Part shown: one piece after another, positions 1 through 47,184 of the stretch
How positions within the stretch are numbered: the stretch's first letter is position 1
Layout: each line of letters begins with the position of its first letter
Assembly (NCBI GenBank): GCA_031272885.1
Contig: JAISSX010000018.1
Location: forward strand, 1 to 47,184
Length of the DNA stretch: 47,184 nucleotides
Source: Bifidobacteriaceae bacterium
GTDB lineage: Bacteria > Actinomycetota > Actinomycetes > Actinomycetales > WQXJ01
Direction: 5' to 3'
Notes under the pieces: generated by a model
Seen by the model: only the letters and a program-made list of their open reading frames with translations
Database searches by the model: none
What the model was told of the DNA's origin: nothing
Program-made: the position numbers and the translations under genes

Positions 1-1341
1 GGACAGGGCCGCGCGGCGCCGCTCCCCAGGTGTCTGGGCCAAACTCCGCACGCCCGTCCAGTGCCGGATCATGCCCAGTTGGCTCAGCGTGAAGCTGAGG
101 AACGCCCCCACCACGTAGAGCTGGATCAACCGGGACAGCGAGGCGTCCATCAGGATGATCAACACCGAAGAGCCTGTCGCCAGGGTCAAGATGGCATGGG
201 CCGCCACCCGCCGGTCGGAGCGGCGGTAGAACTGCTTGGGGAACAACTCGTCGTGTGCCACCAGCGACAACACCTGCGGCAGCCAGCGGAAGGCGGCCGA
301 GGCCGCCATGATCAGCAGCACCCCTACCAGCACCGACACCAGGATCACTACCGGCTGCCAGGAGTGGTACACGGCATCGGCAATCTGCACCAACACCGGG
401 TGTTGCAGGTAGTCCGGGTCGATCGCGTCGCCGCTGGCCGTGCGCAACTGGGTGGCGGGGTCCTCCACGAACCGCACCCCGGCCTCGCGCGCCAGCCATA
501 GCACCGACAGCAGCAGCCCGCCGCACAACACACCCAGGAAGGTCAGCGACCGCCCGGCGTTCTTCCAGGTCGGCTCGCGGAACAGCGGCACGCCGGTGGC
601 GATGGCTTGGACACCGGTCAGGGCCACAGCACCGGTGGAGAAGGCCCGGGCCAGCAGGTAGGCGCCGGCCAGTGACGCGAGGCCGGCCGTGTAGGCGGGG
701 GTGGGGGCGGCCCGGAAGCCGGCCGACTCGGCCAACGGCAGGGCATCACACAACCACTCGATCAGCCCCACCAGCATGGTGATGCCCAGCACGGCCAGGA
801 ACAGGTAGACGGCCACCACCACGGACCGGCCCACGCCCTTGACGCCGCGCAGCACCACCAGGGCTACCAGCCAGGTCAAGGCAATCGACACGATGATGGT
901 GTGGTCACCGAAGAACGGTATGACGGCGGCGATGTATTGGGCCCCAGAGGAGATCGACACGGCCACTGTCAACAGCGCTTCCACCAGCATGGCGGCGCCC
1001 ACCAGGCCGGCCGCACCTGGACCCAGGTTGGCCCGCACCACCGAATAGTCGCCGCCGCCATCGGGGTAGGCCCGCACGGTCTGCCGGTAGGAGGCGATCA
1101 CCACGGCCATCACCACCACGATGGCCAGGCCGACCCAAGGCGACGTCACCCAGCCGGCCAGGCCGGCTACTGCCAGGGTCAGCAAGATCTCGTCAGGGGC
1201 GTATGCCACCGAACTCAAGGCATCCGGCGCCAGGATGGGCAGGGCATAGCGCATCCGCACCGACTTGGGCGGCGGTCCTCCCGCGGTCCGGCCGGGCCGC
1301 CCCATCACCAGGCGTTTCAGCGCTCCCGCAACTTCAGGCAC
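1..1341 (-). CDS. APC-superfamily amino acid permease (3' part cut by window edge)
   Basis: I translated the minus strand by hand and found an unbroken frame of about 447 codons running off the window edge. The N-terminus (KRLVMGRPGR, then RYALPILAPDALSSVAYAPDE) is the typical start of actinobacterial APC permeases, which often lie divergent to trkA/ceoB. Several hydrophobic helices follow, such as those containing LAIVVVMAVVIAS and VVILVSVLVGVLLIMAA, so this is an inner-membrane transporter. The substrate cannot be read from the sequence; amino acids are the family norm and K+ has been proposed for close relatives. The start is uncertain: GTG at 1341 is chosen because it gives the usual short leader before the KRL motif, and GTG at 1374 is also possible. 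Confidence 0.85.
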   Translation of the reverse strand, partial: MPEVAGALKRLVMGRPGRTAGGPPPKSVRMRYALPILAPDALSSVAYAPDEILLTLAVAGLAGWVTSPWVGLAIVVVMAVVIASYRQTVRAYPDGGGDYSVVRANLGPGAAGLVGAAMLVEALLTVAVSISSGAQYIAAVIPFFGDHTIIVSIALTWLVALVVLRGVKGVGRSVVVAVYLFLAVLGITMLVGLIEWLCDALPLAESAGFRAAPTPAYTAGLASLAGAYLLARAFSTGAVALTGVQAIATGVPLFREPTWKNAGRSLTFLGVLCGGLLLSVLWLAREAGVRFVEDPATQLRTASGDAIDPDYLQHPVLVQIADAVYHSWQPVVILVSVLVGVLLIMAASAAFRWLPQVLSLVAHDELFPKQFYRRSDRRVAAHAILTLATGSSVLIILMDASLSRLIQLYVVGAFLSFTLSQLGMIRHWTGVRSLAQTPGERRRAALS

Positions 1342-1384
1342 GCCGCCCAGCGTACCGCCCGCCGGGCGTGCCACAATCGTTTAC

Positions 1385-2062
1385 GTGCACTTTATTGTGA
1401 TGGGCTGCGGCCGCGTGGGCGCCGCCGCCGCCACCACCCTTGAGGCCCACGGCCATTCCGTGGCGGTGATCGACCAGGACGCGGCGGCCTTCCGGCGCCT
1501 GCCGGCCACATTCCAGGGCCAACGGGTCACCGGCGTCGGTTTTGACCGCGAGATTCTGCGCCAAGCGGGCATTGCCGATGCTTACGGCTTTGCTGCCGTG
1601 TCCTCCGGCGACAATTCGAATGTCTTGGCCGCCCGCGTGGTGCGCGAGACGTTCGGCATCGATAACGTGGTGGCCCGTATCTACGACCCGGACCGGGCCG
1701 AGGTCTACCAGCGCTTGGGCCTGGCCACGGTGGCCACCGTGCCGTGGGCGGCCGATCAGGTGCTGCGGGCCGTCCTGCCGGCCGGCGCCACCGGCGAATA
1801 CCAGGACGCCTCCGGCAAGCTGACACTGGTCAACTTCGACCTGCACCCGGACTGGGTGGGACAAGACTTGAGCGCCATCGAACAGGCCGTGGGCGGCCGG
1901 GTGGCCTTCGTCACCCGTTTCGGCGAGGCCATGCTGCCCGGGCCACAGACGGTCTACCAGGTGGGTGACCTGGTCCACCTGATGCTGCCCACCGACAAGA
2001 TGTTCGAGGCCGAAAAGACCCTGGCGGCCTCGCCTCCAAGCGAAGGCGGGGACGCCGCATGA
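1385..2062 (+). CDS. ceoB: TrkA-family K+ channel regulatory protein CeoB
   Basis: This 225-residue cytosolic protein opens with a Rossmann nucleotide-binding motif (MGCGRVG, followed by a VIDQD strand end). That is the TrkA-N/RCK domain, which binds NAD(H) or ATP and gates K+ uptake. A TrkA-C-like region follows after about residue 135. The GTG at 1385 is chosen because it gives the family N-terminus V/M-H-F-I-V-MGCGRVG. There is no Shine-Dalgarno sequence, and a CACAAT hexamer ends 7 nt upstream, suggesting leaderless transcription. It overlaps ceoC by the ATGA of the stop/start. Adjacent ceoB-ceoC pairs are the standard actinobacterial arrangement. Confidence 0.9.
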   Translation: MHFIVMGCGRVGAAAATTLEAHGHSVAVIDQDAAAFRRLPATFQGQRVTGVGFDREILRQAGIADAYGFAAVSSGDNSNVLAARVVRETFGIDNVVARIYDPDRAEVYQRLGLATVATVPWAADQVLRAVLPAGATGEYQDASGKLTLVNFDLHPDWVGQDLSAIEQAVGGRVAFVTRFGEAMLPGPQTVYQVGDLVHLMLPTDKMFEAEKTLAASPPSEGGDAA

Positions 2063-2739
2063 TGAAGGTACTGGTGGCGGGGGCCGGCTCGGTGGGCCGG
2101 TCGATTGCCCGCGAGCTGCTGTCCCACGGCCACGAGGTCATCTTGATGGACAAGGAGCCTTCAGCCATGAAGGTCGCCTCCGTGCCCGATGCCGAGTGGA
2201 TCCTTGCGGACGCCAACGAGCTGTCATCCCTGGACCAGGCCGGCCTCAGCACCGTCGACGTGGTGGTGGCCGCCACCGGTGACGACAAGGCCAACCTGGT
2301 GCTGGCCCTGCTGGCCAAGTCCGAGTTCGGCGTGCCCCGCGTGGTGGGCCGGGTCAACAACCCCAAGAACGAGTGGATGTTCGATCAGGTGTGGGGGGTC
2401 GATGTCGCGGTCAGCACCCCGCGCATCATGACTTCCTTGGTGGAGGAGGCCGTCGCGGTGGGCGATGTGGTCAAGATCTTCACCTTCCGCCAGTCTGACA
2501 CCGACCTGGTGGAGGTCACCCTGCCACCCGAATCGCCGTTCGTGTCGTCCCAGGTCAGCGCCTGCGAATGGCCGGCCGAGGCCATCCTGGTGGCCATCAT
2601 CCGCGACGGCCGGCCGCTGCCGCCGGACGGGGACGCCATCTTGGAATCGCGCGACGAACTGCTGTTTATTGCGACTCGGGATGCGATTGATCTGCTGCAG
2701 GCTCGGCTGAGCGGGGCCGTTTCGCCACCGGCCGCATGA
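2059..2739 (+). CDS. ceoC: TrkA-family K+ channel regulatory protein CeoC
   Basis: This is the second TrkA/RCK subunit, 226 residues. It begins with VLVAGAGSVGRSIARELL, a GxGxxG dinucleotide fold, and ends in a TrkA-C domain (roughly residues 140-220) ending each half with acidic LLFIATRD-type strands. It is translationally coupled to ceoB through ATGATGA, so the start may be 2059 or 2062. Its last 74 nt overlap the convergent DUF3159 gene. By family it should work with CeoB as the cytosolic gate of a Trk/Ktr-type K+ transporter, but no membrane TrkH gene is in this window. The divergent APC permease is a possible partner by position only. Confidence 0.9.
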   Translation: MMKVLVAGAGSVGRSIARELLSHGHEVILMDKEPSAMKVASVPDAEWILADANELSSLDQAGLSTVDVVVAATGDDKANLVLALLAKSEFGVPRVVGRVNNPKNEWMFDQVWGVDVAVSTPRIMTSLVEEAVAVGDVVKIFTFRQSDTDLVEVTLPPESPFVSSQVSACEWPAEAILVAIIRDGRPLPPDGDAILESRDELLFIATRDAIDLLQARLSGAVSPPAA

Positions 2740-3412
2740 TCAGCCAGTCCAGCCATAGCACGGCTGCGAACAGCGGCACGCCCATGATCAGTTTGAACGA
2801 GCCCAGCAACGCCACGTGCTCGGTGTAGTAGAGCGGCAACTGCACCGCCAGTCGGGCCCCGAACAGCGCCACCAGTAGCCAGGTGGCCCAGGCGGCGCGA
2901 CGGGCAAACGCCTTGTCGGCTCGCCAGTCGCTCAACGCCTTCGGCTCCAACCCGCCGCCGAAGAATCCCACCACGATCCCCACCGCCGGCCAGCGCAGCA
3001 GCACCGATAGCAGGCAACCGGCCAAGTAGGCGCCATTGACCCACAGGCCCCAGGCGTAGACGTCTTCGGGTTTGCCGGTGCGCCAGGCCCACAGGGCCCC
3101 CAACCCGATGCCGCCCAGCCCGGAGATTGCCCCCATCACCGAACCGCGTTGAATCAGCCGGACGATGGCGAACAGCAGGGCCAGGCCGGCCGAGGCGATC
3201 AGCGCCGGCCATAGCTCGGTCGTGATGACGTACACCACCACGAAGGCCAGGCCGGGCAGCACCGATTCGGCCATGCCGCGCGGCCCGCCCATTGCCTGGG
3301 AGAAGTTGAATTCGTCCGCCACCAGGGCCCGCAGACCGGTCGACGGGGCCGCCTGGGCCGCCTGCGCCGCCGGAGCCGGCCCGGCGGCTGGTTCGCGCTC
3401 GTCTCCGCTCAT
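2666..3412 (-). CDS. DUF3159 membrane protein
   Basis: This 248-residue protein has about five to six hydrophobic helices, for example ESVLPGLAFVVVYVITT, LIASAGLALLFAIVRLI and FKLIMGVPLFAAVLWLDWLI. It carries the family signature around FSQAMGGPRGMAESVLPG near residue 40. DUF3159 members are actinobacterial inner-membrane proteins of unknown function and sit next to ceoC and an OB-fold gene, as here. The ATG at 3412 is chosen because it forms an ATGA overlap with the upstream OB gene's stop. The first 35 residues are Ala/Pro-rich and probably cytosolic. The 3' end overlaps ceoC convergently by 74 nt. Confidence 0.88.
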   Translation of the reverse strand: MSGDEREPAAGPAPAAQAAQAAPSTGLRALVADEFNFSQAMGGPRGMAESVLPGLAFVVVYVITTELWPALIASAGLALLFAIVRLIQRGSVMGAISGLGGIGLGALWAWRTGKPEDVYAWGLWVNGAYLAGCLLSVLLRWPAVGIVVGFFGGGLEPKALSDWRADKAFARRAAWATWLLVALFGARLAVQLPLYYTEHVALLGSFKLIMGVPLFAAVLWLDWLIMRPVAKRPRSAEPAADQSHPESQ

Positions 3413-3801
3413 TGCGGCGCCGCCCACGGGATCAGTTCATAACGCGGGTCCCGCATCACCCGCCGCCCGGCGTCATCCACCGTCATCAGTCCTTCCACGA
3501 TGACGTGCCGGCCGGGTTCCATGCCCAGGATCTGCCGCTGCCCCAGCCACAGCACCGTGACCGACCCGGTGCCGTCGTACAGGTCGATTTCGAAGGTGGC
3601 ACCCGAGCCGCGCGGCCCGATGCCGAGCGACCGGATAACGCCCGAGACCCGCGCCTTCTGCCTGGGCCGGGTTTGGGCAATCGGCACCGTGCCCTCCTTG
3701 GCCGCCAGGGCGCGCTCCTCGTGGGCCTCCAACACCGACTGCGGTGTCAGCAGGTCACGGACGCGCTTGGACAGGCGCTGCCAAACGCCGGCTAGCGCCA
3801 C
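3409..3801 (-). CDS. OB-fold nucleic-acid-binding domain protein
   Basis: This 130-residue protein has an OB-fold core from about residue 50: KARVSGVIRSLGI, then FEIDLYDGTGSVTVLWLGQRQILGMEPGRHVIVEG (given here in parts), the pattern of tRNA-anticodon-type OB proteins. The N-terminal 40 residues look helical. Its GTG start abuts the DUF3710 stop with no gap, and its TGA overlaps the DUF3159 ATG, so it is mid-operon. The homologous position in mycobacteria also encodes a small OB protein. Nucleic-acid binding is inferred from the fold; no target is known to me. Confidence 0.85.
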   Translation of the reverse strand: MALAGVWQRLSKRVRDLLTPQSVLEAHEERALAAKEGTVPIAQTRPRQKARVSGVIRSLGIGPRGSGATFEIDLYDGTGSVTVLWLGQRQILGMEPGRHVIVEGLMTVDDAGRRVMRDPRYELIPWAAPQ

Positions 3802-4515
3802 TCAGCGCACCTCGGTGATCTCGGGGCCGCGCCGCAGCAGCGCCAATGGGTCGCCCTGGCTGGCTTCCGTGGCGGCCGGGCGCGCTCCCGGCAGCGTCAG
3901 CGGCAAGAGTTCGCGCGGCGGATGGGCGGCGCTGCCGCGCACCACCACCGCGCCAGCGAAGACGTCTTCAAGCAGTTTCGCGGCGGCCTTGTCGGTGGCC
4001 GCTTTGCCGCCGATGACGCCCCGCAGGAACCAGCGCGGCCCGTCCACCCCGATGAACCGCACCCGCCGCTTGCCTTGTTTGCCGTCGGCCGTTTTCGCGG
4101 GCAGTTCGGCCGCCAGTTCGGTGCCGAAGCGCCCCTCGATCTCTTTCGCGGTGCCACCGTTAGCGGTGGCCTGGCCGGCCAGTTCGGCCCGCACGTCGTC
4201 CCACACCCCCAGGGTGCGGGGTGCGGCGAAGGCCTGGAGCTGCATGGTGGACCCTTCGTGGTTCAACGTCACCGCGACCGGCCGGCCGGACTTGCGGTCC
4301 ACTTCCATCCGCACCGCCAGGTTGGGCACCACGGGCAGACGCAACGAACCCAGGTCGATCCGCCGCCCGCCGGCGGGCGCATCGGCCTCGTCGAACGGTC
4401 CGGTGGTCCCGGCCCCTGGCGCCGCCTCCGTTTCTCCGTCCGCCACGGCCTCGGCCACCTCTTCAACCTCGGCCGCCGCGTCGTCGGCCACCTTGGCTTT
4501 ACGCAACCAGCTCAT
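3802..4515 (-). CDS. DUF3710 family protein
   Basis: This 237-residue protein has an acidic, Ala/Glu-rich N-terminal third (AAAEVEEVAEAVADGETEA) followed by a conserved domain that includes RIDLGSLRLPVVPNL, LQAFAAPRTLGVWDDVR and VDGPRWFLRGVIGGKA. This is DUF3710, actinobacterial and without an assigned role. The ATG at 4515 overlaps the dut stop as ATGA and gives MSWLRKAK; an in-frame start 12 nt upstream is less likely. It is probably cytosolic, with no signal peptide or membrane helix. The order DUF3710-dut-DUF4193 matches mycobacteria. Confidence 0.88.
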   Translation of the reverse strand: MSWLRKAKVADDAAAEVEEVAEAVADGETEAAPGAGTTGPFDEADAPAGGRRIDLGSLRLPVVPNLAVRMEVDRKSGRPVAVTLNHEGSTMQLQAFAAPRTLGVWDDVRAELAGQATANGGTAKEIEGRFGTELAAELPAKTADGKQGKRRVRFIGVDGPRWFLRGVIGGKAATDKAAAKLLEDVFAGAVVVRGSAAHPPRELLPLTLPGARPAATEASQGDPLALLRRGPEITEVR

Positions 4516-4967
4516 GTTTCCTCCCATCCGCCGGTGGAGCCGAAACCGCGCTCGCCCCGGTCCGAGCCGGGCAGGGTCTCCACCTCGACCAAGCGTGCCT
4601 GTTCCACCCGCTGGATCACCAGTTGGGCAATCCGGTCACCGCGCTTGATTGTGACCGGGATCTGCGGGTCCGTGTTTACCAAGGTGACGCGAATCTCACC
4701 GCGGTACCCGGCGTCGACCGTCCCCGGGCCGTTCAACACGGTGATGCCGCTGCGGGCGGCCAGCCCGGACCGCGGGTGCACCAGGCCGACGTAACCGGCC
4801 GGCAGGGCGATGGCTACGCCGGTAGCGAAAGTGTGGCGGCCGCCTGGCCGCAGGGTGGCGCCATCGGCGGCGCTCAGGTCCATCCCGGCGTCTCCCGGGT
4901 GGGCGTAGGCCGGTGGCGGCAGGTCGGGATCCAACCGCTTCAGCAGCACCGGCACCTGGTCGTTCAC
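4512..4967 (-). CDS. dut: Deoxyuridine 5'-triphosphate nucleotidohydrolase (dUTPase)
   Basis: The product converts dUTP to dUMP and pyrophosphate, keeping uracil out of DNA and supplying dUMP for thymidylate. All five trimeric dUTPase motifs are readable: AHPGDAGMDL (I), HPRSGLAARSG (II), GTVDAGYRGEI (III), RGDRIAQLVI (IV) and the flexible RGERGFGSTG (V). The GTG at 4967 gives 151 residues, the usual length, and overlaps the DUF4193 stop as GTGA; GTG at 4976 is an alternative. It is a cytosolic enzyme, co-transcribed with DUF4193 upstream and DUF3710 downstream. Confidence 0.97.
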   Translation of the reverse strand: MNDQVPVLLKRLDPDLPPPAYAHPGDAGMDLSAADGATLRPGGRHTFATGVAIALPAGYVGLVHPRSGLAARSGITVLNGPGTVDAGYRGEIRVTLVNTDPQIPVTIKRGDRIAQLVIQRVEQARLVEVETLPGSDRGERGFGSTGGWEET

Positions 4968-5266
4968 GAATCGCACTCGATGCAGATCGGCACGCCGTCT
5001 TTGTTGTCGCGTGATTTCTGCGACCGGTGCCGCACCAGGAAGCACTGGCCACACATGAATTCGTCCGCCTGCTTCGGCAGCACGCGGACAGACAGTTCCT
5101 CACCTGACAGATCGGCACCGGGCAACTCGAAGCCTTCAGCCGCGTCCGCCTCGTCTTCATCCACTGTGGCGGCGGTTTTCTCCGCGCGGCGCGCCTTCAG
5201 CTCTTCCAGCGAGTCCTGTCCCAGGTCCTCGTCGGTCTTGCGCGGGGCGTCGTAGTCGGTAGCCAT
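4964..5266 (-). CDS. DUF4193 small putative zinc-binding protein
   Basis: This 100-residue protein starts MATDYDAPRKTDEDL, has a charged helical middle and an acidic patch (VDEDEADAAEG), and ends with four cysteines in CGQC...CIEC spaced like a zinc ribbon (about residues 73-98). Length and layout match DUF4193, which is confined to actinobacteria and has no assigned function. The ATG at 5266 follows a purine-rich AAAGAG. It is first in the run DUF4193-dut-DUF3710-OB-DUF3159; suhB lies 115 nt upstream. Confidence 0.88.
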   Translation of the reverse strand: MATDYDAPRKTDEDLGQDSLEELKARRAEKTAATVDEDEADAAEGFELPGADLSGEELSVRVLPKQADEFMCGQCFLVRHRSQKSRDNKDGVPICIECDS

Positions 5267-5381
5267 AGCTCTTTGGTCTCGTTTCCTTGACGGTCACTGA
5301 TAAGGGCTAGAGGGGAACAATCTCAGGGCGAAGGTTATTCCGAATCGCGCGCAAGGGTAGCAGATTCGGAAGACTCATGTG

Positions 5382-6185
5382 TTAGACCGCTTGGCCAACG
5401 TGCTCAACCAGCCAGCGGGCGGTCGTTTCGGGTCCGGCCACGGTCAAAGCGGCCGATGGCGCCCCACCCGCCGGGCCCAACACCACACCGCCGGCTTCGG
5501 TCACCACCAGGGCCCCCGCCGCCAGGTCCCACGGGTTCAGGCCGCGCTCGTAGAAGACGTCCAGCCGCCCGTCGGCCACGTGACACAGGTCGATGGCGGC
5601 CGAACCGCCCCGCCGGATGTCGCGCAGTTGGTGCAGCAGGCCGGCCAGCTCGGCGCTTTGCAGCTTGCGCTTCTCCGCCAGGTAACCGAAACCGGTGCCG
5701 GTTAAGCTCATGCCCGGGTCCTTGGCCGGGCCGATCCGCAACCGCCGGCCGTCCCGGTAGGCGCCGTGGCCCAGCGCCGCCCACCAACTTGACCCGTGCA
5801 GCGGCGCGTGGACGCAGCCGGCCTGGATTTCCCAGGTGGCCGGATCGGCCTCGCCTTTGACTACCGCCACCGAGATGGCCCAGTCGAGCAGGCCATAGGC
5901 GTAATTGATGGTGCCGTCGATCGGGTCCACCACCCAGGTCAGGCCCGAATCTCCGGCCACGTTGCCGCCCTCCTCGCCCAGGATGGCGTCGCCGGGCCGC
6001 CGGGCCCGGATCATGCCGCGAATCAGGCTTTCCGACTTCAGGTCCATGGCCGTGGTGATGTCCGTGGCGGATGACTTAGTGTGGGCGGCCAACCGGTCGC
6101 GGCCGGCGGCCGCGGCCACCACCAGGCCGGCCGCCTTAGCCACTTGGAGGCACATCTGTTGCAGTTCAAGCACAGGGATGGTCAC
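5382..6185 (-). CDS. suhB: Inositol monophosphatase family protein
   Basis: This Mg2+-dependent phosphatase of the inositol-monophosphatase/FBPase superfamily has 267 residues. Metal and catalytic motifs are in order: GEEGG, WVVDPIDGTINYAYG and, near the C-terminus, NPWDLAAGALVVTEAGG. The likely substrate is myo-inositol-1-phosphate, part of mycothiol and phosphatidylinositol supply in actinobacteria, but the family also hydrolyses other sugar phosphates and NADP, so the substrate is inferred. The GTG at 6185 gives VTIPVLELQQM; there is only a weak GGTGGG upstream. It diverges from sepH. suhB next to dut/DUF4193 is conserved in mycobacteria. Confidence 0.9.
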   Translation of the reverse strand: MTIPVLELQQMCLQVAKAAGLVVAAAAGRDRLAAHTKSSATDITTAMDLKSESLIRGMIRARRPGDAILGEEGGNVAGDSGLTWVVDPIDGTINYAYGLLDWAISVAVVKGEADPATWEIQAGCVHAPLHGSSWWAALGHGAYRDGRRLRIGPAKDPGMSLTGTGFGYLAEKRKLQSAELAGLLHQLRDIRRGGSAAIDLCHVADGRLDVFYERGLNPWDLAAGALVVTEAGGVVLGPAGGAPSAALTVAGPETTARWLVEHVGQAV

Positions 6186-6263
6186 GGCCCACCACAGTAC
6201 ACATTCACGGCACACCGCCCCGGTTCAACCCGCGCGGCCGGGTCATGTGGCAGTCTTCACATC

Positions 6264-7373
6264 ATGGAAGAATTGCGGTTTGACCGGGCCGAGGACGGCC
6301 GGCTGATCCTGGTTCACCCCGAACAGGGCGAGTTTGCCTTGGAGGTGACGGAGGCCTTGCGGGCCGCCCTACGGGAGATGCCCCGGCCCGAAGTGCCCGA
6401 GGTCCCCTTGGTGATACCCGAAGTCCTGCGCCCCAAAGACATCCAGGCGCTGGTGCGCGGTGGGGCCGATCCGCAAGACCTGGCTGCCTCAGCCGGCTTA
6501 CCGCTGGAGCAGATCATGCGCTACGCCGCGCCCGTCTTCGACGAGCGCGCCTACATCGCGACCCAAGGCGCCGAACTGCCCATCTCCCATGACGACGGCG
6601 CCGCCACCCTGCGCGCCACGGTCGAGGCGAAGCTGCTCAGCCACGGCGTCGAGCCTGAAACCCTAGTCTGGGATGCCATCCGGGAACACGACACCTGGGT
6701 GGTGCGGGTGGACTACGTGGCCGATGACGGCCCAGGCCGGGCTCGTTGGGCGGTCAACCTCGCCACCCGGCACATCGAACCGCTGGGCAAGCAGGCCGCC
6801 TGGCTGCTGGAACGGGATCTGCCCGATTCGCCAATTCCGCCGGTGCGCCACTTGACGGCCGTCTCCGATGAGCCGGAACCCTACGACGAAGAGCCCCCAG
6901 AACCTGAAGATCACGACGGGCTGGAGCCGCCCCTGTCGCTGTTGGATTCCCTGATGGAATCGCGCGGCCTGCGCGAACCGGCCGAATACGAGGGTCTGTC
7001 CACAGACCAGGCGGACGTGCTGGAACTGCACCCAGCGCCCGCCCCCCAGGCGCCGTCCTACGCCGCCTACACCCTGGAAGAGACCTACCAGGAGGTCACG
7101 GTCGAGCCGCCCCTTACCGTGCCTACGCCGTTGCTAGGCACGGAGGCGCCGCTGGAGCGGGTCTCGATCAAGGAACGCAGCCTGGACCACATCAGCCAGA
7201 TCCAGATTTCGGATGACACCACCGTGGAGCCCGGCCCCGAGGCCGCCCTGGCCGCCCCGGAGGAAGAAGAGCCGCCCCCACCGCCCCCCACGCCGCCGTC
7301 CCGGTCCCGGGCCAAGCGGTCGTCGGTGCCCAGTTGGGACGAGATCGTCTTCGGCGCCCCACGCGAAAGCTAG
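6264..7373 (+). CDS. sepH: Septation protein SepH (DUF3071)
   Basis: This 369-residue protein has the N-terminal DUF3071 domain, with MEELRF..DGRLILVHPEQGEFAL followed by a helix-turn-helix-like stretch around residues 60-95 (RPKDIQALVRGGADPQDLA then SAGLPLEQIMRYA). A long acidic, Pro-rich and probably disordered tail follows, with runs of Glu and Pro and a basic SRSRAKRSS just before the end. SepH in Streptomyces and mycobacteria binds FtsZ and promotes its assembly at division. The ATG at 6264 has no Shine-Dalgarno; CAGTCT lies 7 nt upstream. The 3' end faces the phosphodiesterase gene across 17 nt. Confidence 0.87.
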   Translation: MEELRFDRAEDGRLILVHPEQGEFALEVTEALRAALREMPRPEVPEVPLVIPEVLRPKDIQALVRGGADPQDLAASAGLPLEQIMRYAAPVFDERAYIATQGAELPISHDDGAATLRATVEAKLLSHGVEPETLVWDAIREHDTWVVRVDYVADDGPGRARWAVNLATRHIEPLGKQAAWLLERDLPDSPIPPVRHLTAVSDEPEPYDEEPPEPEDHDGLEPPLSLLDSLMESRGLREPAEYEGLSTDQADVLELHPAPAPQAPSYAAYTLEETYQEVTVEPPLTVPTPLLGTEAPLERVSIKERSLDHISQIQISDDTTVEPGPEAALAAPEEEEPPPPPPTPPSRSRAKRSSVPSWDEIVFGAPRES

Positions 7374-7390
7374 GGTCCAATAAGGCTGGT

Positions 7391-8515
7391 TCAGCCCAAC
7401 TGGAGCAGTGGTATCAGCATCTCGGCCGCCGTCAGCGAGCCGTGGTGGCCGATCATTTTGACTACGCCCGGCTTCTGGGTGCGCGAATCCAGCACTAGAC
7501 CGTTGCCGGCCAGCGCCACCACCACGTCACCCACCATCGGCCGGACCCGTTCAGCCAGGCCGCCGAATAGCCCCACGGCCTCCTCTTGCCGGCCGATCCA
7601 GGCGGCCTCACCCAACAGTTCACGCCACCGCTCCGCCACCACTTCGGGCTGGTCGGTGTAGAGGTGCAGCGCCCGCGGTTCGCCGGCCGTCAGCGGCACG
7701 CCGGCCGCCAGTTCCGGCGACGTGGCCACATCCCACACCGGACCGTGGTCCACCACGCCGTGATCGGCCGTCAACCAGATGCGCACGTCTGGACCGGCCC
7801 GGCGGGCCAACTGCCGCGTGGCGCCGTCCAGTTCTTCCAGCCGGGTGGCCCACTTGGGCGACTGCCAGCCGGCAGCATGGGCTGCCTTGTCCAGTTCACC
7901 CCAATAGAGGTAAACCAGGCCACCGGCCTCGGCCGCCCGAAGGGCCGTCTCGACCCGCTGGCGGGCGGTCTTGACGCCCACAAACCGGGCGCCGCGCAGT
8001 GAGGAGGCCGTCATAGCTGAACCTTCGAACCTGGCCTCGCCGATGAACGTGGCCGGCCGCCCCACCGCCGCCAAGCGCTCGAAATAGGTTGGGTGCGGCT
8101 GCCAAACGGCCGGCGGCGTACTGGTCTCCCAGCCGATCAGGCTAGTCACCCGCTCGGTCCACGGGTCGCGCAGCGCGTAGCCGGCCAGCCCGCTCAGGCC
8201 CGGCGGCCGGCCGGTGCCGAGGCAACCCAAGGCGCTGACGGTGGTGGACGGGTAGCAGGTGGTGAGGGCGCCATCGGGCAGGGTGGACAGGAAGGGCGCA
8301 TGCCCCGCCCGGGCCGCCAGGTTGGCTGCCCCAAGGCCGTCCACCAGGATGACGATGACAGCCTTACCGGGCGCCGTGGCGATGGCACGCACCGGCTCAG
8401 GGTCACCCGGTAGCGGCGGCAGGTCCACACCCAGTGCGCCGATGGCGCCCGGCAGTACACCGGCCAGCGAGGCGGCTCCGTACTGTGGCGCCACGGCCCA
8501 GGGCGGCAGGTTCAA
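7391..8515 (-). CDS. Alkaline-phosphatase-superfamily phosphodiesterase / nucleotide pyrophosphatase
   Basis: This 374-residue cytosolic-looking protein has the metal-binding pattern of type I phosphodiesterases/nucleotide pyrophosphatases: VILVDGLGAANL, the putative nucleophile Thr in YPSTTVSALGCLGTG, then ELDKAAHAAGW, TADHGVVDHG and IGHHGSL near the C-terminus. No signal peptide is visible. The substrate is unknown. The start is ambiguous: TTG at 8515 overlaps the DUF5998 stop (TTGA, coupling), while GTG at 8494 gives VAPQYGAASLAGVLP, closer to how relatives begin. It is co-transcribed with DUF5998, a pairing commonly seen in actinobacteria. Confidence 0.85.
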   Translation of the reverse strand: MNLPPWAVAPQYGAASLAGVLPGAIGALGVDLPPLPGDPEPVRAIATAPGKAVIVILVDGLGAANLAARAGHAPFLSTLPDGALTTCYPSTTVSALGCLGTGRPPGLSGLAGYALRDPWTERVTSLIGWETSTPPAVWQPHPTYFERLAAVGRPATFIGEARFEGSAMTASSLRGARFVGVKTARQRVETALRAAEAGGLVYLYWGELDKAAHAAGWQSPKWATRLEELDGATRQLARRAGPDVRIWLTADHGVVDHGPVWDVATSPELAAGVPLTAGEPRALHLYTDQPEVVAERWRELLGEAAWIGRQEEAVGLFGGLAERVRPMVGDVVVALAGNGLVLDSRTQKPGVVKMIGHHGSLTAAEMLIPLLQLG

Positions 8516-9096
8516 CGCCGTGCCCGTCCCACCGCACCGGACAGCTCTTTGGCGAATCCCAGCATTGCCTCGATGGCGCCCGGTTCCGCCATGTCGGTGC
8601 TGATCCGCAGGGCGATGTCCTCGCCGTTGGTGACGCCGCTCAGGCCGTGATCTGCCTCACAGTCAGGGTCGCCGCAATCGGCCGGTTCCAGGTCGATGGT
8701 GCGGGACCCGCCCCAACTGACGTGGAACGCCAGCCAGGCCGTCTGGGCGGCATGCCGGCCCGGCTGGTATTCCTGCGGCCGGCTGATCCAGTGGTTCAGG
8801 TTGACCTCTTGGATGGCGTTTAGGGCCACGGCGCTGGTGACGGCGCTGACCTCGCCGGGAAACTCGTCTTCGGCGGCGTGGTCATCGGCGTGGGCGGAAA
8901 TCAGGCGGGTGTCGGTCAACACCAGCACGGACAGGTGGCGGCCGATGGCGCCCAGGCCGAAGGTGGTCTCGGGATGGACCAGGTAGCTGACAATGGACTC
9001 CCCTCCAAGGGCCACGTCCAACACATCCCAGACGATGGCCGGGAAGTAGCCAACCCGTTCCAAGTCTGCCTGTAGCGAGATCAATTGAGACGACAT
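8512..9096 (-). CDS. DUF5998 family protein
   Basis: This 194-residue protein of unknown function starts MSSQLISLQADLERVGYFP. The conserved middle includes ETTFGLGAIGRHLSVLVLTDTRLI (quoted in part) and NAIQEVNLNHWISRPQEY, plus a CGDPDCEADHG segment that could bind metal. It is recognised as DUF5998, an actinobacterial family next to the phosphodiesterase gene downstream. There is no membrane segment. The ATG at 9096 has no clear Shine-Dalgarno; CACGAT ends 6 nt upstream, a possible leaderless start. It diverges from parC across 80 nt. Confidence 0.85.
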   Translation of the reverse strand: MSSQLISLQADLERVGYFPAIVWDVLDVALGGESIVSYLVHPETTFGLGAIGRHLSVLVLTDTRLISAHADDHAAEDEFPGEVSAVTSAVALNAIQEVNLNHWISRPQEYQPGRHAAQTAWLAFHVSWGGSRTIDLEPADCGDPDCEADHGLSGVTNGEDIALRISTDMAEPGAIEAMLGFAKELSGAVGRARR

Positions 9097-9176
9097 GGAT
9101 ACATCGTGTCACGCCCGGGACTGTGGCGCTTGTGCCGTTAGCCTTGTGAGCGCCGACTTTTGCTGCTAGGAGAACC

Positions 9177-11624
9177 ATGGCCCACACGCTTGACCCGCCG
9201 TTGGACGAGAAGATCGTCGATGTCGACGTGCAGGCGGAGATGGAAACCTCCTTCCTGGAATACGCCTATTCGGTGATCTACGCCCGGGCCTTGCCCGATG
9301 CCCGCGACGGCCTCAAGCCGGTGCAGCGACGCATCCTGTTCCAGATGAACCAAATGCGGCTGACGCCGGACAAGCCGCACGTCAAGTCCGCCCGCGTGGT
9401 GGGCGATGTGATGGGCCGCCTGCACCCGCACGGGGATGTTGCGATCTACGACGCCCTGGTGCGCCTGGCCCAGCCGTTCTCGCTCCGGCTGGCCCTGGTG
9501 GACGGCCACGGTAACTTCGGCTCGCTCGATGACGGCCCCGCGGCCGCCCGGTACACCGAGGCCCGCATGGCCCCGGCCGCATTGGCCATGACGGACGGCC
9601 TGGACGAGGACATGGTGGACTTCGTCCCTAACTACGACTCGTCCCTGATGCAGCCCGAGGTGCTGCCGGCCGCCATCCCGAATCTGCTGGTCAACGGCGC
9701 CACCGGCATCGCCGTGGGTATGGCCACCAACATGCCGCCACACAACCTGGTCGAGGTGATCGGCGCCGCCCGCCACCTGATCGCCCACCCGGATGCCACC
9801 ACCGAGGACCTGATGCGCTACGTGCCGGGGCCGGATTTGCCGGGTGGCGGCAAGATCGTGGGCCTGGACGGCGTGCGCGAGGCCTACCTGACCGGCCGCG
9901 GCACCTTCCGCACCCGGGCGGTTGCCCGGATCGAGAACGTGACGGCCCGGCGCAAGGGCATCGTGGTGACCGAGTTGCCCTACCAGGTAGGTCCCGAGAA
10001 GGTCATCGAGCGGATCAAGGACCAGGTCCAGGCCCGCCGCCTGCAGGGCATCAGCGCCGTCACCGACCTGACCGACCGCCAACAGGGCCTGCGCCTGCTG
10101 ATCGAGGTCAAGGGCGGTTTCAATCCTGAGGCCGTGCTGGCTCAGCTCTACAAGCTGACCCCCATGGAGGAGTCGTTCGGCATCAACAACGTGGCCCTGG
10201 TGGACGGCCAGCCGCGCACCTTGGGCCTGCGCGACCTGATCCAGGTGTTCGTCGATCACCGCCTCACCGTGGTGCGCCGGCGCACCGCCCACCGCCTGGC
10301 CCGCCACCAAGAGCGGCTGCACCTGGTGGATGGCCTGCTCATCGCGGTGCTCAACATCGACGAGGTGATCGAGGTCATCCGCACCTCCGATACGGCGGAG
10401 GACGCCCGGCGCCGGCTGATGGCCGTGTTCGACCTGTCCGAGGCCCAGGCCGAGTACATTTTGGAGTTGCGCCTGCGCCGCCTGACCAAGTTCTCCCGCC
10501 TCGAGTTGGAGGCTGAACAGGACGCGCTGGGCAAGCAGATTGCCGATCTGGAGGCCATCCTGGCGGATGACGCCAACCTGCGCGCCGCCGTTTCCGATGA
10601 GTTGGCCCAGGTGGCCACCCAGTTCGGCACGCCCCGGCGCACGGTGCTGCTCGAATCGGCCGGCAGCGAGGTGGATGCTGTTATCCCGGGTGGCCGGGCG
10701 GCATCGGGCACCGCCGCGCCCCTCGAGATCGAGGACACCCCCTGCTGGGTGTTGCTGTCCGGCACCGGCTTGATGGCCCGCACGGCGGACGCCACGGCGC
10801 CTGGCCGCGAGGGCGAACGGGCCAGGCACGATGCCATCCGGGCGGTGGTGCCGGCCACGGCCCGCGGTGACGTCGCCGTTGTCACCTCGCGCGGCCGGGC
10901 CCTGCGCCTGTCCTGCCTGGACCTGCCGGCGCTGCCCGGCGGCGGCGGCTCGCCGTCGCTGGCTGGCGGCTCACCCGCCACCGAGTTGTTCGTCCTGGAG
11001 CGCGGCGAGACCGTGGTGGGGCTCGCCTCTCTGGTCGATGACGCCCCTCCCCTGGCGCTGGGTACCGCCCAAGGGGTGGTCAAGCGGGTGGTGAACGACT
11101 TCCCCGGCAAGAGCGAATGGGAAGTAATTTCACTCAAGGGCAAGGATGCAGTTGTCGGCACGGCCCAGGCGGCCGATGACGCCGTCTTGGCCTTCGTCAC
11201 CTCGGACGCCCAGCTGCTGCGGTTCGATGCCGCGCAGGTCCGTCCGCAGGGCCGGGCGGCCGGCGGCATGGCCGGTATCCGCCTGGCGGCCGGGGCCGAG
11301 GTGGTCTTTTTCGGTGCCGTCACCAACCTGGAGGAGGCTCATCTGGTGACGGTGGCCGGCACCTCGGGCGCCCTGCCTGGCCTGGACGCGGGCTTCGCCA
11401 AGGTGACGCCCTTGGCTGAATACCCGGCGAAGGGCCGGGCCACCGGCGGTGTGCGCTGCCAGCGCTTCTTGAAGGGCCAGGACCGGCTGATCCACGCCTG
11501 GGCCGGGCCGGCTCCCGCCAAGGCCGTTGGACCTGGCGGCCAGCCGCTTGCCCTGCCCGAAGTGGACCTGCGGCGCGACGCGTCGGGGTGGCCCTTGCCG
11601 GGTCCAGTGGCCGCCATCGGCTAG
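9177..11624 (+). CDS. parC: DNA topoisomerase IV subunit A (GyrA/ParC family)
   Basis: This 815-residue type IIA topoisomerase subunit cuts and rejoins DNA with ParE. The catalytic tyrosine is Y126 in AARYTEARM. The quinolone-binding helix reads HPHGDVAIYD (about 83-92), with Val where E. coli GyrA has Ser83. A coiled-coil region (about 365-480) and a C-terminal beta-pinwheel (from about 500) follow. The last blade-like repeats include GRAAGGMAGIRL, and a perfect gyrase GQ box is not obvious, favouring Topo IV over gyrase. The ATG at 9177 has a good Shine-Dalgarno (TAGGAGAACC). It pairs with parE at 13330-15438, with a lipoprotein and a GNAT gene between them. Confidence 0.93.
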   Translation: MAHTLDPPLDEKIVDVDVQAEMETSFLEYAYSVIYARALPDARDGLKPVQRRILFQMNQMRLTPDKPHVKSARVVGDVMGRLHPHGDVAIYDALVRLAQPFSLRLALVDGHGNFGSLDDGPAAARYTEARMAPAALAMTDGLDEDMVDFVPNYDSSLMQPEVLPAAIPNLLVNGATGIAVGMATNMPPHNLVEVIGAARHLIAHPDATTEDLMRYVPGPDLPGGGKIVGLDGVREAYLTGRGTFRTRAVARIENVTARRKGIVVTELPYQVGPEKVIERIKDQVQARRLQGISAVTDLTDRQQGLRLLIEVKGGFNPEAVLAQLYKLTPMEESFGINNVALVDGQPRTLGLRDLIQVFVDHRLTVVRRRTAHRLARHQERLHLVDGLLIAVLNIDEVIEVIRTSDTAEDARRRLMAVFDLSEAQAEYILELRLRRLTKFSRLELEAEQDALGKQIADLEAILADDANLRAAVSDELAQVATQFGTPRRTVLLESAGSEVDAVIPGGRAASGTAAPLEIEDTPCWVLLSGTGLMARTADATAPGREGERARHDAIRAVVPATARGDVAVVTSRGRALRLSCLDLPALPGGGGSPSLAGGSPATELFVLERGETVVGLASLVDDAPPLALGTAQGVVKRVVNDFPGKSEWEVISLKGKDAVVGTAQAADDAVLAFVTSDAQLLRFDAAQVRPQGRAAGGMAGIRLAAGAEVVFFGAVTNLEEAHLVTVAGTSGALPGLDAGFAKVTPLAEYPAKGRATGGVRCQRFLKGQDRLIHAWAGPAPAKAVGPGGQPLALPEVDLRRDASGWPLPGPVAAIG

Positions 11625-11627
11625 TGT
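11622..11627 (+). promoter_or_regulatory. Putative -10 hexamer (TAGTGT) of leaderless lipoprotein gene
   Basis: TAGTGT ends 6 nt before the ATG at 11634 and uses the parC stop codon as its first three bases. No ribosome-binding site lies between it and the ATG. This fits the actinobacterial TANNNT -10 element with transcription starting at the A of ATG. No convincing -35 is seen. The call is inferred from spacing only. Confidence 0.4.
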
Positions 11628-11633
11628 TGGCCC

Positions 11634-12122
11634 ATGCGGAAATTACTCATTGGCACCGCGGCCGTTGCGGCAGCCCTGCTGCTGGCCGGATGCACTTCGC
11701 CCTCGCAGAAGATCGACCAGTCCCAGTCTCCCACGTCCACCGCCACCGGTGACGATCTGCCCGATGACGCGTCCCCGCCGCCGTCCATCGCCGATATCGC
11801 CTCCGGCGGCGCCACGCCCGAAGGCAAGGCCGAGGGCTTGAAGGGCACGTTGGACCTGACCGGTGACTGCGTCACGGTGATCCAGGCGGACGGCAGCGTG
11901 GTGGTGCCGCTCTTCGCCGCCGGCATCGCCACCTACGACCAGCCGTGGGGTGAGATAGTGCTGCCCGGCGTCAGGGAGGGCGACGAGTCGCGCATCCATC
12001 TTGGTACCGCCGTCAACCTGTGGGGTGTTGCCACCGCGACGGCTCCCGATGGCGCCGTCGTCCCCGATTCGTGCAAGGACATCGACGCCACGTACTTCTC
12101 GGTCGCCGACGAACGCCCTTAG
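11634..12122 (+). CDS. Putative secreted lipoprotein
   Basis: This 162-residue protein has a classical lipoprotein signal: MRKLL, a hydrophobic stretch rich in Ala/Leu, and the lipobox LLAGC with the acylated Cys at about residue 20. A Ser/Thr/Pro/Asp-rich linker follows, then a compact domain (about 70-160) with two cysteines (GDCVTVIQADGSVVVPLF and PDSCKDI) that could form a disulfide. It is therefore probably anchored on the outer face of the membrane. I do not recognise the domain. It lies 9 nt after parC and has no Shine-Dalgarno (see the -10 entry). Its stop is shared with a relic on the other strand. Confidence 0.8.
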   Translation: MRKLLIGTAAVAAALLLAGCTSPSQKIDQSQSPTSTATGDDLPDDASPPPSIADIASGGATPEGKAEGLKGTLDLTGDCVTVIQADGSVVVPLFAAGIATYDQPWGEIVLPGVREGDESRIHLGTAVNLWGVATATAPDGAVVPDSCKDIDATYFSVADERP

Positions 12123-12187
12123 AGGTCCAAGCCGTACACAATCACCCTGCGAGCCGCCTGTCGACGAGCGGAGCCGCAGGCGCAGCG
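12119..12187 (-). pseudogene. Relic of a second GNAT acetyltransferase gene (3' end only)
   Basis: Read on the minus strand, this piece ends AARRVIVYGLDL-stop. The intact acetyltransferase gene 125 nt away ends PARRVIVYGLDL-stop. Over the last 38 nt I count 30 identical bases, with the differences mostly synonymous. Farther upstream the similarity stops (RCACGSARRQ precedes it), and no gene body remains. It looks like the surviving 3' end of a paralogue that was deleted. Its TAA overlaps the lipoprotein's TAG on the opposite strand. Confidence 0.6.
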
Positions 12188-12215
12188 TAGGAGACGGGCC
12201 AAGTAGGCACTGGCG

Positions 12216-12288
12216 CGCGCCGGCTCGCCGGGGAGTCGCTAATGCCTATAGGTCGAGGCCGTAAACGATGACCCGGCGAGCCGGCGCG
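12216..12288. terminator. Perfect 17-bp inverted repeat around the GNAT gene stop
   Basis: Bases 12216-12232 (CGCGCCGGCTCGCCGGG) are the exact reverse complement of 12272-12288, with a 39-nt loop. The stem would fold in RNA from either strand and includes the last codons of the GNAT gene. No U-run follows, so a Rho-independent terminator is only one possibility. Confidence 0.45.
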
Positions 12289-13274
12289 AATCCAAAGGCT
12301 TGGTTCATCTCCAAGCCGGAGGCCGGCACACCCGGATCGAACAGGGCGGACGCAAAACGCGGCCCCTCGTCGGCAATGCAGAACAACACCCGCGACAAGA
12401 TGGCGCGGCCAATTCCCCGGTTGCGGTACTGCGGCAGCACCGCCATACGGTGGATCAGGGCTTCACCCAGGTCCCCGAGTTTCCACGGCTGCAGGTCGTC
12501 CAAGGACAGCCCGTAACCGGCGATGGCGTGGGTTTCGGCGTCCACCACCACCCAAGACATAGTGGGACTGTATTGGCTCCAGCGCCTCTCCCACAGCGAC
12601 GGGTAGATCGGCCCCGGCGCCCAGCCGTCCTGCGAAGCCACGTTGTGCGCCAGCCGCAGTTCCTCTGAGTCGACCTTGTTGATGGTGCGCCACTGGAAAC
12701 CGCCAGGCAGCTCGTTGCACGGGATGGGCGCCTCCAGGTCGCGGCGCATCTTGTACATCGACCGCACGGGGGCAAAACCGGCCGCCATCAGCAACCGGCG
12801 CCGGTTGGCGGCCGATTCATCGACGTAGCAAAGGATGCGGGCCGGCCCGTCACCCGGCAGCCCGGCCAGGATCTGCCGCGACCGGCCTTCCTGCCAGGCC
12901 ATCATGGCCCGCCCGATGCCGCGCCCGCCCCAGGTTGGGTCGACCACCCCGTGGATGATCATCACCCCGTCCACGTCCGGCCACAGGAAGACGGCCGAAC
13001 AGGCCCGCAGCACACCGGCCTCGTCGAAGCCGCCGATCGTGTCTTCCGCGTTGCCTTGGTTATAGCCTTCAATGCCGGCGAACAGCGGCGGCACCGGATC
13101 GACCGAATCCTGGGCGAACTCGTCCGAGGCCAACAGCGCCGCAATCTGCGGTGCATCGGCATCCCGCAGGCCACGCCAGGTCAGTTGGTGGCGCGGCGAC
13201 GGTAGCGTCAGCTCCAACGGGGCTCTGACCCTTTGGGCCCGGGCCATGCGGGGCGGCGAGGGCTCAGGCATCAC
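12246..13274 (-). CDS. Two-domain GNAT N-acetyltransferase (mycothiol-synthase-like architecture)
   Basis: This 342-residue protein is built from two tandem GNAT folds. The first (about 30-180) has the acetyl-CoA motif WGGRGIGRAMM and the second (about 190-340) has YRNRGIGRAILSRVLF. It ends ARRVIVYGLDL. Tandem GNATs of this size include MshD, the last enzyme of mycothiol synthesis, but I cannot confirm the substrate, and other actinobacterial double GNATs share the layout. The start is GTG at 13274 or ATG at 13271: TAGGCT sits 6 nt before the GTG with no Shine-Dalgarno, so a leaderless GTG start is favoured. A relic of a paralogue lies downstream. Confidence 0.82.
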   Translation of the reverse strand: MMPEPSPPRMARAQRVRAPLELTLPSPRHQLTWRGLRDADAPQIAALLASDEFAQDSVDPVPPLFAGIEGYNQGNAEDTIGGFDEAGVLRACSAVFLWPDVDGVMIIHGVVDPTWGGRGIGRAMMAWQEGRSRQILAGLPGDGPARILCYVDESAANRRRLLMAAGFAPVRSMYKMRRDLEAPIPCNELPGGFQWRTINKVDSEELRLAHNVASQDGWAPGPIYPSLWERRWSQYSPTMSWVVVDAETHAIAGYGLSLDDLQPWKLGDLGEALIHRMAVLPQYRNRGIGRAILSRVLFCIADEGPRFASALFDPGVPASGLEMNQAFGFAPARRVIVYGLDL

Positions 13275-13280
13275 AAGTAG

Positions 13281-13286
13281 AGCCTA
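13281..13286 (-). promoter_or_regulatory. Putative -10 hexamer (TAGGCT) for the GNAT gene
   Basis: On the minus strand TAGGCT is followed by 6 nt and then GTG at 13274. There is no purine-rich ribosome-binding site between them. The arrangement matches several other starts in this window and suggests a leaderless mRNA. The -35 region is not recognisable. Confidence 0.4.
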
Positions 13287-13329
13287 ACTGTTTGGACCAC
13301 CCGGCGGGAAGCGCCCCACCGGCTTGTTG

Positions 13330-15438
13330 TCACGCGTCGATCCGGTCACGGTCAAGGGCGGCGGCGCCCTCGACCAAGAAGTCGCGCCGCGGCCCAACGT
13401 CCGAGCCCATCAACAGTTCGAAGACCCGTTCGGCCGCCGCCGCGTCCGCCATCGTCACTCGCCGCAGTGTCCGGCGGCGTGGGTCCATGGTGGTTTCGGC
13501 CAGTTGGTCGGCATCCATTTCACCCAGGCCCTTGTAGCGTTGCACCGGCTGGCCGTAGCGTTTGCCGGCCCGTTCGAGTTTGGCCACCAGGGTGCTCAGT
13601 TCCTTTTCGGAGTAGGTGTACACCACCTCGCCCTTGCCTTTGCCGCCCGTGATCTGGACCCGGTGCAGGGGCGGCACGGCCGCGAACACTCTGCCTTCCT
13701 CCACCAGCGGCCGCATGTAGCGGAAGAACAGGGTCAGCAGCAGCGTCCGGATGTGGGCGCCATCGACGTCCGCGTCCGTCATCATGATGACCTTGCCGTA
13801 GCGGGCCTGCTCCAGGTCGAAGGTGCGCCCTGAACCGGCCCCGATCACCTGGATGATGGCGGCGCATTCGGCGTTTTTCAGCATGTCGCTGATGGACGCC
13901 TTCTGGGTGTTGAGGATTTTGCCGCGGATGGGCAGCAGGGCCTGGAAGTCGGATTGGCGGGCCAGTTTGGCCGTTCCCAGGGCCGAATCCCCCTCCACGA
14001 TGAACAGTTCCGAACGTTCCACCTCATCGGTGCGGCAGTCGGCCAGCTTGGCCGGCAGCGATGATGTCTCCAGGGCGTTCTTGCGCCGCGAGATCTCTTT
14101 GTGGGTGCGGGCCGCCACCCGCGCCCGCATTTCCGCCACCACCTTCTCCATGATCAGGTGGGCCTCGGCCTTGGCGTCCCGCTTGGTCGAGGTCAGGTGC
14201 TTGCTCACCGCCTTGGCGATGATCTTGGCGACGATGCCGCGCACCGCCGCGGTGCCCAGGACCTCCTTGGTCTGGCCCTCGAATTGGGGTTCGGCCAGCC
14301 GGACCGTCAACACGGCCGTCAGGCCGGCCAAGACGTCGTCCTTCTCCAACCGCTCGGCGCTCTCTTTGGCGGAGACCTTGAGGCGCCGCGCGTTGGCCTC
14401 GACTTCGGCCCGCATGGCCTTCAGAAGGCCCTGTTCGAAGCCCTGCACATGGGTGCCGCCCTTGGGCGTGGCGATGATGTTGACGAAGGCCTTGAACACC
14501 GTGTCGTAGCCGGTACCCCAGCGCAGCGCGGCGTCGACCACACAGGTGCGCTCGACTTCGGTGGGGGCCAGGTGGCCGTCCGGCCCCAGCGCCTGCACCG
14601 TCTCAGTGAAGGTGCCCTCGCCCTGGATGTGCCAGACGTGCTGGATCGACGGATCGGGCGCCAGGAACTCGACGTAATCCACCACGCCACCGTCGTGTTT
14701 GAACTCTTCGTGCACCGGTGCCGCCGGGTCGCGGGCGTCATCGACCGTAATCAGCAGACCCGGCACCAGGAAGCTGGTCTGGCGGGCCCGCTCGATCAGC
14801 AGGTCAAGGGCGAACGCGCCCGGTTCGGGGAAGATCTGCGGATCAGCCCAGTAGCGCACCCGGGTGCCGGTCTGCTTGGGCTTGACCTTGCCGGTGATCT
14901 CCAGTGTCGAGGCCTCGGTGAACGGCGTGAAGGGACTGTCCGGCGCCAGGCCTTTGGCGTCATCGAACACCCCCGGCTCGCCGCGGTGGAATCGCATGGT
15001 GTGCAGCTTGCCGTTACGGGCCACTTCCACGTCCATGCGGGCGGCCAGGGCGTTGACCACCGAGGCGCCCACACCGTGCAGCCCGCCCGCCGCGCCGTAA
15101 CCGGACCCGGCGCCGCCGAACTTGCCGCCGGCGTGCAGCTTGGTGAACACGACCTCGACGCCGGTCAGGCCGGTCTTGGGCTCGATGTCCACCGGAATGC
15201 CACGCCCGTTGTCCAGCACCTCCACCGAGCCGTCCGGGTGCAAAGTCACGTTGATGGTGTCACAGAAGCCGGCCAGGGCCTCATCCACCGCGTTGTCGAT
15301 GATCTCCCAAACGCAGTGCATCAGGCCGCGGTCATCGGTCGAACCGATGTACATGCCTGGACGCTTACGCACTGCCTCCAGGCCTTCGAGGACCTGTAGG
15401 TGGCGGGCCGAATACTCCGAACTGGTGCTAACTGACAC
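13330..15438 (-). CDS. parE: DNA topoisomerase IV subunit B (GyrB/ParE family)
   Basis: This 702-residue ATPase subunit partners ParC. The GHKL ATPase signature EIIDNAVDEALAG (near residue 45), the DNGRGIPVDI loop and GGLHGVGASVVNAL are intact. The TOPRIM domain has EGDSALG and DADVDGAHIRTLLL, and the C-terminal YKGLGEMDADQL is present. ATP hydrolysis drives strand passage for decatenation and relaxation. The GTG at 15438 gives VSVSTSSEYSARHLQVLEGL; a longer in-frame start at 15483 would run through the putative promoter. TAGACT sits 7 nt upstream of the GTG with no Shine-Dalgarno. It follows the zincin gene on the same strand after 89 nt. Confidence 0.94.
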   Translation of the reverse strand: MSVSTSSEYSARHLQVLEGLEAVRKRPGMYIGSTDDRGLMHCVWEIIDNAVDEALAGFCDTINVTLHPDGSVEVLDNGRGIPVDIEPKTGLTGVEVVFTKLHAGGKFGGAGSGYGAAGGLHGVGASVVNALAARMDVEVARNGKLHTMRFHRGEPGVFDDAKGLAPDSPFTPFTEASTLEITGKVKPKQTGTRVRYWADPQIFPEPGAFALDLLIERARQTSFLVPGLLITVDDARDPAAPVHEEFKHDGGVVDYVEFLAPDPSIQHVWHIQGEGTFTETVQALGPDGHLAPTEVERTCVVDAALRWGTGYDTVFKAFVNIIATPKGGTHVQGFEQGLLKAMRAEVEANARRLKVSAKESAERLEKDDVLAGLTAVLTVRLAEPQFEGQTKEVLGTAAVRGIVAKIIAKAVSKHLTSTKRDAKAEAHLIMEKVVAEMRARVAARTHKEISRRKNALETSSLPAKLADCRTDEVERSELFIVEGDSALGTAKLARQSDFQALLPIRGKILNTQKASISDMLKNAECAAIIQVIGAGSGRTFDLEQARYGKVIMMTDADVDGAHIRTLLLTLFFRYMRPLVEEGRVFAAVPPLHRVQITGGKGKGEVVYTYSEKELSTLVAKLERAGKRYGQPVQRYKGLGEMDADQLAETTMDPRRRTLRRVTMADAAAAERVFELLMGSDVGPRRDFLVEGAAALDRDRIDA

Positions 15439-15445
15439 GCAAGGC

Positions 15446-15451
15446 AGTCTA
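15446..15451 (-). promoter_or_regulatory. Putative -10 hexamer (TAGACT) for parE
   Basis: On the minus strand TAGACT, then GCCTTGC, then the parE GTG. The 7-nt spacing puts the expected transcription start on the start codon. The same hexamer precedes the GTG at 46310. No -35 match at a 16-18 nt spacing. Confidence 0.45.
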
Positions 15452-15527
15452 AATCGCGCCGCCACCAGGCGGGCCGACCCCACGCCGACCCGCCTGCCTC
15501 CGCCGTCACCCCGGCGCCGGGCCGAAA

Positions 15528-16382
15528 CTAGTCGAGGCCGAGGTCTGGCGCGTTGGCCTCATCCGGCAGTGGGTAGGGGTTGAAGATACATCCGTCCAGG
15601 CCCTTCGATTGCTGCATCATGAGCGGCGCAATCTCCCCTTCCCCTGGACAGGCCGAATGCTCGTGGTGCCCCAGCCAGTGCCCTACCTCGTGGTTCACCA
15701 CCATCATGCGGTAAGCCTCGATCGGCACGTCGTCCATCGCTCCCGGCAGAGCCCCAGTCAGCCAGCGCTCCTCGTTGATGATGATGTTTGAACCGATCGA
15801 ACAGGACAGGTTGGAGCTGCAAATTGAGGCGAAGCTCGGCACCTTGGCCGGTTCGGTCAGCCACACGGTGATGTCGGCCTCCGCCGTCTCCCCCACCTCC
15901 ATGAACACGATGCCGATACCGCGCCAACCCAGCGGATCATCCAGGATGGTGGCCACCTCGGCCCGGAACTGGTCCAGAGGCACCGTCACCTCCCCCCGGC
16001 TGGACACCGCGTATTTGACCGTGGCCCTGGCCTTGATGGCGTTGACAACTCCGGCCGGTCCGTCCGCTTCCGGGGCGGCTGGGGACTGGGTGGCCGATGG
16101 CGTGGCCGGCGCCGATGGCGTCTGCGTCATCAAGGCGCTGGGGCTGGCTGACGGCGTCACCACTTCGGATGGCGTCATGGTGGCCGTTGGCGCCTCCACC
16201 CCGATGCTGCTGGCCGGCCGCAGCACCGATCCGGGTGCCGCCACGGCGGCCCGGCCGGGCTCGTTCCCGGCCAACCAGGACTGATGCGCGCCCCACAACA
16301 CCACTACCGTCAAGGTACCCAACAGCAGGGCCGCCAACACCGCCGAGCGGACCGACTGGTCCTGTCCCGAGCCCGTGGCCAT
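15528..16382 (-). CDS. DUF3152-type secreted/anchored zinc metalloprotease-like protein
   Basis: This 284-residue protein has an N-terminal membrane helix (about residues 14-32, VLAALLLGTLTVVVLWGAH), a Ser/Thr/Pro/Ala-rich linker (about 50-105) and a C-terminal domain with the zincin motif HEVGHWLGHHEH (HExGHxxGxxH). Asn before the first His and a downstream Cys pair (CPGEGE, DGCIF) suggest an extracellular, disulfide-containing fold. The layout fits DUF3152 proteins of actinobacteria; protease activity is inferred from the metal motif. Its ATG overlaps the sigA stop by one base (TGATG), so it is probably translated from the sigA message. Confidence 0.8.
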   Translation of the reverse strand: MATGSGQDQSVRSAVLAALLLGTLTVVVLWGAHQSWLAGNEPGRAAVAAPGSVLRPASSIGVEAPTATMTPSEVVTPSASPSALMTQTPSAPATPSATQSPAAPEADGPAGVVNAIKARATVKYAVSSRGEVTVPLDQFRAEVATILDDPLGWRGIGIVFMEVGETAEADITVWLTEPAKVPSFASICSSNLSCSIGSNIIINEERWLTGALPGAMDDVPIEAYRMMVVNHEVGHWLGHHEHSACPGEGEIAPLMMQQSKGLDGCIFNPYPLPDEANAPDLGLD

Positions 16383-17992
16383 CAGTCCAGATAGTCCCGC
16401 AGCACCTGTGAACGGCTAGGGTGACGCAGCTTCGACATGGTCTTGGATTCGATCTGCCGGATGCGCTCACGGGTCACGTTGTAGACCTTGCCGATCTCGT
16501 CCAGCGTCTTGGGCTGGCCGTCCATCAGGCCGAAGCGCATCGACACCACACCGGCCTCGCGTTCGGACAAGGTGTCCAGCACGGCGTGGAGTTGCTCCTG
16601 CAGCAGGGTGAAGCTGACAGCGTCGGCTGGCACCACGGCTTCGGAGTCCTCGATCAGGTCGCCGAACTCGCTGTCGCCGTCTTCGCCCAGGGGCGTGTGC
16701 AGGGAGATCGGCTCGCGGCCATACTTCTGCACTTCCACCACCTTCTCGGGTGTCATGTCAAGTTCGCGGCCCAACTCTTCGGGCGTTGGCTCGCGGCCAA
16801 GGTCCTGCAGCATCTGTCGCTGCACGCGGGCCAGCTTGTTGATCACTTCCACCATATGGACGGGGATGCGGATGGTCCGGGCCTGGTCGGCCATGGCCCG
16901 GGTGATGGCCTGCCTGATCCACCAGGTGGCGTAGGTGGAGAACTTGTAGCCCTTGGTGTAGTCGAACTTCTCCACCGCCCGGATTAGACCCAGGTTGCCT
17001 TCTTGGATCAGGTCCAGGAACAGCATGCCGCGGCCGGTGTAGCGCTTGGCCAGCGACACCACCAGACGCAGGTTGGCCTCAAGCAGGTGGTTCTTGGCTC
17101 GCCGGCCGTCGTGCGCCAGCCACTCCAGTTCGCGCCGCAGCTTCGGGTCCAGGTCAGGTTCGGTGGATAGTTTCTCTTCCGCGAACAGCCCGGCTTCGAT
17201 CCGCTTGGCCAGCTCCACCTCTTGTTCGGCGTTGAGCAGGGCCACCTTGCCGATCTGCTTCAGGTAGTCCTTGACCGGATCGGCCGTGGCGCCGGCCACC
17301 TGCACTTGTTGGGCAGGGGCATCGTCGTCGTCCGCGTCCGAGTAGACGAAGCCGCCTTCATCGGCGTCGTCTTCGGCCAAATCGACCGGCTCTTCCTCAG
17401 CCAGCTCCTCCAGGGGCACGTCTTCGTCCAACCCGTCTGGGTCACCGCCGGCGCTCTTCGCCGCCGCCTTCGGCTTGGCCTCGGCCTGGGCCGCTGGAGC
17501 CTTGGCCCGCGAGGTCCGCTTCTTGGCTGCCGGGACTTCGGCCTCAGCCTCAGCCTTAGGTTCAGGTGCGGCCTCGGCTGCCACTTCGGCCTGGGCCGCC
17601 GCCGCCTTGGCTCGTGACGGCCGCTTCTTCTTCGGGGCCGCTGTCTCCGCGGCCTCCGACGCTACCTCCGCCGCCGCTTCGGCTTTGGCCGCCGCCTCGG
17701 CCGCCCGGGCGGCCACCGCCGCCTTCGACCTGGATGGGCGCTGTCGCTTTGGTGCCTCGGCTGCGGCCTGGGCTTGAGGTTCGGCCGGCGCTTCGGCCGG
17801 CGCCGCCTTCTTGGCGCGGGACGGCCGCGTCTTCTTCGGGGCCGGTTCGGCCACCGCCTCCGACGTTACCTCTGCCGCCGCCAGGGCCACGGTCGCAGCT
17901 TCTGGGGCCGACACAGCCGCCGCCTTCTTCGCCGCCGGCTTCTTCTTGGGTGCCGCTGTCTTCGCGGGCGAGCTCTTCACAGCCGTTGCCAC
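16382..17992 (-). CDS. sigA: Primary RNA polymerase sigma factor (sigma-70, SigA/HrdB)
   Basis: This is the main sigma factor, directing RNA polymerase to housekeeping promoters. From about residue 238 all sigma-70 regions are readable: 1.2 ([17 protein letters not shown]), 2.1-2.4 ([19 protein letters not shown], then [19 protein letters not shown]), 3.0 ([13 protein letters not shown]) and 4.2 ([19 protein letters not shown]). Before this lies a long Ala/Lys/Glu-rich tail with four basic repeats of the type KK-x-RPSRAK (about 54, 83, 122, 158) and an acidic patch (about 195-235). The GTG at 17992 is chosen after a GAGAG stretch; TTG one codon upstream is possible. A TATAAT lies about 107 nt upstream. 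Confidence 0.96.
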
Positions 17993-18098
17993 CAAGTTCT
18001 CTCTTTCTAGCCCAGGGGGCCCAGCGGCTCAACGGGCATGGCCAACCACCCTGATGGGTCTGATTGGGACTGCCGCGAGCACGGACTTCTTGCGCAGA

Positions 18099-18104
18099 AT
18101 TATA
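18099..18104 (-). promoter_or_regulatory. Putative sigA promoter -10 (TATAAT)
   Basis: A perfect TATAAT reads on the minus strand inside the 130-nt gap between the ABC ATPase gene and sigA. It would start transcription near 18092, leaving a leader of about 100 nt. At a 17-nt spacing the -35 position (ATAGTT) is poor. A perfect -10 is rare in DNA of this GC content. Confidence 0.55.
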
Positions 18105-18122
18105 ACCAGAGCCGCTCCCCAA

Positions 18123-18908
18123 CTATTCCAACGCCATCGCCGTCCAACGTGCTCCCACCCGTTCTACCTGCAGTTTTACTCCAAAAGCGGCCGTCAAATT
18201 GGCCTCGGTCAGCACCGTGTCCAACGATCCTTGGCTGGTCACCCGCCCGTCCCGCATCAGCGCCGCGTGAGTGAAGCCCGGCGGGATCTCCTCAAGGTGG
18301 TGCGTCACCAGCACCAACACAGGTGACCTGGGGTCCGAAGCCAACTCCGCCAGTGCAGCCACCAGTTCCTCGCGTCCGCCCAGGTCAAGCCCGGCCGAGG
18401 GCTCGTCCAGCAGCAGCACCTCCGGATCGGCCATCAGGGCGCGGGCAATCTGCACCCGCTTGCGTTCGCCCTCGGACAGGGTGCCGAACACCCGGCCGGC
18501 CAGGCCACCCACGCCAAAGGCCGCCAACAGCGCGTAGGCCCGCTCGACATCGGCCTCGTCGTAGGCTTCCCGCCACCGGCCGGTATAGCCGTACGCGCCG
18601 GTCAACACGACATCGGCCACTACCTCGCCTTCCGGGATGAACGCCGCCAAGGCGGCCGAAGCCAGTCCCAACCGGGGCCGCAACTCGAACACGTCCACCC
18701 GGCCCAGCTTCTCCCCCAACACCCAAGCGTGGCCGCTAGACGGGTGCAGCCGAGCAGCCGCCATCTGGATCAGCGTGGTCTTACCGGCACCGTTGGGTCC
18801 GAGCAGCGCCCAATGCTGGCCCTCTTCAATGACTAGGTTGATGCCGTCCAGGATCTGTTTGGTGCCACGCCTCAAGGTGACATCCTTGAGGCGCAAGACT
18901 TCAGCCAC
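18123..18908 (-). CDS. Stand-alone ABC transporter ATP-binding protein
   Basis: This 261-residue single ATPase domain has Walker A GPNGAGKTT (about 38-46), signature LSEGERKRV, Walker B VLLLDEPSAGLD and the switch His in VTHHLEE. No permease gene is adjacent, so the partner is unknown. The domain resembles the YlmA/ModF-like soluble ABC ATPases often found beside glycogen genes in actinobacteria. GTG at 18908 overlaps the glgA stop by 8 nt, so the two are co-translated. It ends 131 nt before the sigA start. Confidence 0.85.
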   Translation of the reverse strand: MAEVLRLKDVTLRRGTKQILDGINLVIEEGQHWALLGPNGAGKTTLIQMAAARLHPSSGHAWVLGEKLGRVDVFELRPRLGLASAALAAFIPEGEVVADVVLTGAYGYTGRWREAYDEADVERAYALLAAFGVGGLAGRVFGTLSEGERKRVQIARALMADPEVLLLDEPSAGLDLGGREELVAALAELASDPRSPVLVLVTHHLEEIPPGFTHAALMRDGRVTSQGSLDTVLTEANLTAAFGVKLQVERVGARWTAMALE

Positions 18909-20118
18909 CCAGCACCTGCCGGTAGACGGCAATGGTCCGTTGCCCGATGGCGTCCCAACTGAAGTGGGTTACGGCCCGTTCACGCGCAGCCGCTCCGAAA
19001 CGTTCCAGCCGCGCTGGATCCGCCAGGGCCTGGTTGAAGGCCGCCGCCAGGTCACCCACAAACTTGTCCGGGTCCAGCGGCGTGCCAGAGCCGTCTTGCA
19101 CCTGCTCGATGGGCACCAGCCAGCCCGTCACGCCATCGTCCACCACTTCCGGAATCCCGCCCGTCGCCGTGGCCACCACTGGGATGCCGGCGGCCATTGC
19201 CTCAAGGTTGACAATGCCCAAAGGTTCGTAGATGGACGGGCAGGCGAACACCGAAGCACTGGACAAGATGGCGTTCAGTTGCGGCTGCGGCAGCATCTCT
19301 TCGATCCAGATGACGCCGCCCCGGCTCTGGCTGAGTTGCTCCACCAGGCCGCGCACCTCGGCCGCAATCTCGGGAGTGTCGGGCGCGCCGGCGCACAACA
19401 CCACCTGGGCGGCCGGGTCTACCTGGTCAAGGGCCCGCAGGAAATACGGCAGGCCCTTCTGGCGGGTAATGCGGCCCACGAACACGATGGTGGGACGGCT
19501 GGGGTCGATGCCGTACTGCTGGGCGATGGCGCCGGCCGCCGCCCCGCGGATGGGGCGCCACTTGTCGAGGTCGATGCCGTTGTGCACCACGTGCACCTTG
19601 GCTGGGTCGACCGCCGGGTAGGCCTTCAGGATGTCGGCCCGCATGCCGGCCGAGACAGCGATGATGCCGGCCGCCGCCTCGTAGGCCGTCTTCTCGGCCC
19701 AACTGGACAGTTTGTAACCGCCACCCAACTGTTCTGCCTTCCAAGGCCGCAACGGCTCCAGCGAGTGGGCGGACAGGACATGGGGCACGCCGTGCAACAG
19801 GGAGGCCAGGTGGCCGGCCAGGTTGGCGTACCAAGTGTGTGAATGCACCAAGTCGGTGCCGGCCGCCCCAGCCGCCATTTGCAGGTCAACCTCAAACGTC
19901 ACCAAAGCGGGGTTGCCGAACTGTTCCGCCGGCGGTGAAGTGTATCCGGTCACACCTGGCATGCCTTCGCGGGGGCCGTCGAAGCAGTGCACGCGGACGT
20001 CAAGGTGCTGGCGCAGCACCTTGGACAGTTCTTCCACGTGCACGCCAGCGCCGCCGTAGACGTGTGGGGGGTATTCACGGGTCAACAGGTCAACGCGAAA
20101 ACTGCTCATTTCAGCCAC
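18901..20118 (-). CDS. glgA: Glycogen synthase-type glycosyltransferase (GlgA/GlgM)
   Basis: This 405-residue GT4 glycosyltransferase (GT-B fold) begins RVDLLTREYPPHVYGGAGVHV, with a glycine-rich donor loop. The C-terminal half has FVGRITRQKG and the nucleotide-sugar motif SIYEPLGIVNLEAMAAG (E-x7-E). Actinobacterial members (Rv1212c type) use ADP-glucose to make maltose-1-phosphate (GlgM) for the GlgE alpha-glucan pathway, or extend glycogen; the two activities cannot be told apart here. It is divergent from glgC, which makes ADP-glucose. The start is GTG at 20118 (TAGCCT 6 nt upstream, leaderless-like) or ATG at 20109 (AGAGGGGTG upstream). Confidence 0.9.
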   Translation of the reverse strand: MAEMSSFRVDLLTREYPPHVYGGAGVHVEELSKVLRQHLDVRVHCFDGPREGMPGVTGYTSPPAEQFGNPALVTFEVDLQMAAGAAGTDLVHSHTWYANLAGHLASLLHGVPHVLSAHSLEPLRPWKAEQLGGGYKLSSWAEKTAYEAAAGIIAVSAGMRADILKAYPAVDPAKVHVVHNGIDLDKWRPIRGAAAGAIAQQYGIDPSRPTIVFVGRITRQKGLPYFLRALDQVDPAAQVVLCAGAPDTPEIAAEVRGLVEQLSQSRGGVIWIEEMLPQPQLNAILSSASVFACPSIYEPLGIVNLEAMAAGIPVVATATGGIPEVVDDGVTGWLVPIEQVQDGSGTPLDPDKFVGDLAAAFNQALADPARLERFGAAARERAVTHFSWDAIGQRTIAVYRQVLGG

Positions 20119-20124
20119 CCCTCT

Positions 20125-20130
20125 AGGCTA
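20125..20130 (-). promoter_or_regulatory. Putative -10 hexamer (TAGCCT) for glgA
   Basis: On the minus strand TAGCCT is followed by AGAGGG and the GTG at 20118. This could be a leaderless promoter for that GTG. The AGAGGGG could instead serve as a ribosome-binding site for ATG 20109, so the reading is ambiguous. Confidence 0.35.
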
Positions 20131-20161
20131 TCCGGCCTGGCTCTCCTTGTCCTGCCGCAGG

Positions 20162-20167
20162 TAAAGT
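20162..20167 (+). promoter_or_regulatory. Putative -10 hexamer (TAAAGT) for glgC
   Basis: TAAAGT, then 7 nt, then the glgC ATG at 20175, with no ribosome-binding site between. It lies in the 56-nt divergent glgA/glgC gap, so both genes probably start from back-to-back leaderless promoters. Confidence 0.42.
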
Positions 20168-20174
20168 CTTGGTC

Positions 20175-21416
20175 ATGGCGAATCCTAAGGTTCTCTCGAT
20201 CATTCTGGCTGGTGGCGAAGGCAAGCGCCTGATGCCGTTGACACGGGATCGAGCCAAGCCGGCGGTTCCTTTCGGCGGCATCTACCGCCTGATCGATTTT
20301 CCACTGTCCAACCTGGTCAACTCCGGCTACCGCCAGATCGTGGTCTTGACCCAGTACAAGTCGCACTCCCTTGACCGCCACATCGCTGCCACCTGGCGTC
20401 TTTCCCCGCTGTTGCACCACTATGTGGCGCCCGTCCCAGCCCAGCAGCGCAAGGGCAAGAACTGGTTCCTCGGTTCGGCGGACGCCATCTACCAGTCGCT
20501 CAACCTGATGGAAGACGACAAACCCGACATCGTCGTTGTGGTCGGAGCGGACCACGTCTACCGGATGGACTTCTCCCAGATGGTGGAGCAACACATCGAG
20601 TCCGGGGCGGAGCTGACCGTGGCCGGTATCCGCCAGCCGCTCAGCCTGGCCGACCAGTTTGGCGTCATTGAGGCCGATGCCGACCACCCGGGCCTGATCA
20701 AGGCCTTCCGCGAGAAGCCCAAGGACGCCGCCGGCCTGCCCGACGACCCGAACGCGGTACTCGCCTCGATGGGCAACTACGTCTTCAACGCGGACGCCCT
20801 GATCGATGCCGTCCAGGAAGACGCCGAAAAGGTCACCAGCCGCCACGACATGGGGGGCGACATCGTGCCCGCCTTCGTGGCGGACGGCCAGGCGGCCTTC
20901 TACGACTTCCGGGACAACGAAGTGCCAGGCGCCAATGAACGCGACCGGGCCTACTGGCGCGATGTGGGCACCCTGGACGTCTACTACGACGCCCACATGG
21001 ACCTGATCTCCACCGTGCCGGTGTTCAACCTATACAACCGGACCTGGCAGATCTATGGCGGCCCCTCTGGGCTGCCACCGGCCAAGTTCACGCACGCCGA
21101 ACCGGGCCGCCTAGGCCACGCCTCGCGTTCGCTGGTGTCACCGGGCGTCATCTGTTCCGGCGCCACCATCTACAGTTCAGTCATCTCGCCGGACGTCCAC
21201 CTGCACTCTTGGGCGCAGGTCAGCGAGTCCGTGGTACTGGACGGTTGCAACATCCGCCGCCACGCCCAAGTTCACAAGGCCATCCTGGACAAGAACGTCC
21301 TGGTGGGCGAGCATGCCACCGTGGGCATTGACCATGAACTGGACCGCTCGCGCGGCTTCGAGGTCACGCCCGGCGGCGTCACCGTGGTACCCAAGGGAAC
21401 GGTTGTGGAGGCGTGA
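20175..21416 (+). CDS. glgC: Glucose-1-phosphate adenylyltransferase (ADP-glucose pyrophosphorylase)
   Basis: This 413-residue enzyme makes ADP-glucose from ATP and glucose-1-phosphate, the committed step of glycogen/alpha-glucan synthesis. The N-terminal nucleotidyltransferase motif [20 protein letters not shown], the [10 protein letters not shown] strand, the catalytic GADHVYRMD and the glucose-1-phosphate site region FREKPKD are all present. The C-terminal third is a left-handed beta-helix ([20 protein letters not shown], quoted in part). It diverges from glgA and overlaps DUF1015 downstream (GTGA). The family is allosterically regulated by sugar phosphates; effector sites cannot be assigned by eye. 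Confidence 0.96.
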
Positions 21417-22666
21417 AGTTCCGTCCCTTCCGGGCCATCCGGCCCCGCGACGGCGAAGCGGCCGCCAGAGTCGCCGCGTTGCCCTATGACGTCATGACGG
21501 CCGCCGAGGCCCGCGCCATGGTGGCAGACAAACCCGATTCATTCCTGCATGTGGACAAGGCTGAAATCGACCTGGACCCCGCCATCGACCCTTACTCCGA
21601 CCAGGTCTACCAGCAGGCCGCCGCCAACCTGGCCGACCTCCAACGCCGCGGCCGCCTGATCCGCGACCCGCAGCCCACCTATTACCTCTACCAACTCACC
21701 ATGGACGGGCGCACCCAGACCGGCCTGGTTGGCTGTGCCTCGGTCGATGACTATCTGGACGGCGCCATCAAGAAGCACGAACTGACCCGGGCGGACAAGG
21801 AAGAGGACCGCGTCCGCCACGTCGACACCCTGAACGCCAACACCGGCCCGATCTTTCTGGCCCAGCGCCCCGACCCGGACCTGGACACCCTGGTGCAGGC
21901 CTGGCTGGCCAACCACCCGCCCGTCTACGACTTCATGGCCGACAGCGGCGTGCGGCACACCGTCTTCCGGGTCGGTGATCCGGCCACGGTTGAACGCATC
22001 ACCGCCCTGTTCCAGCAGGTCCCGGCCCTCTACATCGCGGACGGGCACCACCGCTGCGCCTCGGCCGTGCGGGTGGCTGGGCTACGCCGCGACGCCCACC
22101 CGGGCTACGGCGGCGACGAAGAGTTCAACTTCTTCCTGGCCGTGGTCTTCCCCTCCAACCAGCTGCACATCATGGACTACAACCGGGTAGTGGCTGACCT
22201 CAATGGCTTGTCGGTGCCGGGCTTCCTGGCCGCCGCCCGGGAGCGTTTCGACGTCACGGTGCCCGATGACGCCCAGGCGCCCTTCCGCCCCACGGCACCC
22301 CACCAGTTCGGCCTCTACGTCGATGGCACCTGGTCTGCCCTGACCGCCAAGCCCGGCTGGATCGACGAAGCCGACCCGGTGGGCCGGTTGGACGCCATCG
22401 TGCTCCAAGACGGCCTACTGGGGCCCGTCCTCGGCATCGGCGACCCGCGCACCGACAAACGCATCGACTTCGTGGGCGGCATTCGCGGCCTGGCCGAACT
22501 GTCGCGCCGGGTCGACACGGCCGGTGATGGGGCCGCCTTCGCCCTGACGCCCGTCCGGATGGACGACCTGTTGGCGGTGGCCGATGCCGGGCGCATCATG
22601 CCGCCCAAATCGACCTGGTTCGAGCCCAAGCTACTGAGTGGGCTGTTCATTCACGAGTTGGCCTAA
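21413..22666 (+). CDS. DUF1015 family protein
   Basis: This 417-residue cytosolic protein begins [27 protein letters not shown], the standard DUF1015 opening. Its conserved features are [18 protein letters not shown] (about 122-139), [12 protein letters not shown] (about 207-218) and an ending with [10 protein letters not shown]-like [15 protein letters not shown]. The clustered basic and His residues look like an active site, and kinase-like chemistry has been proposed for some DUF1015 members, but I assign no reaction. GTG start overlaps the glgC stop. It sits between glgC and ppgK, suggesting one transcript with sugar-phosphate genes. Confidence 0.88.
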
Positions 22667-22698
22667 GAGCAGTTCAAGAAGCACAAAGGAGACAAGCT

Positions 22699-23469
22699 GT
22701 GACCACCAAGATCGCGTTCGGCGTTGACGTGGGCGGTTCGGGCATAAAAGGCGCACCGGTCGATCTGGCCACCGGCGACCTGGCCGATGACCGCTTCAAG
22801 ATCGCCACGCCCCAGCCCTCAACCCCCGACGCGGTGGTGGACGTCATCTGCGAACTGCTGGACCACTTCTCACTGCCGGTGACGGTCCCCGTGGGGGTGG
22901 CCTTCCCGGCCCCCATCATCGACGGCCAGGTGCCGTGGATCGCCAACCTGGACCAGTCTTGGACCGGGGTCAACCTGGGTGAGGCCGTCCAGGCCGGCAC
23001 CGGCCGCCACTGCACGGTGGTCAACGACGCCGATGCCGCCGGTTACGCCGAGGTCATGTACGGCGCCGCCAAGGGTCACATGGGCACGGTCGCCATTTTC
23101 ACGCTCGGTACGGGCATCGGCTCGGCCCTCGTCACCGGGGGCCGCCTGTGGCCTAACAGCGAACTGGGCCACATCACGCTGCCCAAGGGCGACGCCGAAA
23201 AGTGGACGGCCGCCTCGATCAAGGACAAGGAAGGTCTCACCTACCCGCAGTGGGCCAAGCGCCTCCAGGTCTACTTCGACGAGATCGAGAAGCTGTTCTC
23301 GCCCGACCTGATCGTGGTGGGCGGCGGCGTCTCGAGGAAGCACGAGAAATTCCTGCCGCTGCTCAAGCTGCGCCCGCCGATCATCCCGGCCGAACTACGC
23401 AACACGGCCGGCATTGTGGGCGCGGCCGTGCTGGCGGCCCAGGAGTCGGGTTTGCTCAAGCGGCTGTAG
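22699..23469 (+). CDS. ppgK: Polyphosphate glucokinase
   Basis: This 256-residue ROK-fold kinase phosphorylates glucose with inorganic polyphosphate (and usually ATP). The phosphate-binding loop FGVDVGGSGIKGAPVDL, the NDADAAGYAEVMYG sugar-binding region, GTGIGSALVTGG and the GHITLPKGDAEKWTA segment are typical of actinobacterial PPGK. GTG at 22699 has a clear AAAGGAG ribosome-binding site. It follows DUF1015 after 32 nt, so it is probably in the glgC operon. In mycobacteria ppgK lies between suhB and sigA; here it has moved next to glycogen genes. Confidence 0.93.
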   Translation: MTTKIAFGVDVGGSGIKGAPVDLATGDLADDRFKIATPQPSTPDAVVDVICELLDHFSLPVTVPVGVAFPAPIIDGQVPWIANLDQSWTGVNLGEAVQAGTGRHCTVVNDADAAGYAEVMYGAAKGHMGTVAIFTLGTGIGSALVTGGRLWPNSELGHITLPKGDAEKWTAASIKDKEGLTYPQWAKRLQVYFDEIEKLFSPDLIVVGGGVSRKHEKFLPLLKLRPPIIPAELRNTAGIVGAAVLAAQESGLLKRL

Positions 23470-23765
23470 GTCTCCGCCCGGGCGCCGGGTGGGGTGACGC
23501 CCTCCATCGTCACTCCACCCGGCGTCAGGCCCGCCACCTTCAGCGCCTGGGTGATCCCCTCGACCAGGCCAACATTGGTGGCGTCCGACGAAGCGGCTCC
23601 GGCGCCATCCGGCGCCAACAGCAGGCCCAGCAACACCAAACCGCCGGCCACCAGGCTGGCCACCAAGCGGCGTCGCGCCGCCCGGCCGAACCGGTAGCCG
23701 TACATCAGCGGCTGCCCATAGGACAGGTCCCCCCGGCTGATCGTCTGATAGTGCATCGGGCACAT
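23271..23765 (-). CDS. Possible small secreted protein, probably 3'-truncated
   Basis: The ATG at 23765 follows two good ribosome-binding stretches (AGGAGG and GAGG). The first about 60 residues look like a real signal peptide: RFGRAARRRLVASLVAGG, then a Leu-rich core and APDGAGA as a cleavage region. The following DATNVGLVEGITQALKVAG is plausible. After about residue 100 the frame runs through the ppgK hairpin and 199 nt of ppgK antisense, which looks like run-on rather than protein. I do not recognise a family. The likeliest reading is the 5' fragment of a secreted-protein gene whose end was lost; a short real protein is also possible. Confidence 0.4.
   Translation of the reverse strand: MCPMHYQTISRGDLSYGQPLMYGYRFGRAARRRLVASLVAGGLVLLGLLLAPDGAGAASSDATNVGLVEGITQALKVAGLTPGGVTMEGVTPPGARAETYSRLSKPDSWAASTAAPTMPAVLRSSAGMIGGRSLSSGRNFSCFLETPPPTTIRSGENSFSISSK
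23484..23523. terminator. Hairpin just after ppgK
   Basis: Bases 23484-23499 (GCCGGGTGGGGTGACG) pair with 23508-23523 with one mismatch in 16 and an 8-nt loop. The hairpin starts 15 nt after the ppgK stop. There is no U-run, as is common for actinobacterial terminators. It probably ends the glgC-DUF1015-ppgK transcript. Confidence 0.6.
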
Positions 23766-23948
23766 CGAGCCGCCTCGCCTCCTAACACGTCTGAGCTTCT
23801 TCGGGGCGAAGCGTTCGCACCATCCTGGCACCAGCGCGGCTCGGTTGAATTAACCCAATTCCGGCGTGCCCGCAGGTCAAGCCCCAATTTGCCGGACCAC
23901 CTGTGAGTGTGATCACCCGAAGTGTCGTCGGTCACAGCCGAGATACCC

Positions 23949-24203
23949 GTTACAGTTGACGGCTCCGTTAGAGTTGACGGCTCCGTTAGAGTTGACGGCT
24001 CCGCGTTACAGGGGACGGGTCCGTGTAACAAGTTGCGGCGTGGCGCCACATGTTACACGGAACCGTCCCCAGTAACGCGGAGCCGTCCCCAGTAACGCGG
24101 AGCCGTCCCCAGTAGCGTGGAACCGTCACCAGTAACGCCGTCACCCCAGTAACGCCGTCGCCCCAGTAACGCGGAACCGTCCCCTGTAACGCGGAACCGT
24201 CCC
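23949..24203. repeat. REP-like array: tandem units plus long palindrome
   Basis: There are three parts. 23949-24002: three 18-bp direct repeats (GTTA-c/g-AGTTGACGGCTCC). 23997-24030 and 24051-24084: a 34-bp inverted repeat with two mismatches and a 20-nt loop containing TGGCGCCA. 24071-24203: seven direct units, mostly 20 bp (AGTAACGCGGAGCCGTCCCC and variants; two are 17 bp). The GGGGACGG...GTTAC core resembles REP sequences that travel with RAYT (IS200-like) transposases in other bacteria, but no transposase gene is here. The array ends 10 nt from the nusB stop. Confidence 0.85.
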
Positions 24204-24213
24204 TGATACGCCC

Positions 24214-24657
24214 CTACAGCAGGGTCTCCTTCAGGTCCGACAGCCGCCCCAACACGCCGGATACGAAATTGGCCGACTTGTCTGTGGACAGCGACCCGGC
24301 CAGGTCAGCGGCGGCCTGCAACACCACCGGATCAGGCACGTCATCCTCCCACACGACCTCGTAGGCGCCCAGGTACAGGATGGCCCGGTCCACCGCCGCC
24401 ATGCGGTCTTGGGTCCAGCCGTGGGAATAGGTATCAAGCCACTCGCCGATTTGCTCGCGGTGTTCCGCCACGCCGCGCACCAGCGCCTCGGTGAAGGCCG
24501 GCACGGGGCCGCCCAGTTCCGGACTGGCCAGGCGTGATTCGAGCAACTCCAACAGGTCAACCCCGCGTTGATCGGCCTCGAACAACAACTCAAGGGCCCG
24601 CTGGCGCGCGGCCGCCCGGCCGCCGCCACCGCTGGCCTGAACTGCTTCAGAGGTCAC
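24214..24657 (-). CDS. nusB: Transcription antitermination protein NusB
   Basis: This 147-residue all-helical RNA-binding protein works with NusE (S10) at boxA in rRNA antitermination. The family pattern is clear: [16 protein letters not shown] at the start, [16 protein letters not shown] in the middle, [18 protein letters not shown], and the ending [16 protein letters not shown] at 24657 overlaps the efp stop (GTGA), the usual efp-nusB coupling. Downstream, only 10 nt separate its stop from the REP-like array, which may affect the mRNA 3' end. Confidence 0.95.
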
Positions 24658-25217
24658 TCGTTGACCCGGCTCAGGTATTCGCCGGTCCGCGTGTCCACCT
24701 TCACCTTGGTGCCCTGTTCCAGGAACAGCGGCACCTGAATCTGGTAGCCGGTTTCGAGGGTGGCGGGCTTGGTGCCGCCGGTCGAACGGTCACCCTGGAG
24801 GCCGGGCTCGGTGTACGTGATCTCAAGGATCACGGCGGCGGGCAGTTCGACGTACAGCGGGGAACCTTCGTGGGTAGCGACGATGGCGTCCTGACCCTCC
24901 AGGAGGAAGTGGGCGGCATCGCCCACCGTCGCCTCCGGCACGTTCAACTGGTCGTAGGTGTCCTTGTCCATGAAGACGAAGGCCTCGCCGTCGCGGTACA
25001 GGTACTGCATGTCGCGCTTGTCCACGGTGGAGGTTTCCACCTTGACGCCGGCGTTGAAGGTTCGGTCTACCACCTTGCCGGTCAGGACGTTCTTCAGTTT
25101 GGTGCGCACAAAGGCGCCGCCCTTGCCGGGCTTGACATGTTGGAACTCGACCACGGTCCACAGTTGGCCGTCCAGGTTGAGGACCAGGCCGTTCTTCAGG
25201 TCATTGGTGGTTGCCAC
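24654..25217 (-). CDS. efp: Translation elongation factor P
   Basis: This 187-residue EF-P binds between the P and E sites and relieves stalling at polyproline. The three-domain layout is complete. The tip loop reads [12 protein letters not shown] (about 29-40), the PGKGG loop that in actinobacteria works without lysine modification. The C-terminal [20 protein letters not shown] and [19 protein letters not shown] (quoted in parts) are canonical. GTG at 25217 follows GGGGAG. It is divergent from the acyl-CoA synthetase gene and coupled to nusB. The mRNA probably starts in the 98-nt divergent gap, where TACACT and TATACG are candidate -10s. Confidence 0.97.
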
Positions 25218-25302
25218 GAGAATCTCCCCGTCTTTTCGTATATGTGCCTGGCATAGTGTACTAACCGTCTGGCTACGGTTGGGTAGGTTTGGACTCGCGG
25301 CG

Positions 25303-25308
25303 TAGGGT
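25303..25308 (+). promoter_or_regulatory. Putative -10 hexamer (TAGGGT) for acyl-CoA synthetase gene
   Basis: TAGGGT, 7 nt, then GTG at 25316. No ribosome-binding site lies between. It fits the leaderless layout seen at several starts in this window. Confidence 0.42.
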
Positions 25309-25315
25309 CCGGTGC

Positions 25316-27133
25316 GTGAAACAGTATTCTCATCCGGCGGTGTATGAGACCGATCCGGCCTTGAACATCACCGACTTGATGCTGGCCCGGCGGGACAAGA
25401 ACCCGGCCGCCACCATGATGGAAGAACAGACCGAGCCGGGCCATTGGGAACCTGTTTCCGCCGGTGAGGTGATTGAACGCGTGCAGCGGATCGCCAAGGG
25501 CTTGATGGCGTTGGGTGTGGGCCACGGCGACACGGTAGGCATCATGGGCCGCACCTCGATCGAATGGACCTTGATCGACTTGGCGCTGTTTTACATCGGC
25601 GGCGCCGGCGTGCCCATCTACGAGACTTCGTCGGACGAACAGGCCGCCTGGATTGTGGCGGACAGCGGCATGGTGGCCGCAGTGGCCGAATTGGACCGGC
25701 ACGCCGACGTCATCCGCGCCGTGCCAGGCTGGGACAAGCCGCTCTGGCTGCTACAGGACGGCGGCCTGGATCAGATCATGGCCCTGGGTGAATCGGTGTC
25801 CGATGACGCGTTGGAGGCCCGCCGTGTGGCCGTCAAGGGTGACGACCTGGCGGCCATCATCTACACCTCTGGCACAACGGGCCGGCCAAAGGGCGTCGAA
25901 CTGACGCACACCAACTTTGTCACTTCGGCCCGCAACGCCGTGGTCGAGTTGTTCCACATCTGCGGCACCGGTTCGCGCTGCCTGCTGTTCTTGCCGATGG
26001 CGCACGTCTTCGCCCGCATGATCAACGTCATCGCCCTGTCCTCCCCCAGCGTCTTGGGTTACGCACCGTCCATCGCCACGCTGACGGATGACCTGCAGTC
26101 GTTCCAGCCCACGTACCTGCTGGTGGTGCCGCGGGTGCTGGAGAAGGTCTACAACTCGGCCGAACAGAAGGCCGGCCACGGCGCCAAGCTGAAGATCTTC
26201 CGCTGGGCCGCCAAGGTGGCCATCATTTCGTCGCGCGAACTGGATTCCCGCGGCGGCCTGACGCCGGTCCGCAAGGTGCAATACGCCATCGCCCGCCAGC
26301 TTGTCTACAAGAAGCTGACCAAGACGATGGGTGGCCGCCTGACCCAGGCAGTTTCGGGCGGGGCGCCGCTGGGTGAGCGGCTGGCCCACTTCTTCCGCGG
26401 CATCGGGCTGACGGTCTACGAGGGCTACGGCCTGACCGAGACGACAGCGCCGACGGCGGTCAACCCGGAGCGGCCCAACAAGATCGGCACCGTGGGGCGG
26501 CCGCTGCCGGGCCAGTCCGTGGCCGTGGCGGACGATGGCGAGATCCTGGCCAAGGGGCCGCACATCTTCCGCGGCTACCGGGGTAACCCGGAGGCGACGG
26601 CGCAAGCCATCGAGGACGGCTGGTTCCACACCGGCGATGTCGGCACGTTGGACGATGACGGCTTCGTCACCATTACGGGCCGGCGCAAGGAGATCATTGT
26701 CACGGCTAGCGGCAAGAATGTGGCCCCCGCCATCCTGGAGGACCGGCTGCGCGGCCACCCGCTGGTGTCGCAGGTCGTGGTGGTGGGCGACGGCCGGCCG
26801 TTCATCGGCGCCTTGGTGACCCTGGACTACGAGATGCTGCCGGGGTGGCTGGTGGCGCACGGCAAGTCGCCGTTGACGCCGGAGCAGGCCCTGATCGACC
26901 CGGACATCAGGGCCTCGCTGGAACGGGCCGTGGAACGGACCAACAAGGCCGTTTCGCGCGCCGAGTCGATCCGCGAGTTCCGCCTCATCCCGGGCGACTT
27001 CACCGAAGCCAACGGCTACCTGACGCCGTCGCTGAAGGTCAAGCGGTCCCTGGTCTTGAAGGATTTCGCCGGCGAGGTGGACGCGCTCTACGCCGAGGCC
27101 GCCAAGCGCCGCAGCGCCGAAAGCGCCAGGTAG
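25316..27133 (+). CDS. Long-chain fatty-acid-CoA ligase (AMP-forming)
   Basis: This 605-residue ANL-superfamily enzyme resembles FadD15. It activates a fatty acid as acyl-AMP and transfers it to CoA. Motifs in order: AMP-binding loop [18 protein letters not shown] (about 178-195), [29 protein letters not shown] and the C-terminal hinge [17 protein letters not shown]. No transmembrane segment is obvious. GTG at 25316 gives [11 protein letters not shown]; a TTG 27 nt upstream is in frame but unlikely. Its last 46 nt overlap the convergent aroQ gene. Chain length specificity cannot be read here. Confidence 0.92.
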
Positions 27134-27567
27134 TAGGAGCCGAAGCCGAAGCCGGCGATGGTGCCGGTGGCGACCGCGCTGATGACCGAGGTCTGCCGGA
27201 ACTCCTCGCGCGCCGCGGGGTTGGAGATGTGCACCTCGATCACCACGGGCACTTGCGCCACGGCGTCCCGCAACGCGTAGGAGTAGTGCGTGAAGGCGGC
27301 CGGGTTCAGCACCACCGGAATGGCGGCGTCGGCGGCATCGTGCAACCAGGCCACCAACTGGGCCTCGGAGTCGGTCTGCCGCACGTCCACCTCGAAACCC
27401 AGCCGGGCGCCCCAGCGGCGGCAGTCCGCCTGCAGCGCCCCGAAGTCGGCCTTGCCGTAAACCTCCGGTTCGCGGGCGCCCAGGCGGCCCAGGTTCGGTC
27501 CGTTCAACACCCAGACCTTGGTGATGGCGGCGGCTTCGGGGCCGGCGGCGTGGGCAGCAGCGGTCAC
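27088..27567 (-). CDS. aroQ: 3-dehydroquinate dehydratase, type II
   Basis: This 159-residue enzyme dehydrates 3-dehydroquinate to 3-dehydroshikimate. Type II motifs: LNGPNLGRLGAREPEVYG (catalytic Arg and Tyr region), NPAAFTHYSYALRDA (His) and EVHISNPAAREEFR. GTG at 27567 overlaps the aroB stop (GTGA) and leaves a 20-residue Ala-rich leader before the core. The enzyme is normally a cytosolic dodecamer. It is last in the minus-strand aro run, and its end overlaps the acyl-CoA synthetase gene by 46 nt. Confidence 0.95.
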   Translation of the reverse strand: MTAAAHAAGPEAAAITKVWVLNGPNLGRLGAREPEVYGKADFGALQADCRRWGARLGFEVDVRQTDSEAQLVAWLHDAADAAIPVVLNPAAFTHYSYALRDAVAQVPVVIEVHISNPAAREEFRQTSVISAVATGTIAGFGFGSYYLALSALRRLAASA

Positions 27568-28778
27568 AGGGGCGCCCGCCATCCGGCCATCTGGCGGGCC
27601 CGTTCGGCCGCCTCCTCGTCCACCGGCGGCACATAGGGCACCTGGCCGTAGGGGTTGTCCAGGGTGGGAGCGGTGGGGTACGGCAGGGTCGACTGCGACG
27701 AGGCTACCGCTTGGTAGGCCTCCTCCAGCACGTCTTCGGCGATGTCCTCCACCACCAGCGGCTTGCGCACGTCTTCCAGCAGCACCATGCGCCGGGTACG
27801 GCCCACGTTCTTCTTGTCGCGCCGCATGGCCTGCCAAAGGGCCTCCCAGCGCCCGGCCCGGTAGCTGGTGGGCAGGCCCACCGAACTGAGGATCTCGCGG
27901 TGTAGGCCCAGCAGCGACGGGTCCATCAGGCCGGACCGCACGGCGACCTCGGCCGCGAACACCATGCCCACCGAGACGGCGTTACCGTGCAGCCAGCCGT
28001 ACTGTTCCACCTGTTCGATGGCGTGGCCAAAGGTGTGGCCGTAGTTCAAGATGGCGCGCACGCCGCCTTCACGGGGGTCCTCCCCCACTACGTCCGCCTT
28101 GACCGTGACGGCCCGGCGGATCAGTTCCGGCAGCAGCGGGCCGGCTGGGTTGAGGGTTTCCTGGGGCCCGGACCAGACCACGTCCAAGATGGCCGGGTCC
28201 GCGATCAGGCCGGCCTTGATAATCTCCGCCATGCCGCTGACCAGGTGTTCTCTGGGCAACGTAGTCAACACATCAGGGTCGCAAACGACGGCCGTGGGCT
28301 GGTGGAACACACCCACCAGGTTCTTGCCCTGCGGCAGGTTGATGGCCGTCTTGCCGCCGATCGCGGCATCGACCATGGCCAGCAGCGTGGTGGGCACGTG
28401 GAGCACGCGGACGCCGCGGCCCCAGGTGGCGGCCACGAACCCGGCCAGGTCGGTGGTGGCGCCGCCACCCACGGCGATGATGCCGCCGCCACGGTTGGCG
28501 CCCACCTCGGCCAGGCGCTCCCAGGCGGCTTCGGCCACCGCCACCGTCTTGGCCTCTTCGCCTTCGGGCACCGCCAGCAGTTGCACCTCCATGCCGTATT
28601 CCCGCAGGTAGTCCGTCAGGGTCAGCACATAGGCGGAGACGGCCGGCGGGAACATCACCATGGCTTGCGTCCAGTCCACCGGCATATAGTCGAGCAACCG
28701 GCTCAAGGTGCCGTTGCCCACGGTCACCTGGTAGGGCGGGTCAACCTTGACCGTGATGCTGGTAGGTGGCTCGTCCAC
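27564..28778 (-). CDS. aroB: 3-dehydroquinate synthase
   Basis: The product cyclises DAHP to 3-dehydroquinate using NAD+ and a divalent metal. It has 404 residues, about 40 more than usual, from a Pro/Glu-rich C-terminal tail after VEEAYQAVASS-like sequence. Core motifs: GEEAKTVAVAEAAWERL, GGGATTDLAGFVAATWGRG (NAD loop), PTTLLAMVDAAIGGKTAIN and the metal ligands in NYGHTFGHAIE and WLHGNAVSVGM. GTG at 28778 is chosen for its strong AAGGAGG. The frame continues open upstream into an aroK remnant, so a longer in-frame product is possible but unlikely. Confidence 0.95.
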   Translation of the reverse strand: MDEPPTSITVKVDPPYQVTVGNGTLSRLLDYMPVDWTQAMVMFPPAVSAYVLTLTDYLREYGMEVQLLAVPEGEEAKTVAVAEAAWERLAEVGANRGGGIIAVGGGATTDLAGFVAATWGRGVRVLHVPTTLLAMVDAAIGGKTAINLPQGKNLVGVFHQPTAVVCDPDVLTTLPREHLVSGMAEIIKAGLIADPAILDVVWSGPQETLNPAGPLLPELIRRAVTVKADVVGEDPREGGVRAILNYGHTFGHAIEQVEQYGWLHGNAVSVGMVFAAEVAVRSGLMDPSLLGLHREILSSVGLPTSYRAGRWEALWQAMRRDKKNVGRTRRMVLLEDVRKPLVVEDIAEDVLEEAYQAVASSQSTLPYPTAPTLDNPYGQVPYVPPVDEEAAERARQMAGWRAPL

Positions 28779-28849
28779 TGGTCGCCCTCCTTCCCCGGGC
28801 CTGGTACGTGATCGGTCGCGGCGGTTGGGACCGCCGACGGGGCCGCTCC

Positions 28850-29000
28850 GGGTCTCTCCCAGGTCAAGGGTAGCGATTTGTTGGACGATGGCGCGTATCG
28901 GCTTGCCGTCCGTGTCCACCATCACGGCGGTCAGGCCGCAGTACACCGGTTAACGTTTGGCCAGGTGGGCGCGCCGTGTCGTCCCCAGGCGAGGCGGCCG
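28850..29000 (-). pseudogene. aroK: C-terminal remnant of shikimate kinase gene (aroK)
   Basis: The usual aroK position between aroC and aroB holds only about 150 nt. Read on the minus strand this gives RRAHLAKR-stop-PVYCGLTAVMVDTDG, then KPIRAIVQQIATLDL. This lines up with the shikimate kinase C-terminus (pattern RA-x-x-x-KRAPLY...VDT...VVRHI) with an in-frame TAA where the family has one residue. The P-loop, the shikimate-binding core and the LID are all missing. After LDL the frame runs without stop into aroB. This is what remains after a deletion; it cannot encode a kinase. Confidence 0.68.
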
Positions 29001-29001
29001 A

Positions 29002-30174
29002 TCACAGCAGGGTGGGCGGTGTGGCCGTACGGTAGGCGGCCAGGTTCCGCCGCACCTCTGCCACTGTGTCCCCGCCGAACTTCTCCAGGGCGGCCTGGGC
29101 CAACACCAGCGCCACCATCGCCTGGCAGACCACGGCCGCCGCCGGCACGGCCGTCACATCCGATCTTTGGTGGTGGGCCGGCGCCGCCTGGCCGGTCCTC
29201 GTGTCGATGGTGGGCAGGGCGTTGGGCAGGGTTGGAATGGGTTTCATGGCCGCGCGGATGACGATCGGCTCGCCGTTGGACATGCCGCCTTCGATGCCGC
29301 CCGCGTTGTTGGATAGGCGCGCGATGCGCCCCGCCACGCTGGTGATCGGGTCGTGTACCTGGGAGCCAGGCCGCTGGGCCACGCCGAAGCCAAGGCCGAT
29401 CTCCACTCCTTTGATGGCCGGCACGCCCATCAGGCCCCCCGCCAGGGCGGCGTCGAGCCGCCGGTCGGCCTGCACATGCGAGCCCAGGCCCACCGGCACG
29501 CCGTAGGCGATCACCTCGACCAGGCCACCGACCGTGTCGCCGGCCGCCTTGACCTGGTCGATGTGCGCCACCATGGCGGCTTCGGCCGCCCGGTCCAGGG
29601 TGCGGACCGGGCTGGCGTCCAGCGCCGCCACGTCTTCCGGCGTCGGCGCTGGGCCCCCGGCCTCGACGCCGCCCAAGTTGACCACGTGGCTGACCAGGCC
29701 CACTCCCAGCGCCTGCTGCAAGAAGGCCTCCGCGCAGGCGCCTAGCGCCACCCGCGTGGCCGTTTCACGGGCGCTGGACCGCTCCAGGATGGCCCTGGCA
29801 TCAGCCTGGGCGTATTTGACCATGCCCGGCAGGTCGGCGTGGCCCGGCCGCGGGCGCGTCAGCGCCTCGGCCCGGGCCGTGTCCGGCACTTCTGCCGGGT
29901 CGGCGCTCATGACGGCCTCCCACTTGGGCCATTCCGAGTTGGCCACTTCAACCGCCACGGGTGCCCCGGTGGTCAGCCCGCGCCACAGGCCCCCCAACAC
30001 GCGTACTTGGTCCTGTTCGAAACCCATTCGGGCGCCCCGGCCGTAGCCCAGCCGCCGGCGCTCAAGGGCCGCCGCGACATCGGCCGTCGTGATGGCGACG
30101 CCGGCCGGCAGGCCGTCCAGTATCCCCACAAGGGCGGGGCCGTGCGATTCACCGGCGGTCAACCATCTGAGCAT
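29002..30174 (-). CDS. aroC: Chorismate synthase
   Basis: This FMN-dependent enzyme converts EPSP to chorismate. It has 390 residues. Motifs: [16 protein letters not shown] at the start, [35 protein letters not shown] and [14 protein letters not shown], with the late [16 protein letters not shown] at 30174 is chosen because it gives the family N-terminus and has GGGGG just upstream; ATG at 30183 is the alternative. It lies downstream of a 124-bp palindromic element that separates it from aroE, and just upstream of the aroK remnant. Confidence 0.96.
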
Positions 30175-30230
30175 GTCCCCCATTCTCCCAGACCCCAACC
30201 CCCACCAGGCGCCTCGCCCCCAACCCCCGC

Positions 30231-30354
30231 CCCCCTTCCTCGCGAGAGTACGGTTATGTAGTTCGATCCCGAGAGAGTAATTGCGTTTACGCAGGTCGGA
30301 GCGTTGGGCCAATTGAGCCGTAGCTACACAACCGTACTTTCGCGAGGGAAGGGG
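30231..30354. repeat. 124-bp palindromic element between aroE and aroC
   Basis: Arms 30231-30261 and 30324-30354 (31 bp each) are inverted repeats with 27 of 31 bases matching; the conserved core is AACCGTACT...TCGCGAGG. The 62-nt centre has its own small palindrome GCGTTTACGC (30283-30292) and a partial third copy of the core (CGAGAGAGTA). The centre is AT-richer than its neighbours. There is no ORF inside. The layout resembles a MITE or other interspersed palindrome. It ends 2 nt before the aroE stop. Confidence 0.85.
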
Positions 30355-30356
30355 CG

Positions 30357-31169
30357 TCAGAGGGCGGCGCGCATGGCGGCCAAGGGAGCGGGCAGGCCGG
30401 TCATCAGGCGCACCTGCTCGGCCGCCTGGTGCAACAGCATGGTCAGGCCGCTAACCACGGTGCCGCCGGCCGCCGCCCAGGCGCCCGCCAGCGCCGAAGG
30501 CCACGGATCATAAGCCACATCCAGCAGCACGCCGGGCGCTCGCACCACCGTCAGGCTGTCGGCCGCCCGCGGCGGCAAGGTGGACACGGTCAGGTCGCCG
30601 GCCCACCCCACGGCGCCCTCGCCGGGCCACGCCCGGAAATCGAACTTCACACCCATCCGCAGGGCGGCCGCCATCAGGGACCGCGCCCGCGCCGTCGACC
30701 GCACGTAAACCTCGATCTGTCCGGCCCCCAGTTCGCTCACGGCCGCCAGGGCCGACGCCGCCGTCGCACCGCCGCCCAGAATGGTCACCCGGTCAAACCC
30801 GGCCGGCCGGGCGGCATCGGCCACCGCCTCCCTCACGGCCTGCACGATGCCGTACACGTCCGTGTTGGTGCCGACCCGTCCACCCGGGGTGAACAGCACG
30901 GTGTTGACGGCCCCAACCGCCTGCGCCAGCGGCTCCACGTGGTCTACCAGCGGCATCACGGCATGCTTCAGCGGCATGGTCAGCGACAGACCGGCCCATT
31001 CGGGGCCTAATCCGTCCAGAAAGCCCACCAGCCCGGCCTCGTCCACATCGAAGGCGCCATACGCCCACGTGTCGGCCAAACCCAAGGCCTGATAGGCCGC
31101 CCGGTGCAGCCGGGGTGACAGCGAATGGGCCACTGGGTGGCCCAGCACGGCCGCCCGGTGCAGCGTCAC
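30357..31169 (-). CDS. aroE: Shikimate dehydrogenase
   Basis: This 270-residue NADP-dependent enzyme reduces 3-dehydroshikimate to shikimate. Shikimate-site motifs [13 protein letters not shown], the catalytic Lys in [11 protein letters not shown] (about residue 66) and NTD in GAVNTVLF...GTNTDVYG are intact. The nucleotide loop is [10 protein letters not shown], and the C-terminal [12 protein letters not shown] is standard. GTG at 31169 overlaps the mltG stop (GTGA). Its own stop lies beside the palindromic element, so the run-on to aroC must cross that structure. Confidence 0.94.
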
Positions 31170-32527
31170 TGCCCGGCTTCCCCGGTACCGGCTTCGTCCG
31201 TACCGGCCTCGTCGCCACCGGCGCCATCGGTGCCGGCCTCTTCCGTGCCGGCATCGGCCCCATCGGCCCCGTCGGCGCCTTCAGCCCCGGCCGTCTCGCT
31301 GCTGGCGGTCTCCGTCGGCAGCGTGCCCGCCGCCTTGGCGGCCAACCACTCCTGGTACTTCAGCAGCGAAGCGGCGTGACCCTCGGCGGTCTCGTTGAAC
31401 TCCACCTCACCGGTGTCGTCGTTCACCACCACCATGTAGATCCAGGGGCCATCGGCCGGCCGGAAGGCGGCCTCAATGGCGGCCCGGCCCGGGTTGCAGA
31501 TGGCCCCCACCGGCAGGCCGTCGATGACGTAGGTGTTGTACGGGTTGTCGTCCGCCCGTTCTTCGTCGGTGGTCCAGACGTTGTCATCGAACCGACCCAC
31601 GCCGTACACCACGGTGGCGTCGGATTGCAGCTTCATGCCCTGTTCAATCCGGTTCAGGAACACCCGCGCCGCCTTTGACCGGTCCTCTTCGCGCCGGGTT
31701 TCCTTCTCCACCATCGAGGCCAGCACAATCACGTCGTGGCGCTGTTCGCCCGGCACGCCTACCTCGTCCAGTACGCGGGTGGTCTGGCCCACCATCGTGG
31801 CCAGGATCGACGCCGGGGTCGAATCCGGGCTCAGGTTGTAAGTGTCTGGGAACAGCCAGCCCTCCACCAGGCCCTCGGCCTCGGGCGGCAGGCCAATCGC
31901 CACCGTGTCCGACGCGGCCGCCTCGACCTCGCTCAGCGGCACCTCCAGTTTGTCGGCAATCAACTGGAAGACCTGGTCCGCCCGGTAGCCTTCGGGCACC
32001 GTCAGGGTGACCGTCTCACGGTTGGTTGGGTCGAGCAAGGCCGTCACGGCGTCATCGGCCTTCATCTGCTTCTTCAGCGTGTAGATGCCGGGTTGGATGG
32101 CGCCGCAGCCGGTGTTCTCGGAGCAGGCCGTCAAGAACGCCTTCTCGGTGGCCACGACATCGGCGTCCTTCAGGGTCTTGGCAATGATGTTGCCCGTGTC
32201 GCCCGAGTTGACCACCACTTCAACCGAACCGACGCCCGGCCCCGGATAGTCCGTGATCTCTGCGACCAGCGGCGCCTTCTCTTCCGTCATGGCATGGTAG
32301 ATCGGCACACCAACGAAGTAGCCGATGGCGCCCAACGCGCCCACGATCAGCACCGTCACCACGGCACTCAAACCCTTCGACCGGGTGTGCCGCTTCTCTT
32401 CCTGCACGGCCTCTTCGGCTTCACGCAACGCCCGGCGCGAGGGTACGCCGGTAGGCGGCGGTGCGACTGAGTCTTCTACCTCTTCCGCTTCGTCATCGTC
32501 AGCGAAAGGGTCCCACAGATCGCTCAC
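31166..32527 (-). CDS. mltG: Endolytic murein transglycosylase MltG (YceG-like)
   Basis: This 453-residue membrane-bound lytic transglycosylase cuts nascent glycan strands and sets their length. It has an acidic cytosolic N-terminus, one membrane helix (about 52-72, GLSAVVTVLIVGALGAIGYF), a LysM-like subdomain and a YceG core with the catalytic Glu in ASMVEKET and YNTYVIDGLPVGAICNPG. Past about residue 415 comes an unusual tail of Gly/Ala/Glu/Asp/Thr repeats (GTDEAG type), encoded by 15-bp tandem repeats. GTG at 32527 overlaps the ruvX stop. The alaS-ruvX-mltG-aroE order is conserved in actinobacteria. Confidence 0.94.
   Translation of the reverse strand: MSDLWDPFADDDEAEEVEDSVAPPPTGVPSRRALREAEEAVQEEKRHTRSKGLSAVVTVLIVGALGAIGYFVGVPIYHAMTEEKAPLVAEITDYPGPGVGSVEVVVNSGDTGNIIAKTLKDADVVATEKAFLTACSENTGCGAIQPGIYTLKKQMKADDAVTALLDPTNRETVTLTVPEGYRADQVFQLIADKLEVPLSEVEAAASDTVAIGLPPEAEGLVEGWLFPDTYNLSPDSTPASILATMVGQTTRVLDEVGVPGEQRHDVIVLASMVEKETRREEDRSKAARVFLNRIEQGMKLQSDATVVYGVGRFDDNVWTTDEERADDNPYNTYVIDGLPVGAICNPGRAAIEAAFRPADGPWIYMVVVNDDTGEVEFNETAEGHAASLLKYQEWLAAKAAGTLPTETASSETAGAEGADGADGADAGTEEAGTDGAGGDEAGTDEAGTGEAGQ
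31185..31250. repeat. 15-bp tandem repeats encoding the MltG acidic tail
   Basis: At least four 15-bp units (GTACCGGCTTCGTCC, GTACCGGCCTCGTCG and variants) start at 31185, 31200, 31215 and 31230. On the minus strand they encode GTDEAG/GTEEAG-like pentapeptides. Units in step with the codon frame can change number without breaking the gene. Confidence 0.75.
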
Positions 32528-33018
32528 GTCTCCTCCGATACCTGGTCGGCCCCGTTCCAGCCCTGCAAGCCTACCTGCTCCGTTACCGAAACGTTATCAA
32601 GCGCCGCTTGGAGAATCACCACGGCCGCAACCTGGTCAACCACGGGCCGGTGCCGCTTGGTTGACCGCCCGGCCTGCCGCAACAACCCGTGCGCCTGGAC
32701 GGTGCTGCCGCGTTCATCCTGCAGCTTGACTTGAGGCGCGCCCGGTTCGCCGTTCAGCGCCCGGCTTAATTCGTCCGCCAATGCCTCGGCCGCCGCGGCC
32801 GCCGCACCCTTGGCGCCGTTCAGGTGTAGCGGCAGGCCCACCACCACGGTGCCCACCTCGTGTTCCCGCACCACGGCCACTAGTCGCCGCACCACTTCGG
32901 CCTGGTCCAGGCCGCGCCGGTCCAGCGTCGCCAACGGCATAGCGAGCTTCCCGGCCGGGTCCGACAACGCCAAACCCACCCGGGCCGCCCCGGCATCGAC
33001 TCCCAGCCAGCGCGCCAT
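32524..33018 (-). CDS. ruvX: RuvX/YqgF family Holliday-junction resolvase-like nuclease
   Basis: This 164-residue RNase H-like protein begins MARWLGVDAGAARVGLALSD, with the first metal Asp in GVDxG. It contains VVVGLPLHLNGAKG, DERGSTVQAH and the final DQVAAVVILQ motif with the last acidic residue. The family is linked to 16S rRNA 5'-end processing and to branched DNA resolution; which applies here is unknown. It is 6 nt downstream of alaS and its stop overlaps the mltG GTG. An extra 15-20 residues follow the usual C-terminus. Confidence 0.93.
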   Translation of the reverse strand: MARWLGVDAGAARVGLALSDPAGKLAMPLATLDRRGLDQAEVVRRLVAVVREHEVGTVVVGLPLHLNGAKGAAAAAAEALADELSRALNGEPGAPQVKLQDERGSTVQAHGLLRQAGRSTKRHRPVVDQVAAVVILQAALDNVSVTEQVGLQGWNGADQVSEET

Positions 33019-33024
33019 CGGCTG

Positions 33025-35697
33025 TTAGGCCGCCACCAGTTGCCCGATGGCGCCCCACGCCTCGTCCAGTTTGTCGCCGTTGGCGCCCCCGCCTTGGGCT
33101 AGGGCCGGTGCCCCGCCACCGCCACCACCCAGGATCTGCGAGGCGGCCTTAACCAGGTCGCCGGCCTTCAGGCCCTTATCCTGGGCGGCTTGGTTGAGGG
33201 CGATCACCACCACGGCCCGGCCGCTATCCGGGTCCTTCGCGCCCAGGGCCACCACCACTGGGTCGGCCTCGCCCAACCGGTCCCTGACGCTCTGCGCCAG
33301 CGTCCGCAGGTCGTCCGCCCCAGCCCCGTCCAGGCTGGCCGTGACCAGCTTCTTGCCGCCCACCGACTTGGCCGCCTGAGCCAATTCGGGTGCCTTCGTC
33401 AACAGCTCACGGGCTTTCATGGCGGCCAAGGCCTTATCGGATTCCTTCAGCTTTGTCACCAGTCCGGTCACCCGTTCCACCAACTCGTCCGGCCGCACCT
33501 TCAGGTACTCCGACAGTTGCGACACCAACAGGTGTTCCTTGGCCTGGAAGCCGTATGCGCCATCGGCCACAAGGGCCTCCACCCGGCGCACGCCCGAACC
33601 GATCGAGGCTTCGCCTAGCAGCGACACCCGGCCCAACTCGCCGGAGCGCTTCATGTGGGTGCCGGCGCACAATTCGCGCGACCAATCGCCGCCGATCGAC
33701 ACCACGCGCACGATCTCGCCGTACTTCTCGCCGAACAGCGCCATTGCGCCCAGGCCGCGGGCCTCGTCCAGAGGCATCAACTGTTCGGTCACTTCGAGAT
33801 CCTCGGCCAACATCGTGTTGACGCGCTCCTCGATCTGACCCAACACGTCATCGGGCACTGCGGCGCCGTAGCGGAAGTCGAAGCGCAGGCGGGCCGGCGC
33901 GTTCTCCGAACCCGCCTGGGTGGCGGTCGAACCAAGGTGTTCCCGGAGCGACTTATGCACCATATGGGTGGCGGTGTGGGCCCGGCTGATGGCGCGGCGG
34001 CGCACCGTGTCGATGCGGCCGAAGCCGGCCTCGCCCAGGCCGATCGAACCTTCGGTCAAGCGGCCGCGGTGAACCGACAGACCCTTGATGGGCCGCTGCA
34101 CGTCATCGACCTCGAACACGGCCCCGGAATCGAACTCGATGGTGCCCTGGTCCGCCAACTGGCCGCCCGCCTCGGCGTAGAAGGCGGTGCGGTCAAGGAT
34201 GACCTCGACCTGGGCCGGGGCCCGCACCAACGGCACTGGCTGGCCGTCGTGGATCAGCGCTACCACGTGGCCGCGGGCCTCGAACTCGGTGTAACCCAGG
34301 AAGTCGGTGGGGCCTTCCAGCCCGCCCGCGATTTCTTGGTACAGCGACGTGTCGGCATGACCGGTCTTCTTGGCCTGCGCGTCCGCCCGGGCGCGTTCCT
34401 TCTGCTCCTTCATCAGGGCGCGGAAGGCTTCTTGGTCCACGTCCAAGCCTTGTTCACCCGCGATCTCCAGCGTCAGGTCGATGGGGAAGCCGTAGGTGTC
34501 ATGCAGCTTGAAGGCGTCATCGCCGGGCAGCTTGGCTCCACCCGCCTTGATGGTCTTGGCGATGGCCGTGTCCAGAATGGTGGAACCTGAAGCCAGCGTG
34601 CGCAGGAAGGCCTCCTCCTCGCCGAAGGCGATGGCGCTGATGCGCGCCCAGTCCTTGGCCAGTTCCGGGTACGAGGCCTTCATGGCGTCACGCGACACCG
34701 GGAACAGTTCCGGGAAGGCCGGCTCCTCCAGGCCAAGCAGACGCAGTGACCGCACCACCCGGCGCAGCAGGCGGCGCAGCACGTAGCCGCGGCCCTCGTT
34801 GGACGGCACCACGCCGTCGCCGATCAACATCAGGCCGGACCGCACATGGTCGGCGATGACGCGCAGCCGCACATCGTCCGCCCGGTCCGCGCCGTAGCGC
34901 TTGCCGGTCAACTCGCCGGCCCTGGTGATGACCGGGTAGACCTCGTCGATCTCGTACAGGTTCGCCACGTCCTGCAGCAGGTAGGCCACCCGCTCCAAGC
35001 CCATACCGGTGTCGATGTTCTTCTGCTCCAGGTCACCCAAGATTGGGTAATCGTCCTTGGCGCCGCCCTTGCCGCGTTCGTACTGCATGAAGACCAGGTT
35101 CCAGATCTCCAGGAAGCGGTCCTCATCCACCACCGGCCCGCCTTCCGGTCCGTAGGCCGGGCCGCGGTCGACATAGATCTCGGAGCAGGGGCCGGCCGGG
35201 CCGGGCTGGCCGGTGGACCAGAAGTTGTCTTTGATGCCACGCCGCTGGATGCGCTCCTCGGGCAGGCCGGCCACCTTGCGCCACAGGTCTGCCGCCTCGT
35301 CGTCATCGAGGTAGACGGTGACCCAGATCTTGTCCGGGTCGAAGCCGAGGAAGCCGTCCGCCTGCGAGCCGGTCACCAGCTCCCAGGCGTAGCCGATGGC
35401 GCCCTCTTTGAAGTAGTCGCCGAAGCTGAAATTGCCGTTCATCTGGAAGAACGTCGCGTGGCGGGTGGTCTTGCCGACCTCTTCGATGTCGCCCGTGCGG
35501 ACACACTTCTGCACCGAGGCGGCGCGCGGCCAGGGTGCCGGCACCTCCCCCAGCATGTAGGGGATGAACGGCACCATGCCGGCCACCGTGAACAGCAGCG
35601 ACGGATCTTCGGAGATCAGCGAGGCGCTGGGCTGGACGTGGTGGCCGCGCTCCTCGAAGTAGCTCAAGAACCGCTGCCGGATTTCCGATGTGCGCAT
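33025..35697 (-). CDS. alaS: Alanyl-tRNA synthetase
   Basis: This 890-residue enzyme charges tRNA-Ala and edits misacylated Ser/Gly. It has a class II catalytic core at the N-terminus (MRTSEIRQRFLSYFEERGH, then SLLFTVAGMVPFIPYMLG and HATFFQMNGNFSFGDYFK quoted in part). The editing domain is from about residue 560, with zinc ligands in HTATH and CAGTH, and a C-Ala domain ends with a Gly-rich stretch (GGGGGGAPALAQGGG). ATG at 35697 has GAAAGG upstream. It lies between a small membrane protein and ruvX. Confidence 0.97.
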   Translation of the reverse strand: MRTSEIRQRFLSYFEERGHHVQPSASLISEDPSLLFTVAGMVPFIPYMLGEVPAPWPRAASVQKCVRTGDIEEVGKTTRHATFFQMNGNFSFGDYFKEGAIGYAWELVTGSQADGFLGFDPDKIWVTVYLDDDEAADLWRKVAGLPEERIQRRGIKDNFWSTGQPGPAGPCSEIYVDRGPAYGPEGGPVVDEDRFLEIWNLVFMQYERGKGGAKDDYPILGDLEQKNIDTGMGLERVAYLLQDVANLYEIDEVYPVITRAGELTGKRYGADRADDVRLRVIADHVRSGLMLIGDGVVPSNEGRGYVLRRLLRRVVRSLRLLGLEEPAFPELFPVSRDAMKASYPELAKDWARISAIAFGEEEAFLRTLASGSTILDTAIAKTIKAGGAKLPGDDAFKLHDTYGFPIDLTLEIAGEQGLDVDQEAFRALMKEQKERARADAQAKKTGHADTSLYQEIAGGLEGPTDFLGYTEFEARGHVVALIHDGQPVPLVRAPAQVEVILDRTAFYAEAGGQLADQGTIEFDSGAVFEVDDVQRPIKGLSVHRGRLTEGSIGLGEAGFGRIDTVRRRAISRAHTATHMVHKSLREHLGSTATQAGSENAPARLRFDFRYGAAVPDDVLGQIEERVNTMLAEDLEVTEQLMPLDEARGLGAMALFGEKYGEIVRVVSIGGDWSRELCAGTHMKRSGELGRVSLLGEASIGSGVRRVEALVADGAYGFQAKEHLLVSQLSEYLKVRPDELVERVTGLVTKLKESDKALAAMKARELLTKAPELAQAAKSVGGKKLVTASLDGAGADDLRTLAQSVRDRLGEADPVVVALGAKDPDSGRAVVVIALNQAAQDKGLKAGDLVKAASQILGGGGGGAPALAQGGGANGDKLDEAWGAIGQLVAA

Positions 35698-35720
35698 GGT
35701 TGGCCCACGCCTTTCAGGTG

Positions 35721-36068
35721 TCAAAACTCGAATTCCAAGTCGTCTTCGTCGTAATCGTCGTCAATCGGGCACCTCAAGGGCGCATGGACCCGAGGCGCTT
35801 TGGAGGCCTTGGCGCCCCTTGACGCCGTGGAGGGGGCGCCATCGGGCGCCTCCTCAAGGAGGGCCGCCCGTAGGTCGGCCTCCCGTTCGGCCGCCGCCGT
35901 CCGCACCTCTTGCCAAAGGCTGCGGGCACCGGTGACAGCCTTGTCCACGCCGCGGGCCACCCCTTCGGGCGTGGCCGCATCCTGGACGGCCCGCAGCCGT
36001 TTGGCCACGTGCAGGGCGGCCGCGGCGCCGAGGGCCACGCCGCTGGCGGCCCATAACAGGCGGCGCAT
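35721..36068 (-). CDS. Small membrane-anchored protein of unknown function
   Basis: This 115-residue protein starts MRRLLWAASGVALGAAAALHVAKRL, an N-terminal membrane segment or signal anchor. A helical charged middle follows (GVDKAVTGARSLWQEVRTAAAEREADLRAAL quoted in part). It ends in a very acidic tail (DDDYDEDDLEFEF). Such proteins occur between DUF948 and alaS genes in actinobacteria (DUF6167-like). It lies 2 nt after DUF948 and 23 nt before alaS. I assign no function. Confidence 0.75.
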   Translation of the reverse strand: MRRLLWAASGVALGAAAALHVAKRLRAVQDAATPEGVARGVDKAVTGARSLWQEVRTAAAEREADLRAALLEEAPDGAPSTASRGAKASKAPRVHAPLRCPIDDDYDEDDLEFEF

Positions 36069-36070
36069 GG

Positions 36071-36436
36071 CTAGGCGCCCTTCTTCTTGCCGAACCGTTT
36101 GGCCGCCGTCGAACGCACGCCATAGGTGAAGGCCGCCAGCTTGATCAGCGGTCCGCCCACCGTGGCCGAGACCAGTGCCGTCATGGCCGAGACGTTCTGG
36201 GTTGCGTCCGCCGCCGCCGTGGTGATGGTGTCAACCTTCTCCAACTGCTTGTTGGCACCCTCCACGGTGGTGGCCGCCTGGTCCAGGATGGGCAGGGTGT
36301 GTTCGGTGAACTCCTTGACGGACTGTTCGGCCGCTTTGAAAACACCGCCCAGCCGCAGCACCGGCACGGCCAATACCGCCACCAGCACCACAAAGGCGAT
36401 GGCGGCAATCATGCCGGCCACATCCCCAACGGTCAT
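36071..36436 (-). CDS. DUF948 family membrane protein
   Basis: This 121-residue protein has one N-terminal transmembrane helix (about 7-30, AGMIAAIAFVVLVAVLAVPVL) followed by a coiled-coil-like stretch (about 35-95) rich in T, A, Q and V. It ends in a basic KRFGKKKGA tail. This fits DUF948, a widespread family of unknown function also found near alaS in other actinobacteria. It lies 26 nt after rpsD and just before the small membrane protein, so it is part of that operon. Confidence 0.87.
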   Translation of the reverse strand: MTVGDVAGMIAAIAFVVLVAVLAVPVLRLGGVFKAAEQSVKEFTEHTLPILDQAATTVEGANKQLEKVDTITTAAADATQNVSAMTALVSATVGGPLIKLAAFTYGVRSTAAKRFGKKKGA

Positions 36437-36462
36437 GGCGACCTCCTAAGGGCTTTAGGGGC

Positions 36463-37089
36463 TTAGCGGGAGTAGTGCTCAACCACCAGTTGCACGTCGC
36501 AGGTGACCGGCACTTCGGCCCGCTTGGGGCGGCGCACCAGTTGGGCACGCAGGCGTTCCAGGTTCACGTCCAGATACTCCGGCAGTTGCGGCAGCACGTC
36601 CCGGTGGGCACCGGCGGCCGCCACCATGAACGGCGTCAGGGCCTGTGACTTGGGCTTGATCATGATGATCGAGCCCGGCTTGACCCGGAAACTGGGCCGG
36701 TCCACCAGCTTGCCATCCACCAGCACGTGCCGGTGCACCACGGCCTGGCGGGCCTGGAAGATGGTGCGGGCAAATCCGGCCCGCAACACCAGGGAATCGA
36801 GCCGCATCTCCAGCAGTTCGACCAGCGCTTCACCGGTCAGGCCCGGCTCTTTGCGGGCGTCGTTGAACGCCCGGGCGATCTGCTTCTCGCGCAGGCCGTA
36901 CTGGGCGCGCAGGCGCTGCTTCTCGCGCAAACGAATCGCGTAGTCCGATTCGGTGCGGCGCCGGCCCCGGCCGTGCTCACCGGGCGGGTAGGGACGCTTC
37001 TCGAAGTACTTGACGGCTTTGGGGGTCAGGGCCAGGCCCAGAGCCCTCGATTCGCGCACCTGACGGCGCGCGCGACGCACTGACGTCAT
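36463..37089 (-). CDS. rpsD: 30S ribosomal protein S4
   Basis: This 208-residue primary 16S rRNA-binding protein starts MTSVRRARRQVRESRALGLAL. It has the typical KRPYPPGEHGRGRRR segment and an S4 domain (about 95-160, LEMRLDSLVLRAGFA, then ARQAVVHRHVLVDGK). It is the cysteine-free type: the four zinc cysteines of other S4 proteins are absent near the N-terminus. ATG at 37089 has AGGAGA 9 nt upstream. Unlike the usual alpha operon setting it stands alone ahead of DUF948 and alaS, as in other actinobacteria. Its leader can form two short GC-rich hairpins. Confidence 0.97.
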   Translation of the reverse strand: MTSVRRARRQVRESRALGLALTPKAVKYFEKRPYPPGEHGRGRRRTESDYAIRLREKQRLRAQYGLREKQIARAFNDARKEPGLTGEALVELLEMRLDSLVLRAGFARTIFQARQAVVHRHVLVDGKLVDRPSFRVKPGSIIMIKPKSQALTPFMVAAAGAHRDVLPQLPEYLDVNLERLRAQLVRRPKRAEVPVTCDVQLVVEHYSR

Positions 37090-37343
37090 CGCGTGGTTCT
37101 CCTGTTCGTGTTGTGATGCGAAACACCCGGACCGTTTGGCCCGGGCGGGGCCGACACATTGGCTAAGGCCCCAGGTGCGCCCAATCGAGGCGCGACCAGC
37201 CGTCTACTCTACCAGGCTCAAGGCCACCGGCTGGTGGGGAGGGGGCGGTTGGGTGGGGTGGTGGTAGCAGCTAGCGGCCGGGGCAGCCCCCGCGCCAGGG
37301 CCGCGCCAGCCGGGACAGGGAACGAATGGGGAACAATGGAGCA
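37090..37343. other. Divergent rpsD/priA intergenic region (254 nt), no gene seen
   Basis: No supported ORF or RNA gene is visible. The rpsD leader (minus strand) contains two short stems: CCCGG/CCGGG at 37126-37130 and 37141-37145, and GGGGCC/GGCCCC at 37147-37152 and 37167-37172. AACAAT at 37332-37337 lies 6 nt before the priA GTG, a possible -10. Promoters for both genes should be here but no clear -35/-10 pair stands out. Confidence 0.6.
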
Positions 37344-39413
37344 GTGACGGATTCGCGGGCGGTGCCACAGCAGGGCGTGCTACCAGGCTTGGCCCCCCGC
37401 ACCCGCAAGCCCCGCCCCAAGGCCCCCATCGAATTGGCCGCCCACCTGCCCGTCGCCGTGGTGGCGCTGGACCTGGCTACCCCCCACATGGACCGCACCT
37501 TCGACTACACGGTGCCGGCAGCGCTCGATGCCGAGGCCCAGCCGGGCGTCCGGGTGGCGGTCCGGTTCGCCGGCCGGCGCCTGCGCGGCTATCTCATCGC
37601 CCGCCAAGCCGTGTCCGAACACCAGGGACGCCTGTCACCGATCACACGAGTGGTCAGCCCCTTGCCGGTGCTCCCTCTCGGCCTGTGGCAACTGGCCGGC
37701 CTGGTGGCGGCCAAACACGCCGGCGTCAGGGCAGACGTGCTGCGCCTGGCCGTCCCGGCGGCCCACGTCGCCACCGAAAAGGCCCTGGCCGCCCGCCCGC
37801 CCATCACCGCCCTGGACCCGGCCCAGGCGGCGGAAGCGTCCCAGGCCGAAGTCTCGGCTTGGCAGCCCTACACCGGTGGTGCCGCCTTTGTCCGCCATCT
37901 GGCGGCCGGCCGCTCACCCCGCGCCGCCGTCGCCACCCTGCCCTGGGCCGCCTCCGGCCGCGACGGCCTCTTGGACGTGGTGGCCGCGGCGGTGGCCGCC
38001 ACCGCCCGCTCGGGCCGCCAAAGCCTGGTGGTCTGCCCCACCGTGCGCGAGGTTGACCGCCTCATGGCGGTGCTGGGCGGCATCGGGCCGGTGGTCCGCC
38101 TGGTGGCGGAAGACGGCCCGGCCGCCCGCCTCACGGCCTACACCGCCGGCCGGCGCGGCGAGGCCATCGCGGTGGTGGGCACCCGCGCCGCCGCCTTCGC
38201 GCCCCTGTTGCGGCCCGGCCTGTTGGTGTTGATGAACGATGGCGACCCCAACCTGGATGAACGCCACGCCCCCTATTGCCGCGCCCGCTCGGTCTTGGCC
38301 CTGAGGGCCGGCCTGGAGCAGGCCGGCCTCCTGATCGCCGCGCCTTGGCGCACGGTTGAGGCCCAGGCCCTGGTGGAACAGGGTTGGCTGGTAGATGTCT
38401 CGCCGGGCCGGCCCCAGCGAAGGGCGGTGGCGCCCCGCCTGGTGGTGCCCGACCAGGCCGATCTGGACAAGGAAGGCGCAGTCGGCGCCTCCCGCCTGCC
38501 CGAAGTGGCCTACCGCACCATCCGCGACGGCCTCAAACACGGTCCCGTCCTGGTCCAGGTGCCGCGCGCCGGCTACGTTCCCGCCCTGGCCTGCGCCGAT
38601 TGCCGCGAACCGGCCCGCTGCCGCGCCTGCCACGGCCCCCTTGCCCTGGTGGAAGGCAGAAACGCCCCCGTTTGCCGCTGGTGCGGCCGGCGCGAACTGG
38701 CCTTCCAATGCCCCAACTGTGATGGCCACAACCTGCGCTCGATCGCCATCGGGGCCGGGCGCACCGCCCAGGAACTGGGCCGCGCCTTCCCGGGCACCAT
38801 CGTGCGCCACTCCGCCGCCGATGCCGCTCGCGGCGTCATTGCCCAGGTGGACGCCAAACCGGCCCTGGTTGTGGCCACCCCCGGGGCCGAACCGGTGGCC
38901 AAGGACGGCTACGCCGCCGCCGTGCTGTTGGATGGCGCCACCCTGACCGCCCGGCCCAGCCTGGACGCCGGCCCGTCGGCCCTGCGCCACTGGCTGCGTG
39001 CCGCCTCGCTGGTGCGCCCGGCCGCCGCCGATGGCCGCGTCGTGGCCTTGGGCGCGGCCGGCACTCCCCCGGGCGCGGCCTTGGCCCGCTGGGATCCGGT
39101 CGGTTACGCCGCCGCCGAGTTGGCCGAGCGCTCGGGCCTGTGGCTGCCGCCGGCCGTCAAGATGGTCTCCCTGACCGGCGAACCGCCCGCCGTCACCGAC
39201 CTGCTTGGCCGCATCGCCCTGCCCGATGGCGCCCGCGTCCTTGGTCCGCAGCAACACGGTGAGGGGGACGGCGCCGAGGCCCGCGCCCTCCTGGTCAGCC
39301 CGTTAGCCGGGGCCGACACCCTGGTGTCGGCCGTCCGCGCCGCCGTGGTGGCCCGCTCGATGGCCCGTGCCCCTGGCCCGGTCCGCGTCCAGGTTGACCC
39401 CACCCTCGACTAG
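37344..39413 (+). CDS. priA: PriA-like primosomal protein N' with degenerate helicase motifs
   Basis: This 689-residue protein has the PriA N-terminal 3'-DNA-binding domain (VALDLATPHMDRTFDYTVP) and the zinc-binding cysteine cluster (CADC...CRAC...CRWC...CPNC, about 410-460). The ATPase motifs are gone: where Walker A should be it reads GRSPRAAVATLPW, and the DEEH box is replaced by LMNDGDPNLDERH. Actinobacterial PriA proteins are known to be non-helicase versions of this kind, so this is a lineage trait rather than a mutation. It probably recognises stalled forks and loads DnaB without unwinding. GTG at 37344 lacks a well-spaced ribosome-binding site. Its TAG lies in a CTAG that is also the coaBC stop. 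Confidence 0.9.
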   Translation: MTDSRAVPQQGVLPGLAPRTRKPRPKAPIELAAHLPVAVVALDLATPHMDRTFDYTVPAALDAEAQPGVRVAVRFAGRRLRGYLIARQAVSEHQGRLSPITRVVSPLPVLPLGLWQLAGLVAAKHAGVRADVLRLAVPAAHVATEKALAARPPITALDPAQAAEASQAEVSAWQPYTGGAAFVRHLAAGRSPRAAVATLPWAASGRDGLLDVVAAAVAATARSGRQSLVVCPTVREVDRLMAVLGGIGPVVRLVAEDGPAARLTAYTAGRRGEAIAVVGTRAAAFAPLLRPGLLVLMNDGDPNLDERHAPYCRARSVLALRAGLEQAGLLIAAPWRTVEAQALVEQGWLVDVSPGRPQRRAVAPRLVVPDQADLDKEGAVGASRLPEVAYRTIRDGLKHGPVLVQVPRAGYVPALACADCREPARCRACHGPLALVEGRNAPVCRWCGRRELAFQCPNCDGHNLRSIAIGAGRTAQELGRAFPGTIVRHSAADAARGVIAQVDAKPALVVATPGAEPVAKDGYAAAVLLDGATLTARPSLDAGPSALRHWLRAASLVRPAAADGRVVALGAAGTPPGAALARWDPVGYAAAELAERSGLWLPPAVKMVSLTGEPPAVTDLLGRIALPDGARVLGPQQHGEGDGAEARALLVSPLAGADTLVSAVRAAVVARSMARAPGPVRVQVDPTLD

Positions 39414-40621
39414 GCGTGGGCTGCGAGAAGGGGGGCGATGGCGTCCCACACGGCATCCGCCACGGCCAGTTTGGGGCCGGCCGCCTGGGCCACGGTCGCC
39501 CCGGACGCATCCAGCACCATCACGTCGTTGGTGTCATGGCCGAATACGGCCCCGCCGGCCACCACGTTGGCCACCGTCAGATCGGCGCCCTTGTCCCTGG
39601 CTTTGTCCCGCGCGTACTCCAACGCCGGCCGGGCGCCATCGCCCGTTTCGGCCGCGAAACCGACCACTACCTGCGGCGTTTCGCCCTTGGCCGCCACCAA
39701 CTCGCGCAACACGTCAGGGTTTGGCACCAGTTCAACCACCAGGCCCTCGCCCGCCGCGCCCCGCTTGATCTTTGTCGCCGCCACTTGGGCCGGCCGGAAA
39801 TCGGCCACCGCCGCGGCCATGATCACCACATCGGCCCGGGCCGCCAGGCGCAGCATCGCCTCGCGCAGTTCCAGGGCCGAAACCACATCGACCCGCTCCG
39901 CCCCCGCCGGTGTCGGCAAGTCAACGTTCGCCGCCACTAGCGAGACCTGCGCCCCTCGCGCCAGGGCCGCCTGCGCCAGGGCGAAACCCTGTTTGCCGCT
40001 GGACCGATTGCCCAGGTAGCGCACCGGGTCTAGTGCCTCGCGGGTGCCGCCGGCCGAAATCACGGCGTGCACCCCTGCCAGGTCCTGCTGCCCACCACGC
40101 AGCACCTGCTCCACCGCGGCGGCAATCGTTTCCGGCTCGGCCATCCGGCCCGGCCCCGTATCGCCGCTGGTCAGCGAACCAGCCGGGGAATCGAGCACGA
40201 TGACGCCGCGCGCCCGCAGCGTGGCCAGGTTGGCTTGGGTGGCCGGGTGCGCCAGCATGGCGCTGTGCATGGCCGGGGCCACCAGAATGGGCGCCTGGGT
40301 GGCTAACAAGACAGAAGTCAATAGGTCGCCGGCCAGGCCGCAGGCCGCCTTGGCCAACAGATCAGCCGTGGCCGGGGCCACCACTACCAGGTCGGCACTG
40401 CGGGCGATGTCGATGTGATCCACCCGGGCCGCGTCATCGAACACGCCGGCGTGGGCCGGCCGGCCGGTGATGGCCTCGAAGGTGGCGGCGCCCACAAACT
40501 CCAGGGCGGCCGCGGTGGGCACTACCCGAACCGTGTGCCCGGCACGTTGCAGCAGCCGGATCAGCACCACGGCCTTATAGGCCGCAATCCCGCCGGTGAC
40601 GCCCAGCACCACCCGGGCCAT
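39410..40621 (-). CDS. coaBC: Bifunctional phosphopantothenoylcysteine decarboxylase/synthetase
   Basis: This 403-residue coenzyme A enzyme has an N-terminal CoaC flavoprotein (LGVTGGIAAYKA; VDHIDIARSADLVVVAPATA; APAMHSAM) that decarboxylates PPC. The C-terminal CoaB (AVISAGGTREALDPVRYLGN, then MAAAVADFRP and the KIKR loop) joins phosphopantothenate and cysteine using CTP. The flap that carries Cys158 in E. coli reads SGDTGPGRM here, without the cysteine; other actinobacteria also differ at this spot. It lies 8 nt after rpoZ. The CTAG at 39410-39413 gives the stop codon for both coaBC and the convergent priA. Confidence 0.95.
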   Translation of the reverse strand: MARVVLGVTGGIAAYKAVVLIRLLQRAGHTVRVVPTAAALEFVGAATFEAITGRPAHAGVFDDAARVDHIDIARSADLVVVAPATADLLAKAACGLAGDLLTSVLLATQAPILVAPAMHSAMLAHPATQANLATLRARGVIVLDSPAGSLTSGDTGPGRMAEPETIAAAVEQVLRGGQQDLAGVHAVISAGGTREALDPVRYLGNRSSGKQGFALAQAALARGAQVSLVAANVDLPTPAGAERVDVVSALELREAMLRLAARADVVIMAAAVADFRPAQVAATKIKRGAAGEGLVVELVPNPDVLRELVAAKGETPQVVVGFAAETGDGARPALEYARDKARDKGADLTVANVVAGGAVFGHDTNDVMVLDASGATVAQAAGPKLAVADAVWDAIAPLLAAHA

Positions 40622-40629
40622 CAGGCGGC

Positions 40630-40893
40630 CTAATCCCCAGCGGGCTGAATGGTGAGCAGGCCCTTGTTGATCTCGCGCATGGCGATGGAAAGGGGCTTTT
40701 CTTGCGGGGCGGCATCGACCAGCGGCCCCACATGCTCAAGCAGGCCCTCGTTGAGCTGGGCGTAGTAGCCGTTGATTTGGCGGGCCCGCTTGGCGGCGTA
40801 GATCACCAGCGCATACTTCGAATCGGTGACCTCAAGCAGATCGTCGATGGGGGGATCGGTGATTCCCTCAGGGGTGGCCATGGTTCCGGACAC
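40630..40893 (-). CDS. rpoZ: RNA polymerase omega subunit
   Basis: This 87-residue protein helps fold beta' and assemble RNA polymerase. Family features: [31 protein letters not shown] (read in parts) and the C-terminal [17 protein letters not shown] at 40893 follows GATGAGG with about 8 nt spacing; ATG at 40881 is an internal alternative. It sits between gmk and coaBC, the standard actinobacterial order gmk-rpoZ-coaBC. metK, which often follows coaBC, is not here. Confidence 0.94.
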
Positions 40894-40913
40894 TACGAAT
40901 ACCTCATCATTTC

Positions 40914-41492
40914 TCAGGAAGGACCCTGCGATTGTAGTCCCATGATGCGGGCCAGTTCACCAACGGCCCGCTCCAGCTCGTCATTCACCACTACACAGTC
41001 GAATTCGTCACGCGCCGCCAATTCGATGCGGGCCCGCTCCAAACGGCGGTCGCATTCGGCCGCGTCTTCGGTGCCGCGCGACCGTAGGCGGCGTTCCAGT
41101 TCGGCCCAACTGGGCGGAACCAGCATCACCTGTAGGGCGCCCGGCATGGTCAACCTGACCTGCCGGGCGCCTTCCAAGTCGATTTCGAGCATAGCTGGCC
41201 GCCCCGCCCCAAGGGCGTCCTCCACCGGGTCACGCGGGGTGCCGTAGAGGTTACCGCCGTACTCGGCCCATTCGAGCATGTGCCCGGCTTTGACAAGCTC
41301 GCCGAACCGCTCGCGGGACATGAAGAAGTAGTTGACCCCATCCACCTCGCCAACCCTTGGGGCTCGGGTTGTGGCGGAGATGGACAGGTACACCTGCGGG
41401 TAGCGCTCAGCAATCAGCGCTGCCACGGTGCCTTTGCCGACGCCTGACGGGCCGGCTACCACCGTGAGCCTGGCCGGTGACCAGGGACTCAC
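40914..41492 (-). CDS. gmk: Guanylate kinase
   Basis: This 192-residue enzyme phosphorylates GMP to GDP with ATP. The P-loop reads [13 protein letters not shown] (about 11-23). GMP-binding residues are in [19 protein letters not shown], then [24 protein letters not shown] (read in parts) and [11 protein letters not shown]. The GTG at 41492 ([11 protein letters not shown]) lies 3 nt after the mihF stop. It forms a mihF-gmk-rpoZ-coaBC transcript on the minus strand. Confidence 0.96.
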
Positions 41493-41495
41493 TGA

Positions 41496-41807
41496 TCAGC
41501 CGAAGCGCTCTACGAGCTGGCTGGTCTGGTGGGGCCCGAGGCCGCGGATACGCCGCGACTCGCTGATGCCGATCTCGGCCATGATGGCGCGAGCCTTGAC
41601 CTTGCCCACACCGGGCAGGGACTCAAGCAGCGCCGAGACCTTGATCTTGCCGATTACGTCGTCTTTTTGGCCGAGCGCAATGACTCCGGACAGGGACTTC
41701 TTGGAGTCCTTCAGATCGGCCTTCACCTGCGCCCTTGCCTGGCGGGCTTGGGCAGCCCGCTTCAAGGCAGCGGCACGTTGTTCTGGGGTCAGGGGTGGAA
41801 GGGCCAC
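41496..41807 (-). CDS. mihF: Integration host factor, actinobacterial type (mIHF)
   Basis: This 103-residue nucleoid protein is unrelated to proteobacterial IHF in fold. It has a long N-terminal helix (MALPPLTPEQRAAALKRAA), a basic KADLKDSKKS segment and a helix-two-turn-helix/S13-like DNA-binding part: LLESLPGVGKVKARAIMAEI and GISESRRIRGLGPHQ. GTG at 41807 has AGGTGAA upstream. It heads the gmk-rpoZ-coaBC transcript, with a good promoter 40-68 nt upstream. mIHF next to gmk is a conserved actinobacterial pairing. Confidence 0.93.
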   Translation of the reverse strand: MALPPLTPEQRAAALKRAAQARQARAQVKADLKDSKKSLSGVIALGQKDDVIGKIKVSALLESLPGVGKVKARAIMAEIGISESRRIRGLGPHQTSQLVERFG

Positions 41808-41846
41808 GCTGGTTCACCTCACAATCAGGGGGAATGATTAACCTTC

Positions 41847-41875
41847 AACCTATCGGCTGACCTGGGGTAATGCAA
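41847..41875 (-). promoter_or_regulatory. Promoter for mihF-gmk-rpoZ-coaBC
   Basis: On the minus strand TTGCAT (41875-41870), a 17-nt spacer, then TAGGTT (41852-41847). This is the best -35/-10 pair I found in the window. It predicts a start near 41840 and a leader of about 33 nt before the mihF GTG, consistent with its AGGTGAA ribosome-binding site. Confidence 0.6.
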
Positions 41876-41963
41876 CCGGCAACACGCCGCGGGCCATCAA
41901 GGCAGGTAGAACCGCTCAATTTGTGCGTACTAATACCTCTTCACCAGGCGTAATACCCGGTTT

Positions 41964-42814
41964 TCAAGCCAGCGCGGGGAGCAGTTCGGCAACGGCTTGC
42001 CCGATGGCGCCACGCACCTTCGCGACAGACGGCCCAGCCGCCGCAATGGCCCGCGAGGAGGCAGCCAGGACATGGCGTCTGACCGGCCCAAAGACCGCTG
42101 CGAGCTGAGCCGGCCCGGCCCCTTGGGCGCCAATGCCGGGGGCAAGGAACGGCCCGCCCATGGTTGCCAGGGCGGCGGCATCGGCCCCTTCCGGTGGCTG
42201 GATGGTTGCCCCCACCACGGCGCCGAAAGAGCCCAAACCGGTGGCGCCGGCGTTCAGTTGGCCCAGTTGGCGCAGAATCCGTCCGGCCACCGTCAAGCCA
42301 TCCGGGCCAACCGCGGCCTGCACCTCCGGCCCTTCCGGGTTGGAGGTCAACGCCAGCACAAACAGCCCCTTTCCGCCGGCCTGGGCCAGGTCGATGGCGG
42401 GGCGCAGCGAGCCGAAACCCAGGTAGGGCGACACCGTGATGGCATCGGCCGCCAGCGGCGCCCCTTCCCCCAGGTACGCCTGTGCGTAGCCGGCCATGGT
42501 AGAGCCGATGTCGCCCCGCTTGACGTCGAGGATGGTCAGCAACCCGGCCGCGCGGGCCGCCGCCAGCACTCTCTCCAATGCGGCCAGCCCGGCAGCACCG
42601 TGCCGCTCGAAAAAAGCCGCCTGCGGCTTGACCGCGGGTGCCGTCCCGGCCGCCGCCTCCACCAGGCGCAACCCGAAAATCTCCAGGCCGCGGGCGTCAT
42701 CGGGCAAATCCCAGGCGGCCAGGGTGGCGGCGTGCGGGTCGATCCCCACGCACAGCGGCCCCAACCGGGCCATCCCGTCCGCCAGCCGCTGCCCGAACGG
42801 CGCCGGCAGCACCA

Positions 42815-42818
<4 letters not shown>
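41964..42818 (-). CDS. pyrF: Orotidine 5'-phosphate decarboxylase
   Basis: This 284-residue enzyme converts OMP to UMP. It is the longer actinobacterial (type 2) form. The catalytic Lys/Asp tetrad is in [12 protein letters not shown] (about 95-106); CVGIDPH and [12 protein letters not shown] precede it, and [10 protein letters not shown] supplies the phosphate-binding end. The start, GTG at 42818 or ATG at 42815, overlaps the carB stop, so translation is coupled. It is the last gene of a carB-pyrF pair; 156 nt separate it from mihF, which has its own promoter. Confidence 0.95.
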
Positions 42819-46099
<3,281 letters not shown>

Positions 46100-46309
46100 T
46101 TGGCTGGAGCCTCCTTCCCCGCCTCACGGGACGGGACTTAAAGGAACTGTAACTGGCCGCCGAAGGGGCCGGGGTTCAGCCTACCTTGGTCTCGGGGCCC
46201 GGTTCGGCAGGCAGGGCGGGTGGTGCGCGCCTGCACCTTGCGACTCCCTGCGCAGTATTTCCACACTTTCACCACCCTTTTTCGCAGGTCAAGCGCCTAG
46301 ACTGGTTGT
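46100..46309. other. Divergent intergenic region between carB and the zinc-ribbon gene
   Basis: The gap is 210 nt with no supported gene. On the minus strand TACAGT (near 46150) is a candidate carB -10, and a GGCC-rich palindrome lies around 46155-46172, which could fold in the carB leader. On the plus strand TAGACT at 46298-46303 lies 6 nt before the GTG at 46310. No PyrR-binding site can be recognised by eye. Confidence 0.5.
46298..46303 (+). promoter_or_regulatory. Putative -10 hexamer (TAGACT) for the zinc-ribbon membrane protein gene
   Basis: TAGACT, GGTTGT, then GTG at 46310 and no ribosome-binding site. The same hexamer and nearly the same spacing are used before parE. Predicted leaderless. 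Confidence 0.42.
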
Positions 46310-47184
46310 GTGCCTCCAGCCACGGCGCTGCCCCCAATTAGCTTCGCGGACTTCACGCTCTGTGCCAACTGCGGCGCTGCGTTGACGGCTTCGCGCTGCG
46401 GCCGCTGCGGCCTGGAACACCAGGTGGAACAGGCGGCGGCGTTGGCTGAAGCCTCCCAAGCGGCCGATGCCGCCCTGGCCGCCCGTTCGGCTTGGCTGGC
46501 CGGAGCGTTGGCGGCCCAGCGTTTATCTCCCTACCCGGTCGATGCCGTCCGGCACGTCGCATCGCTGGACCCCCAGCCGGTGCCGGCCGGGCTGGGCCTG
46601 GCCGATTTGACGCACTGCGCTAACTGCACCTGGCCGCTGGAGGGCGTGGTGTGCCGCCGTTGCGGCTTCAACCACGTGTTCGAGGGCGCGGCCGAGTTGG
46701 GGCGTTTGTCCGAAGTCGCGGCGGGTGCCCTGGAGGCGCGGGCTGCCCTGCTTGACCAAATGCTGGCCGGTCAGGACGCCGTGCGCTGGTCGCTCCAACT
46801 GGTGCCGGGGTCGCGGCCGGCGCCGACCCAGGGGCCGGGTGGCGCGCCAGGCTGGGCGCCCCCACCCACCGGGCCTGGTGTGGCACCGGCGTACGGGCCG
46901 GCTGCAGCCGCGGTGCCGGGCGGCATCGGGCAGCCCGTCCCCGGTTGGCAGGGTTACGCGCCCTACCCGCCGTACGTGCCGGCCGCACCGCCCCAGCCGC
47001 TGGATGTGACGGGCCTGCTGGCCGGCATCGGCGCCGGGCTGGTGGGCGTGGCGGCGCTGGTGTTCGCGTTCTTTACGCTGCGGGATGATCCCGGTCCGCG
47101 CATCGCCGTCATGGCCGTGGCCACGGTGGCCGCGGCGGTGGCGGCCGTCCGCATGAAGGGCCGCGGGTTGCGCGCCTCGTCCGA
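46310..47184 (+). CDS. Zinc-ribbon, Pro-rich membrane protein (3' end beyond window)
   Basis: I translated about 291 codons by hand from GTG 46310 to the edge. It has two CxxC zinc-ribbon pairs near the N-terminus (LCANCGAALTASRCGRCG) and a second set about 80 residues later (HCANCTWPLEGVVCRRCG). A Pro/Gly-rich linker (GAPGWAPPPTGPG, then YAPYPPYVPAAPPQP) follows, then hydrophobic helices starting LLAGIGAGLVGVAALVFAFF. The layout matches actinobacterial SCO7613-type multi-membrane-segment proteins whose function is unknown. It diverges from carB. The rest is cut off. Confidence 0.7.
   Translation, partial: MPPATALPPISFADFTLCANCGAALTASRCGRCGLEHQVEQAAALAEASQAADAALAARSAWLAGALAAQRLSPYPVDAVRHVASLDPQPVPAGLGLADLTHCANCTWPLEGVVCRRCGFNHVFEGAAELGRLSEVAAGALEARAALLDQMLAGQDAVRWSLQLVPGSRPAPTQGPGGAPGWAPPPTGPGVAPAYGPAAAAVPGGIGQPVPGWQGYAPYPPYVPAAPPQPLDVTGLLAGIGAGLVGVAALVFAFFTLRDDPGPRIAVMAVATVAAAVAAVRMKGRGLRASS

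Follow-up and report, generated by a model that had tools for sequence, protein, structure and literature searches.

The window, by which we mean the whole stretch of 47,184 nucleotides analysed here, carries part of genome G000, and its minus strand contains a cluster of chorismate pathway genes with the order aroE-aroC-aroK-aroB-aroQ, in which aroK is reduced to a relic. As the first-pass annotation had stated, the other four genes are intact, aroE, aroC and aroB according to profile matches and aroQ according to our reading of its translation (VWVLNGPNLGRLG...). The features of the cluster are given in Table 1. Between aroC and aroE we also observed an imperfect palindrome (window positions 30231-30354; 31-nt arms, 87% complementary, 62 nt apart), which is one of at least 40 copies, scattered genome-wide at 74-84% identity, of a sequence family about 110-119 bp in length and resembles a small non-autonomous inverted-repeat element.

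Table 1. Features of the aro cluster, in window coordinates
Feature	Position	Strand	Basis
aroE, shikimate dehydrogenase, intact	30357..31169	-	NF001311, 282.7 bits
aroC, chorismate synthase, intact	29002..30174	-	NCBIfam TIGR00033, 405.8 bits
Probable former aroK GTG start, overlapping the aroC stop as in the congener	29003..29005	-	Alignment with G001, inference
aroK relic, C-terminal third of the shikimate kinase gene of the operon, decayed	28856..28995 (ends approximate)	-	Family profile and congener DNA
In-frame TAA within the relic, adjoining the conserved (K/Q)R-x-PVY segment	28950..28952	-	Sequence reading
aroB, 3-dehydroquinate synthase, intact	27564..28778	-	TIGR01357, 355 bits
aroQ, type II 3-dehydroquinate dehydratase, intact	27088..27580 (start approximate)	-	ORF translation by reading

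The frame that remains between the aroC stop at 29002 and aroB reads ...TTRRAHLAKR*PVYCGLTAVMVDTDGKPIRAIVQQIATLD..., while the C-termini of the operonic AroKs used for comparison read WRELMAKRRPVYEGLADAIVQVDDLTPDDAAGRIAALL in G007 and WRAQMAQRGPVYRRLAQVVVPVDGLTPPQIAARIEAAV in G001, the sole congener compared. Scored with a profile derived from 12 operonic AroKs of family relatives, G000 not among them, the gap reached 19.3 bits in the relic frame, and no other place in the window, translated in all six frames, gave a higher-scoring domain. The best score among 1000 dinucleotide-preserving shuffles, read in six frames each, was 9.6 bits. At the DNA level, the gap matched the C-terminal third of aroK, intact in the congener, at 65 of 95 bases (68%; E 8e-5 in the congener's contig), with agreement in both strand and place, the two aroK sequences being collinear. 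Generic Pfam and NCBIfam models did not detect the fragment alone, so close relatives were required to find it; pairwise alignments of its protein sequence, taken singly, were weak as well, and several did no better than shuffles, so that the family profile and the congener DNA comparison were needed. The six-frame comparison with AroKs proposed in the first-pass annotation thus gave a significant match by way of the family profile, confirming that the gap holds a decayed C-terminal piece of aroK without a P-loop, and the in-frame TAA claimed there was located as well. The fragment is short and falls under the threshold of the general models, as might be the case if the likeness were accidental or the assembly at fault, but its profile score is twice that of the best shuffle, with strand and order as expected, it is similar in DNA to the congener's aroK in the same place, and its sequence in the congener alignment is decayed and not just truncated, all of which make such an artefact very unlikely.

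Compared with the congener's aroK, about 350 bp are missing, from just past the start codon (around codon 4) to around codon 120, and this deletion removed the P-loop, the DTD motif, the first shikimate-binding arginine, the GGG motif and the lid. The GTGA overlap (29005-29002) of the aroC stop with the aroK start seems to have been kept, as in the congener, and the alignment extends the relic back to approximately 28995 by means of one extra base close to its 5' end; of the old aroK stop there was no trace. Both homology to aroK at its ancestral place, seen with the profile and in the DNA alignment, and disabling changes (N-terminal loss, the TAA, the extra base and the lost stop) thus identify the relic as an aroK pseudogene. 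The relic frame is open from 28949 into aroB with no stop, which would be compatible with translation of the relic as an N-terminal extension of AroB with a new role. Against this, aroB begins at a GTG of its own (28778), preceded by a strong ribosome-binding site (AAGGAGGG, read from the sequence), which makes a fused product unlikely, while the relic GTG at 28946 had no ribosome-binding site by eye and the AroBs of relatives carry no such extension; we regard an extension with a new role as highly improbable. Since aroK and aroB are separate frames in family relatives, the open frame is better explained as a by-product of decay, and the relic is presumably untranslated.

The first-pass annotation had argued that deletion of the operonic aroK would leave the pathway in need of a kinase elsewhere, and the genome-wide search for aroK and aroA that it proposed bore this out. 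In G000 (2.95 Mb, 95% complete) we found one strong SKI match of 200 aa at G000:C55:17026-17625, a single-domain AroK in an open frame without stops, and thus neither the fused form nor the GHMP-type kinase that had been offered as alternatives. It matched the SKI family PF01202 with about 132 bits (132.3-132.6) over positions 1-157 of 159 and aligned full-length with the Mycobacterium tuberculosis shikimate kinase, with all active-site motifs kept: GPMGAGKST (P-loop), HDTDD (DTD), YFRDLE (FR), ALGGGAP (GGG), KRPMLSG (RP-L) and RRPAY (R-P-Y). Its best NCBIfam score was to the kinase half of NF010627 (bifunctional AroKB). A second SKI match, on contig C81, reached 25.7 bits and covered the N-terminal two thirds only; weak matches of this type are seen repeatedly in genomes that have a clear AroK. 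The dedA gene and the fructose-bisphosphate aldolase-like gene that neighbour the C55 kinase are 92-93% identical to those of the congener, indicating that the contig is not a contaminant and belongs to the G000 organism. The kinase gene and dedA overlap tail to tail, with a penicillin-binding protein gene also present there (L062 8970-10416, G000:C55), while beyond dedA pyrE is found nearby in the congener (L205 5600-7348, G001:C205) and in other family members, which places the C55 kinase at a synteny break. No sigma-70-like promoter was found at the C55 aroK.

Judging from its sequence, the C55 kinase is presumably active, and the predicted enzyme almost certainly performs the shikimate phosphorylation step. 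Class II DAHP synthase and AroA were also found in G000, a second EPSP-synthase-like gene being MurA, and the chorismate pathway looks complete. The operonic aroK is certainly dead, as it would be if chorismate synthesis had been lost, an outcome that the first-pass annotation had left standing, and the relic were the first sign of pathway decay; with an intact AroK at C55 and every other step present with intact frames, we consider this loss extremely improbable.

The comparison of the aroC-aroB gap in relatives, likewise proposed in the first-pass annotation, revealed an intact aroK in place between the two genes in the congener, which is only 69% complete, so that a second aroK copy may lie in its missing part. 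In 12 of 18 family genomes aroK adjoins aroC, with aroB seen behind it in 11 of those 12, while in five (G000, G004, G008, G010 and G012) it lies on another contig with different neighbours. No aroK was seen in the remaining genome, G006; a weak kinase-like match there was rejected as aroK because, when translated, it proved to belong to an AAA-type ATPase. No recognisable aroK remnant was present in the aroC-aroB gap of G004, G010 or G012 (59 bp separate the aligned parts in G010), and the G008 assembly had no aroB, so that among the off-operon genomes whose gap was seen a recognisable remnant occurs only in G000. None of the 18 family genomes, the assemblies of which are incomplete, was seen to carry aroK both inside and outside the operon. 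In another family of the same order, G222 carries one operonic and one off-operon aroK (L216 and L217), and a two-copy intermediate therefore exists. Another genome of the order, G018, has two tandem aroK-like genes between aroC and aroB (L218 1232-2436), the first of which has an altered P-loop (APPGVDVDAI) and may be non-catalytic.

Phylogenetic analysis placed the operonic AroKs of the family in a supported clade without the off-operon ones (100/90 and 99/88), and a sister relationship of the C55 kinase to the congener's operonic AroK was rejected (p-AU 0.005). The five off-operon AroKs grouped together with weak support (74/91). These trees indicate that the C55 kinase is of a different AroK lineage and is not the congener's operonic gene moved, and 'relocated aroK', one of the options in the first-pass annotation, was right in that an intact AroK is present elsewhere but is too simple as a description of its origin. 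A translocation of the operonic aroK itself to C55, leaving its 3' piece behind, would agree with the loss of one copy in the operon and the presence of another at a synteny break, and a clade of the C55 kinase with all operonic AroKs was not formally rejected (p-AU 0.14); against it stand the exclusion of off-operon AroKs from the operonic clade and the rejected sister relationship, and we consider it very unlikely. A clade of all family AroKs, off-operon and operonic, was not rejected either (p-AU 0.58), so that an old duplication is a possible source of the C55 kinase. The off-operon aroK genes had no neighbours in common between genomes, and since these neighbours differ, shared position cannot separate an old duplication from a transfer.

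Four changes are required to explain the off-operon state on the AroB+AroC tree, and well-supported branches force three of these, showing that loss of aroK from the operon has recurred in the family. We tentatively raise the possibility, which we rate below even, that a second aroK lineage in the family repeatedly displaced the operonic copy, its chromosomal position differing from lineage to lineage. If true, a gene of central metabolism would be undergoing exchange or differential sorting among close relatives. The recurrence of the change in a small family would give a usable case for asking why membership of aroK in the operon is dispensable.

Taken together, our results make it very probable that the operonic aroK of G000 was deleted down to a non-coding remnant and that a second, ordinary shikimate kinase encoded elsewhere, at C55, took over its step. 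We infer that gain of the second kinase came before loss of the operonic gene: the second aroK would have been present before the deletion, by old duplication or transfer, and would have rendered the copy in the operon dispensable; a single deletion of about 350 bp, reaching from the start region to around codon 120, would then have removed most of the operonic gene, and subsequent point decay would have produced the present remnant. An apparent hole in an essential pathway is thereby settled, and the locus offers a readable snapshot of gene displacement in which the old copy is dead and has not yet vanished. It also cautions that a dead gene in an operon does not equal a broken pathway or an auxotrophic organism.

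In a partial literature search we found no paper on this family or on this case; three known systems come closest. In bifunctional AroKB fusions (NF010627, NF010556) the likeness lies in the aroK-aroB neighbourhood and, in G000, in the relic frame open into aroB, but in the family relatives the two genes are separate frames. The archaeal GHMP-type shikimate kinase is a non-orthologous replacement (Daugherty et al. 2001, according to its citation in PMC3018139); as in that case, the usual shikimate kinase gene is absent from its place and another enzyme performs the step, while in G000 the step falls to an ordinary AroK with a P-loop, a member of the SKI family. The third system is xenologous gene displacement, a term defined in PMC1274311, where mosaic operons are referred to Omelchenko et al. 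(2003): a central-metabolism gene gives way to a homologue from a different lineage and its ancestral copy disappears, and in G000, too, the surviving gene is of another lineage than the lost one. In contrast to that process, the substitute in G000 lies outside the operon, its origin may be either transfer or old duplication, and the old copy can still be read in a remnant. The G000 case is thus a gene displacement that left a pseudogene behind; the instance is new, and the process is a known one.
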